DNA of 47,394 bases from Candidatus Methylomirabilis sp. (GTDB taxonomy: Bacteria > Methylomirabilota > Methylomirabilia > Methylomirabilales > Methylomirabilaceae). Shown in pieces: positions 1 to 47,394 of this stretch. The notes beneath the pieces were generated by a model that did not search any database, had not been told where the DNA came from, and saw only the letters and a program-made list of their open reading frames with translations. The position numbers and the translations under genes were made by a program. The stretch's first letter is position 1. The number at the start of each line of letters is the position of its first letter. The DNA lies in assembly GCF_028716865.1 (NCBI RefSeq), contig NZ_JAQUOY010000021.1:1-47394 (forward strand). The letters are read 5' to 3'.

Positions 1-111
1 CCGGTGGTAGATGAGGGGGGGGAGTTGCGAGGGATCATCACCGTCGATGACGTCCTGAACCTGCTCCTCCCGATGATATGGAAACAGCGGGCAGCGAAAA
101 AGTTCATCTAG
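1..111 (+). CDS. C-terminal end of a CBS-domain protein, probably MgtE-like (partial, left edge)
   Basis: Frame 1 is open from the window edge to the TAG at 109-111, giving 36 residues. The visible part contains a VVDEGG stretch followed by LRGIITVDDVLNLLLP, the typical last beta strand and helix of a CBS domain, then a basic tail ending KKFI. This form of CBS ending (GIITVDDVL) is common in MgtE-type magnesium transporters and in CBS regulatory proteins next to metal transporters. The next gene starts 24 bases later on the same strand and is a likely magnesium-type NRAMP, which supports co-transcription and a regulatory or transport role in magnesium homeostasis. Too little is visible to tell a full MgtE channel from an MgtE-N/CBS regulator. 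Confidence 0.6.
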   Translation, partial: PVVDEGGELRGIITVDDVLNLLLPMIWKQRAAKKFI

Positions 112-135
112 CCGTTTCACCACCCAGGACACTCG

Positions 136-1371
136 ATGCGGCTTTCGCGGATCAAGAAGCGGCGGATCCTCCGATTTTTGGCCATCATGGGCCCGGGGAT
201 CATCACCGCCAGCGTCGATCAGGACGCCGGAGGGATCGCCACCTACTCCCTGGCCGGCGCTCGCTACGGCTTCGGCCTGCTCTGGACGATCCCTCTGATT
301 GTCATCAGCCTGGCGGTGATCCAGGAGATGAACGCCCGGATGGGGATCTTCGCCGGCAAAGGCTTGGCCGATCTCATTCGAGAACGGCTGGGAGTCCGGG
401 TGACCCTGGTCGCCCTAAGCGTACTGGCCTTGGCCAATCTCGCCAATACCGTGGCGAATTTCGCCGGGGTCGCGGCCAGCACCGAGATCTACGGTGTGAG
501 CCGGTACTTTTCCGTGCCCGCCAGCGCCCTCTTACTCAGTTGGCTGGTTGTGAAAGGGACCTACCGGTTCGTCGAGAAAGCCTTCCTCGTCTCCAGCGCC
601 CTCTATCTTGTCTATGCCGTCTCGGCCTTCTTGGCGAGACCGTCGTGGTTGGAGGTCCTGCACGAGACCGTGCGCCCCAATTTCCACATGGACAGTGCAT
701 ACCTGACGATGCTCATCACCGTCGTGGGGACGACCATCGCCCCGTGGATGCTCTTCTACTTGCAGTCTTCGGTCGTGGACAAAGGGATCAGTACGCGCGA
801 ATTCTCCTATGCCAGAGCCGACGCCTACCTCGGCAGCGTCATTGCGGGTGTCATGATGTTCTTCATCATCGTGGCCTGTGGCGCGACGCTCTTTCGGCAC
901 GGCATCCGGGTCGAGACGGCCGAACAGGCGGCGATGGCGATCGAGCCCTTCGCCGGCCGATTCGCCGCATTCCTTTTCGGCTTCGGCCTGTTTAACTCTT
1001 CGATCGCGGCGGCGGCGGTCATTCCCTTGTCGACAGCCTATGCAGTGTGCGAGGGGCTGGGTTGGGACACGGGTATCAATCGAACCTTTCGCGAGGCGCC
1101 AGGGTTCTTCAGCATCTACCTCAGCATGGTGGGGGCCAGCGCGCTGCTGATCCTCTGGCCGAAGGCGCCGCTCATCACCATCATGTACCTTTCTCAGACC
1201 TTAAACGGCATCCTGCTTCCGTTTGTCCTGATCTTTATGCTCTTACTGATCAACGACCGGGCGATCATGGGCATTCGCGTCAACTCACCGACATTCAACC
1301 TGATCGCCTGGGGAACCGCCGCCCTGATGGTGGTGCTGACACTTTTGCTATTGGTAACCTCGATTATTTGA
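136..1371 (+). CDS. NRAMP-family divalent metal transporter, NRMT-like (likely magnesium)
   Basis: A 411-residue multi-spanning membrane protein with about eleven hydrophobic segments, the usual NRAMP/SLC11 size. Segment 1 begins GPGIITAS and carries D30-A-G-G33 where classical NRAMPs have DPGN, so the metal-binding aspartate is kept but the asparagine is glycine. Segment 6 has TIAPWMLFYLQS, with A202 where classical members have the metal-selective methionine of MPHN. From memory, these two changes (Asn to Gly, Met to Ala) mark the NRAMP-related magnesium transporters (NRMT), which bind hydrated Mg2+. A weak AGGA precedes the ATG at good distance. The upstream CBS/MgtE-like tail fits magnesium uptake. 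An unusual Mn/Fe transporter is the alternative. Confidence 0.88.
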   Translation: MRLSRIKKRRILRFLAIMGPGIITASVDQDAGGIATYSLAGARYGFGLLWTIPLIVISLAVIQEMNARMGIFAGKGLADLIRERLGVRVTLVALSVLALANLANTVANFAGVAASTEIYGVSRYFSVPASALLLSWLVVKGTYRFVEKAFLVSSALYLVYAVSAFLARPSWLEVLHETVRPNFHMDSAYLTMLITVVGTTIAPWMLFYLQSSVVDKGISTREFSYARADAYLGSVIAGVMMFFIIVACGATLFRHGIRVETAEQAAMAIEPFAGRFAAFLFGFGLFNSSIAAAAVIPLSTAYAVCEGLGWDTGINRTFREAPGFFSIYLSMVGASALLILWPKAPLITIMYLSQTLNGILLPFVLIFMLLLINDRAIMGIRVNSPTFNLIAWGTAALMVVLTLLLLVTSII

Positions 1372-1442
1372 TTCGACGGGGCGAGGGCTTTTGCTTGACA
1401 GGTTTCTGTGTGCAAGGGTAAAAAGAGCAGGGTGGAGTGAGG

Positions 1443-2180
1443 ATGGGGCCGAAACAGCGATATACGTCAGCGATCAAGGCATGGCCGGTGGAGGAGCGAC
1501 CACGCGAGCGACTGCTTGCACATGGGTCGGGCGCGCTGACCACGGCGGAGTTGATCGCCATCCTGCTTCGGACCGGGACCGGCGGCCAGAGCGCCGTCGA
1601 GCTGGCCAGGAGCCTGCTGGAAAAAACAGGGGGTTTGCGCGAGCTGGATCGCAAGGGTGTGGAGGAGCTGCAAGAGGCCAAAGGGCTGGGTTTGGCGAAG
1701 ATCGCCCAGCTCAAGGCCGCTCTAGAACTTGGCCGTCGACTGATGGCTGAGGAAAAGAAGGTTCTCGGGTCCGTGAGTTCCTCGAAAGAGGTGCATGAAT
1801 GGCTTCGACCGCAGATGCAGGGCCTGACCAAAGAGGTGTTCAAAGTGCTTCTGCTCAACGGCAATAACGAGGTGTTGGAGAGCGTCACTGCCTCGGAGGG
1901 ATCACTGACGGAAAGCCCGGTCTACCTCCGAAATCTGGTGAACTTGGCCAACCGACACCAGGCGGCTGCCCTGATCGTGGCGCACAACCATCCCTCGGGC
2001 AATCCTCGCCCCAGCCCGACTGACAAGTCGCTTACCGAGGAGTTGGTCGTCATGGGGCGGCTGCTCAAGATCGGTGTGCTGGATCACGTGATTATCGGTG
2101 ATGGACGCTATTACAGCTTTGCCGACGAAGGGTTGATTGAGCAGTATGGTGCGGCCTTTGACGGACGTCGGACGCGGTGA
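1443..2180 (+). CDS. radC: RadC-family JAB-domain protein
   Basis: A 245-residue RadC homologue. The N-terminal part has the helix-hairpin-helix-like region with the RPRERLLAHG motif (about residues 19-28) and the GLG..K segment. The C-terminal MPN/JAB domain shows the zinc-binding HNHPSG motif followed by the conserved aspartate in SPTDKSL. The name comes from an old DNA-repair assignment in E. coli that is no longer well supported; the biochemical role of the family is uncertain, although JAB domains are zinc hydrolase folds. GGAG at 1434-1437 sits five bases before the ATG at 1443, so this start was preferred to the GTG at 1437. It ends just upstream of a lipoprotein gene on the same strand and may be co-transcribed with it. 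Confidence 0.93.
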   Translation: MGPKQRYTSAIKAWPVEERPRERLLAHGSGALTTAELIAILLRTGTGGQSAVELARSLLEKTGGLRELDRKGVEELQEAKGLGLAKIAQLKAALELGRRLMAEEKKVLGSVSSSKEVHEWLRPQMQGLTKEVFKVLLLNGNNEVLESVTASEGSLTESPVYLRNLVNLANRHQAAALIVAHNHPSGNPRPSPTDKSLTEELVVMGRLLKIGVLDHVIIGDGRYYSFADEGLIEQYGAAFDGRRTR

Positions 2181-2209
2181 GAAGCGGGGCAGGGGAGGAG
2201 GTGGAGCGT

Positions 2210-2746
2210 TTGGGCGTCAGAGGCTTGTCAAGGGTAGTGAGCGTTTCAGGACTGCTAGCCCTGTTGTTGTTGTCAGGGTGTCAGCTTATCCGCCAGTTCG
2301 TCCCTCCCGAGATCAGATCAATAAAGTCTCCGATCAGGCTGTCTCCGCTTAAACATGAGGTGACGGTTCAGTCTGCCCAGGGCATGGGCCCTGCGCCGTT
2401 TAAGGTCGATCAAGCCAACGCTGGGTCAGCCGAGGTCACGCTCACCCTCTCCAATCCGACCACCTCTGCTATTCGGGTGATCTGGACAGAGGGGACATTC
2501 ATCACGGCAGAGAGTATGTCGTACCCAATTGGGGTGAAGACCGGTCAGGACCAACCGTCAACGCTGCCCACGATCATTGAGCCTAATGGTACGCTTCGGA
2601 TGACGGTCGTTGCCCTCGCCAAAGACGGTAAGCCGGTAGCATCAGGGGGCAAGTCGATTGAGCCGCCCTATCGGGTAGGGCTCAAGCTCACAGTTGAGCG
2701 TTCGATCGAGCGATGGAAGGGCACGGTATGGGTCTTTGTCTCGTAA
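2210..2746 (+). CDS. Uncharacterised lipoprotein
   Basis: A predicted outer or inner membrane lipoprotein of 178 residues. The N-terminus has two arginines, a hydrophobic core and the lipobox LLSGC, so the mature protein starts at that cysteine. The mature part is beta-rich in appearance (alternating hydrophobic and polar residues) with a segment VTLTLSNPTTSAIRV that resembles an immunoglobulin-like or late-embryogenesis (LEA14/WHy) fold, but I cannot assign a family. The start is chosen at TTG 2210 because GGAGGAGG at 2194-2201 lies eight bases before it and it gives a proper signal peptide; a GTG at 2177 overlapping the radC stop would add an acidic leader. The fold remark is inference. Confidence 0.7.
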   Translation: MGVRGLSRVVSVSGLLALLLLSGCQLIRQFVPPEIRSIKSPIRLSPLKHEVTVQSAQGMGPAPFKVDQANAGSAEVTLTLSNPTTSAIRVIWTEGTFITAESMSYPIGVKTGQDQPSTLPTIIEPNGTLRMTVVALAKDGKPVASGGKSIEPPYRVGLKLTVERSIERWKGTVWVFVS

Positions 2747-2779
2747 AGAGATCCTCGTAACAAGGAGGTATATTCGCGA

Positions 2780-3427
2780 ATGGGAAGGAGCGAGACAATG
2801 CGGGTAATGAGGAGAGAGGTGAGGCGCAAAGCGCCAGGTGCGAAATCCGATGGACGCTCTGTTCTTAGAGGCGGGGTGTCGATAGCGGGAGCTGTTCTGA
2901 CGTGTGCTCTTCTCGCTTTCTGGGTTCTGAACGGGTGGAGTGCTGAGCCTCCGCAGAGCAGTGAACATCACCATCACCCGATGGTGGCACCGCCGCCGCA
3001 GATAAAGCAACAGAGTGGCCCGGTAAAACAACAGCCTCGTCTCGCAGTACCTCCAAGATGGCGGTTTACCATGCCGGCCGGAGATCATCATGCGGGACGG
3101 CAGGTCTTTGCAGACTTTGAATGCTTCAAGTGCCATGAAGTTGTCGGTGAGAATTTTCCGGCGCCCAAGGCCGAGCAGGGGGATGTCGGACCCGCCCTCT
3201 CAGGGATGGGGGCGATGCATCCGGCGGAGTATTTCCTCGAGACAATGATCGACCCGAATGCCTCCGTAGCCTGGCGGATCAAGCACCACAAGGATGAACA
3301 AAAAGGGTATCTCGGTGCCGATGGTAAATCAAAGATGCCCAGCTACAACGAGACTATGACGGTCCAGCAACTCATCGATCTCGTCGCCTACATGAAGAGC
3401 TTGACCGAGGGTGGCCATCGACATTGA
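2780..3427 (+). CDS. Membrane-anchored monohaem c-type cytochrome
   Basis: A 215-residue protein with one N-terminal hydrophobic segment (about residues 32-51) that is either an uncleaved anchor or a signal peptide, a His-rich and Pro-rich linker (HHHH at 63-66), and a class I cytochrome c domain. The haem-binding CFKCH motif is at 115-119 and the likely axial methionine is in KMPSY, M186. The closing helix LIDLVAYMKSL is typical of the fold. It should carry electrons in the periplasm; the partner is unknown. AAGGAGG at 2762-2768 precedes the ATG. The stop overlaps the next methyltransferase gene by 17 bases, suggesting coupled translation. A second ATG at 2798 is an alternative start. Confidence 0.88.
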   Translation: MGRSETMRVMRREVRRKAPGAKSDGRSVLRGGVSIAGAVLTCALLAFWVLNGWSAEPPQSSEHHHHPMVAPPPQIKQQSGPVKQQPRLAVPPRWRFTMPAGDHHAGRQVFADFECFKCHEVVGENFPAPKAEQGDVGPALSGMGAMHPAEYFLETMIDPNASVAWRIKHHKDEQKGYLGADGKSKMPSYNETMTVQQLIDLVAYMKSLTEGGHRH

Positions 3428-4118
3428 GGTCGGTGCGAGGCGCGAAGTGTGCGATACCAGCACGGGTCTCTACCAGCGGCAACGGGGCTTCTTTACGCAG
3501 GTCTACGAGTCTGGCGGGCCGACGCCTTGGCCTTCCACTGAACCAACGCCGGCTGTCAGCCGCTTGGCGCATCTGCTGAAGCGACGCAAGGGGGGTGGTC
3601 GGGTCCTCGACCTGGGTTGTGGCGAGGGACGACATACGCTTCTCTTTGCTAAAGCCGGACTCTTTACTGTCGGCCTTGACTATCTGGCCGCGCCCCTGAG
3701 GACGGTCTCGCAGCGGGCAGGTGAGAAATGTCTCACTCCACGGATCAGGCTCTTACTGGGCGATGCCCTCGTACCGCCCTTGAAGCCAGGTAGTTTTGAC
3801 GCGCTGGTGGACAGCGGGGTATTCCATCACCTCAAGAAGGCTGACTGGCCGCTCTACCTCGACCGCGTGCTGGGCCTTGTGAGGCCGGGCGGATACTTCC
3901 ACCTCACGGTCTTCAGCACCAAGTTCAAGCACTATCCTGGCGAGCGGCGGACTCGCAACTGGTTGGTCCACCGTAACCACTATGACCGCTTCTTCGTCAA
4001 GCATGACTTTGCCGGAATCTTCGGTCATCAGTACGAGATTCTCGCCATCGAGGAGGAGCGCGAGGGGCTGAATGGCTTCTTTCACGTCCTCATGCGGAAA
4101 GCGCCAGAGCCACGATAA
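3411..4118 (+). CDS. Class I SAM-dependent methyltransferase
   Basis: A 235-residue methyltransferase with the Rossmann SAM-binding motif VLDLGCGEGRH at about 65-75, an acidic residue ending strand 2 (VGLDYL), and the motif IV-like FDALVDSGVFHHL. The GCGEGRH form resembles TehB-like and thiopurine-type methyltransferases, but the substrate cannot be read from sequence. It begins inside the end of the cytochrome c gene and ends two bases before the next gene, so the three are likely one transcript. The GTG at 3411 is poorly supported by a ribosome site; a second in-frame GTG at 3447 is also possible. Confidence 0.8.
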   Translation: MAIDIEVGARREVCDTSTGLYQRQRGFFTQVYESGGPTPWPSTEPTPAVSRLAHLLKRRKGGGRVLDLGCGEGRHTLLFAKAGLFTVGLDYLAAPLRTVSQRAGEKCLTPRIRLLLGDALVPPLKPGSFDALVDSGVFHHLKKADWPLYLDRVLGLVRPGGYFHLTVFSTKFKHYPGERRTRNWLVHRNHYDRFFVKHDFAGIFGHQYEILAIEEEREGLNGFFHVLMRKAPEPR

Positions 4119-4120
4119 GG

Positions 4121-4951
4121 ATGATGCGTGCTTGGATAGCTCTTCCGGCCCCCAGAAGCGTGCCTATACAGCCATTGCATCTTCGCTCGCTGTGGCTGTT
4201 TATTCTGGGCTTCCTTATCAGTGTCCTTGTCGCACCACGGACCGCACACTTCGGCGGTCTGTCTACCCCCTTGGCTTCAGCGACCGAGCTAACGCCCGCT
4301 CTCCAGCCCGGTTTAACCATTGACGACCCCCAGACGCTGGAGATCATCGCGCAGCCGACCGTACGGCGGCAAATTCCGCCGATACGATTTGCAGGGGATC
4401 GTCGAACCTACGAGTTTCTGGTGACTCATCCGCCATTCTCGACGCAACTGGCCAGGCGTCTGCACCCACCCCTCGAACGATACACCGTGACGCAGATCGG
4501 GGAAGGTGTCTACACTGTCGAAGACCGTGGTGCCCTGCGAGGCGAAGCAAGATTGATCGCCGCGATGGGTGATCAGCGCATCTACCGATTCCAGGGAGAG
4601 TTCCGATCCCTTGCGAATCTCCTCCATTTTACCGGTCGGATGGTTCTGATCCTGCGGTATCGCGAAGTACGGGAAGGGGGCCGGGCCTCTATGGAGAGCA
4701 GTCCGGACTTCTACTTGCGAATCGATCATCCGTTCTTCCACGTCATGACGAAACTTCTGTCACCGCTCATCACCTCATTGATCGATCGGCGGGTGAATAT
4801 GATCGTTGAGGCGACAAGCAAGCTCTTTGACCAAGTGCGTACAGACCCCGATGGATTTTTCAGACAGATGAGTACGTGGCCAGAGGTGCGACCCGAGGAC
4901 CTGGAAGCGTACTGGCATGCTTTCATTGAGAAGGAGTCGACAGCGCGATGA
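4121..4951 (+). CDS. Uncharacterised exported protein
   Basis: I do not recognise a family. The 276-residue product has an N-terminal hydrophobic segment (about 22-40, WLFILGFLISVLVAP) that should export or anchor it. The rest is soluble, with a middle region of alternating strands (RYTVTQIGEGVYTVEDRG) and a C-terminal helical part containing LLSPLITSLIDRRVNMIV. The shape recalls proteins that form a beta-sheet lipid or hydrophobe pocket, but that is only an impression. It overlaps nagZ by the four bases ATGA, so its translation is coupled to a peptidoglycan-recycling enzyme, which is the only clue to its setting. Confidence 0.7.
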   Translation: MMRAWIALPAPRSVPIQPLHLRSLWLFILGFLISVLVAPRTAHFGGLSTPLASATELTPALQPGLTIDDPQTLEIIAQPTVRRQIPPIRFAGDRRTYEFLVTHPPFSTQLARRLHPPLERYTVTQIGEGVYTVEDRGALRGEARLIAAMGDQRIYRFQGEFRSLANLLHFTGRMVLILRYREVREGGRASMESSPDFYLRIDHPFFHVMTKLLSPLITSLIDRRVNMIVEATSKLFDQVRTDPDGFFRQMSTWPEVRPEDLEAYWHAFIEKESTAR

Positions 4952-6030
4952 TCTTACGGGAGGCGATCGGCCAGCTCTTCATCCTTGGGTTTGAGGGTCA
5001 CGAGCCATCCGAGGTCCTTGAGACCTTCGTGCGAGACCTTACCCCTGGCGGCTTAATCCTGTTTGGGCGGAACCTTGGCAGCCCGGAAGAGATCGCGGCG
5101 CTCACGAACGCATTACAAGTGGCCTCGCCGACCTCGCTCTTTTTCGCGATTGACCAGGAGGGTGGCAAGGTGGCTCGCCTGCAGCCTCCCTTCACCCAGT
5201 GGCCGGCCGCATCAGTGTATGGGACGGTCGGCTCGACTGAGCTGACCTACGCCACGGCTCATGCGATAGCCGGCGAGCTGATGGCGGTCGGGATCAACAT
5301 GAATATGGCGCCAGTGCTTGATGTCCTGAGCAATCCGGCCAACCCGGTTATGGCGGGCCGATGCTATGGTTCGGACGCGCACATGGTAGCTCAGCATGGG
5401 ATCGCCTGTTACCGTGGGCTCGCGTCGAAGGGTGTGCTTGCGGTAGGCAAGCACTTCCCTGGCCACGGCGATACGCTCGTTGATTCGCACCTGGCGCTAC
5501 CAGTCGTCCCGCACGACGTGGGCCGCCTCTCGGCAGTAGAACTTGCCCCATTCGCAGCCGCGATCAGAGCAGGTATCCCGGCGCTGATGACGGCTCATCT
5601 CCTGCTGCCTGCCCTGGACCCGGAACAGCCGGCCACGCTATCGCGACCGATCCTGACCGATCTACTGCGCGAGCAATTGGGCTTTCGCAACCTGATCATT
5701 AGCGACGACCTCTTAATGCAGGGGATCGCAGACAACACCCCTCCCGGTGAGGCGGCCGTTCGGTTTCTTGAGGCCGGAGGCGATCTCATGCTGATTTGCC
5801 AGGATGAGACAGTGCAACGACAGGCGGTCCGAGCTGTGGCTGAGGCGATCGCGGCCGGGCGGTTGTCCGAGGCGCGAGTGCGAGCTTCGTACACTCGAAT
5901 CGCCGATGCCAAGGCGCAGTATCTTCGGCGTAAGGCGGCAGCTTCCGCCGAGGAGATTCGCGCAGTTGTTGGTTGCGAGGCCCACCGGCGCTTGGCCGAG
6001 ACCGTCGGTAGGGACTCCAAGGGATCATGA
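4948..6030 (+). CDS. nagZ: Beta-N-acetylhexosaminidase NagZ (GH3)
   Basis: A 360-residue single-domain glycoside hydrolase family 3 enzyme. It removes N-acetylglucosamine from GlcNAc-anhydroMurNAc muropeptides in the cytosol during cell-wall recycling. The substrate loop KHFPGHGDTLVDSH (168-181) has the NagZ-specific mobile histidine region, DQEGGKVARL is at 69-78, and the nucleophile aspartate lies in ISDDLLMQGI (about 253). There is no signal peptide, consistent with cytosolic NagZ. The start overlaps the upstream stop as ATGA and the stop overlaps the next gene the same way. The opposite-strand cluster just downstream contains anmK, which acts on the anhydroMurNAc released by NagZ. Confidence 0.93.
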   Translation: MILREAIGQLFILGFEGHEPSEVLETFVRDLTPGGLILFGRNLGSPEEIAALTNALQVASPTSLFFAIDQEGGKVARLQPPFTQWPAASVYGTVGSTELTYATAHAIAGELMAVGINMNMAPVLDVLSNPANPVMAGRCYGSDAHMVAQHGIACYRGLASKGVLAVGKHFPGHGDTLVDSHLALPVVPHDVGRLSAVELAPFAAAIRAGIPALMTAHLLLPALDPEQPATLSRPILTDLLREQLGFRNLIISDDLLMQGIADNTPPGEAAVRFLEAGGDLMLICQDETVQRQAVRAVAEAIAAGRLSEARVRASYTRIADAKAQYLRRKAAASAEEIRAVVGCEAHRRLAETVGRDSKGS

Positions 6031-6671
6031 AGCGTCTCGGCCGGGCGGTCGGACCTCTCTGCATGTTGGTCTTCACGGCATGCAGTGCTGGCGCCGGTCT
6101 ACAAGTTCTTTCTGCTGCCGATGAGAAGATCCGCGTAGAGCGAAGCGCTCACACGCTGCTGGAGTCGCTCCCATTCAAGTTTGTCGGGAGATCGTTCGCG
6201 TTCTATATCGTGGGTGACGATCGAGCTTCAGGATGGAATATCGCTCCAGGCATCATTTACATCAGTCAGCCGGCGGCTCGTAATATGTCCGATGAGGAGT
6301 TAGCCCAGCTTATCGCCCACAGTATAGGTCACGACCTATTGACCCATCCCGTCAGGGAAACGGATGTCTCAGACAGTCGCCAGGCCGCAGAACTTGTTAC
6401 CATCGCTGTGGTGCCTGGAGGTCTTTTGCTGACAGGGATCGTGGAGGGAATGACGAGGAACGGTGACTATACCCTTTCCCAGGAGATCGATGCAGAGCGT
6501 ATCGGCCTGCGACTCTGGCTCTATAGCGGTCGAACGTGCGCGACATGGATTGCGTTGCGAGAAAAGCAGGAAGAACAGGGACGGAGCTGGCACGAGCCGC
6601 GTCGAGATGTCACCCCGCCATTTGATGATCTTATTGCCGTGGTGAAGGGGGAATGCGTGCGACGGCAGTAG
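6027..6671 (+). CDS. M48-like lipoprotein lacking the catalytic glutamate
   Basis: A 214-residue lipoprotein: basic start, hydrophobic core and a lipobox-like FTAC at 16-19. The layout is that of periplasmic M48 (BepA/LoiP-type) metalloproteases, with a helix DEELAQLIAH leading to the zinc site and a downstream EIDAERIGL helix supplying the third ligand (E153). The zinc motif HExxH is HSIGH here (98-102), codons cac-agt-ata-ggt-cac, so both histidines remain but the general-base glutamate is serine. It is therefore probably inactive as a protease and may act as a scaffold or chaperone. Its start overlaps nagZ by four bases. Family assignment is from motif layout only. Confidence 0.75.
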   Translation: MKRLGRAVGPLCMLVFTACSAGAGLQVLSAADEKIRVERSAHTLLESLPFKFVGRSFAFYIVGDDRASGWNIAPGIIYISQPAARNMSDEELAQLIAHSIGHDLLTHPVRETDVSDSRQAAELVTIAVVPGGLLLTGIVEGMTRNGDYTLSQEIDAERIGLRLWLYSGRTCATWIALREKQEEQGRSWHEPRRDVTPPFDDLIAVVKGECVRRQ

Positions 6672-6703
6672 GGGCGCTGCCTGCTACGCCCGGTGCGAGG
6701 CCA

Positions 6704-7429
6704 TTAGTGGCGATGGGATTTCTCGGCTGCCTCAACGAGAGCTCGAAAGAGCGCGAGTTGCTCGGGGTAGCGGGCCACCATCCGCTCGGGATGCCAGTGG
6801 ACGGCGAGGAGAAAGCGCCCCGGGCCTTCAATCCCCTCGATAACCCCGTCAGGAGCGGCGGCGTTGATCGTGAGATTGGGTGCCAGATCGCGGATGATTT
6901 GGTGGTGGGTGCTGGTTACGTCCAACTCTCGAACGCCGAGAATCTCGATGAGGCGAGAGCCTTCCATAATCGTCACCGCGTGCGCCGACTCCCCGCGCTG
7001 CTCCCGAGAGCTCTGGTGGGTGGGGTCGGTCTCTTGCCGGTAGGAGAGGTCCTGATAGAGACTGCCGCCCATGGCCACGTTGACGACCTGGAGCCCGCGG
7101 CAGATCCCTAAGAGCGGCAGGTCGTGGCTGCGGGCAGCATGAACCAGTGCCACTTCGAAGCGATCTCGCTCTTCGTCGATCTCACCGCACCGTTCAAGGA
7201 CGGTCTGCCCATACAGGGAGGGGTGGATGTCGGCCCCTCCGGTCAGGATCAGCCCGTCTATTGCCTCTAGGTACCCTTCGATCAGGTCAGGCGCCGCATG
7301 GGGGATCGGCAGAATCAGCGGTAGGCCGCCGGCCTCGAGGACGGCACGCGGATAGCCCTCCAGCACCGCCTCCCAGCGCTCGTCGTCATCCCGGTAATGC
7401 CAACTTGTGATTCCGATTCTTGGCCGCAT
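6704..7429 (-). CDS. Gamma-glutamyl hydrolase-like class I amidotransferase (peptidase C26)
   Basis: A 241-residue cytosolic protein of the PuuD/peptidase C26 group. It starts MRPRIGITSW, has the GLILTGGADIHP loop (59-70), the nucleophile elbow LLGICRGLQVVNVAMGG with C110, and the His/Glu pair in HWHPE (211-215). The family hydrolyses gamma-glutamyl bonds, for example in gamma-glutamyl-GABA. It is the last gene of a minus-strand run and starts three bases after the D-aminoacylase-like gene. No putrescine genes are present, so polyamine breakdown is not supported here; a gamma-D-glutamyl peptide from cell-wall turnover is a possible substrate by context (inference). Confidence 0.85.
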   Translation of the reverse strand: MRPRIGITSWHYRDDDERWEAVLEGYPRAVLEAGGLPLILPIPHAAPDLIEGYLEAIDGLILTGGADIHPSLYGQTVLERCGEIDEERDRFEVALVHAARSHDLPLLGICRGLQVVNVAMGGSLYQDLSYRQETDPTHQSSREQRGESAHAVTIMEGSRLIEILGVRELDVTSTHHQIIRDLAPNLTINAAAPDGVIEGIEGPGRFLLAVHWHPERMVARYPEQLALFRALVEAAEKSHRH

Positions 7430-7432
7430 TGG

Positions 7433-9013
7433 TCAGATCCTTCGCACGACGCGGCCAGGTCTGGCGTCGGTATGCTCGCCGGCCTCAACTACCGGAACCC
7501 CGTTGACGAAGACATGATGGATGCCGATGGGGTACCGGATCGGCGCCTCATAGGTCGCCCTATCGGATACGATCGCTGCGTCGAAGAGGACCAAGTCGGC
7601 CATGCAGCCGGACTGTACACGCCCCCGGTCCAGCAGACCAAGCTTGCGGCATGGATCCCAGGTCATCTTCCTGATGGCGGTTGGCAGGTCGAGCACCTGC
7701 CGCTCCCGCACAAAGTGGCCCAGGACCCGCGGGAAGGTCCCGAAGGTTCTCGGATGAGGCCGACCGTGACTAAGCGGACCCTCGTGGCCGCGACACCCGG
7801 AGTCTGACCCGATCATCGCATATGGCTGTTGTAGAATCGTATCCAGGTTCTCCTCACACATGGTAAAGAAGATGGCATCGACCTGCATCTGTTCGGCGAT
7901 CAGGAGGTCCAGAACGAAGTCGATCGAGGAGGTTGCGGCTCGTACTGCCGCTTCAGACACCCGCAGCCCCTCATAGCAGCGGTTCTCCTCGCGCGTCACC
8001 TCGGAGATCATCAGTCGGGACCAGTAATCAGGCGGGTAGTGCGTGGTCAGTTCCTGCATAATCCGGACGCGCGCTGCCGGGTTACGCAGCCGTTCGGTTC
8101 GCTCCCGTTGCCCGCCTTCCAAGGCCCAATCCGGCAGGACCGCTTGCAGCCCGGTGTTGGAGGCGGTGTAGGGGTACCGGTCGCAGGAGACGTCAAGGCC
8201 TCGCGCTCGCGCCTCTTCAATACGCTGTAGCGCCTCGTGAAGCTTCGGCCAGTTGCGCTCGCCAGAGGTCTTCAGGTGGGAGATCTGAAGGGGGATTTCC
8301 GCCTTTTCCGCCACTCCGACAATCTCCTCGATTGCCTCAAGCAGCCCATCGCCTTCGCTCCGCATGTGGCAGGTCAGCACGCCACCAGCCTCCCGCACCG
8401 CGATCGCAATCGCCGTGAGCTCCTCAGGCCTGGAGAAGCAGGCGGGCGCGTACACCAGACCTGTGGACAAACCAAGCGCGCCCTCGGCCATCCCTTGTCG
8501 CGCTCCTTCAACCATTGCCCTCAGCTCCTGCGATGAGGGCGGGCGGTTGGCGCCTCCCATGGCCGAGCCGCGCAGGGTGTTGTGGCCGATCAGGAGACCG
8601 AAGTTCTCGGAGATCCCCGTGGCCTCCAGTCGCGTGAAGTAGCCTGTCACTCCCTGCCAGGCATGGTCGAGGCCATAAAGGTCACGGTAGGTGGCTGTCC
8701 GCTCTTCGAGCCAGGATCCCCATATCGGGGCGGCCGCGTATCCGCAATTGCCCCCGATCTCAAGCGTCACCCCCTGTCGCACGGCGCTGTCAGCCGTCGG
8801 CTGAAGCAGGAGATGGTAATCGGAGTGCGAGTGAATATCTACGAAGCCAGGAGAAAGCGTAAGGCCGGCGGCCTCGATCACCCGATACCCGGAGGATGGG
8901 GAAATTCGCCCGATCTCTGCGATTCGGTCGCCGGCTACGGCGAGGTCAGCCCGCCGCGCGGGACTTCCGGTCCCGTCGATGAGGTCAGCGCCTCGAATTA
9001 CCAGGTCATACAT
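7433..9013 (-). CDS. N-acyl-D-amino-acid deacylase family amidohydrolase
   Basis: A 526-residue amidohydrolase of the D-aminoacylase/N-acyl-D-amino-acid deacylase group, which cleaves acyl-D-amino acids with a zinc centre. The metal motif is GFVDIHSHSD with H61 and H63, and the zinc cysteine is in GGNCGY (C90). Further metal histidines fit LQISHLKTSG and the GSDSGCRG aspartate loop. The length is close to the usual 480-530. No signal peptide, so it acts in the cytosol. It is packed between a SIS protein and a C26 hydrolase; D-amino-acid derivatives from peptidoglycan or N-acyl-D-Glu peptides are plausible substrates (inference). Confidence 0.9.
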   Translation of the reverse strand: MYDLVIRGADLIDGTGSPARRADLAVAGDRIAEIGRISPSSGYRVIEAAGLTLSPGFVDIHSHSDYHLLLQPTADSAVRQGVTLEIGGNCGYAAAPIWGSWLEERTATYRDLYGLDHAWQGVTGYFTRLEATGISENFGLLIGHNTLRGSAMGGANRPPSSQELRAMVEGARQGMAEGALGLSTGLVYAPACFSRPEELTAIAIAVREAGGVLTCHMRSEGDGLLEAIEEIVGVAEKAEIPLQISHLKTSGERNWPKLHEALQRIEEARARGLDVSCDRYPYTASNTGLQAVLPDWALEGGQRERTERLRNPAARVRIMQELTTHYPPDYWSRLMISEVTREENRCYEGLRVSEAAVRAATSSIDFVLDLLIAEQMQVDAIFFTMCEENLDTILQQPYAMIGSDSGCRGHEGPLSHGRPHPRTFGTFPRVLGHFVRERQVLDLPTAIRKMTWDPCRKLGLLDRGRVQSGCMADLVLFDAAIVSDRATYEAPIRYPIGIHHVFVNGVPVVEAGEHTDARPGRVVRRI

Positions 9014-9053
9014 CGTTATCCAGTAGCTTTCAGCGATCAGGGAAGATGCGTTC

Positions 9054-9791
9054 TCAACTTAATAGTTTAATCCGCCCTTTATACTTCGCTTCCAGTTGAC
9101 GATTATGCTCATCGCCTCCTGGGAGGTTGGCGCTGAGATAGATGGGTGGGATAAGCCCCTTCGCGATAAACCGCTCCACCACGCCGCAGATGATCGAGTT
9201 GACGATAAAGGCCCCTGCTACAAGTGATGTCGGTCCCACCTTTGCTGTAAGGCGGGGGAAGGTAAGGGCGCCATCGCCGGCCTCGCCGAAGTTGTTGATT
9301 ACGAGGTCCGCCACCTCGAAGAGACGCTTGCCACTCGGATGGCGTGAGGCCACGGCCTGGGCGTGACGCAGCGACGTGATCGCGATCACTGTGAGTTCTC
9401 GCTTCTTCGCCTCCAGTGCCAACTCGATCGGGACCGGGTTAATCCCGGCGTTGGAGATGATGATAAGGACCTCGTTGGGCCGCGGCTCGTGGTAGTCGAG
9501 AAGAATCGCAGCGAGGCCGCTGAGTCGTTCCAATCGTCCGCTCTTTTTTGGGGACGTAAGCGGGCTTAGGAACGGCTCGGTCATCGTATTGACGGGAACC
9601 AGCCCGCCAGCGCGATGGAACGCCTCTTCGGCCACCGAATGGGAGTGACCACTTCCAAAGATGTGCAGGACACCATCGGCTACGAGAGATGAGAAGATTA
9701 GATCGGCAGCTTTGTCGATCGCCTCCGCCTGGCTGTGCTGGATCTCGCTAAGCAATCGAACTACGGCTTCGTAGTATGCTGGATTGTTCAT
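9054..9791 (-). CDS. SIS-domain phosphosugar-binding protein (UPF0309 type)
   Basis: A 245-residue single SIS-domain protein. Hallmarks are the phosphate-binding loop HIFGSGHSHSVAEEAF (about 43-58) and the second serine-rich strand EVLIIISNAGINPVPIE. The pattern matches the UPF0309 SIS group, whose activity is not firmly established; it is not a canonical MurQ, which has a GAGTSGRLG loop. The ATG overlaps the anmK stop by four bases, so the two are translated together. A role on the amino sugar phosphate made by AnmK, either as etherase or isomerase, is suggested by this coupling but unproven. Confidence 0.85.
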   Translation of the reverse strand: MNNPAYYEAVVRLLSEIQHSQAEAIDKAADLIFSSLVADGVLHIFGSGHSHSVAEEAFHRAGGLVPVNTMTEPFLSPLTSPKKSGRLERLSGLAAILLDYHEPRPNEVLIIISNAGINPVPIELALEAKKRELTVIAITSLRHAQAVASRHPSGKRLFEVADLVINNFGEAGDGALTFPRLTAKVGPTSLVAGAFIVNSIICGVVERFIAKGLIPPIYLSANLPGGDEHNRQLEAKYKGRIKLLS

Positions 9792-10966
9792 CGTAGTCCT
9801 TGAAATGCCCGTCCCGGAACGATCTTGCCCAGGATCGCGCTATGAGTCGCCCCGGTGATGCGGGGCAGATTGCCTGGGAGTCCGTGGGCCGTGAGGTAGG
9901 CCAGCAGGGCAAAGGCTGAAGCCTCAATGGCCCGCCCTGGAAAGCCCGCCTCATCGGCGGTGAGGAGGCGGCACTCAGGCAGCGCCTCCTGAAGCCGTTT
10001 AATCAGCATGGGATTATCTGCCCCACCACCGCAGGAGATCAGCTCTGCCGAAGCAGCACTGCGTGGGAGGTCGCGTCGGACGTGGAGCGTTACCGATTGG
10101 GCCGTAAAGGCGGTGACGGTTGCCACAAGGTTCTCCTCTGTCACGTTACGGGCTGCGGCGCGTCGGAGCAACGCCTCGATCAGCGAGGGGCCAAACTCTT
10201 CCCGTCCCGTGCTTTTGGGAGGCGTGCGACGGAAGTAGGGGTGAGCCATGAGCCAGCGCAGGAGACGAGGATCTACCTCTCCAGAGGCGGCGATTTGACC
10301 ATCCAAGTCAGCACCCATCGCCCCGCCGGTCAATCGTGCCACAAGGCCATCGATTAGGACATTACCAGGTCCCGTGTCAAACGCTAACACACCGCGCAGG
10401 CCGTGGCCCTTCGGCAGGAAGGTCAGGTTGGCGATCCCACCCAGGTTCAAGACGATTCGGCTTCGGTGGGGATGACGGAAGAGCAACGTATGCAGGTAGG
10501 GGGTAAGCGGCGCGCCCTCGCCTCCCGCCGCCAGGTCGCGGGGGCGGAAGTCGGCCACAGTCGTGATACCGGTTCGCTCGGCAATAACCGATGGCTCTCC
10601 GATCTGCAGCGTGGAGCGAATCGACACGCTGTGCTCAACTGTGGGGCCGGGGAGATGGGCGATGGTCTGCCCGTGTGAACCGATGAGCGCCACATCACGC
10701 AAGGGGACGCCGGCATGCCGGGCCACCGAGATCGCCACTGTTGCGAAGAGCTCACCAAGCAAGACATTCAAACGACAGATCTCAGAGGTCGCGCCAGATC
10801 CAGCGTCTGCCACTCGCAAAATCTGTTCCCGGAGCCCGTTGGGAAAAGGAAATACCGCGAAGTGCAGAAGTCGGAGCTTCGGGAGCCCCTTGTTTGAGCC
10901 GATCTCCAGAAGGGCGGCATCGATTCCATCTGCCGATGTCCCAGACATGAGCCCGATGACCTTCAT
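9788..10966 (-). CDS. anmK: Anhydro-N-acetylmuramic acid kinase AnmK
   Basis: A 392-residue sugar kinase of the ASKHA fold that opens the 1,6-anhydro ring of anhydroMurNAc and phosphorylates it to MurNAc-6-phosphate. The start MKVIGLMSGTSADGIDAAL contains the family nucleotide-binding signature; FDTGPGNVLIDG and the C-terminal SCGGGADNPMLI are also typical. The longer open frame beginning at 11170 was rejected because the extra 68 residues precede the conserved start; ATG 10966 gives the family length. It overlaps the SIS gene by four bases. With nagZ 4 kb away it forms the core of a muropeptide recycling route. Confidence 0.93.
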   Translation of the reverse strand: MKVIGLMSGTSADGIDAALLEIGSNKGLPKLRLLHFAVFPFPNGLREQILRVADAGSGATSEICRLNVLLGELFATVAISVARHAGVPLRDVALIGSHGQTIAHLPGPTVEHSVSIRSTLQIGEPSVIAERTGITTVADFRPRDLAAGGEGAPLTPYLHTLLFRHPHRSRIVLNLGGIANLTFLPKGHGLRGVLAFDTGPGNVLIDGLVARLTGGAMGADLDGQIAASGEVDPRLLRWLMAHPYFRRTPPKSTGREEFGPSLIEALLRRAAARNVTEENLVATVTAFTAQSVTLHVRRDLPRSAASAELISCGGGADNPMLIKRLQEALPECRLLTADEAGFPGRAIEASAFALLAYLTAHGLPGNLPRITGATHSAILGKIVPGRAFQGLR

Positions 10967-11046
10967 GGGCGCGGTTTCACAGTCCACCGACCGCGTCCTT
11001 GAGACGGCCAGAGGAGGGTAAGGGGCGCGGGTCGGCAGCTCTTGTA

Positions 11047-11736
11047 TCAATCGAACAGCCGGAAGCGGGGAATGTAATAGAGCGCAGCGACGCCATCCTT
11101 CCATCCAATCTTTTTCCCCTCGGCATAGGTCCGGCCGTGATAGGCGATCGGCACCTCGTAGATGCGACACCCTAACTTGGCTACCTTTACGGTCAGCTCT
11201 GGCTCGATGCCGAACCGGTTCGATCTGAGCCGCAGCCGCTGGAGTACTTCGACCCTAAAGACCTTGTATCCGACCTCCATATCACTCAGATTGAGATTGG
11301 TCAGCATGTTACAGAAGGTGGTGAGGAGCCGATTTCCCTGAAAATGCCAGAAGTAGAGGACACGATGGGGGCCGCCATGGAACCGGTTGCCGAAGACGAC
11401 ATCGGCGTGGCCGTCTAAGATCGGCTCCAGTAGCTTCGGGTAATCCTGCGGGTCGTACTCCAGGTCGGCATCCTGGATGATGACGATGTCGCCGGTCACG
11501 TGTTCGATCGCGGTCCGAATCGTCGCCCCCTTGCCACGGTTCTGCGCGTGGAAGAGGAGGCGCACCTGGTCCCGGTGGTCCCGTGCGAGTCGTTCCAGAA
11601 TCTCGCGTGTCCCGTCAGTCGAGGCGTCATCGACAAGGAGGATCTCCTTCTCGTAGGGGACTGCTTCCACCCGCTTGAGGAGCAGTTCCACGGTATCCCG
11701 TTCGTTATAGATTGGAATGATTACAGAGAGCTTCAT
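11047..11736 (-). CDS. GT2 glycosyltransferase, dolichyl-phosphate mannose synthase-like
   Basis: A 229-residue family 2 glycosyltransferase. It starts MKLSVIIPIYNERDTVELLL, with the nucleotide-binding DDASTDGT at about 37-44, the metal-binding region IQDADLEYDP, and the acceptor-side SDMEVGYKVFR. There are no C-terminal membrane spans, so it resembles the short DPM1-type enzymes that load a sugar onto polyprenyl phosphate. ATG 11736 was chosen over TTG 11745 by homology. The upstream methyltransferase gene ends 15 bases earlier on the same strand; GT2 and methyltransferase pairs are common in surface glycan pathways. The sugar and acceptor are unknown. Confidence 0.9.
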   Translation of the reverse strand: MKLSVIIPIYNERDTVELLLKRVEAVPYEKEILLVDDASTDGTREILERLARDHRDQVRLLFHAQNRGKGATIRTAIEHVTGDIVIIQDADLEYDPQDYPKLLEPILDGHADVVFGNRFHGGPHRVLYFWHFQGNRLLTTFCNMLTNLNLSDMEVGYKVFRVEVLQRLRLRSNRFGIEPELTVKVAKLGCRIYEVPIAYHGRTYAEGKKIGWKDGVAALYYIPRFRLFD

Positions 11737-11751
11737 CACACCCAATACGTG

Positions 11752-12456
11752 TCAGGTTAGTTGAGCGAGCAATATGAGGCTCTGTCCCAGCGGTGGCGTG
11801 ACACGGCTCTCGATCGCCTTGACGATGGGGATAATCCAACGATCGTAGCACCGTACCATCCGCGGCGAGATGGTCCGCGACCTCAGGATGCGGCCTGCGA
11901 CGAACCATGACACGATGCCCGGGAAGTTCATGAACTTCAGTTCAAGGATCTGGAATCCTGCCTCTGTAACCTTTGTCTGAAGCTCGGTCTTCCGATAGCG
12001 TCGGCAGTGGCCGAAGGCCTCGTCCAGCGATCCGAATAACCAAGGGAGCGCGGGGACGAAGAGCAGTAATTTTCCACCTGGCGGGAGAACCTTCCCGATG
12101 GTGGTAAGGGTTCGACCATCATCCTTGAGGTGTTCCAGGACATTCACACCGATGATGGTGTCTACCCGGCCCTCGCGCAGACGATCGACGTACGCCTCAA
12201 CCTCCCCGTCGACTACTTGGACCCATCCCTTCGCTGTGAATCGATCGCGCAGACACGCTAACAAATTATGTGCAGGCTCTACCAAGATAAGCCGATGGAT
12301 GTCTTCCTCCAGGAGCAAGGAGGAGAAGGTCCCAATGCCCGCGCCGAGTTCGCAGACCACGTTCCCAAGGTGCGGCCGAAATTCCCGCATGATCCATCGA
12401 TAGTAGTTGTGAGCCAGGGCCATAGGCTCTAATTCGCCGCTTAGATAGTCCGACAT
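11752..12456 (-). CDS. Class I SAM-dependent methyltransferase
   Basis: A 234-residue methyltransferase. The SAM motif is VVCELGAGIGTFSSLLL, followed by LILVEPAHNLLACL at strand 2 and IIGVNVLEHLKDD at motif IV. The C-terminal FGHCRRYRKTELQTKV resembles methyltransferases found beside polyprenyl-phosphate glycosyltransferases. The open frame reaches back to 12567, but ATG 12456 is preceded by a strong GAGGAAGAGG element a few bases upstream, so it is taken as the start; this leaves a gap of about 107 bases after the M20 peptidase. It precedes the GT2 gene by 15 bases. The substrate, perhaps a lipid-linked sugar, is inferred from position. Confidence 0.87.
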   Translation of the reverse strand: MSDYLSGELEPMALAHNYYRWIMREFRPHLGNVVCELGAGIGTFSSLLLEEDIHRLILVEPAHNLLACLRDRFTAKGWVQVVDGEVEAYVDRLREGRVDTIIGVNVLEHLKDDGRTLTTIGKVLPPGGKLLLFVPALPWLFGSLDEAFGHCRRYRKTELQTKVTEAGFQILELKFMNFPGIVSWFVAGRILRSRTISPRMVRCYDRWIIPIVKAIESRVTPPLGQSLILLAQLT

Positions 12457-12563
12457 ATTCCTCTTCCTCGGTGCTCTGGGTGTCAGATCGTGGCAATCCG
12501 AGAGGCCACTCAGCGACTCCCGCACCGGTAGGAAACCAGTAGGAAGGTGAGGGCGCGGCATGC

Positions 12564-13739
12564 TCAAGCGTGTTGAAACTCTTCTCGGACCTGCCGCAAG
12601 CGGGCCGGGTCGGTGAACAGATCTACCGCCGTCATGGCGAGCGCCTTAGTTGCAAGGAGCGTTGCACGGTCACCGGCCGGCCCACCGGCCGCCTCAGCGA
12701 AAGCGGCGGAGTGGCAAACCACGTCAAGTCGGTCAGTCAGGGCGATGGTTGGGTGGAGCGTTGGGACCACTTGACTCACATTGCCCACATCGGTAGAACC
12801 AAGCTCTTGATCCTCTGGTGTTTGCTCCACTTGCTCACCCAATGTCTCTAGGTTTGCCTGAAAGAGTGCGCCTAGCGTTCGATTGCATTTCATCGGGTGG
12901 TACTCCTCACCTTCCTCCTGAATCGCCACTGTTGCTCCCGTGGCCTGGGCGGCGGCCTCGAAGCAGGCGACCACGCGACGGCGCAGGTCGTGTAGGTAGT
13001 CAAGATCCAGCGCTCGAATGCAAAACCGGGCGGCGGCATAGTCCGGGATGATGTTGGGTGCCCGACCGCCGTCGGTGATGATCCCGTGGATCCTGGCGTC
13101 TGGCCGGAGCTGTTGACGAAGCGCATTGAGGTTCGTAAAGGCGAGGACTACCGCATCGAGCGCATTAATGCCGAGATGGGGGGCCGCTGCCGCATGGCTG
13201 GCCTTGCCGAAGAATTCAATTCGGAGCGGAAGCATAGCCAGGGCGTCCTTAAAGAGCTCAGTTCGGTTGCTCGGGTGAACTAGAAGCGCTGCATCGATGT
13301 TGGCGAATAGACCGGCCTTCACCAGAGCAATCTTGCCCCCGCCCTTTTCCTCGGCGGGGCAGCCGATCACAAGCACTCGCCCTTCGAGCGCAGCCAGAGA
13401 CGGCTGTAAGGCTAAGGCGGCGCCGATCGAACTGGTAGCGATCAGGTTGTGGCCACAGGCATGGCCGAGCGAGGGCAGCGCATCGTATTCAGCAAGAAAG
13501 GCGATAGTTGCTGATGGGTGATCGACACCTGCCGAGGCGACAAAGGCGGTCGGTAGGCCGCCAATACCCTCGATTATCTCAAAACCATGCGCCCTGAGAA
13601 GTGAGGTCAGGTGTTGCACCGACTCCCGCTCCTCGTAAGCCAACTCCGGATGTTGGTGGAGAAAATGGCTGGTAGTGATCAGTTCGTTCGACAGCTGATC
13701 GACCGTCGTCACGATCTCGTTTTTAATGTGTATCTTCAT
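12564..13739 (-). CDS. M20-family metallohydrolase (amidohydrolase, AbgB-like)
   Basis: A 391-residue M20D-type dinuclear zinc hydrolase that cleaves N-acyl or peptide amides. Visible motifs are HQHPELAYEE near the N-terminus, FLAEYDALPSLGHACGHN with the first metal and catalytic residues, and CPAEEKGGGK with the catalytic and metal glutamates. The sequence is closer to p-aminobenzoyl-glutamate/indole-acetyl-amino-acid hydrolases than to DapE. It is the first gene of the minus-strand run and lies about 70 bases from the next gene upstream on the same strand. An aminoacyl or glutamyl conjugate is the likely substrate class. Confidence 0.88.
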   Translation of the reverse strand: MKIHIKNEIVTTVDQLSNELITTSHFLHQHPELAYEERESVQHLTSLLRAHGFEIIEGIGGLPTAFVASAGVDHPSATIAFLAEYDALPSLGHACGHNLIATSSIGAALALQPSLAALEGRVLVIGCPAEEKGGGKIALVKAGLFANIDAALLVHPSNRTELFKDALAMLPLRIEFFGKASHAAAAPHLGINALDAVVLAFTNLNALRQQLRPDARIHGIITDGGRAPNIIPDYAAARFCIRALDLDYLHDLRRRVVACFEAAAQATGATVAIQEEGEEYHPMKCNRTLGALFQANLETLGEQVEQTPEDQELGSTDVGNVSQVVPTLHPTIALTDRLDVVCHSAAFAEAAGGPAGDRATLLATKALAMTAVDLFTDPARLRQVREEFQHA

Positions 13740-13806
13740 TTAGCCGGAGCGCGTCTCGTCGATGGGGTGAACTGAGCCACCCCACGCATCAGACACGCAT
13801 AGCCGT

Positions 13807-14439
13807 TTACCGGACAATGGTGAAGGTGGTCTGTTGGGTTGCTTTCGTGCCACCAGCCGTCACGCTCATGACCACCCGATAGCTTCCACTCGCCGCGTTT
13901 GTGGGGAGGGTGAGCGGCTGACTGCTGGTCCAGGTCCCCTCCATTCGCTGCACTTGCAAGGTTGAGTCGCCAACCACCGAATTATTAAAGAAGATCTGCC
14001 GGCGCTCTGAGACTTGAATGGTTTGCTGAGCGTTCCGAGCGAGCACGGCAAATCTCATATTGAGGTTGATCGTTTCGCCAGGGTGGATCTTGGCAGGATG
14101 AGCCTCGACGGCTTCGATCCGAAGCACGGTTCCCTGCGCTGAGTTGTAGTGGTACCGCTCTGCTGTTGCAGCTCGATCTTGAGCTCGCGCCTCTACGACA
14201 TTACCAATGACGCCACCTGTGAGGCCTCCCACGAGACCGCCTAACAGCGTCCCGGCGGCGTTGCCGAAAATCAACCCTCCGGTCAACATGCCGGCAGCAG
14301 TCCCGATGCCGGCGCCAATGGCCGTCTCGGGATGTGTCTTCACCTGCTCCTCAATAGCCGCACAGCCCGTGCCTCCTACGACCAGGAACAGACACAGCAG
14401 CCAAGCGATTCCTTGTCTGAGAGAAAGCGCCATCTGCAT
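13807..14439 (-). CDS. Glycine-zipper lipoprotein
   Basis: A 210-residue lipoprotein with lipobox GTGCA near residue 25. After it comes a glycine-zipper segment (roughly 40-80, repeated GxxxG in AIGAGIGTAAGMLTGG and GTLLGGLVGGLTGG) that may insert into or pack in the outer membrane, then a soluble beta-rich domain with VLRIEAVEAHPAKIHPGETINL and a C-terminal strand pair typical of an immunoglobulin-like fold. Three ATG codons lie at 14442, 14439 and 14433; GGAGG at 14445-14449 is five bases from 14439. A minus-strand promoter lies at 14484-14512, back to back with that of a second glycine-zipper lipoprotein. The precise role is unknown. Confidence 0.75.
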   Translation of the reverse strand: MQMALSLRQGIAWLLCLFLVVGGTGCAAIEEQVKTHPETAIGAGIGTAAGMLTGGLIFGNAAGTLLGGLVGGLTGGVIGNVVEARAQDRAATAERYHYNSAQGTVLRIEAVEAHPAKIHPGETINLNMRFAVLARNAQQTIQVSERRQIFFNNSVVGDSTLQVQRMEGTWTSSQPLTLPTNAASGSYRVVMSVTAGGTKATQQTTFTIVR

Positions 14440-14483
14440 CATCTCCTCCTTTCAGTGTGAAGGTGATCCCCCTCCTTGAGGTC

Positions 14484-14512
14484 ATCTTAGCAGCCGTTCA
14501 TGAGCGCGTCAA
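14484..14512 (-). promoter_or_regulatory. Predicted sigma-70 promoter for the glycine-zipper lipoprotein at 13807-14439
   Basis: On the minus strand TTGACG (complement of 14507-14512) and TAAGAT (complement of 14484-14489) are separated by 17 bases. The -35 matches five of six consensus bases and the -10 four of six. The expected transcript would have a short leader ending in the AGGAGG ribosome site. Confidence 0.5.
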
Positions 14513-14544
14513 TCGAAGCACTACGAGTAACGCGGTACCTATGG

Positions 14545-14573
14545 TTGCGACTGTTGAGGTTCTGCTATATATT
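14545..14573 (+). promoter_or_regulatory. Predicted sigma-70 promoter for the lipoprotein at 14593-15114
   Basis: TTGCGA at 14545-14550 and TATATT at 14568-14573 are separated by 17 bases. The -10 matches five of six consensus bases. The leader to ATG 14593 would be only about a dozen bases, but it still contains the GGTGAGAG ribosome site. Confidence 0.45.
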
Positions 14574-14592
14574 ACTCAAAAGGTGAGAGACA

Positions 14593-15114
14593 ATGAAATA
14601 CCTCGTAACAGTAAGCGCGATCTTCCTGCTGGTGCTTGCAGGGTGTGCCACGCCTCCGAGCCCTCGGGAGAGCGGGACGGTGACCGGTGCCGCGGTCGGT
14701 GCCGCCACAGGTGCCATTCTTGGCGGAATTGCTGGTGCGCCGGGGAGGGGTGCGGCCATCGGCGCAGCGGTAGGGGCGGTTACCGGCGCACTGACAGGTG
14801 ACGCGATCCAGAGCGAGCAGGCAGACAGGGCGTCTGCTTCGAGATATGCCTATGCGACGCCGCCATACCCGCCACCCAGCGGCACTCTGCAGATCGAGGT
14901 GACGCCAGAGGACGCTGAGATCTTCGTTGATGGCAGGCGGGTTGGGCTGGCCAAAGAGCTCCGTGGTCCAGGCGTAGTACCGGTTGTTGCGGGTTTCCAC
15001 CTCGTGGAGTTACATTGGAGAGGGTTCAGCGTGACGAGTCACATCGTGGTTCCACCACAAACCACGGTGCTTCTCAGACGAGACCTGGAGCCTTCCGCTC
15101 CAGCCTTGCCTTAG
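14593..15114 (+). CDS. Glycine-zipper lipoprotein with a PEGA-like domain
   Basis: A 173-residue lipoprotein with lipobox VLAGC at 14-18. A glycine-zipper region (about 28-75: TGAAVGAATGAILGGIAG, then GAAIGAAVGAVTGALTG) resembles the YMGG/Gly-zipper families. A C-terminal domain reads GTLQIEVTPEDAEIFVDGRRVG, which is the PEGA pattern (surface-layer-like repeat, P-E-G-A replaced here by GLAKEL). GGTGAG precedes the ATG. It is transcribed away from another glycine-zipper lipoprotein, suggesting a related envelope role. PEGA assignment is by pattern. Confidence 0.78.
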   Translation: MKYLVTVSAIFLLVLAGCATPPSPRESGTVTGAAVGAATGAILGGIAGAPGRGAAIGAAVGAVTGALTGDAIQSEQADRASASRYAYATPPYPPPSGTLQIEVTPEDAEIFVDGRRVGLAKELRGPGVVPVVAGFHLVELHWRGFSVTSHIVVPPQTTVLLRRDLEPSAPALP

Positions 15115-15357
15115 ATTCGCGCCTCTGGAGCCCAACATTAGCCATCAACCCGAGGCACTGATCAATCTCGGTCTTGCTTGCAGTCCAACCTGTACGATTT
15201 TCTCGCGACCTTGCCTATGTTCTCAAAGCTTGGGGAGAGGGTGGGCGTGACCCTTTTCTTGCTCTTCATCATCAGCCGACTGATGAGTCTTGCCTGACAA
15301 AGAAGGGACTGCTGTAAGATACGCTTGGAACGTAATCTCTGAAACGGAGGAAGGAAT
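15115..15357. other. Intergenic stretch without a recognised gene
   Basis: A 243-base gap between two plus-strand genes. I see no tRNA-like cloverleaf and no convincing reading frame. A weak promoter-like pair, CTGACA at 15294-15299 and TAAGAT at 15315-15320, has a 15-base spacer, shorter than usual. GGAGGAAGG at 15346-15354 is the ribosome site of the following gene. Confidence 0.5.
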
Positions 15358-15729
15358 ATGAGGGTGAGATGGCTGATGATGGTGGGGTTCACGTCGGTGG
15401 CCTTGGCAAGTGGCCAAATGACAGTGGCATTTGCGGAGGAGTGGGCTGGGCCAGCGGCGGCATCTCAGAAGGCGATTCGCGGGTTGACAAATGCTGGACT
15501 TGGCGTGGTGGTCGAGATTCCGAAAACAGTCTACTACGATACGGTTGAGGATGGACCGCTATACGGGCTGACGGTCGGGGTCTTGGAGGGATTGAGCTGG
15601 GGGCTGGCGCGAAGTCTGGTCGGGGTCTACGAGGTGGTAACCTTCCCGTTCCCGATTCCGGCAGGGTATCGTCCGATTTACAAGCCTTCGTATCCGTTCG
15701 AAGCCGGGAAGACCGATCTTGCCGATTGA
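15358..15729 (+). CDS. TIGR04073-type exosortase-associated secreted protein
   Basis: A 123-residue exported protein with a signal peptide ending near AFA-EE (about residue 26). The mature part has the family pattern as I recall it: VVEIPKTVYYDTVEDGPLYG, a GLxxGLxxxLARSLVGVYEV stretch, and TFPFPIPAGYRPIYKPSYPF. This matches TIGR04073, annotated as exosortase-system associated, with no established biochemical role. No exosortase gene is in the window, so the link cannot be tested here. A strong GGAGGAAGG ribosome site precedes the ATG. Confidence 0.8.
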   Translation: MRVRWLMMVGFTSVALASGQMTVAFAEEWAGPAAASQKAIRGLTNAGLGVVVEIPKTVYYDTVEDGPLYGLTVGVLEGLSWGLARSLVGVYEVVTFPFPIPAGYRPIYKPSYPFEAGKTDLAD

Positions 15730-15817
15730 GGGGTGAATCGACCAGAGGGCTCCCGACAGTCATGATCGAAGCTAGAGACGTTGCCTAAGGAGACTGGTCG
15801 TTGACCGGAGGTGCCGG

Positions 15818-16411
15818 CTACTGAGGAGGCATTGGAGGCTGCGACTCGTAGCTGCTCTCGGGCTGGACCGGTGGCGCTGGTGACGGGTAGTCTACAGGCG
15901 GTGCGCTGTAGCCTCCTTGAGGGGGACTCCCTGCCGTCGGTGGACAGTATGGCGCATAGGCCGGATCTGGTGAGAGGCATGGATCCGACCAATAGTAGGG
16001 GTAGCCGTAATAGTCGGAATACGGATAGCCGTAGTAGGGATAGTAGGGGGGTACACCCCCATAATAGTAGTAAGGGTCGTACCACCACCAAGCCGGGACA
16101 AAGGTGCTTGCGCCAAACCCAAAGAAGAAATGATCATGGTGAAAGCGGGGATGCGCGCCTTGGCCATGAAAGTAAGGGTGATCTCCACCGCGGGTAAAAC
16201 CACCTCTTGCTCCTCCCCCCATCGGGTTACCGCTCCGGCTCCCCCCGATCATGCCCCCACCCCCGAAGCTGCTGGCGCCGCCTGCGCCGCCTATACCTCC
16301 ATCCCCGCCACCTCTGCCGCCCGCCTGGGCGAAGCTGACAGGGATCGCAACGAACAGTAGGAGCATAAGGATACTTGCGATGATCGCCAGAATCACTCTA
16401 CTTTGCTTCAT
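15818..16411 (-). CDS. Secreted Gly/His/Tyr/Pro-rich low-complexity protein
   Basis: A 197-residue product with a clear signal peptide (MKQSRVILAI then a long hydrophobic core, cleavage after AQA near residue 30). The mature protein has three zones: a Gly-rich part (about 31-75) with GGG and GGA blocks, a His/Phe-rich part (HPRFHHDHFFFGFG, about 86-99), and a Tyr/Pro-rich part with repeated YPYYGYPY-like units, ending in a Pro/Ser tail. Only two cysteines are visible, in the Tyr-rich part. The low complexity prevents family assignment; a matrix, surface or metal-binding coat is possible. It converges with the TIGR04073-like gene and is followed upstream on the same strand by two more envelope genes. 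Confidence 0.7.
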   Translation of the reverse strand: MKQSRVILAIIASILMLLLFVAIPVSFAQAGGRGGGDGGIGGAGGASSFGGGGMIGGSRSGNPMGGGARGGFTRGGDHPYFHGQGAHPRFHHDHFFFGFGASTFVPAWWWYDPYYYYGGVPPYYPYYGYPYSDYYGYPYYWSDPCLSPDPAYAPYCPPTAGSPPQGGYSAPPVDYPSPAPPVQPESSYESQPPMPPQ

Positions 16412-16488
16412 GATCCTTCCCCTACCAACGCTGGGCCATCTCGATATGTATGAAGCTCCTGCCTGCTTTTTGCTGGATAGAACGACAC

Positions 16489-17022
16489 CTATTTGAAGTC
16501 CCCTTCGGAAATCTGAAGGCGAAAGCTTCGATCTCTCTGGTCAATCTGGATCTGCCGCTCGTACCGTTTGGCGGGTGCCGCCCCTGTAGCGATCTCCGTT
16601 GTCGGCTTGGCTACGATTCGGTGGGGCCCGGCAATTAGCCCGAGTTGGCGTGACTCGCCTGGTCGAAGAGTCAGAATTGGTGGAATTCCAGCAATGGCCG
16701 GCTCAACATCCAGATACACGTTAACGGTCCATGTGGTGGCGTTAACCAGCGTCCCCGGCGTTCTGGGTGGACCCATGGCCGGTGGCGGGCCCTGCCAGGC
16801 AACCGGTACCGGTGGCGGACAGAAGCGCCACCCCTCCCTGGCTTCGATTAACTGCTCATTCTGGATGCCCGCTTCGGAGATGCCGAGGGTGATAATTCCT
16901 AGGAAGAATCGCGCCGCATACTTCGAGTCGCGAGTCCCGACCGAATCGCAGGGACGAACCGCAAGGCTGGCACATCCCGAAAGGGCAATCGCCAATGCGA
17001 CAAGAGCAATAACTCGTTTCAC
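16489..17022 (-). CDS. Uncharacterised lipoprotein
   Basis: A 177-residue lipoprotein starting with GTG 17022; GAGGAG lies about seven bases upstream, and this start gives a short signal peptide MKRVIALVALAIALSGC with a good lipobox. The N-terminal mature part contains paired cysteines and KYAARFFLGIITLGIS, while the C-terminal half has VNATTWTVNVYLDVEP and LTLRPGESRQLGLIAGPHRI, a strand pattern like a carbohydrate-binding or PEGA-type beta sandwich. The function is unknown. It lies between two Tyr-rich secreted proteins on the same strand. Confidence 0.7.
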   Translation of the reverse strand: MKRVIALVALAIALSGCASLAVRPCDSVGTRDSKYAARFFLGIITLGISEAGIQNEQLIEAREGWRFCPPPVPVAWQGPPPAMGPPRTPGTLVNATTWTVNVYLDVEPAIAGIPPILTLRPGESRQLGLIAGPHRIVAKPTTEIATGAAPAKRYERQIQIDQRDRSFRLQISEGDFK

Positions 17023-17097
17023 CGTGGTCTCCTCGTTACGACGTGACGATTTGGCTGCCACGTGACACCTTGCAAGAGGGTCGGCAGGCTGCTCGTC

Positions 17098-17415
17098 CTA
17101 ATAACCGTAATATCCACAATCGTACCGATAGTACCCAAAGACCCAGTTGCCGTAGCTATCATAGTACCCGGGGACCCAGACCCGCGCGCAAGGAGGGTAG
17201 GCCCCGTAGTATGGAGCCGGCGCGTGCGGATAATAAGCTGGGGGCGGTGGATAGGGGTATCCATACATGGGATACGGTGCCAGGGGAACCGCCAAATTCA
17301 AACCAAAGGAGAAATGTGTCCTCGCCGATGCAGAGTCCGCCGTAAAGAGGAGAAGACCGGTCATGAGTAGGGCTCCGATCATCAGTGCAGCCAAGCTCTT
17401 CTTTGCAACTTTCAT
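17098..17415 (-). CDS. Small secreted Tyr/Pro-rich protein
   Basis: A 105-residue exported protein. The signal peptide is MKVAKKSLAALMIGALLMTG with cleavage likely after SASA (about residue 31). The mature part is mostly Tyr, Pro and Gly, with PYPMYGYPYPPPPAYYP and a tail YRYDCGYYGY; the middle CARVWVPGYYDSYGNWVFGYY has the W/G/Y spacing seen in small Tyr-rich secreted proteins. Two cysteines could pair. AGGAGG lies about nine bases before ATG 17415. It resembles in composition the larger protein at 15818-16411 and may share its location. Confidence 0.68.
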   Translation of the reverse strand: MKVAKKSLAALMIGALLMTGLLLFTADSASARTHFSFGLNLAVPLAPYPMYGYPYPPPPAYYPHAPAPYYGAYPPCARVWVPGYYDSYGNWVFGYYRYDCGYYGY

Positions 17416-17424
17416 CTCATCCAC

Positions 17425-17789
17425 CTCCTCTCATATTCTAAACTACGTATTACCGCTTTTATGGTAACATGCGTCATCTTGGAATTCAAAAGATCGCAGA
17501 TTCACTGTATTGCCACGTGAGGACGCGCTGCGCTATGAGATCAATGCCCAAAGAAGCCTCACCATTTATGCGATACCGACACTATTCGTGATGTGGCAAA
17601 CTCTGCGTACTCTTTCTAGTCTTTTTGATGCTCCTGTGAGGCTTCGCGTTTACTGGTCTAAAGTAATAGTCGAACTTGCTGCAAGAGTCTTCCGCTAAAA
17701 GAGAGTTCCACGTTTCGCGTTACGGGTAAGGTGTTCGCTGCCGGGAGGGAAAATCAATGGTACAGGCATATCTGATTGGAGGGTGATCG
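17425..17789. other. 365-base intergenic stretch, lower GC, no convincing gene
   Basis: This gap separates a leftward secreted-protein gene from a rightward Lrp-type gene, so it must hold both promoters. On the minus strand TAGAAT just upstream of the 17415 gene looks like a -10, but no -35 stands out. A 62-codon frame at 17510-17698 is open but has no ribosome site or recognisable protein character. I see no tRNA or hairpin terminator. Confidence 0.5.
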
Positions 17790-18023
17790 ATGGTTCACGC
17801 CTATGTCTTCATCAGGACGAGCAAGGCCAGGGAGCAAGAGGTGGCAGACACGATCGGGGAACTACAAATGGTGAAGTTTGCACACATTGTTACCGGCAAC
17901 ATCGATGTCGTGGCCTTTATCGAGGCCCCGGATCTTAGTACTCTGTGGGATACGGTGAATCATGTTCAGGCGCTGCCGGCGGTAACGCGGACTACCACGA
18001 GCTTGGTCGTCGAACCTGTGTAG
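17790..18023 (+). CDS. Stand-alone Lrp/AsnC ligand-binding (RAM) domain protein
   Basis: A 77-residue protein that is only the alpha-beta RAM domain of Lrp/AsnC regulators, with no DNA-binding helix-turn-helix. It reads MVHAYVFIRTSKAREQEVAD then VKFAHIVTGNIDVVAFIEAPD and ends with VTRTTTSLVVEPV, the typical final strand. Such proteins assemble into ring-like oligomers and bind amino acids; they may modulate other regulators. GGAGGGTGATCG precedes the ATG. It converges on the M28 peptidase gene with an 11-base gap. Confidence 0.88.
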   Translation: MVHAYVFIRTSKAREQEVADTIGELQMVKFAHIVTGNIDVVAFIEAPDLSTLWDTVNHVQALPAVTRTTTSLVVEPV

Positions 18024-18034
18024 TAGTTCTGGTC

Positions 18035-18958
18035 TCAGGCGAGGCCGGCCAGCAAAGCAGCCGATGCTGCAGTTGCGGCAGTCACCTGTTGGAGGAAGGA
18101 AAGATTCAGGGTGTCGAGGGTGTCTGTAGGCAGGTGATAGTGTGGGTTACGCAGGAAGGCGGTATCAGTGATCATCGCAGCCGGATAACCGGCATCCCAG
18201 AATGGCGCATGATCGCTCTGGCGCACGAGTGGCCGGTTCTCTCCATTCCCTTCCACGACTAAAGCCTGAACGGGCAGCGAGGGAACGACCAGTGTCGCCG
18301 TTTCTTTAAAGAGGGAAACAAGCCCCTCCGATCGTCGATTCCCCACCACGCCGATGAAATCCCCCGCTACAGGCGCCTTGACCCCTGGGGGCGCAGTCTG
18401 GGTTGCGGCGGTGTAGCCGATCATCTCCAGGTCAAAGACGCCCGCAATCGTGACGCCGCAGGCCTTGGCCTGCTCAACAAAGTAAAGGCTGCCAGGGTTT
18501 CCATACTCTTCGAGGGGAAAAGCGACAAAGACTAGGTCATGCATGAACCGGTGGCAGGCCAAGGCTCCGGCCACCTCGAGCAGTCCGGCCACCCCGCTTG
18601 CGTTATCGTCGGCCCCAGGACTATTCGGCACCGTATCGTAGTGGGCGACCACCAGCACCTGTCCATTGCGGAGCGATCCCGGGTGTGAAGCGACCAGATT
18701 CCGGTACCAGCGGCCCTCGCACCTGAATCGCTCTTCCACGAGATGCAGGCCGAACCCCGTGAGGGCCTCTGCGATGGAGTCCGCAGCAGCCTCCATGCCG
18801 GCATACCCGTTAAAAGGGTCCCGTGGTCCAACAAGCCGTTCGAGGTGTCGCCGCGCCCCGCCTTCGGAGACCGCTCCGGCGATCTGACAGAGTAGAGGAT
18901 CGATGCGCTTCACCGCGCCGAAAGCATCACTGGGGTAATTGGTTGGACTTTGCGCCAT
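18035..18958 (-). CDS. M28-family zinc aminopeptidase-like hydrolase
   Basis: A 307-residue dinuclear zinc hydrolase of family M28. All five metal or catalytic sites are readable: VVAHYDT, GADDNASG, LEEYGNPGS (acid-base pair), DLEMIGY and the last histidine in NPHYHLPTDT. No signal peptide is present, so it is likely cytosolic or the export signal is unrecognised. Its start lies inside the end of the DUF151 gene (32-base overlap), so the three minus-strand genes from 20067 to 18035 form one compact operon. The substrate is unknown; M28 members cleave amino-terminal residues or glutaminyl peptides. Confidence 0.9.
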   Translation of the reverse strand: MAQSPTNYPSDAFGAVKRIDPLLCQIAGAVSEGGARRHLERLVGPRDPFNGYAGMEAAADSIAEALTGFGLHLVEERFRCEGRWYRNLVASHPGSLRNGQVLVVAHYDTVPNSPGADDNASGVAGLLEVAGALACHRFMHDLVFVAFPLEEYGNPGSLYFVEQAKACGVTIAGVFDLEMIGYTAATQTAPPGVKAPVAGDFIGVVGNRRSEGLVSLFKETATLVVPSLPVQALVVEGNGENRPLVRQSDHAPFWDAGYPAAMITDTAFLRNPHYHLPTDTLDTLNLSFLQQVTAATAASAALLAGLA

Positions 18959-19451
18959 TCAGCGCCTTGGCGTTGGCGTAGATCGGGACGCCGGCCCGCA
19001 GCGCGAGGGCGATAGCATCACTGGGTCGGCTGTCGACCGTAATCTCTTTGCCATCGGCCTCGAGGTAGATGGTGGCATAATAGGTATTTTCTCGAAAGTC
19101 GCTGATAATGATCCGCCGCAGGTGAGAGTGAAAGGTCGCGAGGAGGGAAAGGGTCAGGTCGTGGGTCAAGGGGCGAGGGGGTTTGATCCGCTGCAGAGGA
19201 ACGGCGATGCTTTGGGCCTCAAGAGGTCCGACGAAGAGCGTGAGTTCGCGCTTCTCCCCTTTGCCGCGAAGGAGTACGGCAGGCTGATCGCCTCCTTGAG
19301 TGGCGGCTACGCCCAGCACCTCCATTTCGTATAAGTCCTTGGACTCATCGGCTCGTGCGGCAGCAGTCTTGGGAAGGAGAAGCAAACCGCCTAAAAGAGC
19401 GGCGAGCATACTCATCCGACGTCGCGCGAAATAACATTGCTGATTATTCAT
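18927..19451 (-). CDS. Exported DUF151 (bifunctional nuclease-like) protein
   Basis: A 174-residue protein with an N-terminal hydrophobic signal (MLAALLGGLLLLPKTAAARA, about 14-33) followed by a DUF151 domain. The domain has YEMEVLGVA, PAVLLRGKGEKRELTLFVGPLEAQSIA, an LATFHSHLRRIIISDF segment, and VDSRPSDAIALALRAGVPIYA, which is the strong family signature. Cytosolic members have been described as bifunctional nucleases; an exported form implies a different task in the periplasm. It overlaps the upstream methyltransferase by eight bases and the downstream peptidase by 32. Confidence 0.88.
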   Translation of the reverse strand: MNNQQCYFARRRMSMLAALLGGLLLLPKTAAARADESKDLYEMEVLGVAATQGGDQPAVLLRGKGEKRELTLFVGPLEAQSIAVPLQRIKPPRPLTHDLTLSLLATFHSHLRRIIISDFRENTYYATIYLEADGKEITVDSRPSDAIALALRAGVPIYANAKALNGAKSNQLPQ

Positions 19452-20067
19452 TCAGGCAGCGAACGAGGCGCCAGCCATTCAGGAGGTTCACACGATGCAA
19501 CTGCTCGGGAGTAAGCTGCGCCTCCTTCAGGACGGGCATGAGCTTCAGGTCGGTTTTGAACCCGAGCCGGGTACACAGGGGGGCCACCAACTCCTCGAAG
19601 GTGCCGACCACGGGGTTCTCACTTTTGAAGTGATTCAAGATCACGATGTGCCCTTTCTTCTTACACACTCGTTTGATCTCTCGGAGAACCTGAACAGGTT
19701 CTGGGACTGCGCTGATCACGTACGTGGCGACCACATGGTCGAAGTGCGCGTCGGGGAACTCCAGCTTCGATGCGTCCATCTCCTTAATGGTCACGTTGTC
19801 CATACCATATTCCTGCACCTTCTCCCTGGCCTTGCTCAACATTTGCCTGGAGAGGTCGATCCCGACGAGGTGACAGTCTGGTGGGTAGAGCGGGAGGTTC
19901 AATCCAGTGCCGATCCCCACTTCGAGTACCAGGTCGTTCGGCTTGATCCCAAGAAGCTGCACCGCCGCGACCCGACCCGGGTGAAAGATCTTTTCGAACA
20001 GGAGGTCGTACATGGGGGACAAGATGGCGTAAGCTCGCGTGATCTGCTTATAGTCTAAGGCGACCAT
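19444..20067 (-). CDS. PmtA/UbiE-like class I SAM methyltransferase
   Basis: A 207-residue methyltransferase. The start MVALDYKQITRAYAILSPMYDLLFEKIFHPGR is characteristic of the UbiE/PmtA group, followed by the SAM loop VLEVGIGTGLNLPLYP (about 49-64), VGIDLSRQML and ATYVISAVPEP. PmtA enzymes methylate phosphatidylethanolamine to phosphatidylcholine; the HPGR region and the overall length fit that better than quinone methylation, but the substrate is not certain. First gene of a three-gene overlapping minus-strand set with DUF151 and M28. Confidence 0.82.
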   Translation of the reverse strand: MVALDYKQITRAYAILSPMYDLLFEKIFHPGRVAAVQLLGIKPNDLVLEVGIGTGLNLPLYPPDCHLVGIDLSRQMLSKAREKVQEYGMDNVTIKEMDASKLEFPDAHFDHVVATYVISAVPEPVQVLREIKRVCKKKGHIVILNHFKSENPVVGTFEELVAPLCTRLGFKTDLKLMPVLKEAQLTPEQLHRVNLLNGWRLVRCLNE

Positions 20068-20147
20068 TCAACCCTCCGATGATCCTGTTGCGGGTCACTA
20101 TCCCTCCCGACAACATAGCACGCATCACAAAAGTAATGCATTATACT

Positions 20148-23144
20148 CTACCTGGACTGTCGCGCAAACAAGTTTTCATCAAAGGCCACCGGCAGTCGGA
20201 CTGCCCGCCCTTGCAGATCACGGTACAACAGATACCCGTGCTGCCGACCGAAGTCGTAGAGTCGCTTTGTCAGGAGCACGTCCTGTTTACAGTATTCAAT
20301 GACTCGATCGATCTCTCCCGCCTTAAACCAGGCCAGGCTCTGCAGGCCATCTGCCGACTTTCGTTCCCCTAGGGTCTCCTGGGCCAGATGGTCCAGCTTC
20401 AACCGGAATCCTAGCCTCTGGTGGACGCACTCGAGGATGTCCAGGGTAGGTAGGGCGTTCCAGTCGACATTGGCATAGGCTCGCAGGACATCGAAGTCGA
20501 ACCGTCTAAGATTGAACCCGACGATCAGGCGCGCGTGGATCAACTCGCTGATGAGGGCATCAACCTGCTGTTCGGTGTAGACGCGGAATTCGGCGCGATC
20601 AAGGTCGTAGGTGACGCCAACGGCCAGACCCATCCGATGCCGGTGTTCCCACCCGCCAACATCCTCGGCGCTCCGCTGCGTCTCAAGGTCAAAGACGATC
20701 GCGTGGGACTCCGTAGCGGCGATCTCTGATTCCTGCTTCATCAAGGGCTCTGATGTGGCTGTCGAGGGGCGACCGATGGGCTGCGTGGCATCGGCCCAAG
20801 GCGCCTCCCCGAGCAGGCCCTGAAGGGTCAAGTGTGCGCCCTGCTTATCGAGGGGCTTGTTGCCCGAGCCGCATTTCGGTGAGTGGACGCACGAGGGACA
20901 GCCGCAATCGCACGGGCACTCCTCCAGAAGCTGTCGTGTCTTGAGGAACAGCTCCGGCAGAACCTGGAAACCCCGCTCGGTGAGCCCGATCCCTCCGGGG
21001 TAGCCGTCATAAATGAAAATGGCCGCGCGAGCCACCTGCGGATGGATGGGGTACGAGATCCCGCCGATGTCCGAGCGGTCACAGAGGGCGTAGAGCGGAA
21101 AGAGGCCGATCATGGCGTGTTCCACCGCATGAATGCTCCCCATGAAGTGAAATCCCGCCGTCTCAACGGTGACCTTCAGTCCATCAGGCACCTCAAACCA
21201 GAGGCCAATGGTCTCAAAGGTTAAGGGCGGCAGATCCAATTGATACGATCCGATCTTATCCTGACCGAAGATACGCCTGCGCTCATAGCCAAGCACTCGC
21301 TCGGTGACTTTCAGGCGACCCAGGTGATAGGGGATCCCCTGGTGGTCCGCAGACTGTAGGATTTCCAGGATCTCCGTATCCTTCTCGGCAAGTGGCGCGG
21401 TGTAGTAATCAGCGGCGACCGGTTTGACGTGGACTTTGTGCTGAATCAGGTCCAGGCTCAGAGACTCGTACTGCTGCCCCTGGTGCAGATAGATGGCCCC
21501 AGGATGGCACTCGTGTATGGCCCGGATCCCGTCAATGGTGCCGATGACCCGACCGGTCTGGTCAAGAATCGTACAGGCCTCTCCCGTGGAGCGGATGTTG
21601 ATTCGACGCTGAGGGTGGCGCTCGCGGGCGTACCACTCGGTTCCATCCGCCGACAGGAGCAACCTCCCCTGGTCGTGGAGCGACTGGATAAGGTCCTTTT
21701 CAGCGGCATAGAACGCATCGTCGGATCGCAACGGCACCTCTGACGCAGCGGCCACGAGATGCGCTGCCAGAATCTGACGGTTGCCGGGATCGACGATGGC
21801 CGCTTCGTAGGGTCGATTGAAGAAGTCGTCGGGGTGGCGGAAAAAGTACTGGTCGAGGGCGTCAGGAACCGCAATCAGGATGATCAGGGCCTCACGCCGG
21901 CCGCGACCCACTCGACCACCCCGCTGCCAGGTGCTGGTGATGCTGCCGGGATAGCCGACGAGGAGGCAGGCATCCAGTCCGCCCACATCGATCCCAAGCT
22001 CCAAGGCCGAGGTGGTCACGACTCCTGCCAGTTGTTCGGCGAACAGCCCTCGCTCGATCGTCCGGCGTTCGTCAGCCGTAAAGCCTGCTCGATAGGCAGC
22101 AAGCTTACTGCCAAGCGTCGGATCGGCTTGCCGTGTCCACATGGCGATCAGCTCGGTGATCTTCCGAGCCTTGGCAAAGACGATGGTCTTCAGCCCTTTC
22201 CGGAGGCAGCGGAGCAGCAGGTCGGTCGCCTCAGTATACGGGCTGGCGATCGGATTGATCAGGAGGAAGCGCTTGCCCCGCTGTGGGGCCCCGTCGCCAT
22301 CGATCAGGTGAAAGGTGAGACCGGTCAGTTGTTCCGACAGGTCGAGGGGATTACTGATCGTCGCCGAGCAGGCGATAAATTGCGGCTGCGCTCCGTATGC
22401 TGCCGCCACCCGCCGCAGACGCCGCAGGACGTGGGCGATATGCGAGCCGAATACCCCGCGATAGGTGTGCAGTTCATCGAGGACCACATAGCGGAGGTTG
22501 CGCCAGAACTCCCGCCACTGGTCATGGTACGGGAGCAGGGAGAGATGGAGGAGATCAGGGTTGCTGAGCAGGAGCTGTGGTGGATCCTCCCGGAGCTTTG
22601 CCCGCCGGGATGCAGGCGTGTCCCCGTCCACAATGGCGGCGCGGATATCCTGCCCCCAGGGAAGCAGGGACTGCAGCGTCTTCAGTTGATCCTGTTCCAG
22701 CGCCTTGATCGGGAACAGCAGCAGGGCGCGGGCCGAACGATCAGTCAGAAGGTGTTCGAGGATCGGCAGGAGATAGGTCAGGCTCTTCCCGGATGCGGTG
22801 GAGGTGACGACTAGGGGATGCTTGCCGGCGCGGGCCGCCTCGATGGCCGCGCACTGATGCGTATAGAGATGGTCGACCCCGATGCTCCGGAGCGTGTCGC
22901 CGAGCGGCCCTGGCAGGGGATCGGACAGATTCGCATAGATGGGTGGTTTCGGTGGGATATGCTTGAGATGGACAACCTGCCCGCGAGACGAGTACCCGCG
23001 GCGCAGTTCATCCACGAACCGATCGACCTCCAGGATAGGTGGAGGCAAGGGAAATCGCCCTGCTGGACGCGCCTTTGCAGCCTGCATTGTCCTCAGGCGC
23101 CTTGGATCAAAATCCTGGTGCCGTCTGCCATTTCTCGTGGCCAC
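20148..23144 (-). CDS. MrfA-like superfamily 2 helicase fused to an MrfB-like exonuclease domain
   Basis: A 998-residue DNA helicase-nuclease. Helicase core: Walker A TSTASGKS (114-121), DELH box (223-226), SAT motif (260-262), and the second RecA domain with SALELGIDVGG and QRGGRVGRG. Then comes a DUF1998-type region with a four-cysteine cluster in ECPCDCGCPSC. From about 814 on there is a DEDD exonuclease: FDLET (818-822), GFNLRRFDFD (876-885) and YCKQD (951-955). In B. subtilis the helicase MrfA (YprA) and exonuclease MrfB (YprB) are separate proteins that remove mitomycin adducts; here they appear joined. GTG 23144 has a weak ribosome site; an ATG at 23087 with TGAGGAC is an alternative. 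Confidence 0.87.
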   Translation of the reverse strand: MATRNGRRHQDFDPRRLRTMQAAKARPAGRFPLPPPILEVDRFVDELRRGYSSRGQVVHLKHIPPKPPIYANLSDPLPGPLGDTLRSIGVDHLYTHQCAAIEAARAGKHPLVVTSTASGKSLTYLLPILEHLLTDRSARALLLFPIKALEQDQLKTLQSLLPWGQDIRAAIVDGDTPASRRAKLREDPPQLLLSNPDLLHLSLLPYHDQWREFWRNLRYVVLDELHTYRGVFGSHIAHVLRRLRRVAAAYGAQPQFIACSATISNPLDLSEQLTGLTFHLIDGDGAPQRGKRFLLINPIASPYTEATDLLLRCLRKGLKTIVFAKARKITELIAMWTRQADPTLGSKLAAYRAGFTADERRTIERGLFAEQLAGVVTTSALELGIDVGGLDACLLVGYPGSITSTWQRGGRVGRGRREALIILIAVPDALDQYFFRHPDDFFNRPYEAAIVDPGNRQILAAHLVAAASEVPLRSDDAFYAAEKDLIQSLHDQGRLLLSADGTEWYARERHPQRRINIRSTGEACTILDQTGRVIGTIDGIRAIHECHPGAIYLHQGQQYESLSLDLIQHKVHVKPVAADYYTAPLAEKDTEILEILQSADHQGIPYHLGRLKVTERVLGYERRRIFGQDKIGSYQLDLPPLTFETIGLWFEVPDGLKVTVETAGFHFMGSIHAVEHAMIGLFPLYALCDRSDIGGISYPIHPQVARAAIFIYDGYPGGIGLTERGFQVLPELFLKTRQLLEECPCDCGCPSCVHSPKCGSGNKPLDKQGAHLTLQGLLGEAPWADATQPIGRPSTATSEPLMKQESEIAATESHAIVFDLETQRSAEDVGGWEHRHRMGLAVGVTYDLDRAEFRVYTEQQVDALISELIHARLIVGFNLRRFDFDVLRAYANVDWNALPTLDILECVHQRLGFRLKLDHLAQETLGERKSADGLQSLAWFKAGEIDRVIEYCKQDVLLTKRLYDFGRQHGYLLYRDLQGRAVRLPVAFDENLFARQSR

Positions 23145-23151
23145 ATATACT

Positions 23152-23352
23152 CTAGTTATCTATCACGGCATGGGAAAGCGTGTCAACATCAAAACCCTGT
23201 TGTGTTAGAACAGTAAAGACGTATGGCATCCGCTTCCAGATTCCGTTAAGATACCTCTGCCCCAATGACCTCAACCGACAGAGGAGGTGGTGGAGCCCAT
23301 GAGCCTTTACTGTTCTTAGAGCTTCTTCAAACCGCTTGACAGTCGATCGCAT
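23152..23352 (-). CDS. Possible small hypothetical protein upstream of the helicase
   Basis: An open frame of 66 codons on the helicase strand that stops eight bases before the helicase GTG. The product is charged and helical in look (RFEEALRTVKAHGL) with no family I recognise. A weak AGAG precedes ATG 23352. Against it, the frame overlaps both the predicted trxA promoter and the predicted helicase promoter. It is listed as a low-confidence candidate only. Confidence 0.18.
   Translation of the reverse strand: MRSTVKRFEEALRTVKAHGLHHLLCRLRSLGQRYLNGIWKRMPYVFTVLTQQGFDVDTLSHAVIDN
23157..23186 (-). promoter_or_regulatory. Possible promoter for the helicase gene
   Basis: Minus-strand TTGACA (complement of 23181-23186) matches the -35 consensus fully. 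TAGATA (complement of 23157-23162) follows after 18 bases but matches the -10 at only three positions. The transcript would begin within about 20 bases of the GTG. Confidence 0.3.
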
Positions 23353-23364
23353 CTTCTCTAAGAT
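23336..23364 (+). promoter_or_regulatory. Predicted sigma-70 promoter for trxA
   Basis: TTGACA at 23336-23341 is a perfect -35; TAAGAT at 23359-23364 is the -10; the spacer is 17 bases. The -10 lies in a direct repeat TAAGATCAAA-TC-TAAGATCAAA (23359-23380). The leader to ATG 23477 would be about 105 bases with no clear hairpin. Confidence 0.6.
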
Positions 23365-23476
23365 CAAATCTAAGATCAAAAGTAAGTTACGATTGCCCTT
23401 GCTGGAGAGCCCGGCGAGGGCATTGCTTCATGAAGTAGTATGACAAGCTCACCACAGGCGTAATCGGGAGGGATGT

Positions 23477-23806
23477 ATGGCGTCAGACAAGGTCGTCGAG
23501 GTTACTGATCACAATTTTGACGAACAAGTGACGAAAGGGAGTGGACTGATCCTGGTTGATTTCTGGGCTGAATGGTGCGGTCCCTGCCGGATGATCGCTC
23601 CGATCCTTGAAGAGTTGGCAGTTGAGTGCGAAGGGCAGATCACTGTTGCTAAACTGAATGTGGACGAGAATCGGCAGACCTCGGCTCGTTTCGGTATCCG
23701 AAGCATTCCGACTATCCTCTTCTTCAAAGATGGAGTGCAGGTCGAGCAACTGATCGGTGCTATGCCGAAATCAACCATCAAGGCAAAAGTCCAACAGCAT
23801 CTGTAA
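23477..23806 (+). CDS. trxA: Thioredoxin
   Basis: A 109-residue cytosolic thioredoxin, the usual length. The redox active site is WCGPC (33-37) in FWAEWCGPCRMIAPIL, the cis-proline is in IRSIPTILFF, and VAKLNVDENRQTSARFGI is the standard middle strand and helix. It reduces protein disulfides such as those of ribonucleotide reductase and peroxiredoxins. GGGAGG lies before the ATG. It stands alone: its own strong promoter is upstream and a separate promoter candidate sits in front of trpE. Confidence 0.96.
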   Translation: MASDKVVEVTDHNFDEQVTKGSGLILVDFWAEWCGPCRMIAPILEELAVECEGQITVAKLNVDENRQTSARFGIRSIPTILFFKDGVQVEQLIGAMPKSTIKAKVQQHL

Positions 23807-23876
23807 TGTACTGCTCCATCGGGCACCCTGCCGTTCTCGCCTGGGATTCCCACTGAGCCCTGTTCCGGGTTTGCCC

Positions 23877-23906
23877 TTGACCACTTTTTCTCCCTTGTGG
23901 TACGGT
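23877..23906 (+). promoter_or_regulatory. Possible extended -10 promoter for the trp operon
   Basis: TTGACC at 23877-23882 and TACGGT at 23901-23906 are separated by 18 bases, and a TG at 23898-23899 precedes the -10 in the extended position. The leader to the trpE ATG would be about 35 bases. It has no run of tryptophan codons and no paired hairpins, so classical attenuation is not visible. Confidence 0.42.
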
Positions 23907-23946
23907 AACGCCCTATTTTCTCAGTCTTAAACCATGTTGCTCAACC

Positions 23947-25461
23947 ATGGCGGAGATGCTGCACCCATCGTTTAATGAATTTTCGCGAAAGGCCAAGGAC
24001 GGGAACCTGATCCCCGTCTATCGTGAGATCCTCGCTGACATGGAAACGCCGGTCTCGGCGTTTCGAAAGATCGATCGCGGTGAGTATGCCTTCTTGTTGG
24101 AGAGCGTGGAGGGGGGAGAAAAGTGGGGCCGCTATAGCTTTCTTGGCAGCAACCCCAGCCTTGTCTTGAAAGCCAAGGGATCGATGATTGAGGTGATCAG
24201 CAAGGATGGGATTCAATCTCACCCTATTGAAAAAGATGTACTGGAGCCACTGAAGGCGATCCTCTCGCGGTATCGGCCGGTGCAGACGGATGATCTGCCA
24301 AGATTCTATGGGGGAATGATTGGTTTTCTGGCCTACGATGTCGTTCGACAGTTTGAGCGGCTTCCGGCGATCACGAAGGACGATCTCGACCTGCCCGATG
24401 CCCTTTTTCTCCTGCCCGATACACTGCTGATCTTCGACAATGTGTCTCACCGGATCAAGGTGGTCTCCAATGTTCTTATTCCCGAGGCGACTCCGAGGCG
24501 ACTCCGGGAGGCGTACGATGACGCCGCCAGGAAGATCGACGGGATCGTCGAGGCGCTGCGACGTCCGCTTGATATGAGTCAGACGCAGGGTAGAGGCGAA
24601 GGGACGCTACGCCTTGACTCCAGCATGAGTCATGCGGAGTTCATTCAGGCCGTACAGCGCGCGCAGGAGTATGTACGGGCTGGGGATATCGTCCAGGCGG
24701 TAATCTCCCAGCGTCTGTCGACCAAAACTGCAGCCGATCCTTTCGATATTTACCGAGCCCTCCGGATCATCAATCCGTCGCCGTATATGTACTACCTCCG
24801 GCTAGGCGATTTCCGGGTGGTCGGCAGTTCGCCCGAGGTGCTCGTCCGATTGGAGGAGGGCAGGATTGATCTCCGTCCGATCGCCGGTACCCGTCCAAGG
24901 GGGCGGAGCGATGCAGAGGACCTGGCCCTGGAGCAGGAGCTGCTCGACGATCCCAAAGAACGGGCAGAGCACATCATGCTGGTAGACCTCGGACGAAACG
25001 ATGTCGGGCGGGTGGCAGAGGTGGGGTCGGTTACCGTCTCGGAGCTGATGGCGGTGGAGCGGTATTCGCACGTGATGCATATCGTCTCCAATGTTAAAGG
25101 GGTGCTCGCTGAGGGATACGATGCCTTCGATCTGCTGCGTGCCTGCTTTCCCGCCGGGACTGTGACCGGCGCTCCCAAGATACGAGCCATGGAGATCATT
25201 GAGGAGCTTGAGCAGGTGCGTCGTGGGCCGTATGCGGGCGCGGTTGGGTATTTTGGCTTCTCCGGCAACATGGATACCTGTATTACCATTCGCACGGTCG
25301 TCATCACCGACGGGATCGCGCATGTCCAGGTGGGCGCCGGGATCGTCGCCGACTCCGATCCGGAGCGCGAGTACGAGGAAACGATGAACAAGGCCAAGGG
25401 GATGCTCAAGGCGATCGAGATGGCCGAATCGGGCGATCTTTTGATCGGGCGTGCGGGGTAA
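23947..25461 (+). CDS. trpE: Anthranilate synthase component I
   Basis: A 504-residue TrpE, first step of tryptophan synthesis: chorismate plus ammonia from TrpG to anthranilate. The N-terminal LLESVEGGEKWGRYSFLG holds the LLES feedback site for tryptophan. The chorismate-binding half has AGDIVQAVISQR, INPSPYMYYL, IAGTRPRG and FPAGTVTGAPKIRAMEIIEELE. It heads the operon; the ATG lacks an obvious ribosome site, which is unusual for a lead gene. trpG starts six bases after the stop. Confidence 0.97.
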   Translation: MAEMLHPSFNEFSRKAKDGNLIPVYREILADMETPVSAFRKIDRGEYAFLLESVEGGEKWGRYSFLGSNPSLVLKAKGSMIEVISKDGIQSHPIEKDVLEPLKAILSRYRPVQTDDLPRFYGGMIGFLAYDVVRQFERLPAITKDDLDLPDALFLLPDTLLIFDNVSHRIKVVSNVLIPEATPRRLREAYDDAARKIDGIVEALRRPLDMSQTQGRGEGTLRLDSSMSHAEFIQAVQRAQEYVRAGDIVQAVISQRLSTKTAADPFDIYRALRIINPSPYMYYLRLGDFRVVGSSPEVLVRLEEGRIDLRPIAGTRPRGRSDAEDLALEQELLDDPKERAEHIMLVDLGRNDVGRVAEVGSVTVSELMAVERYSHVMHIVSNVKGVLAEGYDAFDLLRACFPAGTVTGAPKIRAMEIIEELEQVRRGPYAGAVGYFGFSGNMDTCITIRTVVITDGIAHVQVGAGIVADSDPEREYEETMNKAKGMLKAIEMAESGDLLIGRAG

Positions 25462-25467
25462 ACTTCG

Positions 25468-26034
25468 ATGTTGGTTGTCATCGATAACTACGATTCCTTC
25501 ACCTATAATCTGGTCCAGTACTTAGGCGAGCTCGGCGAACGCCCTCGCGTCTTCCGGAACGACCAGGTCACGCTGGAGGAGATCGAAGCGCTTCATCCCG
25601 ATCAGATTGTAATCTCTCCGGGACCGAAGACCCCGAAGGAAGCCGGCATCAGTTGCGACCTCATCGGTCAGTTTGCCGGAAAGGTCTCGATCCTTGGCGT
25701 CTGCCTCGGCCATCAGTGCATCGGTGCCGCATTTGGCGGCCGGATCGTGCGGGCGGCTCGCTTGATGCACGGCAAGACCTCTCCGATCCACCATGACGGT
25801 CAGACTATCTTTTCTGGCCTCCCGAACCCCTTTGAGGCGACGCGCTACCATTCACTCCTCATCGATCGGGAGGAATTCCCTGATTGCCTGGAGATTTCGG
25901 CTGAGACCGCCGAAGGGGAGATCATGGGGGTTCGCCACAAGACGCATCGGATCGAAGGGATTCAATTCCACCCCGAATCGATCCTGACGAAAGAAGGCAA
26001 GGCCCTGCTCAGGAACTTCCTCTCACTCTCCTGA
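25468..26034 (+). CDS. trpG: Anthranilate synthase glutamine amidotransferase subunit
   Basis: A 188-residue class I amidotransferase that supplies ammonia to TrpE. It begins [23 protein letters not shown]; the oxyanion and nucleophile region is SPGPKTP and [10 protein letters not shown] (cysteine nucleophile), and the His/Glu of the triad is in IQFHPESIL. Often the same protein also serves PabB for folate, so it may be amphibolic; no pabB is visible here. It sits between trpE and trpD with short spacers. Confidence 0.95.
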
Positions 26035-26059
26035 AGGGGCAGTAAGAATACAAGGTGAG

Positions 26060-27097
26060 ATGATGATCCTGGAGGCGTTACAAAAGGTAGTCGAGCGACG
26101 AGACCTCAGCCCTGAAGAGGCCTTCATGACCATGGAAGAGATGATGTCGGGGAAAGCGTCTGATCCGCAGATCGCCGCCTTTCTCACGGCGCTTCGATGT
26201 AAGGGCGAGACGGTGGGTGAGATTACCAGTTTTGCCAGGGCGATGCGAACGCACGTGTCGCCGGTGGTGGTAGGGGCACGTTGCAACGTGCCCCTACTGG
26301 TGGATACCTGTGGTACCGGGGGCGACGCCGGCCACACCTTTAACATCTCAACGGCGGCTGCCTTCGTAACGGCCGGAACAGGAGTCCGGGTGGCCAAGCA
26401 TGGCAACCGCTCGGTATCGAGTCTATGCGGAAGCGCCGACGTCATGGAGGCGCTGGGCGTAGACCTCACGCTCACGCCGGAGCAGGTAGGGAACTGTATC
26501 GACGAAGTCGGGATCGGGTTCTTGTACGCGCCGCTCTTGCACACGGCCATGCGCTACGTGATGACGGCTCGCCGGGACATACGGATCCGGACGGTGTTCA
26601 ACATCCTTGGCCCCCTGACCAATCCTGCCGGGGCATCGGCTCAGGTGGTGGGCGTGTATGAAGACCGCCTCACAGAACTCTTAGCGAGCGCGCTGAATGA
26701 TCTGGGGTCGAAGCGAGCGTTCGTCGTGTTCGGCCTTGACGGGCTTGATGAGCTCTCACCCACAGGAGAGAGCAGGGTTTCCGAGGTTAAAGATGGGCAT
26801 GTTCACACCTACGTAGTCTCGCCGGAGGATTTCGGTCTTCAGCGGGCAACGCTTCGCGACCTGCAGGGCGGCAGTGCGGCTGAGAACGCAGCGATCATCA
26901 AGAAAATCCTGGGCGGGGAGATGGGGCCGAAACGCGACGTGGTGGTCATGAACGCCGCGCTGGCCATCGTCGCTGGCGGCAAGGCTGATGATTTCAAGGA
27001 GGGGGTCAGGCTGGCTGCTCGCTCGATCGATGCCGGCGCCGCCATGGAGAAGCTCTGCCGACTGGTGGAGTTCAGCCGGCGATACTGCCGGCAGTAA
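26060..27097 (+). CDS. trpD: Anthranilate phosphoribosyltransferase
   Basis: A 345-residue TrpD that couples anthranilate to PRPP. Key motifs are the PRPP-binding DTCGTGGD loop, the helix HTFNISTAAAFV, KHGNRSVSS, and RTVFNILGPLTNPAG. Just before the PRPP loop the coding sequence contains a perfect 28-base palindrome (26270-26297) read as VGARCNVPL, where relatives have a variable linker. The frame is intact, so the enzyme is probably active with a longer loop. AAGGTGAG precedes the ATG pair at 26060/26063. Confidence 0.95.
   Translation: MMILEALQKVVERRDLSPEEAFMTMEEMMSGKASDPQIAAFLTALRCKGETVGEITSFARAMRTHVSPVVVGARCNVPLLVDTCGTGGDAGHTFNISTAAAFVTAGTGVRVAKHGNRSVSSLCGSADVMEALGVDLTLTPEQVGNCIDEVGIGFLYAPLLHTAMRYVMTARRDIRIRTVFNILGPLTNPAGASAQVVGVYEDRLTELLASALNDLGSKRAFVVFGLDGLDELSPTGESRVSEVKDGHVHTYVVSPEDFGLQRATLRDLQGGSAAENAAIIKKILGGEMGPKRDVVVMNAALAIVAGGKADDFKEGVRLAARSIDAGAAMEKLCRLVEFSRRYCRQ
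26270..26297. repeat. Perfect 28-bp palindrome within trpD
   Basis: The half-site GTAGGGGCACGTTG is followed directly by its exact reverse complement CAACGTGCCCCTAC, with no loop. It lies in frame in trpD (the first base is codon position 1). GTAGGGGC...GCCCCTAC palindromes are, from memory, a dispersed REP-like repeat in several bacterial lineages. There is no T-tract, so it is not a terminator. No second full copy occurs in this window. Confidence 0.9.
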
Positions 27098-27109
27098 TCT
27101 GGAGCGTTG

Positions 27110-27913
27110 ATGCTGCGTCGTATTCTTGAGTACAAGCGCCAGGAGGTCACCGAACGGGAGGCGGCAATCCCGCTCGCGGAGCTGAGGGCGCAAGCGTTCG
27201 ACTCACCGCCCCCGCGCGATTTCACGACCGCCGTCACAAGGAGTCGAAGGGAGACAGCGACGCGTGAACCCCTGAAGGCCATTGCTGAGATTAAACGCGC
27301 CTCACCGTCCGCGGGGGCGATCCGCGAGCCGCTTGACGTGGCTGAGATTGCGGCATCCTACCAGGCGGCCGGCGCGAGCGCGATCTCGGTTCTCACGGAT
27401 GGGCGGTTCTTTAAAGGAAGCCTGAAGGATATTGCGACAGCTCGAGGGGCTGTCGATCTGCCGCTGCTCAGGAAAGAGTTCATCATCAGCCCCTACCAGA
27501 TTTATGAGAGCCGCGCGCATCGGACAGACGCGATTTTGCTGATCGTCGCAGCCCTCGATGGTTCACAACTGGCCGACTTCTATTCACTGGCGACATCGCT
27601 GTCCCTGCATCCACTGGTTGAGGTTCATACCCTGACAGAGCTTGAGACCGCGAAGAAAGCGGGGGCCACACTCATCGGGATCAATAACCGAGATCTGGCA
27701 ACCCTGGAGACCCGGTTGGACACCACGTTTGCGCTTCTGCCATACCTTCCCCCGAAGGCGGTCGTCGTAAGTGAAAGCGGCATCAGCCGTCCTGAAGAGA
27801 TGCGGCGGTTAGCTGCGTCGCCTGTAGATGCGGTCCTGGTCGGCGAAGCCTTGCTCGCGAGTTCGGATCCCGGCGGCAGGCTTCGCGAGTTGTTGCTGGA
27901 TGCCAACGGATGA
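27110..27913 (+). CDS. trpC: Indole-3-glycerol phosphate synthase
   Basis: A 267-residue TIM-barrel enzyme that closes the indole ring from CdRP. Motifs in order: IAEIKRASPSAGAI, AISVLTDGRFFKGSLKDI, PLLRKEFIISPYQIYE, LIGINNRDLATLE and VSESGISRPEEM. These supply the phosphate-binding and catalytic Lys/Glu residues. ATG 27110 with GGAG five bases upstream was chosen over an in-frame TTG one codon earlier. It overlaps trpF by four bases. Confidence 0.96.
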   Translation: MLRRILEYKRQEVTEREAAIPLAELRAQAFDSPPPRDFTTAVTRSRRETATREPLKAIAEIKRASPSAGAIREPLDVAEIAASYQAAGASAISVLTDGRFFKGSLKDIATARGAVDLPLLRKEFIISPYQIYESRAHRTDAILLIVAALDGSQLADFYSLATSLSLHPLVEVHTLTELETAKKAGATLIGINNRDLATLETRLDTTFALLPYLPPKAVVVSESGISRPEEMRRLAASPVDAVLVGEALLASSDPGGRLRELLLDANG

Positions 27914-28533
27914 TTCGCGTCAAGATCTGCGGAATCACCTCGCAAGAAGATGCCTGGGTGGCGGTGGAGGCAGGGGCCGATGCCCTGGGATTCATCCTTG
28001 TGAAAGGGACGCCTCGGTACATCGAGCCGGAGGCCGCCGCCGTCATCGCCGCCCAGATGCCGCCATTTGTGGCAACAGTGGGAGTATTTATCGACCGGAC
28101 ACCCGAGGAGATTGATCAGATCGTGAGCGCCTCCGGTCTCAGCCTCGTGCAATTGCACGGGAACGAGAGCCCGGCAGAGTGCCGGCGCCTTCGTGTCCCC
28201 TTCGTGAAGGCGATCCGGGTCCAAGGCGAGCGCGATCTGGAGGCGTTACGCCTCTATCCGCAGGCGAGGGCGTTTCTGCTGGACACCTACGTCGCTGACC
28301 GACCGGGTGGGACCGGCAGGACCTTCCCGTGGGAGATCGCGACCAAGGCTGCGAGTGAGGCCAGGGTGATCCTGTCCGGTGGACTGACCCCGGACAATGT
28401 CGCCTTGGCGGTGGCGCAAGTCAGGCCGTATGCTGTCGATGTGAGTAGCGGTGTGGAAATCGCCCCAGGCCGGAAAGATCATCGCAAGGTGAGGGAGTTC
28501 ATTGAGCAAGCAAGAAAAGCCGACACACGCTGA
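27910..28533 (+). CDS. trpF: Phosphoribosylanthranilate isomerase
   Basis: A 207-residue TIM-barrel isomerase that turns PRA into CdRP. It begins [16 protein letters not shown] (the conserved KICG cysteine), then [41 protein letters not shown] (the aspartate general acid) and the phosphate site SGGLTPDNV, ending in [14 protein letters not shown]. It is a separate gene here, not fused to trpC. It overlaps trpC as ATGA and extends 32 bases into trpB. Confidence 0.95.
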
Positions 28534-29743
28534 GGCGCGGCATCAGGGCCCGCTTCCGGATGCCCGCGGACATTTCGGCAGGTACGGAGGGAAGTTTGTG
28601 CCGGAGACCCTGATGGCGGCGCTCACGGAGCTGGAGAAGGTCTATCTCGATGCGAAGGCTGATCCTGGCTTTGAATCGGAGATGCAGCAGCTTCTCCGGC
28701 ATTATGTGGGACGCCCGACGCCCCTCTATTTCGCGAGTCGGCTGACGGAACATCTGGGGGGGGCTCGCATTTACCTCAAACGTGAGGATCTCTGCCACAC
28801 GGGTGCGCACAAGATTAATAATACTCTTGGCCAGATTCTCCTCGCCCGTCGCATGGGCAAGACTCGGGTCATCGCCGAGACGGGGGCCGGCCAGCATGGG
28901 GTGGCGACCGCCACAGTGGCCGCCCGATTTGGTCTGACTTGCGAGGTCTTCATGGGAACCGAGGACATGCGGCGGCAGGCCTTGAACGTTGTTCGGATGC
29001 GCCTGCTCGGCGCAAAGGTTACCCCGGTCGAGTCGGGGAGCCGGACCCTGAAGGACGCGATCAACGAGGCGATGCGCGACTGGGTCACGAACGTCGAGAC
29101 GACGCACTATGTCCTGGGCTCGGTCCTGGGGGCCCATCCGTATCCGATGATGGTTCGGGACTTTCAATCAGTCATCGGCAAGGAGACCAAGGCGCAGATC
29201 TTGGAACTGGAGGGGAGACTGCCGGACTACCTCGTGGCCTGTGTCGGCGGAGGCAGTAACTCGATCGGCTTGTTTCATACCTTCCTTGATGAGCCCGCTG
29301 TCCGGATGATCGGGGTAGAGGCAGGCGGTCTGGGCATCGAGACCGGCCGCCATGCGGCCCGATTCGCGACCGGCGAACTGGGCGTCTTGCACGGAACGAT
29401 GAGTTACATCCTGCAGGATGACGATGGCCAGATTCAGACGACTCATTCGGTCTCTGCCGGACTCGATTATCCGAGCGTCGGTCCGGAGCATAGTTACCTC
29501 CGAGACCTCGGGCGGATCGACTTTGTTTCGGCTACCGATGCGGAGGCGCTGGAAGCCTTTCAGCTCCTGAGCGAGCTTGAGGGGCTGATCCCGGCTTTGG
29601 AGAGCGCGCATGCCATTGCTCATGTGGGGAAGCTGGCCCCTATGCTCCGAAAGGACGAGATCGTGATCGTGAACCTCTCGGGCCGAGGGGATAAAGACGT
29701 GGAGGTTGTGGCCAAGCTGCTAGGGGGCGAGGTGCAAAGATGA
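28502..29743 (+). CDS. trpB: Tryptophan synthase beta chain
   Basis: A 413-residue PLP enzyme that joins indole and serine. The N-terminal [14 protein letters not shown], the PLP lysine in [13 protein letters not shown], the [13 protein letters not shown] segment and the GGGSN phosphate loop show the TrpB1 type. Translation starts with TTG at 28502 inside trpF, with GAGGGAG just upstream; the leader [14 protein letters not shown] is not conserved. It overlaps trpA by ATGA, and the two subunits form the alpha-beta complex with an indole tunnel. Confidence 0.96.
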
Positions 29744-30537
29744 ATCGTATCGACGAGCGCTTCCGTCAGCTTAGAAAATCAGGAGGCCGGGCACTGATGC
29801 CGTACCTGACTGCCGGCGATCCCGGTCTTGACACCACTCGTTCGCTGATCCTGGAGTTCGAGAGGCGAGGGGCGGATCTCATCGAACTCGGCGTCCCCTT
29901 CTCCGATCCTTTGGCTGACGGTGTTACCATCCAGCGCGCGTCGCAACGCTCACTGTCGGCCGGCACGACGCTCCCGCGGATCCTCGAGATGGTGAGGGAT
30001 CTTCGGTCGGACTGCCGGCTGCCGCTGCTCTTGATGAGCTACGTGAATCCGATCTTCCACTTTGGCTATGTTCGGTTTGCCAAGGAGGCTGCAGAGGCCG
30101 GCGTCGATGGGCTGATCGTTCCTGATCTTCCTCCCGAAGAGGCGGCCGAGCTGGTTGAGGCAACAGCCGCTCACAACCTTCACACGGTATTTCTGATCGC
30201 ACCGACCAGCCCGCAACAGCGCATTCGGACGATCACGGCCGCCTCGAAGGGTTTTATCTACTATGTCTCCCTGCGGGGCGTCACGGGGGTTCGTTCCAGG
30301 CTCAGCGAGGATCTGGAGGCCAGCATTCGGATGATCAGAGCTGAGACCGACCTGCCGCTTGCGGTGGGGTTTGGCATCTCAACACCGGAGCAGGTGCGGA
30401 TGGTGTCAAAGCTGGCTGATGGGGTGATCGTAGGAAGCGCCATCGTCTCACTGCTGGAACAGACAGCCGGGAAGTCAGATCAGTTGCAACGAGTTGGGGA
30501 CTATGTTGCGTCGCTGAAAACCGCGACAATCGGCTAG
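29740..30537 (+). CDS. trpA: Tryptophan synthase alpha chain
   Basis: A 265-residue TIM-barrel lyase that releases indole from indole-glycerol phosphate. The catalytic glutamate is in [15 protein letters not shown] and the aspartate in the same loop (DPLADG); [23 protein letters not shown] and [12 protein letters not shown] follow, with the phosphate site GFGISTPEQ. It ends the trp gene block; the next 149 bases hold the presumed pilM promoter. Confidence 0.96.
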
Positions 30538-30602
30538 ATATCTACAGTTTTACCTCTTGTAAGTATCTTTTGCTGCTCCCGCTGTAAGATCTCACATTCT
30601 CC

Positions 30603-30631
30603 TTGACAAGCCCCCTGTAACGTCGTAAGAA
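30603..30631 (+). promoter_or_regulatory. Possible promoter for the pilMNOPQ operon
   Basis: TTGACA at 30603-30608 is a perfect -35 and TAAGAA at 30626-30631 is a weak -10 (three of six) with a 17-base spacer. A TATAGT at 30638-30643 is a better -10 but too far from the -35. The 149-base gap after trpA is relatively AT-rich and is the natural place for a pil promoter. Confidence 0.32.
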
Positions 30632-30686
30632 AGCATTATAGTACTATCTTTCAATGAGGGATTGCGGCAAAATATAGGAAACAGTA

Positions 30687-31757
30687 ATGTTTTCATGGAT
30701 GAGCCGTCAGAATGAGTTGGTTGGCCTGGATATCGGAACCAGCTCTATCAAGGCCGTGCATCTTCACCGATCAGGTAATGTCTACAAATTAGCCGAGCTT
30801 GGCATCGCTCATATCCATCCCGAGACGATTGTAGATGGGATCATCATGGATGCCGCCACAGTCAGCACCGCCATCCGGCAACTCTTCGACAAGCATGACA
30901 TTGCTATCAAGGACGTGGCTTTTTCTGTTTCGGGCCACTCGGTGATTATTAAAAAGATTAAAGTTCCCACGATGAAGAAGGCAGAACTCCGCGAAGCCAT
31001 TGTGTGGGAGGCTGAGCAGCACATTCCCTACTCGATCGAGGATGTCAATCTCGACTTCCAGATTCTGAGGGAGGCCGGTCCAAACGAGCAGGAGATGGAT
31101 GTGTTGCTGGTCGCCGTGAAAAAGGACACCCTCAATGACTATCTCGCCGTGATCTCTGCGTCCGGGCTGAGGGCCGCAGTCGTTGATGTAGACGCCTTTG
31201 CAATCGAGAATGCCTTCACGATGTCCACGAAGTTCCAGCCGGGTGAGGTCGTAGCCCTCGTGAACGTGGGAGCGGCTATCACCAATATTAATATCCTTAA
31301 CGGCGGGATTTCGGATTTTACCAGGGAGAGCCCCCTAGGAGGCAACCGACACACCGAGTCGTTACAGAAGGGCGTAGGCTTAAGCTTCGAACAGGCTGAG
31401 GCGTTAAAGAGAGGAGAGGCGATTGAAGGGCATGGCTTCGCGGAAGCGAAGCCTGTGATCGAGATGGCTAATAGCGAGTTAGCCGCAGAGATACGACGCT
31501 CTTTTGATTTTTACTACTCGACGAGTCAAAGCCATACGATCCATCGAGTCGTGTTAAGCGGCGGGTGCGCGTCGTTACCAGGCCTGGCGTCCTATCTTTC
31601 AAGCGCGCTTGAACTTCCTGTTGAGATCGCCAACCCTTTTCAAAATATCGTTGCCGACCCGAAGAAGTTCGACGCTCAATACCTAGCCTCTATCGCCCCT
31701 CAGATGACGGTTGCCGTGGGATTGGCCCTTCGCGAGCCGGAGGATAGTGCCGTATGA
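30687..31757 (+). CDS. pilM: Type IV pilus assembly protein PilM
   Basis: A 356-residue cytoplasmic actin-like ATPase-fold protein that binds the PilN N-terminus and links the pilus motor to the inner-membrane ring. Evidence: NELVGLDIGTSSIKAVHL (phosphate-1 motif), IPYSIEDVNLDFQIL, VGAAITNINILNGG (phosphate-2) and VVLSGGCASLPGLASYL (adenosine motif). Length is typical. It overlaps pilN by four bases. A weak AGGA precedes the ATG. Confidence 0.95.
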   Translation: MFSWMSRQNELVGLDIGTSSIKAVHLHRSGNVYKLAELGIAHIHPETIVDGIIMDAATVSTAIRQLFDKHDIAIKDVAFSVSGHSVIIKKIKVPTMKKAELREAIVWEAEQHIPYSIEDVNLDFQILREAGPNEQEMDVLLVAVKKDTLNDYLAVISASGLRAAVVDVDAFAIENAFTMSTKFQPGEVVALVNVGAAITNINILNGGISDFTRESPLGGNRHTESLQKGVGLSFEQAEALKRGEAIEGHGFAEAKPVIEMANSELAAEIRRSFDFYYSTSQSHTIHRVVLSGGCASLPGLASYLSSALELPVEIANPFQNIVADPKKFDAQYLASIAPQMTVAVGLALREPEDSAV

Positions 31758-32296
31758 TCAGGATCAACCTCCTTTCGCCAGAGGCGCGACGAAGAAAGGT
31801 TCAAGTACGAGCCCCTCAGGCAGCGATCATAGCCGTGGCGATTCTCGCTGCCGCCGGGATGTGGGGGTACTGGTATTTCGTGAAGCACGACGTGGAACAA
31901 CTTCGAGCGGATATCGTCGCGGTACGGAGTGAAATCGGGAGGAACCAACAGATCGTCCGATTGGTTGAGCAAGACGCTCGCGATAAGAAACAGCTTCAGG
32001 ACCGGCTGGCACTCGTTCAGCGATTGGCCGCCGTCCAAGGCAGTGCGGTCCGTCTACTTGATGGGATCAGTCGGGCGTTGCCTGAGGACGGTTGGCTCAC
32101 CGGAATTAATAAAGTCTCCGGGAGGCTCGTTATTCAGGGCTACGCCTCCTCACACTTTTCCGTCGCGGAATTGATGCTGGCGCTACAACGACTCAAGCCG
32201 ATCATCAACAGTGTTGAGCTCAACTTTTCCGAACTCGAGTTGTACGAAGGCAGACCGGTTGAACGGTTCGAGATCATCTCAACCTTGTCGGGGTAG
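31754..32296 (+). CDS. pilN: Type IV pilus assembly protein PilN
   Basis: A 180-residue inner-membrane protein. The short cytoplasmic start MIRINLLSPEARRRK is the conserved PilM-binding peptide. One transmembrane helix (about 24-43, AIIAVAILAAAGMWGYWYF) follows, then a coiled-coil and a ferredoxin-like periplasmic domain (GWLTGINKVSGRLVIQGYA). It pairs with PilO. The start overlaps pilM by ATGA; an 83-base gap then precedes pilO. Confidence 0.93.
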   Translation: MIRINLLSPEARRRKVQVRAPQAAIIAVAILAAAGMWGYWYFVKHDVEQLRADIVAVRSEIGRNQQIVRLVEQDARDKKQLQDRLALVQRLAAVQGSAVRLLDGISRALPEDGWLTGINKVSGRLVIQGYASSHFSVAELMLALQRLKPIINSVELNFSELELYEGRPVERFEIISTLSG

Positions 32297-32379
32297 GCAG
32301 CTCGTTCTACACCTTGTTGATGGACCTGTCCTGAGTGGTTCGGCCGGGCGCACCACGGGCTTAGCCGAAGGAGAGGATC

Positions 32380-33003
32380 GTGAGACTTCCTTCCATTGCT
32401 CTGGCGGCCTACACTGCAAATATCCCCCTCAAGCAAAGGGTGACTCTCGGCGTCATCTTTGTGATCCTTGTGGGCCTCGTCTACTGGCAACTCTTTCTTC
32501 GATCGGAGTGGGCTGCCAGGAACGAGGCTCAGGCTGAACTCACCCGGCTGAGAGCCGAGGCAGAGCGGAGCAGGCAGATCGCAAGCCAGAAACCTCACCT
32601 GAAACAGGAGATCAAACTGCTGGAAGCACGCCTCCAGCGTGCGGTGCAGCAGCTTCCGGCCGAAAAGGAAATTCCATCGTTACTGAAACGAGTCGCCGGC
32701 CTCGGCCACGAGACGGATCTGGACGTCTCCTTGTTCAAGCCAGGCACCCCGGTGGCAAAGGAGTTCTATACTGAGATTCCGGTGCAACTCAAGGTTGTGG
32801 GGACATACCATGATCTTGGTCTGCTCTTTGAGCGCCTGAGCCGGTTGGAGCGGATTGTGAATGTCGCCGATCTGACAATTCGACCGGCAATAAAAGCACA
32901 GAAGGCCGGGCCCAGCATCCAGGCCGAGTTTGGCGTGGTGACCTACACCTACTCGGGCACTTCGGGAGCGAAGAGTGTCGTGGCTGCGAGCACGGCAAAA
33001 TAG
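32380..33003 (+). CDS. pilO: Type IV pilus assembly protein PilO
   Basis: A 207-residue inner-membrane protein: cytoplasmic N-terminus, one membrane helix (about 28-45, LGVIFVILVGLVYWQLFL), a long coiled coil (ARNEAQAELTRLRAEAERS), and a periplasmic fold with FYTEIPVQLKVVGTYHDLGLLFERLSRLERIV, which is the PilO signature. GTG start with GGAGAGG a few bases upstream. It forms the alignment subcomplex with PilN and PilP. Its end overlaps pilP by 29 bases. Confidence 0.92.
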   Translation: MRLPSIALAAYTANIPLKQRVTLGVIFVILVGLVYWQLFLRSEWAARNEAQAELTRLRAEAERSRQIASQKPHLKQEIKLLEARLQRAVQQLPAEKEIPSLLKRVAGLGHETDLDVSLFKPGTPVAKEFYTEIPVQLKVVGTYHDLGLLFERLSRLERIVNVADLTIRPAIKAQKAGPSIQAEFGVVTYTYSGTSGAKSVVAASTAK

Positions 33004-33484
33004 GCTCCGGCGCCAGACGGCTGTGGGGGGTGTAGTCATCTTCAGCCTTGTAACTGTCCTTGCCTGCGGCAGGGATACGCCGCCCCCCACACCTTCTCCA
33101 GCCCAGGGCTCGTCGCCGTCGCCGTCGCCGACTCTTGATACATCCTTACAACCGGAAGAGAAAGAGGCTCCTGCTGTGTATCAGTCACGAGGGCGCCGGG
33201 ATCCATTTCGGCCTCCTCGGGTCAAGACGGCAGAAAAACCCCCAACGGTGCGTCTTAAGCTGACGGGTATTATCCGGGAAGCCCAGTCCTACTATGCGTT
33301 GGTGGAGTCGGATTCGACACCAGGCATGGGGTACGTCATCCGGGAAAACGACGTAGTTGACTCGGCGAAGGTAGTCAAGATCAATAAGGATAGTGTAGTA
33401 TTTGAGGTGCAAACGAAGAATTCGGAAGGTAAGTTACTCACTCGCTACGTAGAAAAGTACATGCTATCGGTAGAATCGAGATGA
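32975..33484 (+). CDS. pilP: Type IV pilus lipoprotein PilP
   Basis: A 169-residue lipoprotein that ties the PilN/PilO complex to the secretin PilQ. A signal peptide with lipobox VLACG (about residues 28-32) is followed by a Pro/Ser-rich linker and the HR domain, starting at RRDPFRPP, through LTGIIREAQSYYALVES to VENDVVDSAKVV-like strands. Start GTG 32975 lies within pilO; the stop overlaps pilQ by four bases. The exact start is not firm. Confidence 0.9.
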   Translation: MSWLRARQNRLRRQTAVGGVVIFSLVTVLACGRDTPPPTPSPAQGSSPSPSPTLDTSLQPEEKEAPAVYQSRGRRDPFRPPRVKTAEKPPTVRLKLTGIIREAQSYYALVESDSTPGMGYVIRENDVVDSAKVVKINKDSVVFEVQTKNSEGKLLTRYVEKYMLSVESR

Positions 33485-35520
33485 ATACGCTCCGGAGAGC
33501 GATCTCGCCACGAGAGAGCTCAAGCTGGGTAATCGCTCTGCTGCTACTCACGGTGTGCCTGCCTGGGTATTCGGCAGCAGCAGACGGCTTGATCGAGCCT
33601 CTCGGGCTTCACATTCGCGGCGAGGGACCTGAGAAGATAGCTTTGCCTGCCGTCGCTACCCCCTCTCAGAGCTTGGTCGAAAGGGAGGAGGCTCTGAAGG
33701 TTCAGGGGGTAGCTTCGGAGAAGCCGCCATCCCAGCCAACCGCTCAACAGCTTGGCGGAGAATCGAAACCGATACCGGTGGAGGAAGTGTCAAAGGTGGC
33801 CGAACCTCTTACATCCCATTCTGTTGAGCAACAAATTACTGCACCACCCTCAATCTCACCGAAAATCCCGACTGATAACAAGCGGTTATCGTTGGATTTT
33901 AAGGGCGCCGACCTTGATGATCTATTGCGTTTAATCTCTGAGGTCAGTAGCCTGAACATCGTCGCAGCTCATGGCCTGAAGGATCGAAAAGATAGAGATG
34001 TCACTGTGCGTCTGATAAATGTTGAGTGGCGTCAGGCGCTTGATGTCATCCTCCGTGCGAAGGGTCTTAGCTATGAACAGGATGGCAATGTACTCTATGT
34101 GGGTTCAAGAGCTGAGATCCAAAAGGGCAAGGAAGAGCGGGCGAAGGATATCGAGATGGCAGCGCTCAAACAGTTGCGAATCGAGGATGAGAAGCGAAAG
34201 GTCGAGGAGGCGAAGAAAAAAGCTGAAGAAGAGCGAAGGAGGGCTGAAGAGGAGAGACGCAGGATTGAAGAAGAAGAACGGCGTCTTGCGGAGGAGCCCC
34301 CGTGTACCAAGGTGATTCATTTGGCCCATACAAAAGCCCATGACGTGAAAAAGCATCTCAATCGGCTGAAGACACGACTGGGGAACATTGAACTTGACGA
34401 GCAGACAAATACTGTCATTGTGAATGATGTTCAATCTGCCTGCCTCAAGATAGCCGCAGTAGCGAGTGAGCTCGATGTACCGCCAAAAGATCCGTTCGTC
34501 ACCAAGCTGCTGCCGTTTAACTATGCGAAGGCGACCGATCTGAAAACCCATCTCACCGCGCTGAAGACATCCCAGGGAAGCATTGTCATCGATGAACGGT
34601 CGAGCCGAATTATCGTGAAGGACCTCCCGGAGACCGTCGAGAGGATAGAGACCTTTTTGAAGCAGATTGATATTCCAACCCCTCAGGTCCTGATCGAGGC
34701 GAGGATCGTCGAGGCTTCTCGCTCCTTCTCCCAGAGCCTTGGTATTCAATGGGGAGGAGCGGGGATTCCGACGACTGCTGGGAGCAAAACCGGGGTAACG
34801 ACCTTCGGTGGTGGAGGTAGTGCTGGGCCGATTCAATTTCCCGGACTTACGCCGACTTCCAGTACGCCATTTCCTACAACAACCGGAGGTGGCATCCCCT
34901 TCGTCGGGCCGGTACCGCTCGCCTTGAATCTTCCAGCAATTACTTCCGGGGCCAGCCCATTCGTCATTGGAGCGACCATCGGCAGTCTTGCGAATCGGTT
35001 TCTTGTAGGGGTACAGCTTTCCGCGGCGGAGTTAGAGGGGAAGATCAAGACCCTGTCGTCGCCAAGAGTGGCGACCCAGGACAACGAAGAGGCTGAGATC
35101 AAACAAGGAACGCAGGTCCCCTTTACGACGATCGACAGCTCAGGGAGAACGGTTGTCCAGTTTCAGGATGCATTCATCAAGCTCAAAGTGAAGCCACATA
35201 TCACACCAGACGGTCGCGTTTCGATGAAGGTTGAGGCAGAGCGTTCCTTTCCTGGGGAGAAAATTACAGGCGCCTTCGGATTTGTCTTCCCCATCAATAC
35301 TCGCAAGACCACGACCAACATTCTGGTTCAGAACGGCTCAACCGTAGTCATCGGTGGCCTTCTTCAATCAACGGAGTCAATCATCGTAGATCGGGTACCA
35401 TTTTTTGGTCGAATCCCGGGGTTAAGCTGGCTCTTTAAGCGGCAGTCGGTCGGACCCGATGAACGTGTGGAACTTCTGATTTTCCTCACACCATCTGTAC
35501 TTCAGGAGTCTCGGCTTTGA
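33481..35520 (+). CDS. pilQ: Type IV pilus secretin PilQ with unusual N-terminal domains
   Basis: A 679-residue outer-membrane secretin. Order: signal peptide (about 1-33), Pro/Ser-rich linker (36-130), an STN-like domain (134-208, LSLDFKGADLDDLLRLIS), a highly charged Lys/Glu/Arg helix (211-272, repeats of EEERRR type), two tandem NolW-like domains (275-335 and 338-399), and the secretin barrel (400-679, with ARIVEASRSFSQSLGIQWG and VIGGLLQSTES). I see no AMIN domain, which many PilQ proteins use to bind peptidoglycan. The pore passes pilus fibres. The stop overlaps the next start. Confidence 0.93.
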   Translation: MNTLRRAISPRESSSWVIALLLLTVCLPGYSAAADGLIEPLGLHIRGEGPEKIALPAVATPSQSLVEREEALKVQGVASEKPPSQPTAQQLGGESKPIPVEEVSKVAEPLTSHSVEQQITAPPSISPKIPTDNKRLSLDFKGADLDDLLRLISEVSSLNIVAAHGLKDRKDRDVTVRLINVEWRQALDVILRAKGLSYEQDGNVLYVGSRAEIQKGKEERAKDIEMAALKQLRIEDEKRKVEEAKKKAEEERRRAEEERRRIEEEERRLAEEPPCTKVIHLAHTKAHDVKKHLNRLKTRLGNIELDEQTNTVIVNDVQSACLKIAAVASELDVPPKDPFVTKLLPFNYAKATDLKTHLTALKTSQGSIVIDERSSRIIVKDLPETVERIETFLKQIDIPTPQVLIEARIVEASRSFSQSLGIQWGGAGIPTTAGSKTGVTTFGGGGSAGPIQFPGLTPTSSTPFPTTTGGGIPFVGPVPLALNLPAITSGASPFVIGATIGSLANRFLVGVQLSAAELEGKIKTLSSPRVATQDNEEAEIKQGTQVPFTTIDSSGRTVVQFQDAFIKLKVKPHITPDGRVSMKVEAERSFPGEKITGAFGFVFPINTRKTTTNILVQNGSTVVIGGLLQSTESIIVDRVPFFGRIPGLSWLFKRQSVGPDERVELLIFLTPSVLQESRL

Positions 35521-36386
35521 GAGCCGGCTTTTTGACGCACAGACGTCAGTTCCGATTACTGACCCTTTGGCTCCTGCTTGGATTATCCTCCGCCTCAGAT
35601 GCCGAATACCTCATCTACCTCAAGGGCGGGCATTTCATCGTCGCTGATGATTGCACCTTTCCAACCCGCCAAGGGGCTGAAAAGAGTCCAGGGGCGAGCG
35701 AGCAAACGACTCCCGTAGAAGACTGTACGGAGGGGAGGCCAAATGGTCCAATCTTTTGGAGTACGATCAATGGGCATTTCGGAGAGGTGAACGCCGATGA
35801 TGTCTATGCCATCTTCGGGACAAAAAGTCCCCAGTCGATCAAGCGGTTGAGTAACACCACGGATCTGGAAGACTATCTGATTACTAATCGGGGAGAGAGC
35901 TTTGTAAACGCCAAGATTGTTGAAGAGAAGGGCGTTGAAATTCACGGACTGAAGCGAGATGATCTGACCAAGGTCAATAGGCGAGGGGTCATCGAGATTG
36001 CCCCTGAACGCCTGGCGAAGAGTCGGTCGGGAGAGGGGCTTTGTCCCGGGGAATCGATTGACTTTGCGATTAGCGAAGTTGAGTTGGTCGAGGGCCATCT
36101 CCTAGGTGCCATCACTAATCTTTCGAAGGAACCGTGGCTTCCATGGATTGAAGTCGAAGTCCGAGTGAAAGGGCGGTTTTTGGGAAAGTTTGAAATAGAA
36201 GATCGGAACGTTCTAGCTTCTGGTGAGACTATTTCAATGGACTCCGCAACGCCTGGCAGATTCCTCAAAGAGTTGGCCCAGCTTAAGAACGACGAGGCTG
36301 GTGTTCGAGTCTGTTATCGAAAAGTGAAGAAAGCAACAAAAGGACTAACCGCTGAGAAACCGTCCGCTGCGCAGTTCCCGAAGTAA
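35517..36386 (+). CDS. Uncharacterised exported protein downstream of pilQ
   Basis: A 289-residue protein that I do not recognise. TTG 35517 overlaps the pilQ stop and has AGGAG about eight bases upstream. A signal peptide (basic start, LLTLWLLLGLSSASDA) precedes EYLIYLKGGHFIVADDC, a start that resembles small beta domains in surface or pilus-associated proteins. Four cysteines could make two disulfides. The C-terminal half contains the DFAISEVELVEGHLLGAITN stretch, like the FxxG-type beta sandwich in DUF3426/FxLYD proteins. Translational coupling to pilQ suggests a pilus-related task, but this is inference. Confidence 0.7.
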   Translation: MRAGFLTHRRQFRLLTLWLLLGLSSASDAEYLIYLKGGHFIVADDCTFPTRQGAEKSPGASEQTTPVEDCTEGRPNGPIFWSTINGHFGEVNADDVYAIFGTKSPQSIKRLSNTTDLEDYLITNRGESFVNAKIVEEKGVEIHGLKRDDLTKVNRRGVIEIAPERLAKSRSGEGLCPGESIDFAISEVELVEGHLLGAITNLSKEPWLPWIEVEVRVKGRFLGKFEIEDRNVLASGETISMDSATPGRFLKELAQLKNDEAGVRVCYRKVKKATKGLTAEKPSAAQFPK

Positions 36387-36518
36387 GCACTGGCCACCAA
36401 AGATCCTTTCCTGCAAGCGGATCACCCCTTATCCTCCATGCAAAGCGCTTAGCGTCTAGGTTTTCCTCTTTTTTCCACTCAGCAGTTGGGGTAAAATGCA
36501 GAGCGAAAAGGAATATCT

Positions 36519-37331
36519 GTGAATGGACTAAAGAAGTCTGCGCCCCCGATCGCCTGGGTTCTCACTGTGGTGACCGGGATCTTACTGAGCTTGTCTCTCA
36601 GCGGCGCACCCGACCTCATGGCCGACGGTGGGTCGATGATCCTCTCGTTGGGTGATGACTCTTACGTTACTTGGTCGGAAGTAGAGGCGAGGACCGGTGC
36701 GGCCGTCAGGAGAGAGCTTGAAGATCTTCCCTTGACCGATTTCTCGGTCATTATTCTGTCGAACGTAAGCTACGCGAGCCTTCCAGCGGCTGTGCGGGAT
36801 GGGCTTTCGGAATATCTCGCACATGGAGGTACACTGCTGGTTACGGGCGGAAAACAGTCGTACGGCAGTGGAGGGTATGTCGGCACTGAGCTGGCTGAGC
36901 TTTTGCCGCTCAAGCCGTCGCGGGATGACTTCGGTTACAATCCATATGGCCCGACTCTTCTTCTTCAGCCCAGGCACCCGATACTTCAAGGGGTTGCGCT
37001 TCCGCCCATGGGATATTTTAATGAGCTTGAGTTAAACAGCAGTGCGGTGGAAATCGCCCAGTATCGTAAGGGATCTAAGGCCGCTTTTACTGGTGGGGGG
37101 GACCCCGGCGGGGGGGAAATTGGAGGGGGCGGACGACGGCCGATGCCGCTGATTGCAGAGAAGAGCGTGGGGCAAGGCACAATCCTGGCGATTGCCATGG
37201 ATATGGCCCTATCCCTGGACAAGGATACATGGCAGGACCGGGATCGCTTCGCGCAAAATTGCGTCGCGTATCTGCTGCAGCGCTCCAGGATCGAGTCTGT
37301 CACGCTGCCGAAGGAACCGGTGGCAAAGTGA
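36519..37331 (+). CDS. Exported class I amidotransferase-like protein (GATase1-like)
   Basis: A 270-residue protein with a signal peptide or anchor (about 13-35). It carries the pattern [13 protein letters not shown], a [20 protein letters not shown] loop and [19 protein letters not shown], which match the glutamine-amidotransferase-like proteins of PF07090 type found near VWA-domain proteins. No catalytic cysteine follows the usual elbow, so enzyme activity is unlikely. A Gly-rich loop ([17 protein letters not shown]) is encoded by runs of G that could slip. GTG start with AAGGA seven bases upstream. The stop lies four bases before aroC. Confidence 0.72.
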
Positions 37332-37335
37332 TGGC

Positions 37336-38499
37336 ATGTTGCGCTATCTGACCGCGGGCGAGTCTCACGGCCCGATGCTGACGACGATCCTGGAGGGTAT
37401 CCCGGCGAATCTTCCGCTTGCCGCCGAGGAGATCACGCGTGAGCTCGTAAGAAGGCAGCAGGGGTACGGACGCGGGGGCAGGATGCGCATCGAAAAGGAC
37501 GAGGCCAACATTGTGGGCGGCGTCCGTCACGGTCTGACCATGGGTGGACCGATTGCAATCCTGATCGCGAACCGCGATTGGGAAAACTGGAAGCTCACGA
37601 TGGATCCAACGCCGACGGGGAGGGAGACTGATCCAAAAGGGCCTGTCACTCGTCCAAGACCGGGACACGCGGATTTAGCCGGAGCACTCAAGTACGGGCA
37701 GCACGATATCCGCAATGTGCTGGAGCGGGCCAGCGCCAGGGAGACGACTGCCCGTGTGGCTGTCGGGGCCGTCTGCAGGCGTTTGCTGCGACAGTTCGGC
37801 ATTGAGGTGTTCAGTCATGTCGTTGAGATCGGTTCTGTTGGCGCCAAGACCGATGGCCTCTCGTTTTCGGAGATCCGAGAGCGTGCCGAACTCTCCCCCG
37901 TACGGTGCGCCGATCAGCAGGCTGGCGAGGCGATGATGCGACAGATCGACGAGGCGAAGAGCCGCGGTACGAGCCTCGGAGGCGTGTTCGAGGTGGTGGC
38001 GCTCAATCCGCCGGTTGGACTTGGCAGTTATGTCCATTGGGACCGTAAGCTCGACGGGCGGCTTGCCCAGGCGATTATGAGCATCCAGGCAATCAAAGGC
38101 GTGGAGATTGGTCTTGGGTTCGAGGGTGCCCGACGATTCGGGTTCGAGGCCCATGATGAGATCTTCTACGAGGATAGTCGCTTTATGCGGAGAACCAACC
38201 GTGCCGGTGGGCTGGAGGGGGGGATGTCGAACGGCGAGCCGATTCTCGTGCGGGGCGCGATGAAGCCGATCGCCACACAGTACGCCCCGATGGCCTCGGT
38301 GGACCTCCGCACGAAAGAGCCGTTTCAGGCGAGCATCGAGCGATCGGATATCTGTGCTGTTCCCGCCGCCGGCGTGATTGGGGAGGCGGTCGTTGCCTTC
38401 GAGCTCGCTCAGGCGTTCACGGAAAAGTTCGGCGGCGACAGCCTGGAGGAGATGGCACGCAATTACCAGGGCTATCTTACGTCGATTCACGAACGCTGA
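37336..38499 (+). CDS. aroC: Chorismate synthase
   Basis: A 387-residue enzyme that converts EPSP to chorismate with reduced FMN. The start [21 protein letters not shown] is conserved; [57 protein letters not shown] and GGMSNGEPI follow. A frame open from 37153 was rejected because ATG 37336 gives the family start and length. It is the first of the aro block and supplies the substrate of TrpE upstream. Confidence 0.97.
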
Positions 38500-38500
38500 C

Positions 38501-39031
38501 ATGAAGATTGTACTGACCGGATTCATGGGGACAGGAAAGAGTGTAGTGGGGCGCCGTCTGGCCGAACGGCTTGCCCTGCCCTTCATCGATCTGGACAACG
38601 CCATTGAAGCGGCGGCGGAGATGACGATTTCAGAGATCTTTGCCTCGGAGGGGGAGTCCGGCTTCAGACGGAGGGAACGAGAGTTGATTGCGAGCGTGGC
38701 GAATCACACGAACTGCGTGATTGCCACCGGCGGTGGCGCAATACTTGACCCTGAGAATGCCCGGAACCTCAGAGCGGGCTCAGTCCTCGTCTGTCTTGTC
38801 GCCGAGCCGACCGTTATCTTGGAGCGGCTGGGGGCCGATGCCGGCCGTCCTCTTTTACGGAGTCCGGATCGGCTTGCCAGAATCCGTGAGCTTCTGTTGC
38901 AGCGTGGCCCCGCCTATTCCCAGGCGGATCTCTCCATTGAAACGAGCGGGACTGATGTGGAGGAGATCGTCGATCGGATCGTTCAGCATGTTGGCCTGGA
39001 GGCGGCCGGAAGCGTCGATACAGGGCGATGA
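38501..39031 (+). CDS. aroK: Shikimate kinase
   Basis: A 176-residue P-loop kinase. It begins MKIVLTGFMGTGKSVVGRRLAERL (Walker A GTGKS), has the shikimate-binding DLDNAIE and FRRRERELI, the conserved TGGGAIL, and the lid RPLLRSPDRLARI. The open frame from 38378 was trimmed: ATG 38501 lies one base after the aroC stop and starts the fold correctly. It overlaps aroB by four bases. Confidence 0.95.
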   Translation: MKIVLTGFMGTGKSVVGRRLAERLALPFIDLDNAIEAAAEMTISEIFASEGESGFRRRERELIASVANHTNCVIATGGGAILDPENARNLRAGSVLVCLVAEPTVILERLGADAGRPLLRSPDRLARIRELLLQRGPAYSQADLSIETSGTDVEEIVDRIVQHVGLEAAGSVDTGR

Positions 39032-40122
39032 AGAGTGGAGCCAGGGTTCCCGTGACGCTCGGCAGTAGAAGCTACCAGATTGCCGTCGGCAATGGGCTCC
39101 TGAAGCAACTGGGCGCCCTGTGCGATGAACTGCTCCTGAGCAGGCGAGTGATGATCGTCACAAACCCTGCCGTCGGTCGCCTTTACGGAGCCAAGGCTGC
39201 GGTCTCGCTCCGACGGGCCGGATTCCAGGTGGGGACTACAGAAATTCCGGCGGGGGAGCGGGCGAAGTCATTGCGCCGCGCGGCCGGCCTGTATCAGGCC
39301 TTTTTACAGAACCGGATGGATCGCCGCTCTGCCGTGGTCGCCTTGGGCGGTGGGGTGATCGGCGATCTGGCAGGATATGCGGCCGCGACCTTCCTGCGAG
39401 GCCTTCCGTTGATTCAGGTTCCGACCACTCTCCTGGCCCAGGTGGACAGTAGCGTCGGCGGAAAGGTTGCCGTCAATCTTCCCGCGGGGAAGAATCTGGT
39501 CGGCGCCTTTTATCAGCCGTCGTTGGTCGTGGCTGATGTCCTGACGCTCCGGTCGCTGCCGCCGCGACAGATGCGAGCGGGACTGGCCGAGGTGGTCAAA
39601 TACGGCATGATCGCCGATCGAGAGCTCTTCGCGTATGTTGAAATGCATCTCGATTCAATCCTCCGCGCAGAGGAAGAGCCCCTGACCCATCTCGTGACTC
39701 GCTCATGCGCGATCAAGGCGCACGTCGTCGAACAGGATGAACGAGAGGAGGGGATGCGCGCAATTCTCAACTTCGGGCACACTGTGGGTCACGCCCTTGA
39801 GACTGCCGCCGGATACCAACGGCTTCTTCACGGTGAGGCGATAGCAATCGGCATGATGGTGGCAACAATGCTTTCGGTGAACCGAGGCCTTTGCGAACGC
39901 GAAGAGCTGGATCGGCTGCGTACGCTCCTGGTGAGAATTGGGCTACCGACAAGGGCATCAGTGAATCAGTCAAGTTTTTTACAAACGATACGTTATGACA
40001 AGAAGGTGAGGAATCAGATGATCTATTTCGTCTTAACAAAAGGGATCGGCCATGCCATGTTGGCGGCCATTTCGGATCCCGGTGAGCTGAGGGCGGCAAT
40101 CAGTGCGGCGTGGAGCCTGTGA
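39028..40122 (+). CDS. aroB: 3-dehydroquinate synthase
   Basis: A 364-residue NAD- and zinc-dependent enzyme that makes dehydroquinate from DAHP. Seen: IPAGERAKSLRRAAGLY, VALGGGVIGDLAGYAAATFLRG, VPTTLLAQVDSSVGGKVAVNLPAGKNLVG, and the zinc ligands in the NFGHTVGHALE and LLHGEAIAIGM region. ATGA overlap with aroK. Its stop precedes the aroQ ATG by one base. Confidence 0.96.
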   Translation: MKSGARVPVTLGSRSYQIAVGNGLLKQLGALCDELLLSRRVMIVTNPAVGRLYGAKAAVSLRRAGFQVGTTEIPAGERAKSLRRAAGLYQAFLQNRMDRRSAVVALGGGVIGDLAGYAAATFLRGLPLIQVPTTLLAQVDSSVGGKVAVNLPAGKNLVGAFYQPSLVVADVLTLRSLPPRQMRAGLAEVVKYGMIADRELFAYVEMHLDSILRAEEEPLTHLVTRSCAIKAHVVEQDEREEGMRAILNFGHTVGHALETAAGYQRLLHGEAIAIGMMVATMLSVNRGLCEREELDRLRTLLVRIGLPTRASVNQSSFLQTIRYDKKVRNQMIYFVLTKGIGHAMLAAISDPGELRAAISAAWSL

Positions 40123-40123
40123 G

Positions 40124-40594
40124 ATGGGTGATACGAAACGCGATTTGGGAAGACGGATCCTGGTGTTGAACGGCCCGAATTTGAACCTGTTGGGCCGGCG
40201 TGAACCGGACCAGTATGGCCATTCGACGTTGAAAGAGATCGAGGATGATCTCAGGGCCTATGCCGCCTCACGATCGGCCGAGATCCGCTTCGTTCAATCA
40301 AATCATGAAGGCGAGCTCATCGACGTCATCCATAAGGCCATCGGATGGGCTGATGCCATAATTGTCAACGCAGCCGGATTAACCCATTCCAGCGTGGGAC
40401 TGCGTGATGCGATCATTGCCGCGGCCATTCCGACGGTGGAGGTGCATCTGTCGAACATCTATCGCCGCGAAGAGTTTCGCCATCGCTCCTTGATTGCCGA
40501 CGTTGTCATTGGACAGATCGCAGGCTTCGGTGCCTTTAGCTATCTGCTCGGGCTCGAGGCCGCCCTTCACTTGCTTGACAAAAAGGGATCATGA
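40124..40594 (+). CDS. aroQ: Type II 3-dehydroquinate dehydratase
   Basis: A 156-residue type II dehydroquinase. The start ILVLNGPNLNLLGRREPDQYG holds the catalytic arginine and tyrosine region; QSNHEGELIDVIH, INAAGLTHSSVGLRDA and EVHLSNIYRREEFRH complete the family pattern. ATG 40124 with GGAG eight bases upstream was preferred to the frame start at 40103. With aroB, aroK and aroC it gives four of seven shikimate steps; aroE, aroA and aroG are not in view. Confidence 0.95.
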   Translation: MGDTKRDLGRRILVLNGPNLNLLGRREPDQYGHSTLKEIEDDLRAYAASRSAEIRFVQSNHEGELIDVIHKAIGWADAIIVNAAGLTHSSVGLRDAIIAAAIPTVEVHLSNIYRREEFRHRSLIADVVIGQIAGFGAFSYLLGLEAALHLLDKKGS

Positions 40595-40636
40595 GATGAA
40601 TACTCAGATCTCGCTTACTTATGGAGACAAGAAAAG

Positions 40637-41197
40637 ATGATGATTTCAGGAGGAGATCTTCGCCCTGGGGTGAAGGTCGAACTGGACGGAACCCCATACG
40701 TCGTGACCGACTTTCAGTGGGTCAAGCCCGGCAAGGGCGGCGCCTTCATGCGTACGAAGCTGAAGAATATGAAGACCGGCGCCATTATCGATCGGACGTT
40801 CAGAACCGAGGAAAAGCTTCCGAAGGCGGAGGTGGACGATCGGAAGGTACAATTCCTCTACCATGACGGTGATGCCTATCACTTCATGGACACGGAGAGT
40901 TTCGATCAGTTCACAATGGACGAGAAACAGCTCGGGGAGAGCAGTGGCTTCCTCAAGGACGGGATGGTCATTTCAGTCCTGTTGTATCGCGGTGAACCCG
41001 TCGAGGTGATGCTTCCAACCTTTGTCGAACTCAGGGTAGTCGAGACCGACCCCGGCTTCCGTGGCGACACCGCCTCCGGTGGCTCCAAGCCGGCGACGCT
41101 CGAGACAGGTGCCATAATTCAGGTACCGTTGTTCATTAACGTCGACGACCTCCTTCGCGTCGATACGCGTACCGGATCCTATGTGGAGCGAGCCTAA
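40637..41197 (+). CDS. efp: Translation elongation factor P
   Basis: A 186-residue EF-P that relieves ribosome stalling at polyproline. The N-terminal KOW-like domain has the modifiable lysine loop WVKPGKGGAFMRTKLKNM; central OB domain with KVQFLYHDGDAYHFMDTESFDQF; C-terminal OB domain ending IQVPLFINVDDLLRVDTRTGSYVERA. The aroQ-efp neighbourhood is common in Gram-negative lineages. Pro-rich proteins in this window (Tyr/Pro-rich secreted proteins, PilP) would be natural clients. Confidence 0.97.
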   Translation: MMISGGDLRPGVKVELDGTPYVVTDFQWVKPGKGGAFMRTKLKNMKTGAIIDRTFRTEEKLPKAEVDDRKVQFLYHDGDAYHFMDTESFDQFTMDEKQLGESSGFLKDGMVISVLLYRGEPVEVMLPTFVELRVVETDPGFRGDTASGGSKPATLETGAIIQVPLFINVDDLLRVDTRTGSYVERA

Positions 41198-41265
41198 AAA
41201 CCGCCCCATTCACAATCAGCTAATGGCTGACAGCTTCACGGCTCATTTCTTACCGAGACAGTTCC

Positions 41266-41907
41266 TTGATTCCCTGGCAAGCATGCCGCTTGTGCGTCAT
41301 CACCGATCGTGAGTTGCGACGTGGGCTAAGCCACGTTGAAATAGCGATGCAAGCCGTAAAAGGTGGCGCATCGATGATCCAGCTTCGGGACAAGGCAGCC
41401 GGACCGCGTCAGCTTCTGTACGAGGCTCGCCAAATTACCCAACTGTGTCGAGAGCACGGGGTTGCCTTCATTGTGAATGACAGGCTCGATCTGGCGCTCG
41501 CGGCCGATGCCGACGGTATCCACCTTGGACAGGATGACCTGCCTCCATGGAAGGCCCGCGCGCTCCTGGGGACAGGCAAGATCCTGGGGGTTTCGACTCA
41601 CTCCATTGAACAGGCCCTCAGGGCCGCAGAACAGGGGGCCGATTATCTCGGCATCGGGCCGGTCTTCGCGACAGCCACGAAAGCGACCGGGTGCGAGCCG
41701 GTTGGCTGCGACACGATTCGACAACTGCGGGCCAGGCTCCCTCTCCCGATCGTGGGCATCGGTGGCATTAGCTTGAGTAACGTCGGAGAGGTCATTCGAG
41801 CCGGGGCCACCGGGGTCGCGGTGATCTCGGCAATCGTCAGCGCTAATGACATCACGGCTGCTACCGTCGCCTTTACGATAGCGATTCAGCAAGCGGAAGG
41901 TCATTGA
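41266..41907 (+). CDS. thiE: Thiamine-phosphate synthase
   Basis: A 213-residue TIM-barrel enzyme that joins HMP-PP and thiazole phosphate to thiamine phosphate. Seen: LCVITDREL, VKGGASMIQLRDK, FIVNDRLDLALAADADGIHLGQDDLPP and IGPVFATATKATGCEPVG. The TTG start at 41266 has a weak ribosome site. It lies alone behind efp; no other thi gene and no TPP riboswitch is visible in the short space upstream. Confidence 0.93.
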   Translation: MIPWQACRLCVITDRELRRGLSHVEIAMQAVKGGASMIQLRDKAAGPRQLLYEARQITQLCREHGVAFIVNDRLDLALAADADGIHLGQDDLPPWKARALLGTGKILGVSTHSIEQALRAAEQGADYLGIGPVFATATKATGCEPVGCDTIRQLRARLPLPIVGIGGISLSNVGEVIRAGATGVAVISAIVSANDITAATVAFTIAIQQAEGH

Positions 41908-42038
41908 CAGCCCTTTCCCGTTATTTCTAGAGTCAACATTATGGTTACGCTTCTAAGTACTTGTTAAAATAGTGTTGAATGAAATGCGTATCCGTTGAGC
42001 GAAATTGTGTTGCCACTACTTCGACCAAGGAGGGGATG

Positions 42039-43151
42039 ATGGGACGGCCGTGGTTGTCGCTGTGGAAGGCTCTCGCATTTATCATCCTCGTCGCCGCGAA
42101 CGCCCATGCGGGCAGTACCATAAAGGTCGGGGTAGCCGGTCCGCTGACAGGCGATCAGGCCACCTTAGGACAGGAACTGAAGAACGGCGCTATCATTGCC
42201 GCGGAGGAGTGGAATGCCAAGGGAGGTCTTTTCGGACAACAGATCGAGATCGTCTGGGGTGACGACCAACACGATCCCAAGCAGGCCGTTGCAGTCGCCA
42301 ATAAGTTCGTGAATGAAGGGGTCGTCGGGGTGATCGGCCATTTCAACAGTAGTTGCTCGATTCCGGCCTCCACCATCTATCGTGACGGTAAGGTCGTCCA
42401 ACTCACCCCCGCCTCAACCAACCCCTTGTTCACTGAGCGCGGCCTGTGGAACGTCTTCCGCGTGTGCGGCAGAGACGATCAGCAGGGGAGCGTGGCAGCC
42501 AACTTCATCCTGAGGAAGCTGAAGAAAAGGAAAGTCGCCGTACTGCACGACAAGACGACCTATGGACAGGGGCTGGCCGATGAAACCGTCAAGGCGCTTG
42601 AGCAGGGCAAGATCAAGCCTGTCTACCACGGCGGCATCACACAGGGAGAAAAAGACTACCGACCGGTTCTGACGGCAATCAGACAGAGCGACCCCGAAGT
42701 CCTCTTCTACGGCGGCATCTATCCCGAGGCCATCATGCTCACGAAGCAGATGCGCGAGCTGGGGATGAAGACAATTTTTATCAGCGGCGACGGCGTCTGG
42801 GCCAAGGAGTTTACCGGCATTGCCGGCAAGGCTGCGGAGGGCGCCTTTATCACGTTTACTCCTGACCAAACGAAAATCAAGGAAGCCCAGGGAGTCATCA
42901 AGCGACACAAAGAAAAGTTCGGCGCTGAGGTAGGGGCCTACACCGTGTATAGCTATGTGGCTGCCACTCTCCTTTTTGAAGCGATTGCCGCGACCCGATC
43001 TACTGATAGCGTCGCGATCGCGGAGCATATCAGGAAGACGAAGTGGAAAACCGCCCTCGGACCGATCCAGTTCGACAAGAAGGGCGACGTGCTGGTGTCG
43101 CCTTACGTAGTGTGGGAGGTGAGGGGCGGGAAGTTCGTGGAAATCCAGTAG
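42039..43151 (+). CDS. livK: Periplasmic branched-chain amino acid-type binding protein
   Basis: A 370-residue class I periplasmic binding protein. A signal peptide ends near ANAHAG. The mature start STIKVGVAGPLTGDQATLGQ is typical, as is GGLFGQQIEIVWGDDQHDPKQAVAVANKFVNEGVVGVIGHFNSS in pieces. The ligand-contacting serines are in the FNSSCSIPASTIY region. ATG 42039 was chosen because AAGGAGG is five bases ahead; the open frame begins earlier. Ligands of this family include Leu/Ile/Val, other amino acids, urea and aromatic acids; the exact one is unknown. Confidence 0.92.
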   Translation: MGRPWLSLWKALAFIILVAANAHAGSTIKVGVAGPLTGDQATLGQELKNGAIIAAEEWNAKGGLFGQQIEIVWGDDQHDPKQAVAVANKFVNEGVVGVIGHFNSSCSIPASTIYRDGKVVQLTPASTNPLFTERGLWNVFRVCGRDDQQGSVAANFILRKLKKRKVAVLHDKTTYGQGLADETVKALEQGKIKPVYHGGITQGEKDYRPVLTAIRQSDPEVLFYGGIYPEAIMLTKQMRELGMKTIFISGDGVWAKEFTGIAGKAAEGAFITFTPDQTKIKEAQGVIKRHKEKFGAEVGAYTVYSYVAATLLFEAIAATRSTDSVAIAEHIRKTKWKTALGPIQFDKKGDVLVSPYVVWEVRGGKFVEIQ

Positions 43152-43175
43152 GCGGGAGATTACTTATAAGGTGAG

Positions 43176-43207
43176 GGAGGGAAGGGAACCATCTCTTCCC
43201 TCCTTTT
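43176..43207 (+). terminator. Hairpin terminator or attenuator between livK and livH
   Basis: GGAGGGAAG (43176-43184) and its exact complement CTTCCCTCC (43195-43203) form a nine-pair stem with a ten-base loop and are followed by TTTT. It lies 25 bases after the livK stop and 14 bases before the livH start. The likely effect is partial termination, giving more binding protein than permease. Confidence 0.65.
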
Positions 43208-43220
43208 GTGTTGAGGGGAT

Positions 43221-44123
43221 ATGCTGCTTCAACAGTTGGTGAACGGGCTGACGCTCGGAAGTGTCTATGCGCTGATCGCCTTAGGCTACACCATGGTCTA
43301 CGGGATCATTGAACTGATAAACTTCGCCCACGGCGAGATCTACATGTTAGGCGCCTACATGGGGATCGTCACCTTCACCCTTCTGACTACGCTCCACCTG
43401 ACCTCCCCGGATTCCGGCGTGGCCCTTCTCTGCATGATGCTCGCGGCGATCCTCTTCTGCGGCGCCTACGGCGTCACTATTGAACGGCTGGCCTACAGAC
43501 CTCTGCGCACCGCCCCGCGCCTGTCTCCCCTCATCAGCGCTCTGGGGGTTTCGATCTTTCTCCAGAACTTTGTCATGTTGGCGCAGGGGCCCAGAGATAA
43601 AGGATTCCCTGAACTGTTCATCCAGGGTGGGATAGATCTGCCGGGTGGCAGGATCAGCGCGATTCAGCTCTTCATCATGGCCACCTCGGTGCTGATGATG
43701 TTCGCGCTTCACCTGCTGGTGCGCCGAACAAAGATCGGCAAGGCGATGCGTGCGACCGCCCAGGATAAACAGATGGCCAGTCTGGTCGGCATCGATATCA
43801 ATCAGGTGATCAGTGTCACGTTCCTCATCGGCTCCGCGCTTGCTGCAGTGGCGGGGGTGATGATCGGGATGTACTACGGCCTGATTAATTTCTATATCGG
43901 CTACATCGCCGGCATTAAGGCCTTTACCGCCGCGGTCCTGGGCGGGATCGGCAGCATTCCCGGCGCGATGCTGGGGGGGATACTGTTAGGCCTCATCGAG
44001 AGCCTGGGGGCAGGCTATATCTCGAGTGAGTACAAAGACGTATTCGCGTTTGCCATTCTAATCCTCGTCCTGATCTTTCGACCCACCGGTCTTTTGGGCG
44101 CAGATACCTCAAAACGAGCCTAG
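43221..44123 (+). CDS. livH: Branched-chain amino acid ABC transporter permease LivH
   Basis: A 300-residue inner-membrane permease with eight or so hydrophobic segments. Hallmarks: MLLQQLVNGLTLGSVYALIALGYTMVYGI at the start, INFAHGEIYMLGAY, RTKIGKAMRATAQDKQMASLVGID (the ATPase-coupling loop), and a C-terminal GGIGSIPGAMLGGILLGLIE. GAGGGGAT precedes the ATG. It pairs with the LivM half of the following fusion gene. Confidence 0.95.
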   Translation: MLLQQLVNGLTLGSVYALIALGYTMVYGIIELINFAHGEIYMLGAYMGIVTFTLLTTLHLTSPDSGVALLCMMLAAILFCGAYGVTIERLAYRPLRTAPRLSPLISALGVSIFLQNFVMLAQGPRDKGFPELFIQGGIDLPGGRISAIQLFIMATSVLMMFALHLLVRRTKIGKAMRATAQDKQMASLVGIDINQVISVTFLIGSALAAVAGVMIGMYYGLINFYIGYIAGIKAFTAAVLGGIGSIPGAMLGGILLGLIESLGAGYISSEYKDVFAFAILILVLIFRPTGLLGADTSKRA

Positions 44124-44130
44124 AATCAGC

Positions 44131-46197
44131 ATGCAACCCCTATCGCGCTCCGTTCCATTGCACCAACGCCCTCTCGTGAGAATCGTCCTGGCCAGCCTGT
44201 GGCTGGGACTCTTGTCGCTGCCTCTCATGATGGAGTTGGAGGCGCCATTTTTCGGGCTGCAACGTCCCCTCATCGTGTCCGGTGTTGTCGCGCTGCTGGG
44301 CCTCATACGGTGGGTCATTTCCGAGTGGCGGAGAACATCACCAGTCTGGATGGATCGCTTACTGGAGGCCGGTGGGGCTACAGCTCGTGATCTTGCCCAG
44401 CGGATCGATCGTCGTGTACTGTATGCCGTGGCGCTCGCCGCTGCGGTCGTGATCCCCTTTGGTCTGAATCGGTATTACATCGATGTGCTGACCCAGGTAG
44501 GGATCTATGTGACGTTGGCGCTTGGGCTCAACATCGTTGTGGGGTTGGCGGGGCTTCTGAATCTTGGCTACATCGCGTTTTATGCGGTAGGGGCCTATGC
44601 GTACGGCCTTCTTGCAACCCGGGCCGACCTCTCCTTTTGGCAGGTCTTACCGTTCGGAGCAGCCTTGGCAGCCATCTTCGGCGTCCTCCTTGCCACTCCG
44701 GCCCTGCGTCTGCGTGGAGACTACCTGGCTATTGTGACGCTGGGGTTCGGTGAGATGACCCGGATCGTGTTGAACAATTGGGATAGCGTCACGGGGGGGC
44801 CCAACGGGATCATCGGCATCCCGCGTCCACGTCTCTTCGGATTTACCTTTTCCCAACCGATCCACTATTATTACCTGATCCTGGCTGTCGTCCTGCTGAC
44901 CATCTTCGTCGTTGACCGACTCAATCAGTCGCGTCTCGGTCGCGCCTGGACCGCGATGCGCGACGACGAGGTGGCGGCTGAGGCGATAGGGATCGATCTG
45001 GTCAAAACGAAGCTTCTGGCCTTTGGTCTGGGCGCAACATGGGCCGGACTCGCGGGTGTGTTCTTTGCGAGTAAAATGACGTTCATCTCTCCTGAGAGTT
45101 TCACATTTTTCGAATCGGTCATCGTCCTCTGCATGGTCGTTCTCGGCGGGATAGGAAGCATACCGGGAGTCATCCTCGGAGCGGCGATGCTGCTGATCCT
45201 GCCTGAAATGATGCGGCAGTTTGCGCTGTATCGCATGTTGATCTTTGGTGCTGCCATGGTCGGAATGATGGTGATACGACCGAAGGGACTACTCGCCGTG
45301 CGCCGCCGTGCGGTCCCTCTGTGGCATAAGGAGCGTGCTTGCGCTACGGTCGTGAGCGGACCACAGGTCCATTCGACGGGCCCTGGGCAGGTCGATCCTA
45401 CCGTACAACCTCCGAAGGGTGCGAGCATAACCCTGCTTGAAACACGCAAGCTCTCAGTAGATTTTGGCGGTCTCCGAGCGCTTGATATGATCGATCTGAG
45501 CGTGAAGGCGGGGGAAATCGTCGGTCTGATCGGCCCCAACGGGGCCGGCAAAACAACCTTCTTCAATTGTGTGACAGGCCTCTTTGCGCCAACCTCTGGA
45601 GAGGTCCGCTATCGCGGGGAGAACCTGGTTGGCCTGAGACCCAACCAGGTCGCCTCGAAAGGAGTGGCCCGCACCTTTCAGAACATCCGACTGTTTCGGG
45701 ATATGACGGTGCTCGAAAACGTCATGGTAGGGGGGCACTGCCGGATGCGCGCTTCGGTGGTCGGCGCCGTCTTCAGGCCAAAAGGCGTGATTCAGGAAGA
45801 GGAGGAATTGGTCGCGAAGGCGGCCGACCTGCTTCGGTTTGTCGGCCTCGAAGAGAAGGCCGATCTGTGGGCGAGTCAACTTCCCTACGGCGATCAGCGT
45901 CGGCTTGAGATCGCGAGGGCGATGGCAAGCGACCCGACCCTATTGCTCCTGGATGAGCCGGCAGCAGGGATGAATCCCCAGGAAACCAACGCGCTCATGA
46001 ACTTGATCTATTTAATTCGTGCCCGCGGCATCACCGTGCTGCTGATCGAGCACCACATGAAGCTGGTCATGGGCATATCCGAGCGGGTAGTGGTTTTCGA
46101 TCACGGGGTCAAAATCGCTGATGGCACACCCGAGGCGATCAGAGCGGACTCCAAAGTGATCGGCGCCTATCTGGGGAAAGAATCGGGGCATGCTTAA
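44131..46197 (+). CDS. Fused LivM permease and LivG ATPase of a branched-chain amino acid ABC importer
   Basis: A 688-residue fusion. Residues about 1-390 are the LivM permease (YVTLALGLNIVVGLAGLLNLGY, LRLRGDYLAIVTLGFGEM, GGIGSIPGVILGAAML) with an extended N-terminal segment. A linker of about 40 residues (391-433) follows, and 434-688 is the LivG ATPase: Walker A GPNGAGKTT (468-476), signature LPYGDQRRLEIARA, Walker B LLLLDEP (604-610) and LIEHHMKL. In most genomes LivM and LivG are separate genes. The reading frame is continuous with no internal start favoured. It overlaps livF by eight bases. Confidence 0.94.
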   Translation: MQPLSRSVPLHQRPLVRIVLASLWLGLLSLPLMMELEAPFFGLQRPLIVSGVVALLGLIRWVISEWRRTSPVWMDRLLEAGGATARDLAQRIDRRVLYAVALAAAVVIPFGLNRYYIDVLTQVGIYVTLALGLNIVVGLAGLLNLGYIAFYAVGAYAYGLLATRADLSFWQVLPFGAALAAIFGVLLATPALRLRGDYLAIVTLGFGEMTRIVLNNWDSVTGGPNGIIGIPRPRLFGFTFSQPIHYYYLILAVVLLTIFVVDRLNQSRLGRAWTAMRDDEVAAEAIGIDLVKTKLLAFGLGATWAGLAGVFFASKMTFISPESFTFFESVIVLCMVVLGGIGSIPGVILGAAMLLILPEMMRQFALYRMLIFGAAMVGMMVIRPKGLLAVRRRAVPLWHKERACATVVSGPQVHSTGPGQVDPTVQPPKGASITLLETRKLSVDFGGLRALDMIDLSVKAGEIVGLIGPNGAGKTTFFNCVTGLFAPTSGEVRYRGENLVGLRPNQVASKGVARTFQNIRLFRDMTVLENVMVGGHCRMRASVVGAVFRPKGVIQEEEELVAKAADLLRFVGLEEKADLWASQLPYGDQRRLEIARAMASDPTLLLLDEPAAGMNPQETNALMNLIYLIRARGITVLLIEHHMKLVMGISERVVVFDHGVKIADGTPEAIRADSKVIGAYLGKESGHA

Positions 46198-46894
46198 GCT
46201 GCAAGAGGTGCATGCGCATTACGGCGCGATCCATGCTCTCAAGGGGATCAGTCTTGAGGTGAAGGAAGGTCAGATCGTCACGCTTATCGGCGCCAACGGG
46301 GCCGGGAAATCGTCGACGTTAATGGCTATTTCCGGAATCCTGAGGCCAACCAGTGGACGGATCATTTTTGAAGGCGAGGATCTGACTCACTTTCCAACTC
46401 ATGCTATCGTCAAGCACGGCATCTCTCAGGTCCCTGAGGGGCGAAGAATCTTTCCAACGCTGACCGTCATGGAAAATCTGGAGATGGGTGCGTATACTCG
46501 CGCTGATGCAGCACAGATCCGTCACGACCTCGATCGGGTCTTCCAACTCTTTCCGCTTCTCAAAGACCGCCAGTTCCAACTGGGCGGGACCCTCTCAGGT
46601 GGCGAACAGCAGATGCTGGCCATCGGCCGCGCCCTGATGGCGCACCCACGGCTCCTGCTGATGGATGAACCTTCGCTTGGGTTGGCCCCTAAGTTAGTGG
46701 AGACGATCTTCGAGGTGATTCGGGAGATTAATACGCAATCGACGACGATCCTTCTTGTCGAACAAAATGCGCACATGGCCCTTCAGATCGCCGCCAAGGG
46801 GTATGTGATGGAGGTCGGTCAGATCGTGCTCGCGGATGAGGCCGAACACCTCATGGCCAATGGTGATGTCCGAAGCGCTTACCTTGGAGAGTAA
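46190..46894 (+). CDS. livF: Branched-chain amino acid ABC transporter ATP-binding protein LivF
   Basis: A 234-residue ABC ATPase. Walker A GANGAGKSS, HGISQVPEGRRIFPTLTVMENLEMGAY (the LivF-specific VPEGR), signature LSGGEQQMLAIGRALM, Walker B LLLMDEPSLGL and the switch LVEQNA are all present. It pairs with the LivG half of the preceding fusion. Its stop is followed by another binding-protein gene after one base. Confidence 0.95.
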   Translation: MLKLQEVHAHYGAIHALKGISLEVKEGQIVTLIGANGAGKSSTLMAISGILRPTSGRIIFEGEDLTHFPTHAIVKHGISQVPEGRRIFPTLTVMENLEMGAYTRADAAQIRHDLDRVFQLFPLLKDRQFQLGGTLSGGEQQMLAIGRALMAHPRLLLMDEPSLGLAPKLVETIFEVIREINTQSTTILLVEQNAHMALQIAAKGYVMEVGQIVLADEAEHLMANGDVRSAYLGE

Positions 46895-46895
46895 G

Positions 46896-47394
46896 GTGCG
46901 AGGTTCAAGGTTCAAGGTTGAACGTGGGGCATTCGCAGTCTGCCTGACCTTGCTCGTGCTGATCTTGGCGTGGGTTTTACCCGCGAGGACAGAGGGGGAG
47001 TCACAGACGACTGCCCCTGAGATCATCATCGGGGTTGTCGGTCCGATGTCTGGCGACCTCGCGCACCTGGGCCGCGATGTACGAGAGGCGGTGGCGCTTG
47101 CTGTCGAGGAGTGGAACCAAAAAGGGGGGATCCTTGGGCGTCGGATTCGACTTTTGGTGGAGGACGATCGTAACGATCCGGCTGAGGCAGTTGCTGCGGC
47201 AACACGATTAGTGGCGGCAGGGGCCTGGGGGGTGATTGGCCACCTGACATCAGCCGGCTCGCTTCCGGCCTCAGCGATCTATCACGCGGCTGCAGTTCCT
47301 CAGATCACGCCATCCAGCACCGACCCGCGACTCACAGAGCAAAGGTTCATGAACCTCTTTCGCACATGTGGGCGGGACGATCAGCAGGGACGGG
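46896..47394 (+). CDS. Second branched-chain amino acid-type binding protein (partial, right edge)
   Basis: The frame is open from GTG 46896 to the window edge, 166 residues visible. GGAGAG lies just upstream. A signal peptide (AVCLTLLVLILAWVLPARTEG) precedes IIIGVVGPMSGDLAHLGRDV, WNQKGGILGRRIRLLVEDDRNDP and a ligand region with GHLTSAGSLPASAIYH. CGRDDQQG matches the same stretch in the livK product. So the operon carries two binding proteins, which may recognise different ligands. The start of the gene is built on a heptamer repeat (AGGTTCA)3. Confidence 0.85.
   Translation, partial: MRGSRFKVERGAFAVCLTLLVLILAWVLPARTEGESQTTAPEIIIGVVGPMSGDLAHLGRDVREAVALAVEEWNQKGGILGRRIRLLVEDDRNDPAEAVAAATRLVAAGAWGVIGHLTSAGSLPASAIYHAAAVPQITPSSTDPRLTEQRFMNLFRTCGRDDQQGR
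46901..46921 (+). repeat. Three tandem heptamers AGGTTCA in a start region
   Basis: AGGTTCA, AGGTTCA and AGGTTGA run end to end at 46901-46921, just after the GTG of the second binding-protein gene. The 21 bases keep the reading frame and encode SRFKVE-like residues before the signal core. Tracts of this kind (GGTTCAAGGTTCAAGG) are, from memory, dispersed in several genomes. Confidence 0.7.

Follow-up and report, generated by a model that had tools for sequence, protein, structure and literature searches.

A palindrome resembling double-foot REPs forms part of the TrpD linker in Candidatus Methylomirabilis

The trpD gene of a Candidatus Methylomirabilis genome contains a perfect 28-bp palindrome that is translated in frame as part of the linker between the two domains of the enzyme. 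We consider it very probable that this palindrome is a double-foot REP mobilised by a transposase of the subclass 2.4 type, and that a 28-nt copy replaced 49 nt of the ancestral trpD linker while TrpD stayed intact. By sequence comparison, the palindrome thus appears to have taken over part of an essential tryptophan-synthesis gene without loss of the protein. The window analyzed is the whole stretch of 47,394 nt (contig NZ_JAQUOY010000021.1), which belongs to a genome of 2.54 Mb in 53 contigs, here called G000. The features discussed are the following.

26270..26297, no strand assigned: probable double-foot REP palindrome, GTAGGGGCACGTTG followed by CAACGTGCCCCTAC, encoding TrpD residues 71-80, VGARCNVPLL (sequence, copies, trpD alignments)
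26270..26273, + strand: GTAG foot (sequence)
26294..26297, - strand: second GTAG foot, read as CTAC on the + strand (sequence)
26060..27097, + strand: trpD (anthranilate phosphoribosyltransferase), the gene in which the palindrome lies (ORF, profile matches, predicted fold)
26303..26323, + strand: DTCGTGG PRPP-loop motif, TrpD residues 82-88, immediately 3' of the palindrome-encoded segment (translation, alignment)
25468..26034, + strand: anthranilate synthase amidotransferase subunit (trpG-like), trp operon neighbour (ORF/translation, identity by inspection)
27107..27913, + strand: indole-3-glycerol phosphate synthase (trpC-like), neighbour (ORF/translation, identity by inspection)

The palindrome, GTAGGGGCACGTTGCAACGTGCCCCTAC, consists of two 14-nt arms that are 100% complementary with zero spacer, and it is the top-scoring short inverted repeat of the whole window. 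It begins at codon phase 0 of trpD, in agreement with the initial annotation, which had described a perfect in-frame palindrome at this place. A scan of the window for decayed copies found none besides the one in trpD. The host ORF encodes 345 aa and is identified as trpD by TIGR01245 (424 bits, cut-off 199), with PF00591 and PF02885 also matched. In an AlphaFold model with a mean pLDDT of 90, falling to about 70 across the linker, residues 64-80 are nearly all coil and lie between the N-terminal-domain helix 52-63 and strand 81-84, which leads into the DTCGTGGD loop. The palindrome-encoded residues therefore sit directly before the PRPP loop and in a predicted linker, as had been proposed from the sequence.

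Palindrome-bearing trpD was found in four species (G000, G007, G009 and G014). In nine further members of the genus and in the outgroups the linker is of the ordinary kind, 7 codons longer and without the palindrome. The expectation that the linker would be longer in G000 was thus reversed, because 28 bp stand where 49 bp were (net -21). The unfilled trpD is shared with the outgroups and is therefore the ancestral state. In a trpD tree built with the linker left out, the four species group with G005, and the palindrome probably entered trpD once, in the ancestor of these four. In that ancestor a 28-nt copy would have replaced 49 nt of the inter-domain linker, and the net change of -21 nt together with an open codon phase would have kept the frame, leaving TrpD intact with VGARCNVPLL as linker. 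The change was probably close to neutral for TrpD.

Comparable pairs of filled and unfilled sites exist in other genes. The palindrome occupies 28 bp where relatives have 19 bp in an FAD-dependent oxidoreductase (net +9), 13 bp in glucokinase (PF02685, 318 bits; net +15) and 34 bp in hisH (identity by inspection; net -6), and 27 bp where relatives have 6 bp in the ORF of L049/L054 (net +21). At one further site, L055 (site C), 28 bp stand where relatives have 13 bp; it was rejected as an intragenic site and left out of the in-frame tally, as it is a gene junction where the palindrome (L055:1501-1528) supplies the TAG stop of the upstream gene. The net length change is a multiple of three at all five intragenic sites, although 28 is not. 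The best-preserved copies at orthologous sites have intact palindrome edges, and the unfilled state at sites other than trpD occurs in several species of the genus. These comparisons favour entry by a one-step exchange rather than by simple insertion. The earlier view of a repeat that landed in the gene without breaking it is supported, with the correction that 28 bp stand in place of 49 bp.

An alternative history is a plain 28-bp insertion whose frameshift was repaired afterwards by separate compensating deletions. Such deletions would be favoured by selection after an insertion of this length, and the survivors seen are all in frame. However, the lost host bases abut intact palindrome ends at five intragenic sites, each deletion would need to stop exactly at the element edge without trimming, and the trpD and hisH exchanges lose more than was gained. 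We regard this history as unlikely. Under the preferred one-step exchange, a discrete 28-nt molecule would be captured while a gap or break was being repaired; this would account for the exact ends, the lack of target duplication and the variable host loss. More generally, an excised 27-28-nt hairpin might patch single- or double-strand gaps, deleting 6-49 bp, and act in genes as a ready-made in-frame linker, a proposal on which our judgement is evenly divided.

On flank trees, the filled alleles of glucokinase (L243, L300-L305) and of the FAD oxidoreductase are scattered, which points to recombination (for glucokinase, between species) or to repeated entry. Gene trees intended to date these two events gave no resolution. 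The filled glucokinase copies have derived core bases in common, despite their patchy tree placement. Comparison of L294/L296 with L291 showed that the FAD oxidoreductase of G003 has a palindrome with another core (ACGGCATGCCGT) and that the G008 copy is shifted by two codons within the same loop; these variants suggest repeated independent entry into one tolerant loop. In a separate observation, the hisH gene of G009 (L342; C18:29000-29800) has an in-frame repeat-like insert, CCCCCCTTTCGTAAAGGGGGG, encoding the peptide PPFRKGGVGGF, in a HisH loop that is occupied by the GTAG palindrome in five relatives.

The family was described from 214 non-redundant copies, found with a search pattern that fixes the 8-bp arms and the end feet. 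Copy length is 28 bp in 174/214, symmetry is perfect in 157 even-length copies, and the inner core is variable and mostly still self-complementary. The feet, 5' GT[AG]G and 3' C[TC]AC, are found in the window copy and in all 214, as the search pattern requires. Flanking bases are near random, and direct repeats or target duplications of 1-10 bp at the copy flanks (202 copies) occur at chance level only, so the element ends exactly at GTAG/CTAC. On the same flank matches we rejected a MITE or IS with target duplication. Copies are depleted yet common inside long open frames (37% vs 70% of random positions). Of the 48 copies located in frames 250 codons or longer, phase 0 (VGARCNVPL type) accounts for 30 and phase 1 (RGTLQRAPT type) for 18, and phase 2 is not represented. 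Two codon phases are open (VGA...PL or RG...APT), and the third would read a TAG stop.

A genome-wide count revealed four copies in G000 besides the one in trpD. Two have the same core, at C12:67117 (1 mismatch) and C14:53789 (2 mismatches, symmetric), and two are GTAGGGGC...GCCCCTAC palindromes with other cores, at C1:83851 and C24:20378. Together with the trpD copy on C21 this gives 5 copies against 0.06 expected, and a reversed control pattern gave 0. Decayed copies lie in glucokinase, hisH and one gene junction; abundance in G000 is thus low, with about five good and several decayed copies, all dispersed. Across the genus, 1-10 palindromes per genome were found in 15/15 genomes (control pattern 0), and in-frame copies are also present in an FAD oxidoreductase, glucokinase, HisH and an AsmA-like protein. 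The flank search brought up a separate repeat of roughly 100 bp (AATCCCCCTACGAAAGGGGGAG...GGGGGATAGGGGGG; L242:616-816), dispersed in many copies through the genus.

At least 118 stretches of DNA, from a wide range of phyla, contain the exact 28-mer. Among the matches listed, hosts include Planctomycetota, Brocadiales, Deltaproteobacteria, Chloroflexi, Troglogloeales, Dadabacteria, Thermodesulfovibrionia, Atribacteria, Acidobacteria and others. One planctomycete genome, G060 (JACQVQ01), has 211 palindromes in about 2.0 Mb and 3 transposase copies, with some 12 or more different symmetric cores side by side. Two other Planctomycetes loci (L101 and L200) have ORFs of 696 and 1289 codons with three in-frame palindromes each, their cores differing. 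At L137:6168-6195 and L148:7116-7143 the palindrome adjoins tandem coding repeats built from one half of itself (LDQRAPT / LQRAPT units), which looks like an amplification of half-elements.

The mobiliser is most likely a HuH transposase of the TnpAREP/RAYT subclass 2.4 type, one whose own gene contains this palindrome in frame behind the HuH motif. One Y1/HuH transposase family has the palindrome in this position, between MPNHxHGII and the VWQRNYYEHIIRNE region. Palindrome-bearing members occur in Nitrospira (Nitrospirota), Thermodesulfovibrionia, Dadabacteria, Atribacteria (Atribacterota), Planctomycetota and Methylomirabilis, where they were found in G004 and G006 and, as a shortened ORF sharing the ACGTTGCAACGT core, in G009. 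The motifs NHxH, WQ and YI..NP of the protein agree with Table 1 of Quentin et al. (2018; PMC6006769), and it scores 69-71 bits against NCBIfam REP_Tyr_transpos (cut-off 80).

To guard against circularity, the palindrome-coded peptide was removed from the query with which 392 Planctomycetota genomes were searched. Matches were obtained in 43/392 genomes, with the palindrome at the expected place in 13/27 readable loci; this is the unbiased figure, as loci L103-L179 had been retrieved via the palindrome. The positive loci are nearly all the closest members of the transposase family, and some have compensated arms (e.g., GTAGGGACACGGTGCACCGTGTCCCTAC). Of the genomes sampled for dispersed copies, 16/16 that have a close transposase contain them vs 2/20 without a transposase (Fisher p = 4e-8), and 6/10 that have distant transposases only. 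The 16 genomes have a median of 16 copies and up to 211, transposase-gene copy included, and the two transposase-free genomes have one copy each. Palindrome core types cluster on the transposase tree across phyla (0/200 shuffles as low), as expected if enzyme and hairpin travel together. The transposase would then make or move the hairpin.

Within the genus the picture is less complete. No transposase of the subclass 2.4 type was found in G000 with PF01797, a model that is weak here (21 bits for a true member). A Y1 profile search likewise gave no match in G008 and G006, which are near-complete and have 7-8 copies each, and no GTAGGGGC pair flanks the Y1 genes of the genus as in classical REPtrons. 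The REP-associated transposase sought since the initial annotation is thus of the right kind in relatives, and in G000 only a RAYT with a different REP was found. This RAYT (L079, C7:25065-28412; gene at C7:26565) has a 226-codon open frame and 185 bits against REP_Tyr_transpos. No other RAYT found in G000 looks intact, and this one might have mobilised the trpD palindrome in place of a subclass 2.4 enzyme. However, a different hairpin, GTCGGGTTA...TAACCCGAC, stands on either side of the gene. This hairpin is presumably the REP that belongs to the RAYT, the two forming a separate REP/RAYT unit, and we find an involvement of the RAYT in trpD improbable.

The RNA form of the palindrome was predicted to be a hairpin (z = -3.15 vs shuffles), in line with the hairpin first proposed for the message. 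A stable hairpin within the trp operon could in principle be a regulatory or structural element kept by selection, i.e., an attenuator or an mRNA stability element. Against this role, the very same sequence is also present in genes and phyla that are unrelated, the trpD of nine other genus species has no palindrome, and no compensatory stem changes were seen across the trpD of the different species. Furthermore, the palindromes of G014, G007 and G009 are 1-2 positions off perfect symmetry, and all these changes are synonymous, leaving the ten amino acids unchanged. The trpD hairpin is thus drifting while the peptide is unchanged, and selection on the RNA seems very improbable. From these alignments, the perfect hairpin of G000 looks like retained ancestry and not a maintained mRNA structure. 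A chance palindrome can be dismissed with near certainty, as 0.00026 perfect 28-bp palindromes are expected in the window (0.014 in the genome) and exact copies are present elsewhere.

The trpD palindrome would accordingly belong to a kind already known, and the original suggestion of a REP-type repeat can be sharpened to a double-foot REP, i.e., a putative non-autonomous mobile hairpin with dispersed copies and a transposase in relatives. Double-foot REPs, with GTAG at one end and CTAC at the other, are reported to be tied to TnpAREP/RAYT subclass 2.4 (Bertels group 4), whose tnpAREP genes hold in-frame REPs, generally between the HuH and Tyr motifs (Quentin et al., 2018; PMC6006769). The present family agrees in its GTAG foot with the reverse complement at the other end, its long GC-rich hairpin, its dispersed copies and its in-frame REP between the HuH and Tyr motifs of the transposase gene. 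The partner enzyme agrees in the HuH NH[IFV]H, WQ and YI..NP motifs and in its patchy spread over phyla. The family differs in that no partner gene was found in G000 with PF01797, and it is likened to the subclass by the motifs of the partner enzyme. The passages of that paper compared here mention no Methylomirabilis, no trpD and no exchange for host DNA.

Short palindromes tagged with GTAG have also been described of which a minority lie in ORFs in frame and whose ends can provide a TAG stop (Di Nocera et al., 2013; PMC3733652). The GTAG tag, in-frame copies and TAG stop are shared with our family. However, the canonical GTAG is unpaired and at one end only, while GTAG pairs with CTAC in the trpD hairpin, and the main text of that paper has no GTAGGGG sequence and no Methylomirabilis. 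Rickettsia palindromic elements (RPE) are likewise translated in frame in many unrelated proteins, but they are set apart by their description: their sequence is different, RPE-4/RPE-6 are CGTC-tagged and RPE-1 is longer (PMC3733652). An RPE-4/RPE-6 type was rejected on the GTAG/CTAC ends. The REPtron on C7 of G000 is similar in pairing hairpin repeats with a Y1 HuH transposase, but has another hairpin and another RAYT type.

The open-access literature yielded no account of an exchange for host DNA, no report of this family from Methylomirabilis and no mention of the encoded peptides, and searches with the 8-mer of the element returned unrelated papers only. Entry by exchange is the one new point. 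The spread of REP hairpins is still called poorly understood (PMC8266576). This family offers several pairs of filled and unfilled sites in one genus, a 28-mer identical across phyla and a candidate transposase carrying its own substrate, and the integration reaction therefore becomes testable. It also shows that unrelated enzymes have gained one and the same peptide of ten residues, each in a tolerant loop.
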